Positions 1 to 43,501 are shown, counted from the stretch's first letter. The stretch is 43,501 nt of DNA from Candidatus Bathyarchaeota archaeon (GCA_021161255.1 JAGHAZ010000029.1:1-43501), one strand, 5' to 3'. The notes: generated by a model not told the origin, from the letters alone. A program made the numbers and translations.

Positions 1-486
1 GAGATTCTTAGAAACCTTCTTGCAGACAGGGATAGAGTAGTCGTGCTGGGTGTCGGAAACACCTTGAGAAGAGACGACGGCTTCGGCGTGTACGTCGCGT
101 CCTCGCTTAAACGGTTTAAACTTAAAGACGTCTTGGTATTAGAGGCGGGGGCTTCTCCGGAGAGCGTTTTAGACGATATTTTAGAGTTTAACCCTTCACA
201 CCTCGTTGTAGTCGACTCGGTCGAGATGGGGCGTAGACCCGGAGACCTAGTGGTAGCCGGTTTGGAGAGTATAGCGGATGAGGTCACGGTGTCGACCCAT
301 AGGCTACCGATGACCCTGCTCGTGAAGTATCTGAGGCTTATGGGGTTTAAGGGTAGGGTTGTGGTCGTCGGCGTCCAGCCAGGCGACTTATCATTTGGAG
401 AGGGGTTAACCCCAAGGGTTAGAGAGGCAGCCGATATCGTCGTAAATATGTTAAGAAGCGTCTTATCTAACGGAGACTATGGGTAA
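1..486 (+). CDS. hycI: [NiFe]-hydrogenase maturation protease, HycI/HyaD type, 5' end cut by window
   Basis: The protease removes the C-terminal tail of the hydrogenase large subunit after nickel insertion. The frame is open from base 1. The codons before the GTG at position 43 read VVVLGVGN and continue into the family's nucleotide-fold start (LGVGNTLRRDDGFGVYV), so translation probably begins upstream of the window and GTG 43 is not the true start. The two Asp of RRDDGFG include the usual nickel-sensing acid. The later VVVDSVEMGRRPGD and STHRLPM segments are typical of the family. It is the first visible gene of a co-directional hyp operon, 27 bases before hypD. The HycI subtype is a judgement from the N-terminal motif; the family call is firm. 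Confidence 0.85.
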   Translation, partial: EILRNLLADRDRVVVLGVGNTLRRDDGFGVYVASSLKRFKLKDVLVLEAGASPESVLDDILEFNPSHLVVVDSVEMGRRPGDLVVAGLESIADEVTVSTHRLPMTLLVKYLRLMGFKGRVVVVGVQPGDLSFGEGLTPRVREAADIVVNMLRSVLSNGDYG

Positions 487-513
487 GAGGTATAATGGTT
501 TATCTAAGAGGCG

Positions 514-1743
514 TTGCGTGTAAAGTATGGGGAGGAACCGTCAGGCTTGGAGGCTCGAAGACCGACGTGGGAGGTCGACGCCGAGATCGAGAGACTCTAC
601 AGGCGCAATAGGAGGCTCGCGGACGAGGTTAAGAAAGTCATCTGGAAGTACGCCGACAGGGTTAGACGGGTCAAAGGTGATGGGTTCAAGGTTAAGATCA
701 TGAACTTCTGCGGAACCCACGAGTGGACCACCGTACACTACGGTATCAGAAGCCTATTACCGGATAACGTGGAGCTTGTAGCAGGCCCTGGATGCCCGGT
801 GTGTGTAACACCTTCGTTCATCGTAGAACACGCCATAAGGCTATCGCTCGAAGGTGTTAGGGTCTATACCTTCGGCGACTCTTTCAAGCTCCCGGCTGTT
901 AGACCGGTTAAAGGTGTCAGAAACCTCGCCGAGGCTAAGACGGCCGGGGGAGACGTGCAGGTCGTGTATAGCTTCTTGGATGCTTTGAAGGACGTAGCCA
1001 ATACCCGTCGGGAGTCTGTGTTTCTAGCCATAGGTTTCGAGACCACGGCTCCGGGGTATGCTCTACCGCTTGCCGAGAGGCTTATTCCTAGGGAATTGAG
1101 CATCTTATCCGCTTTGAGGCTGACGCCTCCGGCCGCTAGGTACGCGATAGCCGAGGCCGATAGGAGGGGGTTAACCCCGATTAAAGGTATAGTGGCCCCG
1201 GGGCATGTATCCGCTATAACAGGCGCTAAGCCCTGGGATGAGCTTTCTAGGGAGCTTAAGATACCTACGGTCGTCTCGGGTTTCGAGCCCATAGACCTAC
1301 TCATATCGATAGCGGAGATACTGAGGATGATCCTACGCGGCGAAGTCGGGGTGAAGGTCGAATACCGGAGGGTCGTCTCCTGGGAGGGAAACAGGGAGGC
1401 CCTCAAGGCTATCTACAGGGTTTTCGAGAAGACCGACGCGGCTTGGAGGGGGATAGGGTTCATAGAGGAGAGCGGTTTAGAGCTTAGAGACAGCTATAGG
1501 GGGTTCGACGGGTTCGACAGGTATGGGCTGGAAAAGCCGGATAGGGAGAGCTGGGTCATGGATAACTTGAAGGGATGTAGATGCGCGGAGGTCGTGCTCG
1601 GCCTGGTTAAACCCACGGACTGCAAGTTCTTTCTTAAAGGCTGCAGCCCCTCGAAGCCTCTAGGCCCCTGTATGGTGTCCTCCGAGGGCACATGCTCGAT
1701 ATGGGCTAGGTTTGGGGGGTATTTGGACTTGAAGAACCTCTAA
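514..1743 (+). CDS. hypD: hydrogenase maturation factor HypD
   Basis: HypD is the iron-sulfur scaffold on which, with HypC, the Fe(CN)2CO group of [NiFe]-hydrogenase is assembled in the cytoplasm. The conserved cysteine motifs are visible in order: NFCGTHEW near residue 65, GPGCPVCVTP near residue 90, GCRCAEVVLG, and the C-terminal cluster CKFFLKGCSPSKPLGPCMVSSEGTCSIWARFG. The 409-residue length from TTG 514 is slightly longer than usual. A second in-frame TTG at 547 follows a GGGGAGG site at 529-535 and could be the real start, giving 398 residues. hypC begins 13 bases after the stop. Confidence 0.95.
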   Translation: MRVKYGEEPSGLEARRPTWEVDAEIERLYRRNRRLADEVKKVIWKYADRVRRVKGDGFKVKIMNFCGTHEWTTVHYGIRSLLPDNVELVAGPGCPVCVTPSFIVEHAIRLSLEGVRVYTFGDSFKLPAVRPVKGVRNLAEAKTAGGDVQVVYSFLDALKDVANTRRESVFLAIGFETTAPGYALPLAERLIPRELSILSALRLTPPAARYAIAEADRRGLTPIKGIVAPGHVSAITGAKPWDELSRELKIPTVVSGFEPIDLLISIAEILRMILRGEVGVKVEYRRVVSWEGNREALKAIYRVFEKTDAAWRGIGFIEESGLELRDSYRGFDGFDRYGLEKPDRESWVMDNLKGCRCAEVVLGLVKPTDCKFFLKGCSPSKPLGPCMVSSEGTCSIWARFGGYLDLKNL

Positions 1744-1756
1744 GGGGGAGACGTAT

Positions 1757-2059
1757 ATGTGTTGGGGTGTTCCGGCTAAGGTTTTGAAGGTCGAGGGTTT
1801 CACGGCTCTGGTGGACTTCGGGGGTGGAGTGGAGAAAGAGGTCTTGGTCGCGACCAGTGGTGTTCACAGCGGCGACTACGTTCTGGTCCACGCCGGTGTA
1901 ATCGTCTCGAAGATACGGAGGGAGGAGGTGGTGAAGATCCTAGACGCGTATAAGGAGATGGCTGTCCAGCTGGCGGTCGAGGAGGGGTTAAAGAGAGAGG
2001 ATGCCGAGAGATACTATGATGGGATCCTCCGAGACATCCTGGGCGGGGAGGAGGTATGA
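1757..2059 (+). CDS. hypC: hydrogenase maturation chaperone HypC
   Basis: HypC is a small chaperone that carries the iron centre from HypD to the hydrogenase large subunit through its N-terminal cysteine. The protein begins MCWGVPAKV, with the essential Cys at residue 2, followed by the OB-like barrel typical of HypC/HupF. At 100 residues it is a little longer than the usual 75-90, with a charged helical tail after about residue 75. The GGGGGAG site at 1744-1750 is well spaced for the ATG. The stop overlaps the hypE start in an ATGA at 2056-2059, indicating translational coupling. Confidence 0.93.
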   Translation: MCWGVPAKVLKVEGFTALVDFGGGVEKEVLVATSGVHSGDYVLVHAGVIVSKIRREEVVKILDAYKEMAVQLAVEEGLKREDAERYYDGILRDILGGEEV

Positions 2060-3087
2060 GTAAGGTAACGTTAGCTCACGGAGCCGGGGGCAGGGAGATG
2101 GCTGAACTCTTGGAAGCCCTGATATTCCATAGGGTAGACGAGCCTCTCAAGAAGGTCGAAGGCGGGTTAGGGATAGACCATCCAGACGACGGTGCTTTAA
2201 TACCTATCGGCGAGGGCAGGTTCTTAGTCGTGTCGACGGATTCGTACACGGTCTCGCCGTTGTTCTTCCCGGGGGGCGATATCGGGAAGCTGGCCGTCTG
2301 CGGTTCGATAAACGACGTCCTTATGATGGGCGGTATACCGGTCGCGATGCTTGATACGATAGTCGTGGAGGAGGGGCTCCCGATGCAGACCCTTAACAGC
2401 ATAGTGGATTCTATGGTCGAAACCCTCAGGAACGAGGGGGTTGCGTTGATAGGTGGAGACTTCAAGGTCATGCCTAAAGGCAGTGTGGACAGGATCGTCG
2501 TGACCACGACTTGTATAGGGGTCTCAGAGAACCCGATAATGGATGTGAACCTTGAGCCTGGGGATAGGATAATCGTGTCCGGCTGTCTAGGCGAACATGG
2601 GGCGACCATAATGGCTCTGCAACACGGTTTAGAGGCCGAGGCCTCGCTCAAGAGCGACGTAAAGCCTCTGACCCGGCTATTCAAACCCCTGATAGAGAAG
2701 TATTCTAAGGTGGTTAAAGCCGCCGGAGACCCTACGAGAGGTGGGTTATCGATGCTTCTCAACGGCTGGGCTAAGTCCACCGGTTTCCTGATAATCGTAG
2801 ACGAGGCTAAGATACCTATCAGTAAACCCGTTAGGAAATATTCTGAGATGCTCGGGGTCGACCCTCTGCATCTGGCGTCTGAGGGTGTGGCGGTTATAGC
2901 CACCGAAGCCGGGTATGCGGATGAGGTCTTAGACTTCGTCAGAGGATTGGGGTTCGAGGACGCGATGATCATAGGCGAGGTCGTCAAGGGTGAAAGGTTT
3001 AAGGGTTTGGTAGTCGCTAGGAGCGAGGTGGGGGGGCTGAGGGTTCTAGAGCCTCCCACCGGAGAGCTTGTCCCAAGGATCTGCTAA
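2056..3087 (+). CDS. hypE: carbamoyl dehydratase HypE
   Basis: HypE takes a carbamoyl group from HypF onto its C-terminal cysteine, dehydrates it with ATP to thiocyanate, and supplies the cyanide ligands of the hydrogenase iron. The protein is a PurM/ThiL-fold enzyme of 343 residues: HGAGGREM at the N-terminus, STDSYTVSPLFFPGGDIGKLAVCGSINDV as the ATP and metal region, and AGDPTRGGLSMLLN in the second domain. It ends exactly in PRIC, the diagnostic reactive cysteine, so it appears functional. It overlaps hypC by 4 bases and is followed by hypF after 1 base. Confidence 0.96.
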   Translation: MSKVTLAHGAGGREMAELLEALIFHRVDEPLKKVEGGLGIDHPDDGALIPIGEGRFLVVSTDSYTVSPLFFPGGDIGKLAVCGSINDVLMMGGIPVAMLDTIVVEEGLPMQTLNSIVDSMVETLRNEGVALIGGDFKVMPKGSVDRIVVTTTCIGVSENPIMDVNLEPGDRIIVSGCLGEHGATIMALQHGLEAEASLKSDVKPLTRLFKPLIEKYSKVVKAAGDPTRGGLSMLLNGWAKSTGFLIIVDEAKIPISKPVRKYSEMLGVDPLHLASEGVAVIATEAGYADEVLDFVRGLGFEDAMIIGEVVKGERFKGLVVARSEVGGLRVLEPPTGELVPRIC

Positions 3088-3088
3088 C

Positions 3089-5398
3089 ATGAAGGCTGTT
3101 AAGATAACAGTCACGGGGGTCGTTCAGGGGGTAGGTTTCAGACCGTTCGTCTATAGGCTAGCTAGGGATCTCGGGCTGAAGGGCTACGTTAAAAACCTGG
3201 GTGGAAGCGAGGTGGAGATAGTCGTCGAAGGCCCTTCCAGCAAGGTCGAGGAGTTCGTCGCAAGGATTCGAAGCGATAAACCGCCTCCCGCCGAGATCCA
3301 GAGCTTAACCGTGAAGCCTACAGGCGGTGGGTTTAGGGAGTTTAAGATAGAGCCTAGCGGTAGGTCCCGTAGAGCATACTCTATGATACCGCCTGACATA
3401 GGGATATGCAGAGACTGTCTAGCGGAGGTTTTAGACCCCAAGGACAGGAGGTACATGTACCCCCTTAACAGCTGCGCCTGGTGTGGGCCTAGGTTCTCCA
3501 TGATGGAAGATATACCCTACGACAGGGGGAACACAAGCATGAGAGACTTCCCGATGTGCACCGACTGTCTTAGGGAGTATAGAGACCCCGACGACATCAG
3601 GAGGTTTCACGCCCAGGGAAACTGCTGCCCGGTCTGCGGGCCGAGGGTGTGGCTTGAGGATAGAAACGGTGTCGTGATTAACCGGGAGAACCCGGTCTTG
3701 GAGGCTTCGAGGCTCGTCGAGGAGGGATATATCCTAGCCGTCAAGGGGCTGGGTGGGTTCCACATAGCCTGTCTAGCCACGGACGACGACATCGTCTTGA
3801 GGCTTAGAACCAGAAAGAGGAGGCCTGAGAAGCCTTTTGCCCTGATGGCTTTAAACCTCGAAACCGCTAGGAGGATCGCGTATATCTCGGAGGAGGATGC
3901 ACGGCTCCTCGAGTCGCCTATCAGACCGATCCTTCTACTCCCCGAGAGGGAGGATAGCCCCGTTTCGAGACATGTGGCTCCGGGCCTATCCATGCAGGGT
4001 ATAATGCTACCCTACACGGCGCTCCACTACATGCTCCTCTCCAACGTTGGAGACGGCTTCCTGATAATGACGAGCGGCAACGAGAGGGGTGAACCGATGT
4101 GCACAGGCAACCGGGAGGCCAGGGTTAAGCTCAGGGGGTTTGTCGACTACTTCCTCATGCACGACAGGAGGATCGTTAACCGGGTAGACGACAGCGTCGT
4201 CAGGAGAACCGGTGGATTCTACACGGTGATAAGAAGGGGGAGGGGATACGCTCCGAGGTGGGTTAGGCTACCGTTTAGACTTCCAAGCCCTGTGGTCGCC
4301 TTAGGGGCGCACTACCAGAACACCGGATGCCTAGCCTTCGAGGACATAGCTATTCCAACCCAGTTCGTGGGGGATATGGATAACCTATCCTCTCTAGCGG
4401 AGCTTGAGAGAGCGGTCAGCTTTCTCCTAAAGACCTATAGAATCGACTTATCCGACGTCGTCGTGGCGGTCGATAAGCATCCCAGATACCTAAGCCGACT
4501 GCTGGCCGAGAAGTGGATTGAAACCTATGGCTGTAGGCTTGTGGAGGTTCAACACCACCACGCCCACGCTGCGTCGGTCATGGTGGAGCTGGGTGTCAAA
4601 GACTCGGAGATGGTGGCCGTCACCCTAGACGGTGCAGGATACGGCGACGACGGAACGGTTTGGGGTGGAGAGGTTCTCATAACCGGATACGGAGCCTACA
4701 CAAGGTTCGGTCATCTAGAGCAGGTGCCGATGCCGGGTGGAGATAGGGCTACGGAGTACCCCGTCAGGATGCTCATGTCCATACTATCCAGGTTCATGCC
4801 GGTGGAGGAGGTTAGAGAGTTCATAGTCGGTAGGGGCCTTCACAAGGGGCTACCCTACGGAGCTGAGGAGGCCGACGCCGTGCTCTCCCTCCTCGAGAGA
4901 GGCGATGCACCCCTGACCTCGAGCCTAGGGAGGGTTTTAGACTCCGCCTCAGCGCTTCTAGGGATATGCTTCAAGAGGACCTATGAGGGGGAGCCGGCTA
5001 TCAAGCTAGAGGCAACCTCGAGCAGAGCTAAGCCCATAGACCTGCTCGAGCCCAGGGTTTCCAGGTCGAAGCCCCTCGTCCAAACCCACAGGATCTTCGA
5101 GGAGCTTTTGGAGAAGCTCGATAGGCCCCGTGAGCAGCTTGCCTACAGCGTTCAGAGGGCGTTGGGGTTATCCATCGGAGAGCTCGCGGTCATGGCCTCC
5201 AAGGGGAGGGGCGTCGATAGGGTCCTCGTATCCGGGGGCGCGGCTGTGAACACCGTGATATTCGAAGCCATCAGGGAGAAGGCTGAGGAGGCAGGGCTTA
5301 AGGCATACGTCAACACCGTGGTTCCGGCCGGAGACGGCGGGGTCTCCCTAGGTCAGGCGGCGGTAGCCGGTTTCAGGGTTTTGGAAAGCCTCCTATAG
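3089..5398 (+). CDS. hypF: carbamoyltransferase HypF
   Basis: HypF converts carbamoyl phosphate to a carbamoyl adenylate and passes it to HypE. The domains run in the normal order: acylphosphatase (residues 1-90, GVVQGVGFRPFVYRLA), two CxxC-type zinc fingers (about 105-190, including CRDCLAEVLDP and NCCPVCGP), a YrdC-like domain (about 200-380) and a Kae1-like carbamoyltransferase domain with the metal-binding HHHAHAASVM near residue 488. I chose ATG 3089, one base after the hypE stop and at the first residue of the acylphosphatase fold; the frame could extend to TTG 3068 inside hypE. The 769-residue length is normal. Its last bases overlap the convergent LLM gene. Confidence 0.95.
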   Translation: MKAVKITVTGVVQGVGFRPFVYRLARDLGLKGYVKNLGGSEVEIVVEGPSSKVEEFVARIRSDKPPPAEIQSLTVKPTGGGFREFKIEPSGRSRRAYSMIPPDIGICRDCLAEVLDPKDRRYMYPLNSCAWCGPRFSMMEDIPYDRGNTSMRDFPMCTDCLREYRDPDDIRRFHAQGNCCPVCGPRVWLEDRNGVVINRENPVLEASRLVEEGYILAVKGLGGFHIACLATDDDIVLRLRTRKRRPEKPFALMALNLETARRIAYISEEDARLLESPIRPILLLPEREDSPVSRHVAPGLSMQGIMLPYTALHYMLLSNVGDGFLIMTSGNERGEPMCTGNREARVKLRGFVDYFLMHDRRIVNRVDDSVVRRTGGFYTVIRRGRGYAPRWVRLPFRLPSPVVALGAHYQNTGCLAFEDIAIPTQFVGDMDNLSSLAELERAVSFLLKTYRIDLSDVVVAVDKHPRYLSRLLAEKWIETYGCRLVEVQHHHAHAASVMVELGVKDSEMVAVTLDGAGYGDDGTVWGGEVLITGYGAYTRFGHLEQVPMPGGDRATEYPVRMLMSILSRFMPVEEVREFIVGRGLHKGLPYGAEEADAVLSLLERGDAPLTSSLGRVLDSASALLGICFKRTYEGEPAIKLEATSSRAKPIDLLEPRVSRSKPLVQTHRIFEELLEKLDRPREQLAYSVQRALGLSIGELAVMASKGRGVDRVLVSGGAAVNTVIFEAIREKAEEAGLKAYVNTVVPAGDGGVSLGQAAVAGFRVLESLL

Positions 5399-6397
5399 TC
5401 TTTCGAAGTATGGTAGAACCTTCTCGGCGTACAGCTTCAACCCCTCCGTCGTGTCTTCGAGGGGCATGAAGTGCAGTACGAAGTGTGTGACCCCGTTTTC
5501 GACGTATTTGGCTATCGTGTCTATGCACTTGTCCGGCGAGCCGACGGTGGCTCCGTAGCGGACCACTATACCCTTAGGGAGATGAACCTCGGTGTCGTAC
5601 TCGGCGACCTTCTCAGCCGGGTTGCCGAACCACCTTTCGAGGGACCGTCTAGCCTTCTCCAAGGCTCTATCGGGGTCTGGGTCTATGCTCGTGTACATCT
5701 CCATCGCCACAGTTAAGCCCCTACCGAGCATGTCGAACCTATCCATCCTATACTTGAGGTCTTCGAGCCTCAGAGGGGGAGCTAGCCATCCGTCGAGCCT
5801 AGCGTTCATGAACCCCTCGATGGCCTTCAACCCCACGGCTCCAAACCACATCGGCGGCCTAGGTTTCTGCAGGGGCTTAGGCTTGACCTCGCAGCCCTCG
5901 ACGCGGTGGTACCTGCCCCTGAAGTACACCTTATCCATCGTCCAGCATCTACGGATTATCTCGACGGCTTCTAGGGTTTCCCTAAGCCTCTCCGCGAGGG
6001 GTCTCCAGACGTAGCCGAAGCTCACGAACTCGTCTCTACGCCACCCCGCCCCCACACCCAGGATAAGCCTCCCACCGGAGACCACGTCTAGGGTGGCGGT
6101 CATCTTAGCCATTAAAGCAGGGTTTCTGAACGGTAGGCATGCTACTGAAAAGCCTAGTTTAACGCGTCTCGTGGCCTGCGCGAGGGCCGAGAGGAGTGTG
6201 GAGCTTTCGAGCATGTCGATGCTCGGCTCGCCTAATCTTTGGACGGAGTCGAAGCCCATCAAGTGATCCGGAGCCCACACGGATGCAAAGCCGAGCTTCT
6301 CCGCCGTTAAAGCGGATTCTAGACACAGCTCCCATAGCTCCCTACCGACCTTGACCCTGCTGAAGGTGGGAAGGTAGACCCCAAACTCCGCTTTCAT
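5393..6397 (-). CDS. LLM-family (luciferase-like) F420/flavin-dependent oxidoreductase
   Basis: This is a 334-residue TIM-barrel protein of the bacterial-luciferase superfamily. In archaea this group mostly uses coenzyme F420. Seen in the sequence: N-terminal FGVYLPTF, SVWAPDHL, a LGFSVACLPFRNPALMAKMTATLDVVSGGRLILGVGAGWRRDEF segment typical of the family, and KPRPPMWFGAVGLKAIE. The real substrate cannot be deduced. It converges with hypF with a 6-base overlap, so it is transcribed separately. Cofactor F420 rather than FMN is inference from the archaeal context. Confidence 0.88.
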   Translation of the reverse strand: MKAEFGVYLPTFSRVKVGRELWELCLESALTAEKLGFASVWAPDHLMGFDSVQRLGEPSIDMLESSTLLSALAQATRRVKLGFSVACLPFRNPALMAKMTATLDVVSGGRLILGVGAGWRRDEFVSFGYVWRPLAERLRETLEAVEIIRRCWTMDKVYFRGRYHRVEGCEVKPKPLQKPRPPMWFGAVGLKAIEGFMNARLDGWLAPPLRLEDLKYRMDRFDMLGRGLTVAMEMYTSIDPDPDRALEKARRSLERWFGNPAEKVAEYDTEVHLPKGIVVRYGATVGSPDKCIDTIAKYVENGVTHFVLHFMPLEDTTEGLKLYAEKVLPYFERL

Positions 6398-6700
6398 AGC
6401 GAACCACAGAAACCTATTTAGCTAGGAGACATATAAATCGACTACGCCGTTCCAGGCGACATCGATATTACCCGTGCTAATAACTCGATGCAGATAAGAA
6501 GTCGTTCCACGACCCCCTCCCTCTATAGTTTTTCCATGATAAATTACCTCAGGTAATTCTCCTAGAATTCAACCCTATAATGTTCCTCTATGAGGCTTAA
6601 ACGCATCCTTGCCTATTCTATCCTGGGATACGTTAACGTATGTCTATCGGCTTTAATCTTAAATAGTAGTCTTGCTTTGGATTACAATTGGGTGAGCTAT
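6398..6700. other. 303-base intergenic region with a 17-base palindrome
   Basis: The region separates the LLM gene (minus) from the vapBC module (plus). It holds the LLM promoter at 6429-6438 and a perfect inverted repeat at 6542-6558 (AATTACCT, one central C, AGGTAATT), which looks like an operator for a dimeric DNA-binding protein. An open frame from ATG 6590 runs into vapB and would add a hydrophobic N-terminus, but I judge that extension not to be translated. A TATA-like run is seen near 6649-6665. Confidence 0.5.
6429..6438 (-). promoter_or_regulatory. TATA box for the LLM oxidoreductase gene
   Basis: On the minus strand this reads ATTTATATGT. It lies about 32-41 bases before the ATG at 6397, so transcription should start roughly 10 bases upstream of the start codon. 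Confidence 0.55.
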
Positions 6701-6937
6701 TTGGGTAGGCTCGTTAACGTGTCTGTTAAGGTTCCTGAGGAGGTTAGGAGGCTGATGAGGAGGGTCGATGTGAACTGGAGCGAGTACCTTAGGAAGGTCA
6801 TAGAGGCTAAGGTCAGGATGGAGCTTGCCAAGGAAGCTGTGAGGAGGCTGGATGAGATCCGTGGAAGAGCGGGCAAGGTGCCTACGGAGGAGGTCGTGAG
6901 ATGGATAAGGGAGGACAGGGAGAGAAGCCCAAGGTAG
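6701..6937 (+). CDS. VapB-type antitoxin, RHH-like
   Basis: This is the antitoxin of a vapBC module. The text VNVSVKVPEEVRRLMRRVDVNWSEYLRKVIEAKV is the beta-strand plus two helices of a ribbon-helix-helix-like domain, followed by a basic helical tail (RMELAKEAVRRLDEIRGR) that would wrap the toxin. The start is uncertain. TTG 6701 follows a GGTGAG site at 6691-6696 and gives 78 residues; GTG 6719 is an alternative, and the frame stays open back to ATG 6590. The last 37 bases overlap the toxin gene, the usual coupling in such modules. Confidence 0.75.
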   Translation: MGRLVNVSVKVPEEVRRLMRRVDVNWSEYLRKVIEAKVRMELAKEAVRRLDEIRGRAGKVPTEEVVRWIREDRERSPR

Positions 6938-7380
6938 TCGTCGACGCCAGCGTAGTGGCTAAGTGGTTCATCCCCGGGGAGCCCTGGGAGACTGAGGCCA
7001 GGACCCTTGAGGAGAAGATAGCCTCCGGAGATGTGGAAGCATATGCACCTTTACTACTTCTCTACGAGGTGGCATCCGTCGTATTAAAGTCCATATCTAG
7101 AGGAGCCTTAAAGGTTGACGACGGAGTCCAAGCCTTAGAGGCGCTAAGCCAGTTAGGCCTAAACATCCAAGCAACAAGCTGGGACGACCTAGTAGAGACC
7201 CTACGCATAGCCACAGCCTCAAAGCTAACCGTATACGACTCGACTTACCTCCATCTCTCCAAAAAGATGGACGCACCACTAATCACAGCCGACAACCAGC
7301 TAAAACAGAGGGGGCAGAACATAGCTAAGATTATCCTCCTCGACGAAGTACACGAAAACCTCTTCAGAGACAAAGCGTAG
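6901..7380 (+). CDS. VapC-type PIN-domain toxin
   Basis: This is a PIN-domain ribonuclease of 159 residues. The metal-binding acids sit in their family positions: the Asp of VVVDASVVAKWF near residue 15, the Glu of LLLYEVASVV, the Asp of TVYDSTYLHLSKK and the Asp of PLITADNQL. ATG 6901 lies inside the end of the antitoxin frame, as expected for a coupled toxin. The RNA target cannot be predicted. It converges on a second PIN toxin 15 bases away. Confidence 0.88.
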   Translation: MDKGGQGEKPKVVVDASVVAKWFIPGEPWETEARTLEEKIASGDVEAYAPLLLLYEVASVVLKSISRGALKVDDGVQALEALSQLGLNIQATSWDDLVETLRIATASKLTVYDSTYLHLSKKMDAPLITADNQLKQRGQNIAKIILLDEVHENLFRDKA

Positions 7381-7395
7381 CTAGGATATTTATAC

Positions 7396-7851
7396 TCACC
7401 CTCCGGTAATCTTCCGGCTCGGTTTAGATAAACGGTCGTTAGCTAACGACCTCGGGTCTATGGCTTTAAGCCCTGCCACCGTTTGGTAAGCCTGGTCGAC
7501 CGATACTATGGTCCTATCGTATGACAACGCCGACGCTGCGTGAAGAGAGTCGAAGTAGCTTAGACGGTAGCGTTCTCTAAGCCTCGAAGCCTCTATGAGG
7601 ATGCTCGAGGTTAGAGGAGCCTCTCCGAGGTTCGGAATCCTTCTGAAGGACTCGACGTCTTCACGTATGACATTCTCATTGTAGCCTCTAGACCTAAGCA
7701 CGAGCTCATACTCCATATACGCCGACGCCGGTATAACTACGTTTTTAAGCTCACCCTCAGCGATCTTCTCGAAGACCGCTACCGCTGTTCTATGAAGCTC
7801 ATCTGAGACGTTAACGAATGCTATAAGCATATCAAGCTCTATCAGAGGCAT
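7396..7851 (-). CDS. PIN-domain toxin of an AbrB/PIN module
   Basis: This is a PIN ribonuclease of 151 residues with ELDMLIAFVNVSDELH at the N-terminus, the acid in AYMEYELVLRSRG, YFDSLHAASALSYDRT and TIVSVDQAYQ. These carry the acids expected for the metal site. The start overlaps the end of the upstream AbrB-like antitoxin by 20 bases, so the pair is translationally coupled. The C-terminal 25 residues (SLANDRLSKPSRKITGG) look disordered. Confidence 0.83.
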   Translation of the reverse strand: MPLIELDMLIAFVNVSDELHRTAVAVFEKIAEGELKNVVIPASAYMEYELVLRSRGYNENVIREDVESFRRIPNLGEAPLTSSILIEASRLRERYRLSYFDSLHAASALSYDRTIVSVDQAYQTVAGLKAIDPRSLANDRLSKPSRKITGG

Positions 7852-8089
7852 TCAATTCCCCCGCTAACAGCCTATCAGCCTTTTCCTCGACATTCTCATA
7901 CGTGAGACCTACGTCTCTATACTTACCCACCAAAGCCCTGATAGGGTTTTTAAGAACCTTAACCCTCACCACCTTCAGATTCTCGTCTACCTCCCACAAA
8001 AGCATGTCGCCCTCCTCGACGCCTAAAGCCCTCCTAACCCTGACAGGGACGTTCGTCAACCCCTTTTTAGACACCTTACTTACGGCCAT
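7832..8089 (-). CDS. AbrB/MazE-like swapped-hairpin antitoxin
   Basis: An 85-residue DNA-binding antitoxin. KVSKKGLTNVPVRVRRALGVEEGDMLLWEVDE is the AbrB swapped-hairpin barrel. The C-terminal part (KYRDVGLTYENVEEKADRLLAGEL) would bind the PIN toxin encoded immediately downstream with a 20-base overlap. Its promoter region carries repeated TCTAAG/CTTAGA elements that are probably its own operator. Confidence 0.85.
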   Translation of the reverse strand: MAVSKVSKKGLTNVPVRVRRALGVEEGDMLLWEVDENLKVVRVKVLKNPIRALVGKYRDVGLTYENVEEKADRLLAGELNASDRA

Positions 8090-8092
8090 AAA

Positions 8093-8160
8093 TATCTAAG
8101 AAGATAGCGAATACTTAGAAAAATATAAGATTTTCTATACTTCCTAGGAATTCTTAGATA
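8093..8160 (-). promoter_or_regulatory. promoter of the AbrB/PIN module flanked by a 10-base inverted repeat
   Basis: TATCTAAGAA at 8093-8102 and its exact complement TTCTTAGATA at 8151-8160 flank the putative TATA element, which reads CTTATATTT on the minus strand at about 8122-8130. A third partial copy, CTTAGAA, lies at 8114-8120. The arrangement fits autorepression by the antitoxin-toxin complex. Confidence 0.55.
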
Positions 8161-8194
8161 ATTGACCTACTCTTAGCCTGAGGCTTGAGGGCTT

Positions 8195-9358
8195 TCACCC
8201 TGTAAGCCATTTAAGCTCTTCGAAGACCTCGTCTAGGTCTGTCGAGAACAGTCCTATCGCGTAGTCACCTACACCCCCTACCCACAGGAGCCTATCCTGA
8301 TATACTAGAAGCCCGTCGCCGAATATCACTAGAATCCTGTCGCCGTATGTTTCGACCAGACCCTTCGAGGCTAGTAGATAATTGCTTAGAGCCAGGAGCC
8401 TACCGGTCTCGTCGACCAAGGCTAGGCCGTTTCTGTAAGATAGGTCGTCCTTCAAGACGGCATGCCAGCCCACAAGATACTCGTTACTCGAGACCTTAAC
8501 AGTGTTAGTGGACCAACCGATTTTAAGCTCCCAATCCTCAAACCCTAGAACCGGCTGAAGAGTCTCGCCTATTATGACTCCGTCATGGAGAGAAGCCTTG
8601 CACCGCCAGCATATGTTTAAACCGTCGACCTCAGGTCTAGTTAGAATCGTGCATTCGTCTACATCCACATCCACGAACGCACTATCCTTGTTCGACCTCG
8701 GTAGGAGGAATTCGTCTCCGAAGCGTATGCGAAAGTAGAGCCTCCGCTTAACCTCGTACGTCTCGTCTAGTATAGCCAGCCCTAACACGTCTCTACGCTT
8801 AAACCGTCCATACATGTAGACTTGGTTCAGAAGCTCTTCGAACGGCTCTACCGACGCGTCTCGTAAACTCGTCCGACCCAGTAACCTAGACAGCTGCGTC
8901 ACATAGTCCGATGATGAAAGTCTCCCTAGGTAGTAGCCCTTCCCCGTGTAAAGCACGTATACTTCGCCGTCTCTTAGAAGAGTCCTAGGGTCTTCGACCC
9001 CTAGGAACTCCCAGATGCTCTGGGGCCAAAGCACTATCCGTGTCTCTATAGGCTTCGGCACATCACCGTTTAAGACGGACTCGATGTCGAGTTCGAAGAC
9101 TCCTATGCTCGAAACATACTTATAGTAGTCGAATATGAGCCTGGGGAAAACCTTGAGCCTTTTGCCTACCAAAAGCGCTCCTGGATTGAACGCTACGAGG
9201 GGCTTAGACCGGATATAGTTTGAAACAATCAGGTCGCTGGGGGCTATGTAGCATAATCTCTCAAACACGTCTTTAAGCTCGGGTTTCCTCACGCCTCTAT
9301 GGTTATGTAGAAAGCGTCTCTGCATCTCAACCAGGTGTTCGTAGGGTTTCATGCCCAT
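8195..9358 (-). CDS. GH130-like glycoside phosphorylase/hydrolase (five-bladed beta-propeller)
   Basis: A 387-residue protein that I place in or near glycoside hydrolase family 130, whose members phosphorolyse or hydrolyse beta-mannosides. Supporting segments are FLGVEDPRTLLRDGEVYVLYTGKG (the family's xEDPR motif and repeated strand), NEYLVGWHAVLKDDLSYRNGLALVD (compare the family's YHG..YR.GAALLD), and VIFGDGLLVYQDRLLWVGGVGDYAIGL near the C-terminus. Identity is distant, so the substrate is unknown. It is divergent from the sugar-importer ATPase gene, with about 126 bases between them, which suits a role in glycoside use. The ATG at 9350-9352, two codons in, is an alternative start. Confidence 0.68.
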   Translation of the reverse strand: MGMKPYEHLVEMQRRFLHNHRGVRKPELKDVFERLCYIAPSDLIVSNYIRSKPLVAFNPGALLVGKRLKVFPRLIFDYYKYVSSIGVFELDIESVLNGDVPKPIETRIVLWPQSIWEFLGVEDPRTLLRDGEVYVLYTGKGYYLGRLSSSDYVTQLSRLLGRTSLRDASVEPFEELLNQVYMYGRFKRRDVLGLAILDETYEVKRRLYFRIRFGDEFLLPRSNKDSAFVDVDVDECTILTRPEVDGLNICWRCKASLHDGVIIGETLQPVLGFEDWELKIGWSTNTVKVSSNEYLVGWHAVLKDDLSYRNGLALVDETGRLLALSNYLLASKGLVETYGDRILVIFGDGLLVYQDRLLWVGGVGDYAIGLFSTDLDEVFEELKWLTG

Positions 9359-9421
9359 TAGAGGCTTTGAATGGATTGGTATTAACCTTATCGGTACATC
9401 GGTATGTAGGGTCTAGAAAAA

Positions 9422-9478
9422 GATTATATCCCTGAGTCAGATCCATAGGATATCGGGAACCGCCTAGATTATAGGTGG
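9422..9478 (+). promoter_or_regulatory. promoter and ribosome site for the importer ATPase gene
   Basis: GATTATAT at 9422-9429 is a plausible TATA box. AGGTGG at 9473-9478 is a Shine-Dalgarno site 6 bases before ATG 9485. Confidence 0.45.
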
Positions 9479-9484
9479 ACGTTC

Positions 9485-10561
9485 ATGGTTAAAGTCAAGC
9501 TGGAGAACCTTACTAAGAGGTTCGGTAAAGTCGTAGCGGTCGATAACCTAAACCTCGACATCAAGGACGGGGAGTTCGTCGCCCTCCTAGGCCCCTCTGG
9601 ATGCGGGAAGAGCACGACCTTGCTCATGATCGCGGGTATCTACAAGCCGACGTCGGGGTACATATACTTCGACGACGAGGTGGTGAACGATCTACCGCCT
9701 AGAGAGAGGAACGTAGGCATGGTCTTCCAGAGCTACGCATTATACCCGCACATGAGCGTCTTCGACAACATAGCCTTCCCGCTGAAGATAAAGAAAGCCC
9801 CTAGGGCTGAGATCGAGAAGAAGGTGCGTGAGGTCGCTAGGCTCCTACGGATAGAAGAGCTTCTAGACAGACGGCCGGCTCAGCTAAGCGGTGGTCAGAT
9901 GCAAAGGGTCGCGTTAGCCAGGGCTCTGGCTAAGGAGCCTAACCTGTTTCTGATGGACGAGCCTCTGAGCAACCTAGACGCTAAGCTCAGGATCTTGATG
10001 AGGACCGAGCTTAAGAGGCTTCAGAAGGAGCTGGGTATAACGACGATCTACGTGACCCACGACCAGGTCGAGGCTATGACGATGGCTGATAGGATAGCTC
10101 TACTCAACGAGGGGAGGCTTCAGCAGGTCGGTAGCCCCGACGACCTATACCATAAACCCAGCAACATGTTCGTCGCCGGTTTCATAGGAAGCCCACCTAT
10201 GAACTTCATCGAAGGCTCCTTGGAGGAGCGGGAGGGGAAGATCGTCTTCACGTCTGAAGAGCTGACGGTGGAGCTTCCGGCCGATATAGCCGATGTCTTG
10301 AAGGACCGGGTTTCCGAGGATGTCGTGTTGGGCGTTAGACCTGAAGACATAATCGTGGGCTGTGAAAGAGGGTTTAAGGCTTTGGTCTACGTGGTCGAGC
10401 CTCTTGGGAAGGATACGATAGTCAACTTGAAGGTCGGTGGCCTTATAATCAAGGCCGTCGTGTCAGGGGTTAAATATAACATCAACGACGTGGTCAACGT
10501 ATCGTTTAACTTAGATAAAGTTCACATATTCAGCCGTAAAAACGGTGAGGCCCTAGTCTAA
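9485..10561 (+). CDS. carbohydrate ABC importer ATPase, MalK/UgpC/InoK type
   Basis: This is the ATP-hydrolysing subunit of a CUT1-type sugar importer, 358 residues. Walker A is GPSGCGKST (about residue 37), the signature is LSGGQMQRVALARAL, Walker B is LFLMDEPLSNLDAKLR, and the switch His lies in TTIYVTHDQVEAMT. Residues from about 240 form the C-terminal regulatory OB domain of MalK proteins (VVLGVRPEDI). It is encoded opposite and tail to tail with the permease and binding-protein genes, 6 bases apart, and is presumably their ATPase. In Thermotoga maritima the comparable ATPase is InoK. Confidence 0.93.
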   Translation: MVKVKLENLTKRFGKVVAVDNLNLDIKDGEFVALLGPSGCGKSTTLLMIAGIYKPTSGYIYFDDEVVNDLPPRERNVGMVFQSYALYPHMSVFDNIAFPLKIKKAPRAEIEKKVREVARLLRIEELLDRRPAQLSGGQMQRVALARALAKEPNLFLMDEPLSNLDAKLRILMRTELKRLQKELGITTIYVTHDQVEAMTMADRIALLNEGRLQQVGSPDDLYHKPSNMFVAGFIGSPPMNFIEGSLEEREGKIVFTSEELTVELPADIADVLKDRVSEDVVLGVRPEDIIVGCERGFKALVYVVEPLGKDTIVNLKVGGLIIKAVVSGVKYNINDVVNVSFNLDKVHIFSRKNGEALV

Positions 10562-10567
10562 ATGGGT

Positions 10568-11467
10568 TTATCCCTTCACTGCTCCTACAAGCTGGAGTTT
10601 AAGCAACGTCTTCTGGGTTAACGCGTAGAACACGAGTATAGGTATCATGTAGAACAACGCCACCGCGGCGAGTAAACCCCAGTCGACGAATACGAACTCC
10701 CCTATGACGCTGTATAGGAAAACGGAGATCGGGTAGAACTCCCTCCTCTTGATGTACGTGTAAGCCAGCAGGAACTCGCCCCAGCCACCCATGAAAGAGA
10801 ATATGGCCACGGCGGATATACCCGGAGTTATGATCGGGAGTAGAATCTTTCTCCACGTCTGAAACCTAGAGCACCCGTCGACCATAGCGGCCCACTCAAG
10901 CTCCCAAGGTATCCCGTCGAAGAAGCCCTTGAGGATCCACGTATCCATCGGAGCCCCTAACCCGGCTTTGACCAAGGCGACACCTATCAGGGTGAGAATT
11001 CCCTTACCGTAGAGACCCAGCCGGTTGAGTATGTAGAACAGCGCGATCAAGAGTATGACGCCTGGGAAAGCGTGAAGCGCCACTATAAGCTTCATAGTAG
11101 CCACCCTGCCAGGGAACTTCATCCTCGAAAGCGCATACCCCGCTAGGGCGGCTACAGGGATCTCGAACGCCACCGTTCCGACCGCGAGTATCAGGGAGTT
11201 ACCTACTATAGGCCATATATTCGGATACTCAGACAGCCCGAACCGTATCGGATGCCATAGAAACCTGAAGTTTTCAAGCGTGAAGCCTCTGGGGATTAGC
11301 CCTGAGGTTGGGCCTTCGCTGAAGCTTTGGACGACCAACCACGCGATCATGCTCAGTATCGGGATGAGCGGTATCAGAAGCACAGAATACACTATGACGT
11401 ATTTCAGCAGGTTCATGAGCTTCGCCTTTCTTATAGCCGCCCTGTATCTGGATTTCTTAGACGGCAT
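10568..11467 (-). CDS. carbohydrate ABC importer permease, MalG/UgpE/InoG type
   Basis: A 299-residue inner permease with six predicted membrane helices. The EAA loop that docks on the ATPase is visible as EWAAMVDGCSRFQTWRKILLPIITPGISA. The N-terminal basic stretch (MPSKKSRYRAAIRKAKL) precedes the first helix. It is the last gene of a minus-strand run (binding protein, permease, permease) with 6-base gaps between genes. Confidence 0.93.
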   Translation of the reverse strand: MPSKKSRYRAAIRKAKLMNLLKYVIVYSVLLIPLIPILSMIAWLVVQSFSEGPTSGLIPRGFTLENFRFLWHPIRFGLSEYPNIWPIVGNSLILAVGTVAFEIPVAALAGYALSRMKFPGRVATMKLIVALHAFPGVILLIALFYILNRLGLYGKGILTLIGVALVKAGLGAPMDTWILKGFFDGIPWELEWAAMVDGCSRFQTWRKILLPIITPGISAVAIFSFMGGWGEFLLAYTYIKRREFYPISVFLYSVIGEFVFVDWGLLAAVALFYMIPILVFYALTQKTLLKLQLVGAVKG

Positions 11468-11473
11468 ACTCCT

Positions 11474-12469
11474 CTACACCTCCACCTTCGAAGGCTGCAT
11501 CATCCTCTCAAACCCGAAGACCTTGAAGAATATGAAGATGAATATCAGACCTATGATCACGAGGAATATCGAGAGAGCTGCCCCATACCCGTACTCAGAC
11601 GCGTAGAATGCTTTCGAATATGCGTATAACGCCCAGACCTCAACCTCCGCAGCCCTAGCGACCCCAGCTCCTCCGGCCCAGAGCGCGAGTATATGCTCGT
11701 AGGAGGATATCAGGCTGAGGCATTGCCAAGACGTTACGAAGAATATGGGCCACTTAAGCAGCGGTAGGATTATGTGCCGGCACACCTGCAAGTCCGTAGC
11801 CCCGTCTGCTATAGCCGCGTGGAATATGTCTCTTGGTATGGACGTTATGGCGGCGGAGTATATTATCATGCCGAAAGACGCCCCCACGTAGCCGTTCACG
11901 GCTATCATGAGTATCTGAGAGTAGGGAGGTGTTAGAAGCCAATCCCTCGGGGTGGGTAACCCGAGCAACCCTAGAAAAGTGTTCAAGAGACCTATGTTAG
12001 GGTCTATGAACCACCTCCATAGGAGCGCGTAGATCACCGCGGGTGTTATCCTAGGTATGAGCCACGCGAGTCTTATAGCCATGGAGATAGGCTCCTTCTT
12101 GATGAAGTACGTGGTGAAGATGGCTAACACGAGGCTGAAGAACGCGTTTATCGCTAGGACGGAGGATACATACAGCACGGTTACGTAGATCGTGTCTACG
12201 ACCCGTATATCACGGGTGAATATCCTTACGAAGTTATCAAGCCCTATGAACTGCATATTCGTTATGGTCCACTGGGTCTTCGTGAAAGCCATATACGTGG
12301 TTATACCCACAGGGGCAAACCACATGACGCTTATCAATATGAAGAAGGGAGACATGAAGAAGAAAGGAAGTACCTTACCCGACACACCCCTAGGTATGTA
12401 CCGTTTAACCCTCTTGAGGAAACCTGTTAAACTTAAAAAAATGGGGGATTCTCTTACGTACCTCTTCAT
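11474..12469 (-). CDS. carbohydrate ABC importer permease, MalF/UgpA/InoF type
   Basis: A 331-residue permease with about six membrane helices. The EAA-like coupling loop reads HAAIADGATDLQVCRHIILPLLKWPIFF. It sits 6 bases after the binding-protein gene and 6 bases before the second permease, so the three are surely co-transcribed. The two permeases differ in length and sequence and would form a heterodimeric channel. Confidence 0.93.
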   Translation of the reverse strand: MKRYVRESPIFLSLTGFLKRVKRYIPRGVSGKVLPFFFMSPFFILISVMWFAPVGITTYMAFTKTQWTITNMQFIGLDNFVRIFTRDIRVVDTIYVTVLYVSSVLAINAFFSLVLAIFTTYFIKKEPISMAIRLAWLIPRITPAVIYALLWRWFIDPNIGLLNTFLGLLGLPTPRDWLLTPPYSQILMIAVNGYVGASFGMIIYSAAITSIPRDIFHAAIADGATDLQVCRHIILPLLKWPIFFVTSWQCLSLISSYEHILALWAGGAGVARAAEVEVWALYAYSKAFYASEYGYGAALSIFLVIIGLIFIFIFFKVFGFERMMQPSKVEV

Positions 12470-12475
12470 CCGGCT

Positions 12476-13990
12476 TCACTCTCGGACTATAAGGTCTTCT
12501 CCAAGCTCAGCCTGCGCCGCGTTCACCAGGCTCTCGACGGCCTCATCGGGGGTTAAAGTGCCCTTCTCAACCTTAACCAGGTGCTCTAGGAGCATGTCTT
12601 TCAGGATACCCCACTTCGGGTGGAGTATCGGCTTGCTCATACCGTATTTGGCCACGAAGGTGCTCACCTTGTATAGGAAGCCACCCTTCTCCACGAACGG
12701 CGGGTAGTTCAGGGTCGAATAGCGAACCGGTAGGTGGCTGCTGGTCAAGGCGTGGTCCGTGTCATACGGCGGTATCGTTGCGAAGTAGCATATGAGGAAC
12801 GCCAGCTCAGGATACTTAGACTGGCTGCAGATGTAGTATTTCCACGGTCCCGTCGTCACACCGGCCTTTCCACCCTTCTCCAGCGCCGGGTACAAGCCGA
12901 AGCCTACGTTTTCCCACAAGTAAGATTCTGGTACAGCTCCCAGCGTCTCATGGTACTCAACCTTCTGCCATTCACCCCAGTGCCAGCTACCGCCGAGCCA
13001 GAACAACACTCTACCGTTGACGAAGCCCATGTGGATCTCCCTCCAGCTCGTCCCTATCATCGTATCCGGAAGCACTTTATCGACCTGCGCCAGCGTGTAG
13101 AACAGCGTAAACATATCCTTTAAGGCCGACTTGTCCAAGACAAGCTTACCCGTCTCCACGTCGTAGAAATCTCCGCCAGCCAGGTAGTACGGTATCTCCA
13201 GGCTTGTACCCCAGTTGGGTCTATGGAAGAAGCCCCATTGGACAAGCCCTTTCTCCATCGCCTCCTCAGCGACCTCCGCTAAGTCGTACCAGGTGATCTC
13301 GCCCTTCGCTATCTTGTCAGGTAGGGCCTCTATCTCCTCTTCACTCCATCCAAGCTGTCTCAACACATCCTTTCTGAAGTAGAATACCTGGCTTGCGACG
13401 TCTTGGGGCACACCCCACATCTTACCCTTGTATTTGACAGCATCCCAGAGGTACTCGGGAATATCTGCTAAAAGGTCCTTATACTTCCCATAGTACTCGT
13501 CGACCGGTATGATCCAACCAGCCTCCGCGGCTTCCACCATATCTATGCCGGATATGATATCAGGAGCCTCGCCAGCTTCAAAAGCACTGGCGAACTTACT
13601 CTTCCAGGCCCCCCAGTCAGACACGTGCTCATAGTAGGAATCCATCTCTATCGTGACGTTAAGACCCACCCCTTTCAGAAGCGTCTCGAGGAGCTTAGCC
13701 GCCCTCTTGAGGTTCTCAGCCCTATAATAGTCTACGGGCGACCCTGCGCTCCACGCGCTCATCTTTATGATTCCATCCGTGGGTAGGGTGCCTACGAGCG
13801 CTTTAAGCGCCTCATATTCAGGTTTGATAGTATCAAGCTCAGATTTAAGAGCGTCACGTTCAGACACCACGGCGTTATACTCCTCCTGAGGAACTCCCTT
13901 TGGGGTTACGGCCCAGCCGATCGCAGCGCCGATGATCAAGCCGATTATAAGCCCGACTATCAGATATGTACTAGAAGGTTTCTGAGACAT
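12476..13990 (-). CDS. membrane-anchored sugar-binding protein of the ABC importer
   Basis: This is the extracytoplasmic solute receptor, 504 residues. An uncleaved-looking membrane helix (residues 8-28, YLIVGLIIGLIIGAAIGWAV) is followed by a short coiled coil (about 35-65) that would hold the binding domain away from the membrane; there is no lipobox Cys. The remainder matches CUT1 binding proteins: FEAGEAPDIISGIDMVEAAEAGWIIPVDEYY, MWGVPQDVASQVFYFRKDVLRQLG and the late GLYPALEKGGKAGVTTGPWKYYI. Many aromatic residues suggest a polyol or sugar ligand. Myo-inositol phosphate or glycerophosphoinositol is inferred from neighbours, not from the sequence. Confidence 0.9.
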   Translation of the reverse strand: MSQKPSSTYLIVGLIIGLIIGAAIGWAVTPKGVPQEEYNAVVSERDALKSELDTIKPEYEALKALVGTLPTDGIIKMSAWSAGSPVDYYRAENLKRAAKLLETLLKGVGLNVTIEMDSYYEHVSDWGAWKSKFASAFEAGEAPDIISGIDMVEAAEAGWIIPVDEYYGKYKDLLADIPEYLWDAVKYKGKMWGVPQDVASQVFYFRKDVLRQLGWSEEEIEALPDKIAKGEITWYDLAEVAEEAMEKGLVQWGFFHRPNWGTSLEIPYYLAGGDFYDVETGKLVLDKSALKDMFTLFYTLAQVDKVLPDTMIGTSWREIHMGFVNGRVLFWLGGSWHWGEWQKVEYHETLGAVPESYLWENVGFGLYPALEKGGKAGVTTGPWKYYICSQSKYPELAFLICYFATIPPYDTDHALTSSHLPVRYSTLNYPPFVEKGGFLYKVSTFVAKYGMSKPILHPKWGILKDMLLEHLVKVEKGTLTPDEAVESLVNAAQAELGEDLIVRE

Positions 13991-13992
13991 TT

Positions 13993-14043
13993 CCCCTCGT
14001 TTATAAAGATTAATAAACAGTGCGTTTTAAGTTTTTATTTAAA
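13993..14043 (-). promoter_or_regulatory. promoter and Shine-Dalgarno site for the binding-protein operon
   Basis: On the minus strand TTTAAATA (14043-14036) is a good TATA box, placing the transcript start near 14014. GAGGGGA at 13999-13993 is a Shine-Dalgarno site just before ATG 13990. The surrounding 13991-14100 is very AT-rich. The binding protein and permeases can therefore be transcribed apart from the enzymes upstream. Confidence 0.6.
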
Positions 14044-14105
14044 TCTATAAAATAATTTTCACCTTTAATGCCTGTTTAAACCAGAAACAGTTTTAGAAAG
14101 CTCGT

Positions 14106-14867
14106 TCAGAAGTCTTTTTCACGAAGGGTTTTGACCACTAACCCGGGAGTATCCGTAGTTACGAAGTCGACCCCGGCCTCGACGCACCTCAGAACCTCTT
14201 CAACCGTGTTAACGACCCAGGTGTTCACAAGAAGACCCCTCTTATGACAATACCTGACAGTCTTTGGAGATAGTTCTTCAATACGTATCGAAGCTATATC
14301 CACGAGGTTCTTCGTAAACTCGTCCACGGACTCTTCGAAGCCGCTTCTCACGTTAAGGTCAGCCTGGATAGTTATTCTCGGCTCTGACATCTTAATCCTC
14401 TTACACGTCTCTAGAGGCGCGATTATCATCGAGCCGTAAACCAAGCCATAGGACCTTAGCAGCTTTAAGACCCGATCCTCGATACCGGTCTCCTTGAGGT
14501 CCACGGCCACCGAGACTCTACCCCTCGCTAACGCTAAAACCTCCTCGAACGTAGGTATTTTGACGCCCCTGAACCCTGGGCTGAACCAGGCTCCGGCGTC
14601 CATAGATTTAAGCTCCTCAAGAGTGAAACGCGAGACCAGACCCTTCGAATCTGTCGTACGGTCGACCCGGTCGTCGTGCATCACCACGAGAAAACCGTCT
14701 CTCGAGCTACGTACGTCGAACTCTATGAAGTCGACCCCGACATCTATGGCTTTTAGAAAAGAGGGCATCGTATTCTCAGGCGCCTGAGAAGGCGCGCCTC
14801 TATGACCTATGACCGCCATCTTGGACGATTTAACCTTCATAAGGGATGATTTAAATCTATGGGTCAT
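14106..14867 (-). CDS. glycerophosphodiester phosphodiesterase (GDPD/UgpQ type)
   Basis: A TIM-barrel hydrolase of 253 residues that splits glycerophosphodiesters into glycerol 3-phosphate and an alcohol. The active-site signature is complete: IGHRGAPSQAPENT (His, Arg, Glu), FIEFDVRSSRDGFLVVMHDDRVDRTT (Glu, Asp and the second His), AVDLKETG and the late VNTWVVNTVEEV. The ATG overlaps the stop of the IolO-like gene in an ATGA (14864-14867), supporting this start. Placed between an importer and inositol enzymes, it most simply acts on glycerophosphoinositol; that substrate is inference. No signal peptide is seen, so it would act inside the cell after uptake. Confidence 0.92.
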   Translation of the reverse strand: MTHRFKSSLMKVKSSKMAVIGHRGAPSQAPENTMPSFLKAIDVGVDFIEFDVRSSRDGFLVVMHDDRVDRTTDSKGLVSRFTLEELKSMDAGAWFSPGFRGVKIPTFEEVLALARGRVSVAVDLKETGIEDRVLKLLRSYGLVYGSMIIAPLETCKRIKMSEPRITIQADLNVRSGFEESVDEFTKNLVDIASIRIEELSPKTVRYCHKRGLLVNTWVVNTVEEVLRCVEAGVDFVTTDTPGLVVKTLREKDF

Positions 14868-15673
14868 AGCGAAGTAATCAACGGTTTAAGCGTGTCCGCG
14901 GTCTGCTTTAGGGCTCCTTTTAAACTCGGCTCAGGCATGGCTTCTAGGCTTAGATACCCCCTATAGCCGACCCTTAGAAGGCGGAAAACCGTCTTCTCCC
15001 AGTCTATACTACCCATGCCTGGTGGAAGCCTGTTGTTCTCGGCTACGTGAACATGCCCTATGCTCGGACCCGCGTGGAGTATCGCGTCGTAGAGGCTCCG
15101 CTCCTCGATGCCCATGTGGAAGGTGTCGAAGAGAAGCTTGACCCAGCCTCCCGTCTCCCCGATGATCGATAAGGTCTCAGAGACCTTGTTGGCGAGGTCC
15201 GTCTCGTACCTGTTCAAGGGTTCGAGCAACAAGTTCACACCGTGACGTTCGCATGGATCCCTAAGCCGCTTCAGAGATTCCACTAGAAGCCTACGAGCCT
15301 CCTCGACGCTTCTCCCTCCGCGTCTCCCCCTTATGAGGCCTACGACCACACCCGACTTATGGGCCGAGGCGAGCTCTACGTACTTTACCATAAACTCCAC
15401 GGCTTTATCTCTAACATCCCGGTCTGGATGGGTTAAGCTTAACCCATACTCTAAGTACGCTAGACCTGTCGATATGGCCGATATTCTCAGACCGTAAGCC
15501 TCAGTGGTATTCAAAAGTCTGTCGAAATCTAGTTCGAAGGGGTTTGGAATATTGTACTCCACCCCATGATAGCCGAGCTCGGCCATGAACCCGAGTACTT
15601 CTTCAAGTTCTCCCCTGAGTACGTACTCGAACCTAGCCCTACCCGGCAGGGCGTAGACGGCTGAGAGCTTCAC
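14864..15673 (-). CDS. iolO: IolO-like 5-keto-L-gluconate epimerase (sugar epimerase TIM barrel)
   Basis: A 269-residue xylose-isomerase-like TIM barrel. Compared from memory with T. maritima TM0416 (IolO, which converts 5-keto-L-gluconate to D-tagaturonate), it shares distinctive strings: a YGLSLTHP stretch, VGLIRGRRGGRS, LLLEPLNRYETDL and LFDTFHMGIEE. The metal ligands are seen as Glu in EPLN, Asp in DTFH, His in HVHVAE and Glu in SLEAMP. It overlaps the phosphodiesterase gene by 4 bases and follows the IolN-like gene by 31 bases. The family is certain; the specific reaction rests on these motifs plus the IolM and IolN neighbours. Confidence 0.85.
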   Translation of the reverse strand: MKLSAVYALPGRARFEYVLRGELEEVLGFMAELGYHGVEYNIPNPFELDFDRLLNTTEAYGLRISAISTGLAYLEYGLSLTHPDRDVRDKAVEFMVKYVELASAHKSGVVVGLIRGRRGGRSVEEARRLLVESLKRLRDPCERHGVNLLLEPLNRYETDLANKVSETLSIIGETGGWVKLLFDTFHMGIEERSLYDAILHAGPSIGHVHVAENNRLPPGMGSIDWEKTVFRLLRVGYRGYLSLEAMPEPSLKGALKQTADTLKPLITSL

Positions 15674-15704
15674 CCAGGTTTCCCCTCTAGACCCGCGTCC
15701 ACCT

Positions 15705-16643
15705 TCAAGGTTTATCGTATTTAAGGTCTTCAGGGTCTATCCAGGTCTTCGGAACCCTACCGGGTGGATACTCGGATTTCAGCCACTCGAGAAACTCTAT
15801 GAACCTCTCTATGGACTTCTCTATGAGAACCCTGCCCTTCTCTATGTCGGCCTTAGACGCGTCCCCGACGACTCCTAGGCTGTAGTGGTATATCTCAGGA
15901 GGGTTGCTTACGTCATACCAGTTGAACGGCTTATCCGGGAACACGTTCCCAGCCGCGTTTATCCACCTAGCGTCTATGAAACGGGTCATCTTCTCGGTTT
16001 TAGACCTCTTCATAGCCTCGACGTTCACGAGCTCCGGAGCCACATACCATATGCAGCTCGTCTCGACCTCGTCGGCATGTATGAAAGGTGTCTCAAGCCT
16101 GACACCGGGCGCTATCTCCTCACCGGTCCCGGCTTTACGCAGGAGGTCTTGAACCCAGCTCCACCAGCTCGTAACCATTATCAGAGCGTGGACCCCCTCC
16201 TCGACTATGGCCTTATCCTTGACTATCGGTAGGACGTACTCCTGCCCGTGGCTGTTCCAGAGGATTATCTTCTTGAAACCCGCGTGGCTGAGCCACTTGA
16301 CCACGCTCACCAAATATCCTATGAAGGCATCCTTAGACACGGGTATCGTGCCGGGCATCCCATAGTGATGGCTCGGATGGCTACCGTAGAATATTGGAGG
16401 GGCAACCGTAACCCCGGTCTCATAAGCCGCCCTCTCGGCGATGCTGACGCCTATAAACGTGTCCTCACCTATGGGTGAAGGAGGCCCATGATTCTCCATC
16501 GAGCCGACCGGAACTATCACTATGTCGTTCTCCTCAACCCTCTCCTTAAGCTCCTCGACCGTCATCTGGTCGAGGTATATCTTCTTCCCATACCTGTTCA
16601 GGACGGGTTTACACCACCTCTCGCTCAGGGGCTTAAACTCCAA
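15705..16643 (-). CDS. iolN: creatininase-family hydrolase, probable IolN (diketo-inositol hydrolase)
   Basis: A 312-residue creatininase-fold metal amidohydrolase. Metal ligands are visible in PVGSMENHGPPSPIGEDTFIG (Glu, His, Asp), SHPSHHYGMPGT, ILWNSHGQEYVLP and FIHADEVETS. In Thermotoga a creatininase-family protein (TM0413, IolN) opens the ring of the diketo-inositol made by IolM to give 5-keto-L-gluconate. Here the gene lies between IolM-like and IolO-like genes in the same order of reactions. Creatininase itself, or a deformylase of this family, is less likely in this context. It starts 58 bases after the IolM-like gene ends. Confidence 0.82.
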   Translation of the reverse strand: MEFKPLSERWCKPVLNRYGKKIYLDQMTVEELKERVEENDIVIVPVGSMENHGPPSPIGEDTFIGVSIAERAAYETGVTVAPPIFYGSHPSHHYGMPGTIPVSKDAFIGYLVSVVKWLSHAGFKKIILWNSHGQEYVLPIVKDKAIVEEGVHALIMVTSWWSWVQDLLRKAGTGEEIAPGVRLETPFIHADEVETSCIWYVAPELVNVEAMKRSKTEKMTRFIDARWINAAGNVFPDKPFNWYDVSNPPEIYHYSLGVVGDASKADIEKGRVLIEKSIERFIEFLEWLKSEYPPGRVPKTWIDPEDLKYDKP

Positions 16644-16701
16644 CTCTCACCATCCCCCAAGTAGATATATGGAGACTCCTATAGATAACGGTAACCGTAG
16701 G

Positions 16702-17886
16702 CTACAGTTTAAACTGAACCTTAGCGTGGCTTCTACCCTTGATCAGCAGCTCAAACGCCTCCTCGTAGCGGTCGAGCGGAAACCTAGCCGTCACCATCTT
16801 ACTCGTATCGAGCTTACCCGAGGCCATTAGCCTTATCACGTTGTAGAACACGAAGTGCCCGCTGTGGCCCTGGCTACCGTATATCTGAGCCCTATGCGTC
16901 TGAAACCTCTCGACGAATATCGGAGCCGTCCGGTCAGCCCTACCGATCCAAGCGATCTTACCTCCTATAGCGAGGCTACGCTCCATCTCCGGAAGCGTCT
17001 TAGGCGGTGCGCCGGCGGCCTCGACTTGCAGGTCGGCCCCATATCCGCCAGTCAGCTCCAAGACCTTATCGCTAGGTCTAACACCGCCCTCAGCTAGCCT
17101 CCCGACGTTGAAGACGTAGTCCGCACCCATGTCCTTAGCTATTTTAAGCCTCTCCTCGACGAGGTCGAAGACTATCACCATCGACGCCCCAGCGGCCTTA
17201 GCAAGCGCGGTCGCCGCTAGACCTATGGGTCCGGCCCCGTAGACCACCACGTAGGCGCCGGGCATGAAGCCACCCGCCCTGACAAACATGGCGTTGTAAG
17301 ACACGCTAGTAGGCTCGACCGTGGCGCCGAGCACGTACATCTTGTCTTCGCTCTTAACCGCGTCGAGTATCGGGCTTATGTTCCACGCATACTTCTCAGG
17401 CACTAGGACGTATTCCGAATGCGTGCCGTCTACCGTGAAACCCATCTCCTCGAGCCGTGCGCAGTGGTTAGGTAGCCCGGCTCTACAGTAGAGGCATTCG
17501 CCGCACCACCACATCTCCTCAGCCGTAACCGGGTCTCCTGGTTTAAACATCGAAACCTCCTCTCCAACCTCCTCGACCACGCCGGAGAACTCGTGGCCTA
17601 TCACAACCGGAAGCTTCGTCAACCCGGGGTAAAGCATGTATCCCTCCTCGTCGCTTTCGACCATATGAACATCTGAGCCGCATATCCCTGAAGCCTTAAC
17701 TTTCACAAGGAGCTGCTTACCCCTAGGCTTGGGCTTAGGCTTCTCTACGAGGGATAGCTTTGGGTTACGCCAGACACGGCTACCCATCGGGGTTTTACGG
17801 GTTTCCTCCTCCTCACGGCTAGGCATGTATCCGGGTTTAGGGGACCACTCCGCATCGAGTAGAAGGGCTTTCAAACGTTCCACCAA
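16702..17886 (-). CDS. iolM: zinc-dependent dehydrogenase, probable IolM (scyllo-inosose 3-dehydrogenase)
   Basis: A medium-chain Zn alcohol dehydrogenase of 394 residues. GICGSDVHMVE gives the catalytic Cys, GHEFSGVVEEVGE is the GHE motif, a structural zinc site is formed by CGECLYCRAGLPNHC, and VVYGAGPIGLAATALAKAAGAS is the NAD-binding fold. The long N-terminal extension (KALLLDAEWSPKPGYMPS...GSRVWRNP) and the DEEGY insertion resemble Thermotoga IolM (TM0412) as I remember it and are not general for this superfamily. The annotated start is GTG 17886; TTG 17877, three codons in, gives a start like the Thermotoga protein. Confidence 0.83.
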   Translation of the reverse strand: MVERLKALLLDAEWSPKPGYMPSREEEETRKTPMGSRVWRNPKLSLVEKPKPKPRGKQLLVKVKASGICGSDVHMVESDEEGYMLYPGLTKLPVVIGHEFSGVVEEVGEEVSMFKPGDPVTAEEMWWCGECLYCRAGLPNHCARLEEMGFTVDGTHSEYVLVPEKYAWNISPILDAVKSEDKMYVLGATVEPTSVSYNAMFVRAGGFMPGAYVVVYGAGPIGLAATALAKAAGASMVIVFDLVEERLKIAKDMGADYVFNVGRLAEGGVRPSDKVLELTGGYGADLQVEAAGAPPKTLPEMERSLAIGGKIAWIGRADRTAPIFVERFQTHRAQIYGSQGHSGHFVFYNVIRLMASGKLDTSKMVTARFPLDRYEEAFELLIKGRSHAKVQFKL

Positions 17887-17916
17887 CAGATCAGATATTA
17901 GATCCCATACTTTAAC

Positions 17917-17926
17917 ATATTTAAAT
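17917..17926 (-). promoter_or_regulatory. TATA box before the IolM-like gene
   Basis: The minus strand reads TTTAAATATG here. Transcription would begin about 25 bases downstream, near 17893, making the GTG at 17886 almost leaderless. This would be the promoter of the iolM-iolN-iolO-phosphodiesterase unit. Confidence 0.55.
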
Positions 17927-17985
17927 GAGGTTAAAGGTTTCAGCTTAACGGCTCGTGATCGAAGGCTTATAGATTTGCTTAACGG

Positions 17986-18984
17986 TTAGATAAGCTTAAG
18001 CCGCAACCCCACCCCGCTTTCTAAGGCTCTCCTGTAGACGGCCCAGGCTACAGCTATGTCTTGTATAGCCAACCCGGTTGAGTCGAAGACCGTTATCTCA
18101 TATGGTGAGACCCTACCCGGTTTCCTGCCGGCTACGATGTCACCTATCTCAGCGTATATGTCTGAGGTGCTTAGAAGACCTTGGGATATTGGAACGTTAA
18201 CCTCCCCACTATGGACGGCTTGCTCCATATCGTCGACGACTATTTTCGCCCTTCTAAGGATCTTGGGGTCGAGCTCCTGCTTCCCAGGAGCGTCGGCGCC
18301 TATGGCGTTTATGTGGACGCCTTCACCTATCCACTCATCCATTACCACAGGTGACTTAGAGGGTGTGGTTGAGACCACGACATCCGCTTCTCTAACAGCC
18401 TCCTCGACGCTTGAAACAGGCTCAACGTCTAAACCTAAGCGTTTAGACATCTCCCCGGCGTAGCGTAAAACCGCCTCTTCAACTATGTCGAAAACCTTCA
18501 CACGCTCTATGGAGTTTAAAACAAGGTTTAAGGCTTCAAGCTGGGTTCTAGCCTGAACCCCAGCCCCGACCAACCCTACAACTCTAGAATCTCTCCTAGC
18601 CAGGTATTTGGCAGCCACCCCTCCAGCCGCACCGGTTCGCATAGCCGTCAACCAGGAGCCGTCCATGATGCAGAGGGGTGCTCCAGTTTTAGGGTCTAGA
18701 AGCTCTATGATAGCCATAACTGTTCTAAGACCGTAGAGCTTAGGGTTTTTTGGATGCACGTTAACCGTTTTAACCCCCGCCACCCCGGTCTTCTCAAGGT
18801 ATGCAGGCATAACCCTGAAGTCTCCACCGTATCTCGGGAAGTAGACGTAGAGTTTAGGAGGCATCTGAACCCTTCCAAGCCCCTTCTCTCTAAAAGCCTC
18901 TTCCACAGCCTTCAAGGCGTCTTCCATAGATAGAATGCTCTGGACATCTGAGAGGTTTAGGAATAATACCTCCAGCCCACTCAT
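17986..18984 (-). CDS. ornithine cyclodeaminase / mu-crystallin family dehydrogenase
   Basis: A 332-residue NAD(P)-binding protein of the OCD/mu-crystallin family. Seen: FREKGLGRVQMPPKLYVYF, a substrate-binding GVAGVKTVNVHPKN, MDGSWLTAMRTGAAGGVAAKYLARRDSRVVGLVGAGVQARTQLEALN (Rossmann GAGVQA), VVSTTPSKSPVV and INAIGADAPGKQELD. Members include ornithine cyclodeaminase, archaeal alanine dehydrogenase and ketimine reductases; I cannot choose among them. It lies 99 bases upstream of the inositol enzymes on the same strand, with a separate promoter between, so a link to that pathway is only positional. Confidence 0.88.
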   Translation of the reverse strand: MSGLEVLFLNLSDVQSILSMEDALKAVEEAFREKGLGRVQMPPKLYVYFPRYGGDFRVMPAYLEKTGVAGVKTVNVHPKNPKLYGLRTVMAIIELLDPKTGAPLCIMDGSWLTAMRTGAAGGVAAKYLARRDSRVVGLVGAGVQARTQLEALNLVLNSIERVKVFDIVEEAVLRYAGEMSKRLGLDVEPVSSVEEAVREADVVVSTTPSKSPVVMDEWIGEGVHINAIGADAPGKQELDPKILRRAKIVVDDMEQAVHSGEVNVPISQGLLSTSDIYAEIGDIVAGRKPGRVSPYEITVFDSTGLAIQDIAVAWAVYRRALESGVGLRLKLI

Positions 18985-19038
18985 GATCCAGCACTAAAAG
19001 TTTAGCCTTCATTAGTAAAAAAGGTTCTGAAGCCGGGA

Positions 19039-19290
19039 AAACTTGGAATTATGCGTCTCATAGCGGTATGCGATGTCAGGAGGGAGCAGACTGTTAAGCT
19101 GGCTAGATGTTTAACACCCCGAGGTACTACACAGACTTTCAAAGCTTTTTAAGGGATCCTGAGGTTGACGCGGTGAGTACATACACACCCCACCACTTAT
19201 GCGAGAAACCTATGGCCGTAGGCCTTAAACAGGCGGATCGACCGGATAAAGGTCAAGGATACAGCGGTTTCCATTCTAAGGTTCAAGTCT
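19039..19290 (+). pseudogene. decayed Gfo/Idh/MocA dehydrogenase fragment
   Basis: Remains of a dehydrogenase closely related to the intact gene at 24574. The fragments match it in order: KLGI, then LIAVCDVRREQTVKLARC, a one-base frameshift near 19108, PRYYTDFQSFLRDPEVDAVS, TPHHL, a loss of about 16 codons, CEKPMAVGLKQAD, a loss of about 109 codons, and in another frame VKDTAVSILRFK. The N-terminal nucleotide-binding Gly motif is also mostly gone. No functional protein can be made. It fills most of the gap between the OCD gene and the nitrilase gene. Confidence 0.85.
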
Positions 19291-19306
19291 TGTCTACCGG
19301 GTTTTC

Positions 19307-20278
19307 TTACTCATATATTGGTCTATTTCCATGTGCAGCTTTCTGCGGTGGCGGTCGTTTTCCCTCATGTACATATTTGTATGCTGTTCGATGTCTCTGG
19401 ATGTATTGCCGGTATGATTCGAATTTAAACTCCTTCTGAAGCTGTTCTACGGTTATACTTTTATCCATAGGTTCGACTATGAATGCATCGTCGTCGATGT
19501 ATGACGATATTCTAACGCGGTCTCCGTATTTCTCACTTATACTACGGGGGATCCTATGGTTGAAGTCGTAGTGAACTATCGCGTAGTCAAGGTTTACATC
19601 GTAATAGGCTATGTTCGTTAACCGGTCGGTTTCGGCCACTACTCTCCCGCAGGGGTTTATTATCCTAGATTTGTCGGAACGTACCGACGATACCACGTAG
19701 TACCCGTTTACGTAAGCGTATGCTTGAAGCGGGAAGCCTCCGTTGTACGCCGACGGCCAGAACACCATTTTCGCTCCTCTCCTACCCAGCTCGCTCCAAC
19801 CCTCTGGAAAGCATATGTCGAAGCATATCTGGACACCTACCTTGCCGAAATCGAGGTCGAACACCGGGTAATCCCTACCAGGCACAACCCCTCTTTCAAA
19901 CTCCGTGTAATCGTGAGAACTCGTCACCGGGTGGACTTTATCGTAGACGCCCACTATGTCGCCGTCTCTGCCGACTACGATTGCGGAGTTCCAAAGCCTT
20001 CCATCCCGCTTCGTTATTATCGGGCATATGACGTAGCAGTTACCCTCCCGAGCCTTCTTACCGACCGCCTCGGTCGTAGGACCGGGTACAGGTTCAGCAA
20101 GCTCCTGTTTAGACTTACCGGTGACGGAGAAGGTCGTAAAAGCCTCTGGGAGGCAGATTATGTCCGGTTTAAACCTAAACGCCAAGTCTATGAGCTTCAA
20201 AGCATACCTACGGTTCTCCTCAACCGTGCTATAGCCTCTATGGGCAAGACACACCGTGACGACACGAGCCCTACCCAT
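19307..20278 (-). CDS. carbon-nitrogen hydrolase (nitrilase superfamily)
   Basis: A 323-residue amidase-type enzyme with the full Glu-Lys-Cys triad: IICLPEAFTT (Glu near 44), VGVYDKVHP (Lys) and VGVQICFDICFPEGW (Cys), plus WPSAYNGGFPLQAYA typical of the fold. Substrates in this superfamily include nitriles, omega-amides and N-carbamoyl compounds; the specificity is not readable. A C-terminal stretch of about 50 residues after FIVEPMD is extra and charged. It is transcribed in the same direction as the OCD and inositol genes but separated from them by the pseudogene. Confidence 0.87.
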   Translation of the reverse strand: MGRARVVTVCLAHRGYSTVEENRRYALKLIDLAFRFKPDIICLPEAFTTFSVTGKSKQELAEPVPGPTTEAVGKKAREGNCYVICPIITKRDGRLWNSAIVVGRDGDIVGVYDKVHPVTSSHDYTEFERGVVPGRDYPVFDLDFGKVGVQICFDICFPEGWSELGRRGAKMVFWPSAYNGGFPLQAYAYVNGYYVVSSVRSDKSRIINPCGRVVAETDRLTNIAYYDVNLDYAIVHYDFNHRIPRSISEKYGDRVRISSYIDDDAFIVEPMDKSITVEQLQKEFKFESYRQYIQRHRTAYKYVHEGKRPPPQKAAHGNRPIYE

Positions 20279-20420
20279 AAATACACCCCTCTACTATCGG
20301 CTTTACGGATGTATCCAGTATAAGCGTTATCACACAATTATCATAAAGCCAAAGCCGCTCAGTTCTCTCGATATTTCATTCTGAAGCGGAATAGAATTCT
20401 CGGCTGAGGGGTGTCATAAA

Positions 20421-20453
20421 ACTTTTATCTGGTTTTACCTGGTATATTCTGGT
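20421..20453 (+). promoter_or_regulatory. promoter with three CTGGT repeats at 10-base spacing
   Basis: CTGGT occurs at 20429, 20439 and 20449, exactly one helical turn apart, just after a TATA-like ACTTTTATCT and just before the antitoxin ATG at 20463. The position fits an operator for the AbrB-like antitoxin. Confidence 0.5.
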
Positions 20454-20462
20454 AGATTCGGA

Positions 20463-20711
20463 ATGAGTCAGGTTATCGATGTTAAGGTCGGTAAGAAGTA
20501 TGCTGTTTACCTGCCTAAGCGTATAGCTGAGGCTTTACAGATAAGGGAGGGAGATAGGCTGATCCTTATAGTCGAGGGAGATAACTTGGTGCTCAGAAAG
20601 CCGAGAGATTTCTTCGAAGCCTCTCTCCAAACGCCGAAGAAACTTAAACTGTCACCCGAAGAGGTCGAAGAATCGAGTCTAGAGGCTCAGCGGGAAGTCT
20701 TGGGTATCTGA
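20463..20711 (+). CDS. AbrB/MazE-like antitoxin
   Basis: An 82-residue swapped-hairpin DNA-binding protein: VIDVKVGKKYAVYLPKRIAEALQIREGDRLILIVEGDNLVLRKP is the AbrB domain, followed by an acidic helical tail (KLSPEEVEESSLEAQREVLGI) that would bind the toxin. The toxin gene starts one base after the stop codon. Upstream direct repeats are probably its binding sites. Confidence 0.88.
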   Translation: MSQVIDVKVGKKYAVYLPKRIAEALQIREGDRLILIVEGDNLVLRKPRDFFEASLQTPKKLKLSPEEVEESSLEAQREVLGI

Positions 20712-20712
20712 G

Positions 20713-21177
20713 ATGACCTCCGCTATACTGCTCGATACCTCGTTTCTACTTCCCTCCTTCGGGGTAGATACTGGAGAAAGAATTAGACGTTGTTTAAGGT
20801 TCTTAGCTGAACATAGACGCGAAGCCAAGGTCTGTTATTCTAGATACAGTCTTTTAGAAGCCGTTTTCATTCTTTTAAGAATGCTGAGGCATGGCCGTCT
20901 AAAACCGGAAGAAGCTTTTACGATGGTTGAAGCAGGAGTCTCCACGGTTATCTATAGCCTCGAAGCGGTGAGTGAAACTCCGACGGTTTTCAGGGAAGCC
21001 TTAAAACTCTACGAAATGGGACATAAAGATCTATTTGATAATCTCCTCTACTCGGCGGCTGTGGCAAGTAGGGCGTACCTTCTAACAGTAGATGAGCAGC
21101 TTAGAGCCTTTATCCAAGAAAACAAGCTACAAGACATAACGTTAGACCCAGAAAACCTACTAAAGAAGCTCTCCTAG
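20713..21177 (+). CDS. PIN-domain toxin
   Basis: A 154-residue PIN ribonuclease: AILLDTSFLLPSFGV carries the first acid, YSLLEAVFILLRML the Glu, and HKDLFDNLLYSAAVASRAYLLTVDEQLRAFI the last acids. It is coupled to the AbrB-like antitoxin just upstream. A related but frameshifted pair lies on the other strand immediately downstream. Confidence 0.86.
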   Translation: MTSAILLDTSFLLPSFGVDTGERIRRCLRFLAEHRREAKVCYSRYSLLEAVFILLRMLRHGRLKPEEAFTMVEAGVSTVIYSLEAVSETPTVFREALKLYEMGHKDLFDNLLYSAAVASRAYLLTVDEQLRAFIQENKLQDITLDPENLLKKLS

Positions 21178-21203
21178 CCTCATATCGGGATCTTTCCGAT
21201 GCG

Positions 21204-21640
21204 TCAGTTCTCAGAAAGTGGGTCAATAAATTTCAGAGCCCAGTTTCCCCAAGATATCTTGTTCAGAGCTAATAATTCCTTGTCGTGGGTATACATGATA
21301 GGTACTTTATTGACGATGAAGTTTGCGATTATCAAGGCGTCTCTACTACCTAAGCCGTGTTTACAGCTAGGTTCAACCCCACGATACACGTCCTCTTAGT
21401 CTGGTTGAAGAACAAGACATACGGATGTCGGATGATCATCTGAAGCCTCCTCTTAGCTTCCGAGGGAACCCACTTCTGACCATAGACGAGTGTATGATAG
21501 GTCTCATGAAGTATCGTCGGGTTGACGGCTACACGGTGCTCCGGAGATAGGTTAAGCAGAAGACCCTTAAGCCTTTCGTGCTCCGGATAGGCTGGGTCGA
21601 GTGAGTAGCATAGGATGTTTGTATCCAGCCCAACGAGCAA
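21204..21640 (-). pseudogene. PIN-domain toxin with a one-base frameshift
   Basis: Two overlapping frames make one PIN protein. The first begins at TTG 21640 (LVGLDTNILCYSLD... LHETYHTLVYG) and runs into a stop at 21350 after GLNLAV. The second continues as KHGLGSRDALIIANFIVNKVPIMYTHDKELL down to 21204. Joining them near 21360 by adding one base gives the family's usual AxKxGLGSRDALI, so a single base was lost near an AAA run. The start abuts the antitoxin stop (TGATTG). It is either a dead toxin or a sequencing error; residues on both sides are well conserved, so the loss is recent or artificial. Confidence 0.82.
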
Positions 21641-21880
21641 TCAGGAAGACCTCCATATGGTCTTCATCCTTGACGGGGGGCAGTTCTCAGGCTCACCCGT
21701 CCTTAGAGGTACCGAGGCGATCACTTCCCTAAACTCCTTCAAGAAGTCAACCAACTCCCCAGGTCTCAATACGAAGCCATTTTCCGTCTTCTCTAGAATG
21801 ACGATGTCGCCGACTTCTTCCCTAACCTCACGCGGAAGACGAATATGGCCCTTAGAGTCGACCTTCAACCTGAAGCGCAT
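21641..21880 (-). CDS. AbrB-like antitoxin of the frameshifted PIN module
   Basis: A 79-residue swapped-hairpin antitoxin. RLKVDSKGHIRLPREVREEVGDIVILEKTENGFVLRPG is the AbrB domain, and the tail (VDFLKEFREVIASVPLRTGEPENCPPSRMKTIWRSS) is the toxin-binding part. It appears intact although its toxin is not, as expected if the antitoxin is kept as a repressor or if the toxin lesion is a sequence error. Confidence 0.86.
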   Translation of the reverse strand: MRFRLKVDSKGHIRLPREVREEVGDIVILEKTENGFVLRPGELVDFLKEFREVIASVPLRTGEPENCPPSRMKTIWRSS

Positions 21881-21946
21881 AGTCCCACTTACATAAGGTG
21901 GGACCTTAGATTTAAACCTTAAAGAATAACGTAAGTAATACGGTTG

Positions 21947-22363
21947 CTAAGTTCTTTCTCTCATGATCTTCTCGACCGCTTCTTCCAGTCTGACCTTGCG
22001 TCTAGGGTATTTATGGATCCATAGGTCCAGACCATCGTTAGGATATCTTGGGATCAAGTGTATATGGAAGTGGAAAACACTTTGCTGGGCATCCTTTCCG
22101 CTGGCATGCAAAATGTTAACGCCTGTTATGTTTAACTTTTCTCTATACGTTTTAGCGAGCATTTTTGAGACAGAGATTATTTCTTTCAAAATTTCATCAG
22201 GAATGTCGAAAATGCACACGTAATGTTTCTTTGGGATAATTAGAGTGTGTCCTAGACTAATGGGATTAACATCCAAAAAAGCAAGAACATCTTCGCTTTC
22301 ATATACTTTTAAAGCCTTTACCTCGTTATTTACGATTTTGCAGAAAACACAATCTAGCTTCAC
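21947..22363 (-). CDS. HIT-family nucleotide hydrolase/transferase
   Basis: A 138-residue histidine-triad protein. CVFCKIVNNE at the N-terminus gives a CxxC zinc motif, GHTLIIPKKHYV is the core, and the catalytic triad is FHFHIHLIPR. The family hydrolyses nucleoside phosphoramidates or dinucleoside polyphosphates. The gene is visibly more AT-rich than its neighbours, with long A and T runs, which may point to a different origin. Confidence 0.92.
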   Translation of the reverse strand: MKLDCVFCKIVNNEVKALKVYESEDVLAFLDVNPISLGHTLIIPKKHYVCIFDIPDEILKEIISVSKMLAKTYREKLNITGVNILHASGKDAQQSVFHFHIHLIPRYPNDGLDLWIHKYPRRKVRLEEAVEKIMRERT

Positions 22364-22476
22364 GATAATTGTGGAGCGTTATCACTATTAAATAGTTTTT
22401 CTCCTGCGAGCATATTTTGGATGAAGCAAGCGGCTTCGAGGATCTACGGCTCTTTAGACGCAACGGTATAGAGGCT

Positions 22477-23478
22477 TTAACGGGTTATCTCTATGGGTTC
22501 GCCGTTTTTATCGGCTGAGGTGTAGCATGCTTCTACGAGCTTTACGGCTTTGTATGCGTCTTCGACCGTGACCGGAGGAGCTACGCCTTTATCTACCGCC
22601 TCGACGAAGAGGTCGTCTTCCTCCTTGAAGCCCCAGGCTACATGCTCCGGAAGCTTTGTAAACTGATGCACCTCGACGTTCGGGATATCCTCCTTACCCC
22701 ATGCGAACGTGAGCCTGAGGCTCTCCTCTGTTATCGCCGAGCAGTGGTCCCCGTATACCTCGACCCTCTCGAACGGGTAGACCCACGACGCATGCCCGGC
22801 CGAGGTTATCGATAGGATCGTCCTCTCCTCGTTGGAGAACTCCATCATGATCACGAAGCCGTCTGGATGCGGGTATATGTTCCTCCTAGCCAGACACCGG
22901 ACGGTCTTAGGCTCCCCTACGAGCCAACGGGATAGGTCCAGCATGTGTATCACACTGTCGTACAAGAAGCCTCCGGCGACCTCCCTGACCTTGGTCCACG
23001 GCGGCCTCTCCATCTCACCCCGAACCATCTTGATATCGACCACGAACGGTCTGAGACGCTTAGAATCCACAAGCCCCTTAAGCCTCTTGTAGACGGGCCA
23101 GAACCTCCTGTTGAAGCCCACCTGATAGATTAAACCCGCTTTCTCCACGGCGTTAACGAGCTTCTCAGCCTCCTCGAGGCTTATGGCGGGAGGCTTCTCA
23201 GAGAACACGTGCTTACCCGACTTCAAAGCAGCTATGGCTTGGACGACATGGAACTTAGGCGGAGAAGCTATGTAGACGGCTTCGACCTCAGGGTCTTTGA
23301 AAAGCCTCTCAGGAGACTCATAGAACTTGGGGATACCATACGCCTTCGCAAAGGATAACCCCTTAGACCTGACTACGTCCGCCAGCGCCACGACCTCGGC
23401 CTTGGGGTTCTCCTTGAGACAACGGACATGCATGTGAGAAGCCCAACCTGAACCCACGATCCCGATCTTCACGACCAT
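22477..23478 (-). CDS. Gfo/Idh/MocA-family dehydrogenase, candidate IolG
   Basis: An NAD(P)-dependent sugar or polyol dehydrogenase of 333 residues from ATG 23478; the frame extends six codons upstream, but the Rossmann strand KIGIVGSGWASHMH sits right after this Met. HVFSEKPPAISLEEAEKLV carries the conserved EKP lysine, GFNRRFWPVYKRLK resembles inositol dehydrogenases, and GGFLYDSVIHMLDLSRWL has the catalytic Asp and His. IolG activity (myo-inositol to scyllo-inosose) is possible and would complete the inositol route, but the family is broad and the gene is about 4.6 kb from the cluster. Confidence 0.85.
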   Translation of the reverse strand: MVVKIGIVGSGWASHMHVRCLKENPKAEVVALADVVRSKGLSFAKAYGIPKFYESPERLFKDPEVEAVYIASPPKFHVVQAIAALKSGKHVFSEKPPAISLEEAEKLVNAVEKAGLIYQVGFNRRFWPVYKRLKGLVDSKRLRPFVVDIKMVRGEMERPPWTKVREVAGGFLYDSVIHMLDLSRWLVGEPKTVRCLARRNIYPHPDGFVIMMEFSNEERTILSITSAGHASWVYPFERVEVYGDHCSAITEESLRLTFAWGKEDIPNVEVHQFTKLPEHVAWGFKEEDDLFVEAVDKGVAPPVTVEDAYKAVKLVEACYTSADKNGEPIEITR

Positions 23479-23537
23479 ACGGATTCGATAGATCATTATA
23501 GGTTATAGCTCATAAGGTTTCTCTAGAAAACGTGAAA

Positions 23538-23560
23538 TTCTTCTCGTAGCAAGAGAAGAA
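23538..23560. repeat. perfect 8-base-pair hairpin between two minus-strand genes
   Basis: TTCTTCTC and GAGAAGAA flank a 7-base loop. It lies between the alpha/beta hydrolase gene and the Gfo/Idh/MocA gene and could end transcription of the former, although only a short T run follows on the minus strand. Confidence 0.4.
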
Positions 23561-23590
23561 AGGGAGTTAACAAGCTTAAGCTTAGGAGTC

Positions 23591-24367
23591 TTACTTGAGA
23601 TTTTCCTCGAACCATTCGACCGTGTGGTTTATGACCTTCCACTGAAGCTCCCAGCGGCTGAACGTGTGGTCTGCACCCTCGACCATGAAGAGGCTCTTAG
23701 GCTCTCCAGCCGTTTTATACAGTCTCTCGGCGTGACTAGGCGGAACCACTTGGTCTTCGGTTCCGTGGACTATCAGAAGCGGCCGAGGCGAAATCTTCGA
23801 GACGGCCGATAAGACAGCGTGCTTCATAGAGTATGCCTCTGATACGAAGCCGTAACCTACACGGTAGCCAGAGGGAAGGTCTAGGTAACCCCTAGACGCG
23901 ACCTCCTCAAGCCCCACACCGCTGAGGACCCCTTTAGCCACTTCTGAAAGGTCTGCAGGCGCGCTCCATGCAGCCACAGCCCTGATCCTATCGTCCTGAG
24001 AAGCCGTCAGTATGACGACCACCCCTCCTAGACTTAAACCAACCACACCGACCCTATCCTTCTCAACCTCATCGAGGTTTTCGACCCAGGATATAGCGGC
24101 TTTTAAGTCGCTAACCTCCCCCGAAACAGTCATCGACTGAAACAACCCCTCGCTCTCGCCAGACCCTCTGAAGTCGAAACGCAATGCTAAGAATCCATGT
24201 CTACAGAACGCCCTGGCTGCGTGGACGAAGAGCCGGTGAGCCTCGATCCGGTGACCTGTAAAGCCGTGGCAGAAGACCACGATCGGCGCAGGCGTCTCAT
24301 CAGGAACATGGAGCATACCGACAAGCCGTTCCCCTTCGTTCACGAAAAACACAGGCTTCTCCTCCAA
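23591..24367 (-). CDS. alpha/beta hydrolase (dienelactone hydrolase / peptidase S9-like)
   Basis: A 258-residue hydrolase with the complete triad: the Ser in GVVGLSLGGVVV, the Asp in IVHGTEDQVVPPSHAERL and the His in VEGADHTFSRWE. The oxyanion-hole sequence VVFCHGFTGHR and FDFRGSGESEG are typical of esterases acting on small substrates. No signal peptide is seen, so it is cytoplasmic. The substrate is unknown. It may share an operon with the downstream dehydrogenase, though a hairpin lies between them. Confidence 0.9.
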   Translation of the reverse strand: MEEKPVFFVNEGERLVGMLHVPDETPAPIVVFCHGFTGHRIEAHRLFVHAARAFCRHGFLALRFDFRGSGESEGLFQSMTVSGEVSDLKAAISWVENLDEVEKDRVGVVGLSLGGVVVILTASQDDRIRAVAAWSAPADLSEVAKGVLSGVGLEEVASRGYLDLPSGYRVGYGFVSEAYSMKHAVLSAVSKISPRPLLIVHGTEDQVVPPSHAERLYKTAGEPKSLFMVEGADHTFSRWELQWKVINHTVEWFEENLK

Positions 24368-24530
24368 CGTTCTAACACCTCCAGAAGCCTAATAGACACA
24401 TGCAGATAAAAGCTTCTTCCTTCAAAGCACCGTTAGCTCTACTAATTTTCTATATTAATTAATGTAGTTATCTCTTAAACCGGCCTCGCTTAGGAGAAGC
24501 TCTTCCGACGGCTTGTCTTGGGGTGGGAGA

Positions 24531-24540
24531 AAATTTAAAC
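24531..24540 (+). promoter_or_regulatory. TATA box for the Gfo/Idh/MocA gene at 24574
   Basis: AAATTTAAAC lies 34-43 bases before the ATG, placing the transcript start about 10-15 bases upstream of it. Confidence 0.5.
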
Positions 24541-24573
24541 CGTATAGCTGCGGCTTATCCGATCTAGAGACCT

Positions 24574-25593
24574 ATGGGTAGGGTTTTAGGTGCGGGTATA
24601 ATCGGTTGCGGAGGCATAGCTACGGCTCATGCCGAGGCCTATAGGAGGTCCAGCAGGGCCCGGCTCGTAGCGGTCTGCGATATAAGACGCGAGAGGGCTG
24701 TAGCCATGGCCGAGAGGTTCGGCGTCCCACGTTATTATACCAGCTTAGAAGAGTTTCTACGAGACCCTGAGCTGGAGGTTGTTAGCATATGCACGCCTCA
24801 CCATCTTCACGCTTCGCAGACGGTAGCGGCGGCCGAGGCAGGTAAACATGTTCTATGCGAGAAGCCTATGGCCATAAGTCTGAGACAAGCCGATGAGATG
24901 ATAGCGGCCTGTAGAGACAACGGTGTAAAGCTCGGTATAGTGTTTCAGCTCCGGTTCAACCCGCTTTACCGGAGGATCAAGGAGGCTTCAGACGGCGGAG
25001 GATTCGGTATACCTGTCCTAGCCGAGGCGATGGTGAAATGGTATAGGGAGGAGGCTAGATACTATTTCCGAGATGAGGTGGCTAAGTCGTGGAGGGGGAA
25101 GCGGGCCACCGAGGGAGGCGGGGCGTTGATAAACCAGGCGATCCACACGATAGACTTGCTGCAGTGGATCATGGGGCCCGTGGATTTTCTGTATGGAATA
25201 TGCGACACTAGGACGCATCACATCGAGGTCGAGGACTTAGCGGTCTCGATCCTCAGGTTTAGAAGCGGGGCGTTAGGCTACATCGTCGGAAGTGTCTCCA
25301 TAAAGCCTCAGGAAACATGTTTAAACATATACGGCTCTGAGGGGGCGGTATGCGTAAGAGACGGGAGGGTAACGGTCTGGACGGTCAAAGACGTGAAACC
25401 TCCGAGCGGGGAGGAGATGAAGACCAGCCTTACAGGGCATAACGCCGTGGTCGAAGACTTCCTCTCAGCCATAGTTGAGGATAGGGAACCCATGGTAACC
25501 GGTGAGGAGGGGCGTAAATCTCTGGAGATCGTGCTGGCGATCTACAGGGCTAGTATGAAGGAGGGGAAAGTCGTGTTTCCGCTGGCCGAGTAG
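24574..25593 (+). CDS. Gfo/Idh/MocA-family dehydrogenase, candidate IolG
   Basis: A 339-residue NAD(P)-dependent dehydrogenase. The Rossmann motif is AGIIGCGGIATAHAEAY, the EKP motif is HVLCEKPMAISLRQADEM, and the substrate half has GIVFQLRFNPLYRRIK and GGGALINQAIHTIDLLQWIMG with the catalytic Asp and His. The pseudogene at 19039-19290 is a decayed relative from inside the inositol block, so this may be the moved or surviving copy of that function. Myo-inositol 2-dehydrogenase activity is possible but not proven by sequence. An unrecognised gene follows 23 bases later. Confidence 0.87.
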   Translation: MGRVLGAGIIGCGGIATAHAEAYRRSSRARLVAVCDIRRERAVAMAERFGVPRYYTSLEEFLRDPELEVVSICTPHHLHASQTVAAAEAGKHVLCEKPMAISLRQADEMIAACRDNGVKLGIVFQLRFNPLYRRIKEASDGGGFGIPVLAEAMVKWYREEARYYFRDEVAKSWRGKRATEGGGALINQAIHTIDLLQWIMGPVDFLYGICDTRTHHIEVEDLAVSILRFRSGALGYIVGSVSIKPQETCLNIYGSEGAVCVRDGRVTVWTVKDVKPPSGEEMKTSLTGHNAVVEDFLSAIVEDREPMVTGEEGRKSLEIVLAIYRASMKEGKVVFPLAE

Positions 25594-25616
25594 ACGAGGT
25601 TGAAAGGTGTTCTTCC

Positions 25617-26300
25617 TTGGTTTTAGCCGGTAAAATTTTCAGGCTTGTGGAGGACCTACCGTTATCGAGGATAGCGGAGAAGCTTAGGGGATACAGGGTC
25701 GAGGATGAGTTCGAGGAGGAGCCGTATAGGATTAAGCTGATAACGGAGGTCTTGGACCTGGCCGTAGGCTTCAACAGTTTGAGAGGGGTCTTAGCGTGGG
25801 ATACCCTGCGTTTCACATACCATAGGGGTAACAGGATACCTGTCCCGAGAACCCTATACGTGACCTTCGCTTTCTTCAAGACAGCCGGCGGGACATTTCT
25901 CTTGGCGGTTGAGAGGAAGAGCATCGCCAACAGGGTTGCAAACCTGTTCAGCCAGCTACTCTTCATCTCCAAGGGATACATAGTTAACGTCTCTATAAGC
26001 CCCGAGAAGATGAGGGAGTATCATGAGAAAAACCCAGAAAGCACCAAGGTCATATTCTTTGACAGCCTACCCGTGCCGAACCTCGATAAGCTATCGCTAT
26101 ATGGGCCCGACCTTAGGCAGACAGACCTATATAGCCATTACCTGACGATGGGAAGCATCTGGTACCTGGTTACGGTGGCTAGAAGCTACGGGGTTACGAT
26201 CGGGCTTACCAGAGACGGCGTCGTAGTGGCGTTCAGCAACATGGATAAAACGGACTTCATAAACATGGTCGCATCAGAGATCCTGCCCCTAGTAGGTTGA
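25617..26300 (+). CDS. conserved-looking protein of unknown function
   Basis: I do not recognise this 227-residue protein. TTG 25617 is the first usable start and follows an AAGGTG site at 25604-25609; no earlier start codon exists in frame before the upstream gene. It has no signal peptide and no clear membrane helix. It reads as a globular alpha/beta protein with an acidic patch (YRVEDEFEEEPYRIK), a strand-rich middle (RTLYVTFAFFKTAGGTFLLAVERK) and a late VTIGLTRDGVVVAF segment. Codon use and length look normal, so it is probably a real gene co-transcribed with the dehydrogenase. Confidence 0.7.
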   Translation: MVLAGKIFRLVEDLPLSRIAEKLRGYRVEDEFEEEPYRIKLITEVLDLAVGFNSLRGVLAWDTLRFTYHRGNRIPVPRTLYVTFAFFKTAGGTFLLAVERKSIANRVANLFSQLLFISKGYIVNVSISPEKMREYHEKNPESTKVIFFDSLPVPNLDKLSLYGPDLRQTDLYSHYLTMGSIWYLVTVARSYGVTIGLTRDGVVVAFSNMDKTDFINMVASEILPLVG

Positions 26301-26313
26301 CGATGGAGGATAA

Positions 26314-26323
26314 GCTTAATATA
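26314..26323 (+). promoter_or_regulatory. TATA box for the tRNA-Trp gene
   Basis: GCTTAATATA is centred about 34 bases before the first tRNA base, consistent with a start a few bases upstream of 26353. Confidence 0.55.
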
Positions 26324-26381
26324 GAGCCTGGTTAAAACCTGTGATCTCGGTGGGGGCCGTAGTCTAGCCAGGCATGACGAC

Positions 26382-26413
26382 AAACCCAGCCGGTTTAAGG
26401 CTGGGTTCGTTAA
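26382..26413 (+). other. 32-base intron in tRNA-Trp at non-canonical position 28/29
   Basis: An inner hairpin AACCCAGCC/GGCTGGGTT (26383-26391 with 26399-26407) is joined to a 4-pair central helix GACG/CGTT (26376-26379 with 26408-26411). The 3-base bulges AC^A and AA^G lie on opposite strands. Cutting after the second base of each bulge releases 26382-26413 and joins C28 to G29. Confidence 0.88.
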
Positions 26414-26422
26414 GGGCTCCAG

Positions 26423-26489
26423 ATGCCGGAGAGCGACCAGGGTAAGACCCTAAACAGGGGATGATGAGGGTTCTGGAGCGCTAGGTGAA
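26423..26489 (+). ncRNA. 67-base intron at tRNA-Trp position 37/38 with a C/D-box-like guide
   Basis: ATGATGA at 26461-26467 is a perfect C box. After a 13-base spacer comes CTAG at 26481-26484, in the place of a degenerate D or D' box (consensus CTGA). Bases 26472-26479 (TCTGGAGC) are complementary to the tRNA's own anticodon region 26416-26423. By the fifth-base rule from 26481, the paired target is C34 at 26419. Intronic C/D guides for Cm34 are known in euryarchaeal tRNA-Trp. The BHB for this intron is imperfect (central helix CTCC/GGTG with one T-T mismatch). Confidence 0.68.
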
Positions 26490-26554
26490 ACCCGTCGGTC
26501 GCCGGTTCGAATCCGGCCGGCCCCACCACCTTCTAACGGGCTAAAGTCGTTAAG

Positions 26555-26728
26555 TTACTCGGCTGTTTCTTCTATGTCAAAACGTCTATACCAGACTTCT
26601 CGTATCAGAAGGTCTCTCACCGCGGACCTTATGGCCTCGGCTCTATTCGGGTAGTATCCGGCCTTAACGAGAACATCCAGGTCTCTAAGGTAAGTTTCAG
26701 GTAGGTGAACCGACACAAGCTTCATCAT
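26555..26728 (-). CDS. 57-residue ribbon-helix-helix (CopG-like) regulator
   Basis: A very small DNA-binding protein. It begins MMKLVSVHLPETYLRDLDVLVKAG, continues YYPNRAEAIRSAVRDLL and ends IEETAE. The first strand (KLVSVHLP), the two helices and the PNRAEAIR turn are typical of archaeal RHH regulators. GGGAGG lies upstream with good spacing. A pair of 8-base repeats overlaps its probable transcript start, suggesting that it represses itself. It converges with the tRNA-Trp gene 26 bases away. Other targets are unknown. Confidence 0.85.
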   Translation of the reverse strand: MMKLVSVHLPETYLRDLDVLVKAGYYPNRAEAIRSAVRDLLIREVWYRRFDIEETAE

Positions 26729-26783
26729 AGCATCCTCCCTTTAAGCCACCTATAGATAGCACATGTTTAGAAATAGCTATTGG

Positions 26784-26822
26784 TATTACGTGAATAATAC
26801 GTTGTCTACGGAGGTATTTAAA
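26784..26822 (-). promoter_or_regulatory. promoter and tandem operator of the RHH regulator
   Basis: TATTACGT (26784-26791) and TAATACGT (26795-26802) are near-identical direct repeats 11 bases apart, the spacing expected for two RHH dimers on one DNA face. The minus-strand TATA box TTTAAATA lies at 26822-26815, so the repeats cover the predicted start near 26792. The rest of 26729-26906 shows no gene. Confidence 0.5.
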
Positions 26823-26906
26823 CGTCAGAGGGGGAGACCTCAAGGGATTTGAAAACTGTGTTTAAACAGCATACACTATACGACCGCTGTTTTAGAACGT
26901 TAAGGT

Positions 26907-28196
26907 CTAACTTGACTGCAATGTGGTGGCTAGGAGGAAGTTTCTATAGGCTTTCACAACTCTGACGTTTAACCTTTTACCTAAAAGATCCTCATGTGTC
27001 CGGAGGACTATCGGTTTATAAGAAAAGTTCCGGGCTATCCAGCTCCTAGGCTTCAGACCAGGCTCCTCGACCAAGACTTCTCCTACCCAGCCGACCCAGC
27101 TGAGGTTACGCTTATAGGATATCTCGGAGCATAGAGCGGTTAAACGTTTAACCCTCTCCTTGACGAGCTTAACAGGTAGGGGCTTAAGCTTGTAGGCTTC
27201 CGTTCCAGGTCTAGCCCCGAACTTCGAAACGTTGACGTGGTCCGGCTTCACACGCGCTATGAAGGCTAATGTCTCCTCGAAGTCCTCTTCAGACTCTGTT
27301 GGATAGCCGACTATAATGTCCGTCATAAGGGTTAGGTTCGGATATTTGGCTCTGAACCTCTGCATGACTTCCTCAGCCTCGGACGACGTATATCTCCTAC
27401 GCATATCCCTAAGCACCTTGTCGCTTCCAGATTGGACAGGAATATGGGCGAACTTAAAGATCCTCTCATCGGAGTACATGTCGAGAAGCCTATCTAGAAA
27501 CCTAGATAGATACAATGGATTCATCATCCCGACTCTAACCATGAAGTCCCCTTCGATGCTCAGGACCTTCTCGAGCAGATCTGCTAAGTCAGACCCTATG
27601 TCGAAGCCGTAGCATCCGTTATCCTGAGACGTCAGCCATATCTCTTTACAGCCCTGTCTTAGAGCCCTACGGACCTCCTCGACCACCATGTCAGGCGGAT
27701 AGCTCCTAAGCCTTCCCCTAGCCAATTTAACCTGGCAGAAGCTGCAGTTCCCTAGACATCCCTGAGCTATCGGGACGATACCGACGGGGTATTTAAGCCT
27801 GAACCTAGGTTTACAGAGCTTAACCTCATCAGGTTCGGTAAGCTTGATGAATCGTTTACCCTTGACCGCTGCTTCCACAGCTTCTTCAATCCTCGTAACT
27901 GCTCTCGCTCCTAGGAGGGAGGCTTTGGGGTTTATACGCTCTATTATAGCCCTACCCGTAAGAGGCATACAGCCTGCGACTATAAGCGGTTTACCAAGGC
28001 TTGAGAGCACGGTTATCCGATGAATCATCCTGTGCTCAGTAGGCGTTTTAACCGTACAGGTCACTAGGATGTTTACGTCAGAGAGCTCCGGGTCGTTTAC
28101 TACCTCATGGCCTCTACTCCTGAGTAGGCCTAGCATTATCTCGGCGTCGGCTACGTTGGCGCTACAGCCGTAAACCTCGAGATATACTTTAACCAC
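26907..28196 (-). CDS. tRNA t6A37 methylthiotransferase, e-MtaB/CDKAL1 type
   Basis: A radical-SAM enzyme of 429 residues that converts t6A37 to ms2t6A in tRNAs reading ANN codons. It has the N-terminal UPF0004 domain with its three Cys (YGCSANVADAE, LVTCTVKTPTE, VAGCMPLTG), the radical-SAM cluster GCLGNCSFCQVKLARGRLRSY, and a C-terminal TRAM-like domain with SWIARNFSYKPIVL. The archaeal/eukaryotic CDKAL1 group is chosen over bacterial MiaB from the LTSQDNGCYGFDIG and PVQSGSDKVL context. It acts in the cytoplasm. Confidence 0.93.
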   Translation of the reverse strand: MVKVYLEVYGCSANVADAEIMLGLLRSRGHEVVNDPELSDVNILVTCTVKTPTEHRMIHRITVLSSLGKPLIVAGCMPLTGRAIIERINPKASLLGARAVTRIEEAVEAAVKGKRFIKLTEPDEVKLCKPRFRLKYPVGIVPIAQGCLGNCSFCQVKLARGRLRSYPPDMVVEEVRRALRQGCKEIWLTSQDNGCYGFDIGSDLADLLEKVLSIEGDFMVRVGMMNPLYLSRFLDRLLDMYSDERIFKFAHIPVQSGSDKVLRDMRRRYTSSEAEEVMQRFRAKYPNLTLMTDIIVGYPTESEEDFEETLAFIARVKPDHVNVSKFGARPGTEAYKLKPLPVKLVKERVKRLTALCSEISYKRNLSWVGWVGEVLVEEPGLKPRSWIARNFSYKPIVLRTHEDLLGKRLNVRVVKAYRNFLLATTLQSS

Positions 28197-28369
28197 TGTC
28201 TAACCCTAGAGAATTCCATCTAACGGTCTCTAATAAACTTCGAACCGTTTTACAGCATGAGGTAGAATAGACCTCTAGAAATCCTACGTTTTGGACACCG
28301 CTTAGGCTTGAAACCCTTATTAGTTAAAAGCTACTTGAACCCTTCTTAAGCGAGGAGCGTGTATAAGGT

Positions 28370-30484
28370 ATGGGAAGACGTATTAAGATGTTTTCCATAA
28401 TAGCGGTGCTTGCGTTAACTCTTGCGACGTTTTCGAGCTTAAACGCGGTAACATGTCAACCTCCATACGTCGAGCCTACGGGTAAGTGGCTTCTCCGACC
28501 AGGTAATAGCAGCGGCGTGATCGTTTTCAAGATATATCCCGACGACTACGTGGGCATAACCGGGACGTTCGAGACCAGTTTAGAAGGACATGAAGAGAAT
28601 GTAAGCATCCCCAAGATGTGCATAAATATAACGAACAGACCTGTCGACGGGGAGATTAAACAAAGAGCCAACGGCTTCATAGAGATGCCTGACATCCCTG
28701 ACCCTAAGGTCAAAGAAACTTTGGAAAAGATGGTCTTGAATATCGTGGCTAAAGGAAGCGGAGACGAAAACGAAACGATGTGGTATGCGAACGTGAACTT
28801 AAGCCTACCTGAAACCATAGAGATAAATGCGGAGCTAAGCTCCTACGGAAACGCTGTCGAGAAATACTCAGACATCAACGTCACCTTAGAGGCCGCTCTG
28901 TACTATGACGCTTTAAACATGACGAAATCCGATGTCCAAGATATCGTCGTTGCCTGGCCCATCTTGAGAGGGTTCATAGAGGCTGCTGTAATCCAAGCCT
29001 CAGATGGTTTAATAGACTTGTCTCTAGGGCTTGAGGATTATAGCATAGGTCCTGAATCTGCGACCCTACTCTTCAAGTCCAGGGTGTCAGGGAACCTGAT
29101 AGAGGGGCTTAGGAGGTTTCTCGAGAAACCTGTAACCCCTCCGAGCCCGGTTGCCCCACCGACTTCGATGCCTGAGATACCTAAGGAGACTAGAGAGGCC
29201 TTGAAGGCCGTGTTAAGCCTGTTGGAGAATAGATATGCTTGGGTTGAAGACGCTGAGTTCAACATGACTTGGAATAGGGAAGAGAAGGCTTTCGTTTTTG
29301 ATGGCTATACGGTCTACGGTGGAGACCTAGGGGAACAGTACAAGACAGCGTGGGCGACCGTTCTCAGGATTCAACTGATGCTTATGGCTGGAAAAGGTAG
29401 GGAGGACGTTCAAAAACTGGCCTTAGAGGTATATGACCTTATAATCAATAGCGAGTTCGACGTCGATAAGTTGACTATATCGATGTACGTAAACCCGGAT
29501 GAAGGATGCTCGAGGTTTAAGCTCTCAGACTTGAAGATGAAGCCCAAGTCTATACCGAGCTTCTTAAGCGTCCTAAGCCTTGCGTCGGAGGTCATGCCCT
29601 CGAAGCGTCTTACGCTCGTGATCCAAGGTAGCTCGGATGCCGATGAGATGGTTGAGGTCGAGATACCTTTAGCAGCTGAGAAGTACATAGCCGAACCTGT
29701 CTCTATAGAGGGGAGATATAGGATAGAGTGGACTTTCGAGAGGCTGGGCGCCATAGATAGACTCCAGCTGACTAAGAAGCCCAATACCATAGGTATCGTG
29801 GATTTCAACTATGTAGAGGTTAAGAAAACCGTCAATGAAACCGAGTATGTCGTCGAAGTTTTCACGAACTCAAGCCTAGTGGATGCCCCGACGTTTGTAG
29901 ACAATAAACTGGAGATGACTGTCTCAGGTGTCGAAGGGACTCTAGGTGCATTAAACGTCTCCATTCCCAAGGCTCTAGTCGACGGCGTGGTCGTAATCCT
30001 AGTGAATGGTGAACTCGTCAAGCCGAAGGCGAAGCTCGCGGGAGAATGCTACGCTGTATATGCGACGTATAGCCACAGCATTAAGAAGCTAGAGATAGTA
30101 TGGACACCGCCAGATATAGAGATAACGGTCGATAAGAATGAGGTAGACGTAGGCGGGGAGGTAGAGGTTTCAGGTACCTTTAAGGTCTTGGGTAAACCTA
30201 TGGCCGGGGAGAAGGTCGACATACTCTTGGACGGGGTTAAAATAGCCGAAGCCACAACTGACGGGGAGGGGGGATTTTCAGCGAAGCTGAAGCTTGAAAA
30301 CGAGGGAGAATACATCGTGAAAGCAGTCTACGATTTCGTAGACCAAAGCTTTGAGAGTAATGAAGTCACGGTTAAGGTAATCTTAGCCTGGTATCAAAAC
30401 CCCGTGATACTCGGAGGCATGGCAGCGGCTATAGTGATAGCGATAGCCGTGATCGTAATATTGAGTAGGAGACAGAGCTTCTAG
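28370..30484 (+). CDS. large surface protein with signal peptide, Ig-like domain and C-terminal membrane anchor
   Basis: A 704-residue exported protein. A signal peptide spans about residues 7-27 (MFSIIAVLALTLATFSSL). Several N-glycosylation sequons follow (NSS, NVS, NIT, NVT, NMT). A proline-rich linker sits near residue 260 (PVTPPSPVAPPTSMPEIP). Residues 580-670 form an Ig-like beta-sandwich (ITVDKNEVDVGGEVEVSGTFKV... GGFSAKLKL). It ends in a single membrane helix (PVILGGMAAAIVIAIAVIVIL) and a basic RRQSF tail. The topology is outside with a C-terminal anchor. The ligand is unknown; the body is not a family I recognise. Confidence 0.83.
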   Translation: MGRRIKMFSIIAVLALTLATFSSLNAVTCQPPYVEPTGKWLLRPGNSSGVIVFKIYPDDYVGITGTFETSLEGHEENVSIPKMCINITNRPVDGEIKQRANGFIEMPDIPDPKVKETLEKMVLNIVAKGSGDENETMWYANVNLSLPETIEINAELSSYGNAVEKYSDINVTLEAALYYDALNMTKSDVQDIVVAWPILRGFIEAAVIQASDGLIDLSLGLEDYSIGPESATLLFKSRVSGNLIEGLRRFLEKPVTPPSPVAPPTSMPEIPKETREALKAVLSLLENRYAWVEDAEFNMTWNREEKAFVFDGYTVYGGDLGEQYKTAWATVLRIQLMLMAGKGREDVQKLALEVYDLIINSEFDVDKLTISMYVNPDEGCSRFKLSDLKMKPKSIPSFLSVLSLASEVMPSKRLTLVIQGSSDADEMVEVEIPLAAEKYIAEPVSIEGRYRIEWTFERLGAIDRLQLTKKPNTIGIVDFNYVEVKKTVNETEYVVEVFTNSSLVDAPTFVDNKLEMTVSGVEGTLGALNVSIPKALVDGVVVILVNGELVKPKAKLAGECYAVYATYSHSIKKLEIVWTPPDIEITVDKNEVDVGGEVEVSGTFKVLGKPMAGEKVDILLDGVKIAEATTDGEGGFSAKLKLENEGEYIVKAVYDFVDQSFESNEVTVKVILAWYQNPVILGGMAAAIVIAIAVIVILSRRQSF

Positions 30485-30522
30485 AGGCAACCGTTGTTCT
30501 TCATACTTTTTTGAAGTCCGGT

Positions 30523-32058
30523 TTAGCGTTCTAGTTCGAATCTTCTTCTGTAAACCGGTGGTTCGGCTATGAACTGTATGAGCATATCCATGCTCCTACC
30601 TATGCCCATGAAGTCTCTGGCCTCTATAAGTTCGATAGCGTTTTGAAGTTTTACAGACGACTCAGAGTATACGGTATACAGTAACTCTCCCTCGTCCACA
30701 TGCTCCCCTATCTTCTTATTAAGCAATATACCGGCGCCCTTATCCTTAGGCGCGCCCGCCGCCCTAGCCACCTCTACGAGCCTGCCGTTGTCGATCCATA
30801 AAACCCGCCCCCGACGCTTAGCCCTAACCTCATAGGTTTTATCCCCGATAGGTATGTCATCCGGCTTGACATCTGGGTCTCCACCCTGAGCCGCGATTAT
30901 CTCTCTAAACTTCTTCTCAGACTTACCCGATCGTATCAATTGAAGCGCCGTCTCAGCATCGCCTACGCCAGCCATTTTGAAGAGCACCCCCGCTATGTTG
31001 GCGGCTTTACTGACTAAGTCCACAGCCCTATTAGAGCCCATGAGGGTTTCAAGAGCCTCCCTAGCCTCCAACGCAGGCCCCACGGCGTATCCTACAGGCT
31101 GCTCACCATAGGTTACGGCGCATCCGGTTTGTATACCCAGTCTTCTACCGAGTTCTATGAAGTCTTTAGCCAGAGCGTTGGCTTCACCTATGGTTTTAAC
31201 TTTGGTTCCCCTACCAGTCGGTATGTCTATAACAAGCATCTTAGCGTTGACGGCCTTCTTCTTACTCATTATACTCGGTAGGAGAAGCGGGTCGATCGCT
31301 AGGGGGTACTCGACCCGTACGAATATGTCGTCAGCTGGAGATAGATGCAACGCACCTCCCCAGACGAGACAGCCGCCGGTCTTCAAGACGACGGACCGGA
31401 TTTCATCTAATTCGAGTGCTACAGGCATGAGCACTTCAGCCCTATCGGCCGTACCGGCGGCGCTTGTTATAGCCCTAGAACTCGTTTTAGGAATCGTTAA
31501 ACCCGCTGCGGCTATGGTGGGTACAGCTACTAAGCTGGTCTTATCACCTGGTACACCTCCGATGCTGTGTTTATCCACGACCAAGATATCACCTAAGTCG
31601 AGGGTTTCGCCCACTTTAACCATGGCTATGCTTAGGTTTGTAGCCTCATCCAAGTCAAGACCGAACGTGTGTAACGCCGTTACAAAAGCAGATATCTCAA
31701 CCTCGCTCAGGTTACCCTCGACCACGTCTTTGACTATCTCATAGATCTCGCCGTAGGTGAGCTTCTTACCTTTGAGTTTTTCCCTTATGAAGAATATGCT
31801 CTTAGGAGGCTCGGACAGACTAACGTCGACTATAGACCCATCCTCGAGGTTTAGCTTGGAGGCCACCTCCTCATAAACACCGATAACTCCTTTATCGATC
31901 ACTTTAAAAGTCGTGTTGACTATAGCCGTAAGCTCGTGCCCGTTAACCTTAAGCCTAACCCGGCCTAAAGCCCTAACACCTAAATCGTCTGCATCATCCT
32001 TATTCAAGAGAACTATAGGTTTACCGCCAGCCTCGATGTATAACCTCTTGACCTTCAA
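30523..32058 (-). CDS. deoA: AMP phosphorylase (archaeal thymidine-phosphorylase-like)
   Basis: This 511-residue enzyme splits nucleoside 5'-monophosphates with phosphate to ribose 1,5-bisphosphate, the first step of archaeal AMP salvage. The archaeal N-terminal domain of about 85 residues precedes the phosphorylase core: KGKKLTYGEIYEIV, DKHSIGGVPGDKTSL (phosphate loop), TSSRAITSAAGTADRAEVLMPV and GGCLVWGGALHLSPADD. The start is TTG 32058, with a strong AAGGAGGTGA about 12 bases upstream. The pathway's ribose-1,5-bisphosphate isomerase and type III RuBisCO are not in this window; the related mtnA at 39530 belongs to the methylthioribose branch. Confidence 0.93.
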   Translation of the reverse strand: MKVKRLYIEAGGKPIVLLNKDDADDLGVRALGRVRLKVNGHELTAIVNTTFKVIDKGVIGVYEEVASKLNLEDGSIVDVSLSEPPKSIFFIREKLKGKKLTYGEIYEIVKDVVEGNLSEVEISAFVTALHTFGLDLDEATNLSIAMVKVGETLDLGDILVVDKHSIGGVPGDKTSLVAVPTIAAAGLTIPKTSSRAITSAAGTADRAEVLMPVALELDEIRSVVLKTGGCLVWGGALHLSPADDIFVRVEYPLAIDPLLLPSIMSKKKAVNAKMLVIDIPTGRGTKVKTIGEANALAKDFIELGRRLGIQTGCAVTYGEQPVGYAVGPALEAREALETLMGSNRAVDLVSKAANIAGVLFKMAGVGDAETALQLIRSGKSEKKFREIIAAQGGDPDVKPDDIPIGDKTYEVRAKRRGRVLWIDNGRLVEVARAAGAPKDKGAGILLNKKIGEHVDEGELLYTVYSESSVKLQNAIELIEARDFMGIGRSMDMLIQFIAEPPVYRRRFELER

Positions 32059-32188
32059 AAGCAGAACGCTTCACCTCCTTCATTCCGATATCGCTTCGAT
32101 AAGATATAAGCTGATCGCAGTACTCGCGATAATGTCGAGAACGGCGGAAGCTTTTTCCCTCTCGTTCTAAATATATAACTGGGTAGCG

Positions 32189-33373
32189 ATGGGGCTGGAG
32201 GAGTTTCTTAACGCCTTGAAGAAAGCGGCTGATAAACTTGTTACTTCCAGTTTTAGAGAGGCTTTGATAATCCATCACGATGAGGCAGACGGGGTATGCT
32301 CAGCGGCTATAGCGGCTAAGTCGCTTAAAAGAGCCGGGTTCGACTTCAAAACCATATGTATAGATAAGCTGTATCCCGAGGTTTTAAAAGGCATATACTC
32401 TCGTGGAGCCGGGTTGTATGTATTCACAGACATAGGCTCCGCTCACGTCAAGCTGGTTGAAAAAGAGGCTCCTGAGGGTTCATTGACTATCATGCTGGAC
32501 CATCACGACACCGCTGAATCTGAACGGCCCGACGTGTTAAACCTAAATCCTGAACTTTGGGGACTATCCGGTGAAAGAGATGCCTCTGCATCGACGGTTG
32601 CATATTTCTTCGCCAAAGCCTTAAACCCAGATAACGTCGACCTATCGTCTTTAGCCATTATAGGTGCTGCTGAGATACCTGGTCCGTTCACAGGATTAAA
32701 CACTTTTGCCTTGAAAGATGCCTTAGAGGCCGGAGTAGTCGAGCCTAGGGGTAAAGCGAACTATAGGGTTCTGAACCTTGGTAAGCCGCTCTCCTATAAA
32801 CGGTACTCGACTTTGCTCTCGGTTTTAGCATCGGTAGGCTATTACAGGGGTGGACCGTTCAGAGCGTTAAAAGCATGTATGAAGGGGTTTGAAGATTCTG
32901 ATTACGAAGAGGCTTCTAGGCTCGAGGAGGAAAGGAGGAAAGCCAACGCTATGCTTCTTGCGAGACTTAGAAGGGGAGGGCTGAAGAGGATGAAAGCCAT
33001 CCAGTGGTTCTCAGACGGCGGTGTGTATCGGGGTATGGGGACCAAAGTCATAGGAAGCTTCTGCAGTTACCTACGGTACCAGCGGTTCATAGACCAGGAT
33101 AAGTACATCGTAGGCTACATGGACGTGTTACCTGAGATACCGGGCTATGGCAGGCTTAGCAAAGAATACGTCAAGCTTTCCACGAGAGCCCCTAGACCGC
33201 TGACTCAGGATATCTTAAACGGCCGAAAACCCCCGTTGTCTAAGATACTTCCTGAGGCCTGTTCGAGACATGGGGGATTTGCAGATGGACACGCGGTAGC
33301 GGCCTCGGGAGTCGTCGAGAAGGATAAAGTCATGGAGCTTCTTAAAACCCTAGACGAGCTAGCTAAGTCTTAG
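32189..33373 (+). CDS. DHH-family phosphoesterase, archaeal RecJ-like
   Basis: A 394-residue phosphodiesterase of the DHH/DHHA1 superfamily, probably a single-strand nuclease or oligonucleotide hydrolase. Motifs in order: IIHHDEADGVCSAAIAAKSL (motif I), YVFTDIGSAHVK (motif II), TIMLDHHDTAES (the DHH motif), then a DHHA1 half with CSRHGGFADGHAVAASG near the C-terminus. Archaeal homologues include GINS-associated nuclease and oligoribonuclease-like forms; I cannot separate them here. It is divergent from AMP phosphorylase, and its stop lies 2 bases from the convergent gene. Confidence 0.87.
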   Translation: MGLEEFLNALKKAADKLVTSSFREALIIHHDEADGVCSAAIAAKSLKRAGFDFKTICIDKLYPEVLKGIYSRGAGLYVFTDIGSAHVKLVEKEAPEGSLTIMLDHHDTAESERPDVLNLNPELWGLSGERDASASTVAYFFAKALNPDNVDLSSLAIIGAAEIPGPFTGLNTFALKDALEAGVVEPRGKANYRVLNLGKPLSYKRYSTLLSVLASVGYYRGGPFRALKACMKGFEDSDYEEASRLEEERRKANAMLLARLRRGGLKRMKAIQWFSDGGVYRGMGTKVIGSFCSYLRYQRFIDQDKYIVGYMDVLPEIPGYGRLSKEYVKLSTRAPRPLTQDILNGRKPPLSKILPEACSRHGGFADGHAVAASGVVEKDKVMELLKTLDELAKS

Positions 33374-33375
33374 CC

Positions 33376-33702
33376 CTAGGTTTCACCTGGATTGCTAAGC
33401 CATTCGAGTTTAGGAGGTAGACCCATGAACGATAAGCCCTCTAAGACCTCGCGGAACATCCAGTAGGGGTCTTCCCGGCTTAGTATTAAAACCCGTCCCT
33501 CTTTAAGACAGTTGAAGTGTTTACGGTCTCTCGTCACGAGTATCGCTCTTTTAGACTCGACTATGCGCCTAACCTCAGTATCGTCGACATCGACCGGGCA
33601 GATGTCTCTTAGATGGTAGACGTTCGGATATCCTAGGACCATGAGATACGCTTTCATGTAGTAGGGCATCATGGCGTCGAGGATTATTATAGGCTTCTCC
33701 AT
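33376..33702 (-). CDS. small PIN-like protein (DUF5615-like)
   Basis: A 108-residue protein resembling toxin-like PIN proteins of the DUF5615 group. PIIILDAMMPYYMKAYLMVLGY gives the first acid, VDDTEVRRIVESKRAILVTRDRKHFNCL the conserved TRD segment, and EGRVLILSRED a final strand. No antitoxin is visible beside it, so it may act alone or as an orphan. A toxin-like nuclease role is inference from fold resemblance. Confidence 0.65.
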   Translation of the reverse strand: MEKPIIILDAMMPYYMKAYLMVLGYPNVYHLRDICPVDVDDTEVRRIVESKRAILVTRDRKHFNCLKEGRVLILSREDPYWMFREVLEGLSFMGLPPKLEWLSNPGET

Positions 33703-33781
33703 TTCTCTTATGGAGTAAATTAAGAGGTTCCTAGATAAGCATTATACACATTTTTATATAAAAAAGTCTATTAATCTGTAT

Positions 33782-35620
33782 TTAGCGGGACGTTGGCCCC
33801 AACGACCCGGCTTCGGATTTAGCCGCTAGCTTAAGTGTACCGAACTGCGTCTCATAGAGTTTAGCGTATAGGCCTCCCCTACGTAGAAGCTGGTCATGGG
33901 TTCCCTCCTCGACTATCTTACCATGGTCCAAGACTATGATCCTATCTGCGAGTTTAACGGTAGAGAGCCTATGCGCGATTATTATACATGTCCTCCCGGT
34001 GATGAGCTTCATCATAGCGTCTTGAAGCATGGCCTCCGTGTATGGGTCTAGGCTACTAGTGGCTTCATCGAGGATCAGGATCTTAGGGTTCTTAAGCATC
34101 GCCCTTGCGAAGCTTATCAGCTGCCTCTGTCCCATAGACAGGTTCTCGCCACCCGGGCTTATAACGGTCTCGTAGCCGTCTGGGAGATTTTCGATGAGTT
34201 TCTCGAGGCCTAGACTTGCGACTACTCTCTTAACATCCTCGTCCGAGGCATCAGGAAAGCCTATCCTTATGTTTTCCAAAACCGTGTCGTTAAACAGTAT
34301 GGGCTCCTGAGGTACCAAGGCCATCTGACGCTTCAGTGAACTGAGTTTGAACTCTCTGATATCGTGGCCGTCTATGAGTATACGTCCCTTCTGAGGGTCA
34401 TACAGCCTCATGAGTAGGTTTGCGAGCGTGGTTTTACCGGCGCCGGTAGGTCCGACGACCGCTAGGGTTTCACCCGGTCTCACCTTGAGGTTTAAGTTTT
34501 CGAATACGGGGTTTGAGCCGTAGCTGAAATAAACGTTTTCGACCGTTATCTCGCCCTTCTCTATCTCCAGCTCCTTAGCGTAGCTTTCATCCTTAACCGA
34601 CGGCTGAGTCTGGAGGAAGCTGTAGACTCTTTCAGCCGCCGCCAGAGCCGACTGGAGTGTATTGTAGAAGGTTGTAAGCATTATCACCGGTCTGAAGAAC
34701 ATCTGCACATAGCCGTAGAAGGCTATGAGCGTGCCTATCGTCAGCTGCTGAGAAGCTACGAGCATCCCTCCGTAGCCGATCAGTATAGCAGCTACGAGCG
34801 CGTTGATCGCGTCTAGAGAGGGACGGACAAGCGAAAATATGAGCGTTGCTCTAACGTTCGCAGTCATCGTCTCACGGCTTACACGCTCGAAGGAGCTGAA
34901 GTCTATGTTTTTACGCTTCGTGAACGCCTGAGCGACCCTGGCACCGGCCACGCTTTGTTCGACGCTACTCGTGAGCTTACTTATCTTGACCCGCGTCTCC
35001 CTGTATGCGCTACGGGTTTTACGTGCGAAGAAGTAAGTGAGCGCTACCATGAGCGGTAAAACCGATAACACGGCTAGGCTTAACGTCAGATGCATGCTCA
35101 GCATTATCGAAAGCGCACCGACTATGGTGGACGCGTTTATCAACAGGTCTATGGCGCCAGAGGTAACTATCTCACCTATGGCGTTTATATCGTTGGTTAT
35201 CAACGAGATCGTTCTACCGGCCGGTCTTCCGGTTATGTATTGTATATCGACCTCCATCAAGTGTTTGAAGGTGCGTGTCCTGAGACCGTAGAGAAGCCGC
35301 TGGTTGAGGTATGCCGATAAGTATCGCCTAGAGGCGCCTATCCCCCACTGGGCTACAGCGGCTAAAGCCAGTAGGATCGCGTAGAATGTTAGAGAACTCA
35401 TGTTGGCGGCCATTATCCCCTCGTCTACGATAAGCTTACTGAGGTAGGGGGTTACCATGCTCAGACCTATGGAGCCTATAGCCACTAGCAACATGGCTAC
35501 GAGCCCGAGCTTCATCGGAGCCAATAGTTTTGCAAACCACTTGAGAAGTATCGTGGTAGGAACCTTAACAGGCTTCTCATCTGAGACCCTTTCGGCATAA
35601 TGTCTGAAGTACCAACCCAT
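33782..35620 (-). CDS. ABC exporter half-transporter, canonical Walker B subunit
   Basis: A 612-residue type I exporter half: six membrane helices (residues 30-320), then an ATPase domain with Walker A GPTGAGKTT, Walker B ILILDEATSSLD (catalytic Glu present), switch His in IIIAHRLS, and an unusual signature LSMGQRQL in place of LSGGQ. It starts 3 bases after the partner gene ends. The pairing with the other half's altered Walker B matches heterodimeric exporters such as TM287/288, where one ATP site is degenerate. Substrates are probably drugs or lipids. Confidence 0.92.
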   Translation of the reverse strand: MGWYFRHYAERVSDEKPVKVPTTILLKWFAKLLAPMKLGLVAMLLVAIGSIGLSMVTPYLSKLIVDEGIMAANMSSLTFYAILLALAAVAQWGIGASRRYLSAYLNQRLLYGLRTRTFKHLMEVDIQYITGRPAGRTISLITNDINAIGEIVTSGAIDLLINASTIVGALSIMLSMHLTLSLAVLSVLPLMVALTYFFARKTRSAYRETRVKISKLTSSVEQSVAGARVAQAFTKRKNIDFSSFERVSRETMTANVRATLIFSLVRPSLDAINALVAAILIGYGGMLVASQQLTIGTLIAFYGYVQMFFRPVIMLTTFYNTLQSALAAAERVYSFLQTQPSVKDESYAKELEIEKGEITVENVYFSYGSNPVFENLNLKVRPGETLAVVGPTGAGKTTLANLLMRLYDPQKGRILIDGHDIREFKLSSLKRQMALVPQEPILFNDTVLENIRIGFPDASDEDVKRVVASLGLEKLIENLPDGYETVISPGGENLSMGQRQLISFARAMLKNPKILILDEATSSLDPYTEAMLQDAMMKLITGRTCIIIAHRLSTVKLADRIIVLDHGKIVEEGTHDQLLRRGGLYAKLYETQFGTLKLAAKSEAGSLGPTSR

Positions 35621-35623
35621 AGC

Positions 35624-37378
35624 CTACACCTCCTCCGAGTCTAGAAACTGAGCTCTGTATAGCTTCGCGTACAGCCCGTTTTTAGCCATAAGTTCTTCGT
35701 GAGTGCCTTCCTCTACGACACGTCCATCGTCGAGAACTATTATACGTTCCGCAAGCTTAAGCGTCGACAACCTCTGGGTTATTATGAAAACCGTTCTATC
35801 CTTGATGAGCTCCTTCAACGCCTCGTAGATCTCCCTCTCTGTTTCAGAGTCTACGCTGGACGTGGAGTCGTCGAGTATGAGGATCTTCGGGTTTATAAGA
35901 AGCGCCCTGGCTATGGCTAGTCTCTGTCTCTGGCCACCGGACAACGTTACACCCCGTTCACCCACGACCGTGTCATAACCCTTTGGAAGGCTCATTATAA
36001 AATCGTGAATACGAGCAGCCTTAGCGGCTCTCTCGACCTCCTCCATAGTTGCGTTAGGCTTGCCGTATGCTATGTTCTCCCGTATGGTCGTCGGAAATAT
36101 GAACACGTCCTGGTGAACTATACCTATCTGCCTACGTAGAGAGTCTATCTTAACATCCCGGATATCATAGCCGTCTATCAGTATGCGACCCCTCTGGGGG
36201 TCGTAGAACCTAGGTATCAGTTTTATAAGCGTGCTCTTACCCGAGCCCGTAGCCCCGATTATAGCGACCTTCTCACCAGGCTTAACCTCAAAGCTCACAC
36301 CTTTTAGTATAGGTTTATCAGGCTCGTAGCCGAAAACCACGTCTTCGAACACAACATGCCCCTTAACCGGGGGAAGCTCGACCGCGTCAGGCTTCTCCTT
36401 GACCTCTGGCTCGGTATCTAAGACTTCGAATATTTTGTTCGCCGATACGTTGGCTCTCTGGTAACGAGCCATCGTGAATCCGAACATCATTATAGGCCAG
36501 ACTAGGTACCCTAGGTACATGGTAAAGGCCACTAGGTCACCGACCTTGAAGCCTCCCTCCATAACCTTCAACCCCCCGTACCAGTATATGAGGGTAGAGA
36601 CTAGGCTTATGACGAGATTCAGAAGGGGCCAGGTTTGAGCACTAAGCTTTGCCGACAGCATCTCGAGCTCGTGGACCCGGCGGTTTCTATAGTCGAAGCG
36701 TTTAAACATCCAGCTCTCAGCACCCAAGGCTTTGAGGACCCTGAAACCTGAAACCGCTTCAGCGACCGCTGTGTTCAGCTTGCTGACTTCAGTCCACCTA
36801 CGTTCGAATATAGGGCGGACGAGCTTCACGAATATCAGGGATACTAAGGCTATGATCGGCACGGTTATCGAGAGCGTCATGAAAGTCAGCGGAATATTCA
36901 TGGAAAAAAGCATGACAGACGTTAGGGTAAGCATGAAGGCCGCGCTCAGCAGACGCGGTATGCTGAATCCTATGAAGGAGCCTACGGTATCCATGTCGCT
37001 GGTTAGCCGGGTTATTATCTGACCTATGTCGACCCTGTCGAAGAAGCTGTAGGAGAGTTCCTGAAGCCGCTTGTAGAGTTCAAGCCTCATGTGGTGTATT
37101 ATCTTCTGCGAGGTCAAACTCGACAAGTAGTTTCTGAAGAAGAACAGTATGCCGCTGACGACCGTTAAACCCACTATGGATAGTGCGTACAGCCATATCT
37201 CAGACGTCGAACCTTCCACGACCTCGTTGATTATATCTTTAGTCACCCATGGTACCAGAAGGTCGGCCACGTTGCTTATGAGCGTGAGTAGTATAACCGA
37301 GGCTAAATGCAGCTTGTAGGCTAAGAGATATCTCAAAAGTCTCTTGAAAACCTTACCTGAGCCTTTACGTTCAGACAT
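35624..37378 (-). CDS. ABC exporter half-transporter, degenerate Walker B subunit
   Basis: A 584-residue type I exporter half with six membrane helices followed by an ATPase domain: Walker A GATGSGKST, signature LSGGQRQRLAIARALL and Walker B ILILDDSTSSVD, with Asp in place of the catalytic Glu; the switch position reads ITQRLS, with Gln replacing His. These changes define the degenerate nucleotide site of heterodimeric exporters, completed by the partner's LSMGQ. The start overlaps the regulator gene by 8 bases, so the three genes form one operon. Confidence 0.92.
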   Translation of the reverse strand: MSERKGSGKVFKRLLRYLLAYKLHLASVILLTLISNVADLLVPWVTKDIINEVVEGSTSEIWLYALSIVGLTVVSGILFFFRNYLSSLTSQKIIHHMRLELYKRLQELSYSFFDRVDIGQIITRLTSDMDTVGSFIGFSIPRLLSAAFMLTLTSVMLFSMNIPLTFMTLSITVPIIALVSLIFVKLVRPIFERRWTEVSKLNTAVAEAVSGFRVLKALGAESWMFKRFDYRNRRVHELEMLSAKLSAQTWPLLNLVISLVSTLIYWYGGLKVMEGGFKVGDLVAFTMYLGYLVWPIMMFGFTMARYQRANVSANKIFEVLDTEPEVKEKPDAVELPPVKGHVVFEDVVFGYEPDKPILKGVSFEVKPGEKVAIIGATGSGKSTLIKLIPRFYDPQRGRILIDGYDIRDVKIDSLRRQIGIVHQDVFIFPTTIRENIAYGKPNATMEEVERAAKAARIHDFIMSLPKGYDTVVGERGVTLSGGQRQRLAIARALLINPKILILDDSTSSVDSETEREIYEALKELIKDRTVFIITQRLSTLKLAERIIVLDDGRVVEEGTHEELMAKNGLYAKLYRAQFLDSEEV

Positions 37379-37961
37379 CTTGACCCTCCACTATCGAAGA
37401 CGATAATTCCTCCATAAGCCTTCGATATCGATTATCTCTATAAAGCTCAAGATGAAGCAGCATGTGCAGAAGCATATGCAACGCAGGCGTATCGAGGTCT
37501 GACGGCTTAACTTGTCTCTCGGCTAGACGCTCCAACGTAAACTGTCTTAGATGCATGAAATCGTTAAGAAGCCGGATGACCTTACGTTCGTCGACGGCTT
37601 TATAGCCGAAGTTTTCTAAAGCCGCTACAGCCTTCTCCATAACGGTCTTCATCCAATCTTTAAACTGGCCTTCACATTCTTCATACCGTAAGGCATAGCT
37701 TACGACGTAGTGTCTAGCCGTCGCTCTATAGAATCGTTCGATTATGTTACCCCTTCTTCGTTCACCGGTAAGCTCGACTAGACCAGCTGACTTGAGACAT
37801 TTTATATGATGATTTATCGAAGAGGCGGGTTTACCTAAGACTTTGGCAAGCTGGTTTACAGACATGTCCCTAACCCTTAGCAACGCAAGTATCTGACACC
37901 TGGTTTTATCAGCTAGTAGCTTAGCGACTTTCGAGTCTCTGATCACTATTATGTCTTTCAA
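37371..37961 (-). CDS. ArsR-like winged-helix regulator of the exporter operon
   Basis: A 196-residue DNA-binding protein. Residues 8-90 form a winged helix (LLADKTRCQILALLRVRDMSVNQLAKVLGKPASSINHHIKCLKSAGLVEL), with recognition helix SSINHHIKCL. The long C-terminal helical part (VMEKAVAALENFGYK...LHMLLHMLLHLELY) probably dimerises and may bind a ligand. It is the first gene of the exporter operon and has an inverted repeat over its own start site, so it likely represses the operon until a substrate appears. The inducer is unknown. Confidence 0.88.
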   Translation of the reverse strand: MKDIIVIRDSKVAKLLADKTRCQILALLRVRDMSVNQLAKVLGKPASSINHHIKCLKSAGLVELTGERRRGNIIERFYRATARHYVVSYALRYEECEGQFKDWMKTVMEKAVAALENFGYKAVDERKVIRLLNDFMHLRQFTLERLAERQVKPSDLDTPALHMLLHMLLHLELYRDNRYRRLMEELSSSIVEGQDV

Positions 37962-37988
37962 GACAGGTCTCCTACAGTTATCTGTTAC

Positions 37989-38022
37989 GTTACACAGAAT
38001 TGTAACACCGGTCTTATAAAGG
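37989..38022 (-). promoter_or_regulatory. promoter and operator of the regulator-exporter operon
   Basis: GTTACA (37989-37994) and TGTAAC (38001-38006) form an inverted repeat with a 6-base spacer, with another GTTAC at 37984. On the minus strand the TATA box CCTTTATAAG lies at 38022-38013, so the repeat sits just before the predicted transcript start near 37988. Confidence 0.6.
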
Positions 38023-38124
38023 TAGTGGCATTCTAAAGTCCATAATCCGACTGGATAGCCGTAGAATTGAACCTCGTCTTTACGACAACGCTTTTACCGT
38101 TCGAGGTTAGGTAGATGATGGATC

Positions 38125-38433
38125 ATGGCTGGTATAAGGGATTTTCAAAACCTCATGAAGGCCATATACTTTGAGAGAGATAAGGAGAGAGGGGTGTTCA
38201 TGACCTACGCTTGGCTTATATCAGAGGTCGGAGAGCTTGCTAGGGCACTTATAAGAGGCGATAAGTCACTTATAGCTGAAGAAGCTGCCGATGTGCTTGC
38301 GTGGCTTCTCAGTCTATGCAACCTGTTAGACATAGATGTGGAGAAAGCGGCTTATGGGAAATATGGTAAGGGATGCCCGAGATGTGGGTCGATACCCTGT
38401 GTTTGTAGAACCGGGAAGCCTAGAAACTTTTAA
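38125..38433 (+). CDS. MazG-like nucleotide pyrophosphohydrolase with C-terminal zinc motif
   Basis: A 102-residue all-alpha NTP pyrophosphohydrolase. WLISEVGELARALIRGD and LIAEEAADVLAWLLSLCNLL carry the EVGE and EEAAD metal-binding acids of MazG-like proteins. The C-terminus ends in CPRCGSIPCVCR, a cysteine cluster that probably binds zinc and is not part of the core fold. It probably cleans up non-canonical nucleoside triphosphates. The nikR-like gene follows 27 bases later. Confidence 0.87.
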   Translation: MAGIRDFQNLMKAIYFERDKERGVFMTYAWLISEVGELARALIRGDKSLIAEEAADVLAWLLSLCNLLDIDVEKAAYGKYGKGCPRCGSIPCVCRTGKPRNF

Positions 38434-38460
38434 CAACCTTAAGAGTTTTATAATAGCGTG

Positions 38461-38874
38461 ATGGGGGCCGTTAGGTTCAGCGTAACAGTTCCGGAGGACT
38501 TAATGAGAGAATTCAACGAAACGATCTCTAGAATGGGTTACAGAAAACGTTCTAAAGCCGTTCAAGACGCTATAAGGACATTTCTATCAGAGTATAGATG
38601 GGTTAAAGGCGAAGGCTTATGCGTAGGAGCTATTCTAGTAGTGTTCAACCACGAGGTTAAGGGTTCAGAGGAAGAACTGACGGACCTACAGCACAGCTAC
38701 AGCAAGCTTGTGAACTCCACGTTACATATACACCTGAGCCATAAGGATTGTCTGGAGATCATAGCGGTCAAAGGAGAAGTTGACGAGGTACGTAGGCTCT
38801 CAGAGAAGCTTAGGACGGTTAAGGGCGTCGAGGTTGTTAAATTCGTAGGCATCTCCCTGACAGACAAGAGATAA
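38461..38874 (+). CDS. nikR: NikR-like nickel-responsive regulator
   Basis: A 137-residue regulator. Residues 3-45 are a ribbon-helix-helix (VRFSVTVPEDLMREFNETISRMGYRKRSKAVQDAIRTFL), and the rest is the ACT-like NikR domain. The nickel ligands appear in place: the His of LQHSYSKL, His-x-His in TLHIHLSHKDC and the Cys that follows. ATG 38461 is preferred over the adjacent GTG 38458. Nickel sensing suits a genome with a hyp operon (1-5398); whether it controls that operon is inference. Confidence 0.9.
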   Translation: MGAVRFSVTVPEDLMREFNETISRMGYRKRSKAVQDAIRTFLSEYRWVKGEGLCVGAILVVFNHEVKGSEEELTDLQHSYSKLVNSTLHIHLSHKDCLEIIAVKGEVDEVRRLSEKLRTVKGVEVVKFVGISLTDKR

Positions 38875-38895
38875 ACTCTATAAAACCTGGAAATC

Positions 38896-39429
38896 TCATC
38901 TAAAACCTGCAGACACCTTGTAGTATACCACATCACCTCTTCTGTCTACGACGGCTAGAATAAGCTCCTTGTCAGAGCTTATAGCAGCTCTGAGGTCTCT
39001 AAGCAGGTCATTGATCCCTAGAGGCTTACCCTCTGAAACCCCTATGACCAAGTATTTAGCAGGCTTCTCACCGTATGTTCCGCGTTCGTAAAGTAGGAAG
39101 TCCAATCCAAGCCCATAGCCTCTGCGTACTACGTAGCCCCTATCTCTCAGGTCGCGGTAGATCAGAAACCTAACCCATACGTCAGGGTCTTCCACTATGA
39201 GCTTGTCGGCGGCTTCCTTAAGACCTAGTTCTCGTCCTTCGTCGATGAGTCTAAGCTTCTTCTCACTGAGGAGATAAAGCGCCTCTTCACCCGTCAGGAT
39301 CAGAAGACTACCCTCCCTAACTCCATAGCCTCTCTGGATGAGAAAGCTCCTGTAGGTCCTATCTCTGACGACTACCTTGCCGTCTTCGAGGTAAGCCACA
39401 CCACTCATAAGTTGAGGTTTTGAACCCAT
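38896..39429 (-). CDS. endA: tRNA-splicing endonuclease subunit, EndA family, catalytic His apparently lost
   Basis: The enzyme cuts BHB introns. From ATG 39429 the protein has 177 residues: an N-terminal domain (VAYLEDGKVVVRDRTYRSF) and the catalytic fold IYRDLRDRGYVVRRGYGLGLDFLLYERG...KYLVIGVSEG...LILAVVDRRGDVVYYKV. Tyr114 and Lys154 match the catalytic Tyr and Lys of Methanocaldococcus EndA (Y115, K156), but the His position reads EKPAKYLV (Pro123 instead of His). It may be the structural beta subunit of an alpha2-beta2 enzyme. The frame is open to 39567, overlapping mtnA; ATG 39429 fits the TATA spacing best. Confidence 0.85.
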   Translation of the reverse strand: MGSKPQLMSGVAYLEDGKVVVRDRTYRSFLIQRGYGVREGSLLILTGEEALYLLSEKKLRLIDEGRELGLKEAADKLIVEDPDVWVRFLIYRDLRDRGYVVRRGYGLGLDFLLYERGTYGEKPAKYLVIGVSEGKPLGINDLLRDLRAAISSDKELILAVVDRRGDVVYYKVSAGFR

Positions 39430-39456
39430 CCAAGCCTCTAACATAGAAAGCCTACA

Positions 39457-39507
39457 ATTAAACATTATCCATCTTTCAGAGAAAAAGCTAGCTAAACGCT
39501 TATAGAC
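39457..39507. promoter_or_regulatory. divergent promoters of endA and mtnA
   Basis: CTTATAGAC at 39499-39507 is a TATA box for mtnA, about 25 bases before ATG 39530, so that gene is probably leaderless. On the minus strand GTTTAATT (39464-39457) is a TATA-like box that would start endA RNA near 39434, just before ATG 39429. Confidence 0.5.
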
Positions 39508-39529
39508 ACCTTGACAGCTAATTCGGTTT

Positions 39530-40628
39530 ATGATGCACGTGGAGAGCTTTTTCACATTTAGGACCATAAAATGGGAAGACGGAGAGGTCGTAACGATAGA
39601 CCAGAGAGCACTACCTCATGAGCTTAAACTCATCAGGATACGAACCGTAGAGCAGATGGCCGATGCCATAAAGAACATGGCGATAAGGGGAGCTCCAGCC
39701 ATAGGCTCCGCAGCAGCCTTCGGACTTGCCCTCGCGGCCTACAGGTCAAAGAAAACGACCATCAAAGACCTTATGGACGACTTGATGAAGGCATATCGGG
39801 TTTTAGCCTCCACCCGTCCGACGGCGGTAAACCTCTTCTGGGCTTTAGATAGGGTTATCTCAAAAGCACGTGAGGCTGAAACGGTCGAAGAGGCTAGAGA
39901 GCTTATACTCGAAGAGGCTTTAGCCATATGGAGGGAGGATTACGACGTTAATAGACGCATAGGCGACTATGGGGCAGATTTGTTAGAGGATGGAGATAGG
40001 GTGCTCACGCACTGTAAATGGCTATAGATGCCAGCAGAATGCGGGAGCACTCGCTACAACCGGCTATGGTACAGCCCTCGGGGTCATAAGGTCTGCAATA
40101 TCTAAGGGACTACAGTTGAAAGTCTACGCTACAGAAACCAGACCTGTTCTTCAAGGCGCAAGATTAACAGCCTTCGAGCTTCTCAGAGATGGAATAGAGT
40201 TTAGGCTTATAACAGATAATATGGTTGGTTTCCTCATGTCTAGGGGTCTTGTGGATAAGGTTATCGTAGGAGCCGATAGGATAACGCTTAACGGCGATGT
40301 AGCCAATAAGATAGGAACCTACACGATTGCGGTGTTGGCCAAACACCATGATATACCGTTTTACGTCGCGGCTCCGATGTCCACCATAGACCCGAGGCTT
40401 AAACGTGGCGAAGACATAGTCATAGAGTTCCGAAGCGAAGACGAGGTTCTCGAGATATGTGGCTGTAGGATTGCTCCTCAGGGAACTAGGGCTTTAAACC
40501 CGGCGTTCGACGTGACGCCTTCGAGCCTTGTAACCGCGATAATAACGGAATATGGAGTTTTCAAAATACCCGAGGACCTGGATAAGCTTAGAGAACAGCG
40601 GCTTAAAATCTCCAGTCATCCATCCTAG
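39530..40628 (+). CDS. mtnA: methylthioribose-1-phosphate isomerase (MtnA), gene split by a 22-base BHB intron
   Basis: MtnA converts 5-methylthioribose 1-phosphate to methylthioribulose 1-phosphate in methionine salvage; it is related to eIF2B and ribose-1,5-bisphosphate isomerase. Exon 1 is 39530-40017 and exon 2 is 40040-40628 (1077 bases, 358 residues). Family motifs run continuously across the join: [31 protein letters not shown], then THC from exon 1 and [16 protein letters not shown] from exon 2, then [16 protein letters not shown] and [22 protein letters not shown]. Read without splicing, exon 1 ends in KWL and a stop. An indel pseudogene is the alternative, but the exact BHB makes splicing far more likely. 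Confidence 0.92.
40018..40039 (+). other. 22-base archaeal intron in a protein-coding gene, BHB type
   Basis: Exon base run CTGT (40012-40015) pairs with intron GCAG (40034-40037) as a 4-pair central helix with one G-T wobble. TGGC (40019-40022) pairs with GCCA (40030-40033) as the inner helix with a 7-base loop. The 3-base bulges are AA^A (40016-40018) and AA^T (40038-40040). Cutting after the second base of each bulge removes 40018-40039 and restores the reading frame at the Asn codon. Outer bases GTGCTC (40001-40006) can pair with GAGCAC (40045-40050). Confidence 0.9.
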
Positions 40629-40675
40629 TACGTAACGTTTAATTAAAAAGAGAGGTCGATTAAGATTTCGAAAGA

Positions 40676-41452
40676 ATGGATCTGTTCATACCCAAGGCTG
40701 CGTTGTCGCTTATCATCCTAATTCCATCTACGATACTCGACATCAAGACTAGAGAGGTACCGGATAAGTTCTGGGTGGTAGGATCCATCTTCAGCCTCGC
40801 TATGACAGCGGTGGAGGTATTGACAGGAGAGCTCTCGGTTTTAAGCCTAGCGGTCTCGATAACCGTAGGCTCGGTTCTGGGTTTAGCACTCTTCTACATG
40901 GGCTTCTTCGGAGGAGCCGACTCGAAAGCCCTCATGTTTCTATCCCTGACCATACCCAAGTATCCTAGCTGGTTTAGACAGATGACCGTGTCGACCCCGA
41001 TACCCGTTTTAACCATATTCGATAACTCGCTTATACTATCGCTATGCTATCCCTTAGCCATTCTAGCCTTGAACTTAGCGGACCTGGCTAGGGGTCGAAA
41101 CCCGTTTAAGGGATTACAGCTTAAAGACCCTTTATCGACGGCTGTGCTACTCCTTTCGACTAGACGCGTATCGCTTGAGACGCTCAGGAGAAAAGTCGGA
41201 TATTATCCGGCCGAACGCCCAGTAGAGGTCGACGGTGACATCGTTAGACAGCCCATACACTTCATGAAAGCGGAGGTCGATAAGGAGGAGCTTATGAAAG
41301 AGCTGGAACCCTACGCCGCCAAGGGTCTCTACGCTGACGGAGTACTGGCTACGCCGACTATCCCCTTTATAACATTCATAATGATCGGGGTGCTACTCAT
41401 GCCGGTGGGGGACCTCATTCTAACCCTCGTATCCATTCTAGTTCCAAGGTAA
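40676..41452 (+). CDS. archaeal prepilin/preflagellin peptidase (A24 family)
   Basis: A 258-residue membrane aspartyl protease that trims class III signal peptides of pilins or archaellins. The two catalytic Asp lie in IPSTILDIKTREVPD (near residue 22) and in GFFGGADSKALMFLS (the GxGD-like motif, near residue 83). About six membrane helices flank a long cytoplasmic insertion (about 135-225, including STRRVSLETLRRKVG). No pilin gene is in this window. It starts 47 bases after mtnA and may be co-transcribed with it. Confidence 0.88.
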   Translation: MDLFIPKAALSLIILIPSTILDIKTREVPDKFWVVGSIFSLAMTAVEVLTGELSVLSLAVSITVGSVLGLALFYMGFFGGADSKALMFLSLTIPKYPSWFRQMTVSTPIPVLTIFDNSLILSLCYPLAILALNLADLARGRNPFKGLQLKDPLSTAVLLLSTRRVSLETLRRKVGYYPAERPVEVDGDIVRQPIHFMKAEVDKEELMKELEPYAAKGLYADGVLATPTIPFITFIMIGVLLMPVGDLILTLVSILVPR

Positions 41453-41487
41453 ACTTAATCAAACTCTTCAAACTCTATAAGTGGTTT

Positions 41488-41703
41488 GTGGGTAAAGTAG
41501 CTAAGGGCAAGCTATGTGATGTCGCAGGATGTGGTAAAGCCGCTGTCAGGTCTTTGTCCAGAGAAGTCGTCGCAAGGTCTGGGCTTAAAGTAGGCGGTCA
41601 AGGCAGAGTATACCTGTGTAAGGAGCATTACAAGCTCGTTAAGAAGAGGCTTAAGAAGGATAGTCTTCTTAAGAAGTGGAGATACATGGCCGTGGGGACT
41701 TAG
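41488..41703 (+). CDS. small zinc-binding protein of unknown function
   Basis: A 71-residue basic protein starting at GTG 41488. CDVAGCGKAAVRSL and YLCKEHYKLVKKRLKKD give two Cys pairs (CxxxxC and CxxH) likely to bind one zinc, and the C-terminal half is rich in Lys and Arg. This suggests RNA or ribosome binding. I do not recognise a named family. It lies between the prepilin peptidase and rtcB on the same strand. Confidence 0.75.
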   Translation: MGKVAKGKLCDVAGCGKAAVRSLSREVVARSGLKVGGQGRVYLCKEHYKLVKKRLKKDSLLKKWRYMAVGT

Positions 41704-41708
41704 GTTGT

Positions 41709-41798
41709 GGATAAATTTATTAGAGTGATGGTAAGCTAGCTTAATTTAGGATTCTCCCTTCTAAAGAGGGAGACCGACAGATGCTCCCTTCAGGAGGT
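41709..41798 (+). promoter_or_regulatory. rtcB promoter and structured 5' leader that can mask the ribosome site
   Basis: GATAAATTTATTA near 41709-41721 is a TATA box, placing the RNA start near 41745. The leader contains hairpin 1, TCTCCCT/AGGGAGA (41753-41759 with 41767-41773), and hairpin 2, CTCC with GGAG inside the Shine-Dalgarno AGGAGGTG (41791-41798). The two CT-rich arms are nearly the same sequence, so they could compete for the AGGGAG arm. Confidence 0.5.
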
Positions 41799-41804
41799 GT
41801 TTAG

Positions 41805-43268
41805 TTGAGTGAAAGAGTTCCTCTTCAGAGGATAGACCGCTATATGTGGCGTATCCCCCAGAACTACAAGACGGGTATGAGAGTCCCGGGGCTGGTACTC
41901 GCCAGCGAGCAACTTTTAACCAAGATGCGGTCTGACAGAACCCTTATACAATGCGCTAACGTAGCTACGTTACCGGGTATATACAAGTACAGTATAACCC
42001 TTCCAGATGGACACGAGGGTTACGGGTTCCCGATAGGCGGAGTCGCAGCCTTCGACGCGGAGAACGGTGTGGTAAGCCCAGGTGGAGTAGGCTACGACAT
42101 CAACTGCGGTGTCAGGCTCGTCAGGACAAACCTCAGCGAGAAGGATGTCAGACCGGTTCTCAAGCAACTTATAGTGACCCTCTTCAGAAACGTTCCCTGC
42201 GGACTAGGTAGCCGTAGAAAAGACTTCAGAGTTACAGGTAGGGATATAGATGACCTCATGGTCGAGGGCGCCGGCTGGGTCGTGAGACACGGGCTTGGGT
42301 GGGATGAGGACCTAGACTATTGCGAGGAGAGAGGAGGTATAGAAGGGGCCGACCCGAGTAAGGTTAGCCACACGGCTAGGAGCCGTGGAGCCGCTCAGAT
42401 AGGCACGTTAGGTTCTGGGAACCACTTCCTAGAGATAGACGTGGTGGACCGTATAGAAGACCCTAGAGCCGCTAAAGCCTTTGGTATAGAGCATGAGGGG
42501 CAGGTCGTGGTCCTCATCCACACGGGGTCTAGGGGGTTTGGTCACCAGATATGCTCAGACTACTTACGTGTTATGGAGCGTGCCATGCATAAGTACGGGA
42601 TCCATCCGCCCGATAGAGAGCTCGCATGTGCACCGGCTACTAGCAGAGAGGCGCAGGACTATATCGCGGCTATGAAATGCGGTATAAACTACGCGTTCGC
42701 CAACAGGCAGGCGATAATGCACTGGGTCAGAGAGAGCTTCAGCCGCGTCTTCAAGACAGACCCAGAGGACCTAGGTATGCATCTAGTCTACGACGTGGCG
42801 CACAACATAGCCAAGCTCGAGGAGCACGTAATTGACGATAAGGGGACTAAGAGAAAGGTCTACGTACATAGGAAAGGCGCCACAAGAGCGTTCCCAGCCG
42901 GTAGACCGGAGCTACCTACGAAATATAGGGACATAGGTCAGCCAGTTCTACTTCCAGGCTCTATGGCCGACTCAAGCTGGGTTCTACTCGGAACCCAGAA
43001 GGCTATGGAGCTGACGTTCGGTTCCACGGCGCACGGGGCCGGGCGGTTGTTATCTAGGGCTAGGGCTAAACGCCAGTGGAGAGGCTCCGAGATCAAGCGG
43101 GATATGGAGCGTAGAGGAATCCTAGTCGAGGCGGCGAGCTTGAGAGTCTTAAGCGAGGAAGCCTCAGGAGCCTACAAGCCATGCGACGCCGTAGCGGAGG
43201 TAAGCCATAACGTAGGGATAGCTACAAAAGTCGCTAGACTAGTGCCGATAGCGGTTGCTAAAGGATAA
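41805..43268 (+). CDS. rtcB: RNA-splicing ligase RtcB
   Basis: RtcB joins the 2',3'-cyclic-phosphate and 5'-hydroxyl ends left by the splicing endonuclease, with GTP and Mn2+. The 487-residue protein is complete and has no intein: GGVGYDINCGVRL (metal Cys), GTLGSGNHFLEIDVV, IHTGSRGFGHQI, DVAHNIAKLEEH, YVHRKGATRAFPAG (with the His that carries GMP) and a SHNVGIATKVARLVP C-terminus. The start is TTG 41805, 6 bases after a perfect AGGAGGTG. It would complete splicing of both tRNA-Trp and the mtnA mRNA. Confidence 0.95.
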   Translation: MSERVPLQRIDRYMWRIPQNYKTGMRVPGLVLASEQLLTKMRSDRTLIQCANVATLPGIYKYSITLPDGHEGYGFPIGGVAAFDAENGVVSPGGVGYDINCGVRLVRTNLSEKDVRPVLKQLIVTLFRNVPCGLGSRRKDFRVTGRDIDDLMVEGAGWVVRHGLGWDEDLDYCEERGGIEGADPSKVSHTARSRGAAQIGTLGSGNHFLEIDVVDRIEDPRAAKAFGIEHEGQVVVLIHTGSRGFGHQICSDYLRVMERAMHKYGIHPPDRELACAPATSREAQDYIAAMKCGINYAFANRQAIMHWVRESFSRVFKTDPEDLGMHLVYDVAHNIAKLEEHVIDDKGTKRKVYVHRKGATRAFPAGRPELPTKYRDIGQPVLLPGSMADSSWVLLGTQKAMELTFGSTAHGAGRLLSRARAKRQWRGSEIKRDMERRGILVEAASLRVLSEEASGAYKPCDAVAEVSHNVGIATKVARLVPIAVAKG

Positions 43269-43356
43269 TCGCCGAAACTTCTCTTGACATTACGGAATTA
43301 CTTTTAGCCGTTTAAACCGGTCATAAAGTCTTAAGTAACGGTCTTAATATTGGTTT

Positions 43357-43501
43357 ATGGTGATTTTCCTGAACAAGGTCAGAGTGGGGTTTATAGGTTG
43401 TGGCTCTCATTCGACGGAAAATCTGTATCCTTGTTTAAGATACTTTGCTGATAAAATCGAGCTTGTAGCAACCTGTGATATTATAGCCGAAAGAGCTGAG
43501 A
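43357..43501 (+). CDS. Gfo/Idh/MocA-family dehydrogenase, 3' end cut by window
   Basis: The first 48 codons of an NAD(P)-dependent dehydrogenase. KVRVGFIGCGSHSTENLYP is the Rossmann Gly motif of the family (GxGxHS), and ELVATCDIIAERAE is the second strand with the cofactor-binding Asp. ATG 43357 and GTG 43360 are both possible starts. It is the third family member in this window besides the pseudogene, but the N-terminus is not close to the other two. Confidence 0.75.
   Translation, partial: MVIFLNKVRVGFIGCGSHSTENLYPCLRYFADKIELVATCDIIAERAE

Follow-up and report, generated by a model that had tools for sequence, protein, structure and literature searches.

A Thermotoga-type inositol gene set joined to a Ugp-like importer and a glycerophosphodiesterase in Thermoproteota: a probable route of inositol phosphodiester use

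Results

We found that the window, a stretch of 43,501 nucleotides that is contig C29 of the MAG of a heat-loving, uncultured member of the Thermoproteota (1.67 Mb in 85 contigs, 95.6% complete), carries genes of the IolM, IolN and IolO type in one run with a glycerophosphodiester phosphodiesterase (GDPD) gene and the genes of a CUT1 importer. The cluster would couple inositol breakdown of the Thermotoga type to uptake of the Ugp kind, and the breakdown module is widespread in archaea. We consider it somewhat probable that the operon serves to scavenge an inositol phosphodiester, glycerophosphoinositol being the likeliest, and then to break down the inositol. The genes of the cluster (9485-17886) are all open frames and are given below together with two Gfo/Idh/MocA genes of the same contig.

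9485-10561, plus strand: UgpC/MalK-type importer ATPase (ABC_tran PF00005 and OB_MalK PF17912; best NCBIfam match NF008653 UgpC, 426.3 bits, cut-off 432)
10568-11467, minus strand: CUT1 permease of MalG/UgpE type (BPD_transp_1 PF00528; NF008231 MalG, 101 bits, far under cut-off)
11474-12469, minus strand: CUT1 permease of UgpA/MalF type (BPD_transp_1 PF00528; best NCBIfam match UgpA, 64 bits, far under cut-off)
12476-13990, minus strand: CUT1 solute-binding protein (SBP) with a hydrophobic N-terminal anchor (SBP_bac_1 PF01547, 77.8 bits)
14106-14867, minus strand: GDPD of UgpQ type (PF03009, 147.8 bits; best NCBIfam match NF006989, 117.8 bits, cut-off 264)
14864-15673, minus strand: IolO-like protein, putative 5-keto-L-gluconate 4-epimerase (AP_endonuc_2; NF041099)
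15705-16643, minus strand: IolN-like protein, putative 3-dehydro-scyllo-inosose hydrolase (Creatininase; NF041098)
16702-17886, minus strand: IolM, predicted scyllo-inosose 3-dehydrogenase (Zn-ADH; NF041097)
22477-23496, minus strand: IolG candidate, Gfo/Idh/MocA (TIGR04380, 186.7 bits, cut-off 355)
24574-25593: second Gfo/Idh/MocA gene (Pfam match)

The genes iolM, iolN, iolO, GDPD, SBP and the two permeases follow one another on the minus strand, no gap exceeding 115 bp (58, 31, -4, 115, 6 and 6 bases from iolM to the last permease), the GDPD start overlapping the iolO stop by 4 bp, and the ATPase gene on the plus strand converges on the permease genes. The original prediction, made from the DNA alone, had placed the three iol-like genes in a row beside a CUT1 importer, and the open frames and the top Pfam and NCBIfam matches agree with it. 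Its likening of the cluster to the Thermotoga inositol genes held for the core, as judged by family models, structures and the IolM tree, but was incomplete in that the GDPD gene had been overlooked, so that the probable import substrate was missed too. The neighbourhood also includes a GH130-like gene (8195-9358, minus strand; PF04041, 221.7 bits) that diverges from the importer ATPase gene, a gene of the archaeal alanine dehydrogenase/ornithine cyclodeaminase family (17986-18984, minus strand; above the TIGR02371 cut-off at 471 bits) that lies 99 bp upstream of iolM, and a HypF-like frame (hydrogenase maturation protein; 3068-5398, plus strand) judged by eye.

Analysis of the three enzymes with curated models revealed that IolM passes NF041097 at 532.6 bits (cut-off 450); its nearest solved structure is 3ip1, which we take to be TM0412 (355 bits, 46.6% identity to the 3ip1 sequence). 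In a phylogenetic tree the window IolM and TM0412 fall into a common 67-row clade with support of 100/100, apart from related Zn dehydrogenases, bearing out the kinship that had been proposed. Within this clade the window protein belongs to a mainly archaeal branch and TM0412 to a mainly bacterial one, which also contains a sequence from genome G240 and one from Archaeoglobales. The top NCBIfam match of IolN is NF041098 at 240.9 bits, 4 bits short of the cut-off of 245, and similar archaeal homologues pass this cut-off at 246-260 bits. The nearest solved structures of IolN are creatininases (53 bits), and its motifs YGSHPxHHxG (YGSHPSHH in the window), HGQEYVxP and ETPFIHADExE are shared with archaeal IolN over the cut-off, one of which scores 560 bits. 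IolO, with NF041099 as top match, is clearly short of the cut-off (239.5 bits against 300; the IolO of locus L044 reaches 270.6); its nearest solved structure is 2zvr, TM_0416 (188 bits, 40% identity), and all four metal-ligand positions that mark the TM_0416 fold family (E, D, H and E) are kept in the window protein and 25 homologues (26 archaeal sequences aligned with TM_0416). Together, the best curated models, the structure matches and the IolM tree support assignment of the three enzymes to the IolM, IolN and IolO families.

The sub-threshold scores of IolN and IolO could also mean that IolM-N-O-like enzymes with shifted specificity degrade another cyclitol or a sugar acid (L-glucose/L-gluconate, scyllo- or chiro-inositol), and an IolO homologue, LguG, does act in the L-glucose route of Luteolibacter (PMC12632266). 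We regard this as improbable, given that IolM scores well above its equivalog cut-off, that IolM together with a ring-opening IolN fits a cyclic diketone best, and that L-gluconate dehydrogenase was not recognised among the cluster genes.

The inositol module is not confined to this contig. IolM was over its cut-off in 35 of the 398 genomes of the phylum, in 17 families, and the 36 IolM neighbourhoods that were fetched contained IolN in about 32 cases and IolO in about 25, many of the remaining stretches ending at contig ends; at these frequencies the module is not due to chance. Outside the phylum IolM occurs with IolN or IolO in Njordarchaeum, Archaeoglobales, Chloroflexota, Atribacterota and others. 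Because the module recurs both in and outside the phylum, the iol pathway is not an oddity of this window alone, and it does not look like a recent transfer from Thermotoga. In G240, a genome of another family, one run (L044) encodes GDPD, SBP, two permeases (permF and permG), UgpC, Gfo, IolM, IolN (302 bits, over cut-off), IolO, a transaldolase-like protein, UxaE (567 bits) and a 2-hydroxyacid dehydrogenase. At other iol loci (L056, L058 and L064) CUT2-type importers stand in place of, or alongside, the CUT1 set. A full-text literature search that covered few subscription papers did not find an archaeal inositol breakdown pathway, in keeping with the original prediction that none had been described; its claim of novelty is narrowed by the NCBIfam IolM model, which already has matches in many archaeal genomes; annotation pipelines are therefore likely to name IolM as such.

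To characterize the importer, we compared its SBP family (alignment A4; threshold E <= 1e-120) between IolM-positive genomes and a background of 80 IolM-negative genomes. The family was present in 20 of 35 of the former and 1 of 80 of the latter (Fisher p = 5e-12, kinship ignored). NCBIfam models did not recognise the SBP as UgpB, a PDB sequence search for its ligand gave generic CUT1 matches only, and its AlphaFold model (pLDDT 51) was too poor to use. In the GDPD the residues HR, EN, E.D and H are invariant in the alignment, and the enzyme is probably cytosolic, since a signal peptide was not obvious by eye. GDPD lies inside the importer gene run in G000/G032, G240, G228 and G342, and in G348 (L189) it is found with two permeases and a distant SBP. 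The SBP, both permeases, UgpC and GDPD stand in a single run in G228 (L188), in G342 (L192) and, together with all iol genes, in G240 (L044); in Thermofilum-type genomes 5-15 kb separate SBP and GDPD, and in G260, too, GDPD is the next gene after iolO. Four lineages have GDPD no more than 10 kb from IolM, where a simple model with 1.5 GDPD genes per genome predicts about 0.64. Genes for GDPD are frequent in the phylum (161/398), and in most IolM-positive genomes they are unlinked to the iol genes.

Could the two gene sets be chance neighbours, the iol genes serving inositol use and the Ugp-like importer with GDPD serving phosphate or glycerol scavenging? E. coli ugpBAECQ, a glycerophosphodiester uptake system, does serve phosphate scavenging, and in G228 and G342 the GDPD/importer genes and the iol genes are on separate contigs. 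We find this hardly credible, however, as the importer family is nearly limited to IolM-positive genomes and the full set is independently joined in G240.

A more serious alternative, though one we still hold to be unlikely, keeps the same inositol pathway but has the importer take up inositol itself or a different inositol compound, such as di-myo-inositol phosphate or an inositol glycoside; the GDPD would then act on a different diester or have only a loose functional tie to the pathway. The iol cluster of T. maritima likewise has an importer, InoEFGK (PMC3750489). In G394, G229 and G247 the importer lies by the iol genes and GDPD is missing from the fetched stretch. The GH130-like gene by the ATPase could hint at a mannosylated inositol solute, which is conceivable, beta-mannosides being substrates of GH130 enzymes, but among the loci fetched this gene is confined to the window's genus. 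This alternative is opposed by the SBP-permease-GDPD runs repeated in several families and by the existence of a separate locus type in which inositol genes accompany CUT2 importers.

We thus return to the phosphodiester: since the importer travels with GDPD and the inositol enzymes, an inositol phosphodiester best explains the substrate, and glycerophosphoinositol is the simplest. In favour of glycerophosphoinositol, IolM passes its curated cut-off and the top matches of IolN and IolO are the right families; against it, the latter two miss their cut-offs, several archaeal loci have CUT2 importers, the PDB matches of the SBP are generic, and GDPD is common and mostly unlinked to iol genes. In the proposed route the Ugp-like CUT1 ABC importer (SBP, two permeases and UgpC-type ATPase) would take in glycerophosphoinositol whole, and the cytosolic GDPD would release inositol and glycerol phosphate from it. 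IolG (22477-23496) would oxidise myo-inositol to scyllo-inosose and IolM would oxidise this to 3-dehydro-scyllo-inosose, upon which IolN would open the ring hydrolytically to yield 5-keto-L-gluconate and IolO would epimerise the latter to D-tagaturonate, the same steps as in Thermotoga maritima. Tagaturonate would probably be processed further by two proteins encoded on other contigs, a UxaE-like epimerase on C73 and a member of the transaldolase superfamily on C61. Every substrate and reaction of this scheme, the imported compound especially, is assigned from sequence and gene context; what was observed directly is the family to which each gene belongs, the order of the genes, and their co-occurrence and linkage.

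The genome contains 26 Gfo/Idh/MocA matches, none of which passes the IolG cut-off of TIGR04380 (355). Both Gfo genes of the window had been put forward as sources of IolG, and the suggestion survives for the one at 22.5 kb. Its orthologues (73-74%) lie directly upstream of iolM in G024 (L059) and G048 (L072), which represent a sister genus in the same family, and a homologue is found near iolN-iolM in G062. Its top PDB matches are 3ezy, presumably TM0414, and two inositol dehydrogenases, and a tree places it, with 99% SH-aLRT support, among iol-linked Gfos from G062, a Chloroflexota genome and a Thermotogae genome. Because of the iolM-adjacent orthologue in the sister genus and the clade with iol-linked Gfos, the gene at 22477-23496 is plausible as IolG and is the best candidate. 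The gene at 24574-25593 was rejected: its best solved relative is 3q2k, which is not an inositol dehydrogenase, and it is without an iolM-adjacent orthologue or an iol-linked clade.

Exploring the steps after tagaturonate, we found UxaE (PF16257) in 37 of 398 genomes, 27 of them in common with IolM compared with 3.3 expected. For the later steps, which the original prediction had suggested looking for, the window genome has a distant UxaE homologue (596 aa, contig C73; 106.6 bits, cut-off 27.1). In the lower branch of T. maritima type (UxaE, UxuB, UxuA, KDG) the mannonate dehydratase is UxuA, which was over its cut-off in 0 of 38 genomes, some of them giving partial matches (E about 1e-4) under cut-off; UxuA and altronate dehydratase are both absent from the window genome and were rejected as its lower branch. 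Altronate dehydratase occurs in 4 genomes; in G109 and G163 (L069 and L070), which have neither UxaE nor the transaldolase-like protein, it is at most 1 kb from iolM and looks like another form of the lower branch.

The transaldolase-like family (about 720 aa) gives a weak but repeated match to TAL_FSA (29.8-50.2 bits, cut-off 27), and its gene lies beside iol genes in L044, L056, L058 and L062. It is present in 52 genomes, among them 28 of the 35 IolM-positive and 34 of the 37 UxaE-positive ones, and the window genome encodes a member on C61 (889 bits). Across 24 members neither the lysine aligned with the transaldolase motif nor the STNP motif varies; the AlphaFold model (pLDDT 53) was too poor to use. 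In IolM-negative Ignisphaera-type relatives the gene is found with UxaE-like and TIM-barrel genes, a beta-glucuronidase-like gene (452.6 bits, cut-off 544) being close by; in IolM-positive G332 a partial glucuronate-isomerase match lies near the module. A role in 5-ketohexonate breakdown fits this glucuronidase-like and glucuronate-isomerase context. The beta-glucuronidase-like and partial glucuronate-isomerase-like genes (L176, 5334-7070, and L175, 5094-6377) and their arrangement in Ignisphaera-type genomes suggest an archaeal glucuronide route. The window genome encodes glycerate kinase and a protein of glyoxylate-reductase type (516 bits, over cut-off), the gene for which is also seen beside the module elsewhere. 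As a tentative proposal, which may well prove wrong, the transaldolase-superfamily protein would be an aldolase that cuts a 5-ketohexonate (tagaturonate or fructuronate, from inositol or glucuronides) between C3 and C4 in a retro-aldol reaction to dihydroxyacetone and tartronate semialdehyde, the latter being reduced to D-glycerate by a glyoxylate/hydroxypyruvate-reductase-type enzyme, without UxuA/UxaA, KDG or KDPG. Such an aldolase was not found in our full-text literature search, in which few subscription papers were covered.

Discussion

The inositol pathway of Thermotoga maritima and its intermediates, with the genes TM0411-TM0421, are those of Rodionova et al. 2013 as cited in PMC3750489 and PMC5931981; in PMC3750489 itself T. 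maritima did not grow on inositol. As in T. maritima, homologues of IolM, IolN and IolO occur here together with an ABC sugar importer, an IolG candidate is nearby and a UxaE-type epimerase is encoded in the genome. Unlike in T. maritima, a PPi-dependent kinase (TM0415 type) and the ROK regulator IolR were not recognised among the annotated cluster genes, UxuA is absent, and GDPD and a Ugp-like importer are added. The lineages differ as well, the window IolM belonging to the mainly archaeal branch and the IolG candidate to another iol-linked Gfo clade than 3ezy. An IolO-like 4-epimerase is shared with the L-glucose/L-galactose pathway of Luteolibacter LG18, in which LguG converts 5-keto-L-gluconate to D-tagaturonate; that pathway, however, is without IolM/IolN, obtains 5-keto-L-gluconate from L-gluconate and proceeds through tagaturonate reductase and altronate dehydratase (PMC12632266). 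With the E. coli ugp operon the cluster has in common that an SBP, two CUT1 permeases, a UgpC-type ATPase and a cytosolic GDPD are encoded together, whereas its proteins score under the UgpA, UgpC and GDPD equivalog or subfamily cut-offs and its genes are linked to inositol genes.

Membrane lipids, those of archaea included, can bear inositol as a headgroup, and osmolytes of hot environments have it as their core; its fate in hot ecosystems therefore matters. Close homologues of the gene set in complete Thermofilum-type genomes make this a concrete, testable set. An uncharacterised importer family and a GDPD are now tied to an inositol gene set, and the uncharacterised transaldolase-like family is a probable next step in inositol and hexuronate use. 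If true, the retro-aldol branch together with glycerophosphoinositol uptake would constitute a new archaeal carbon route.
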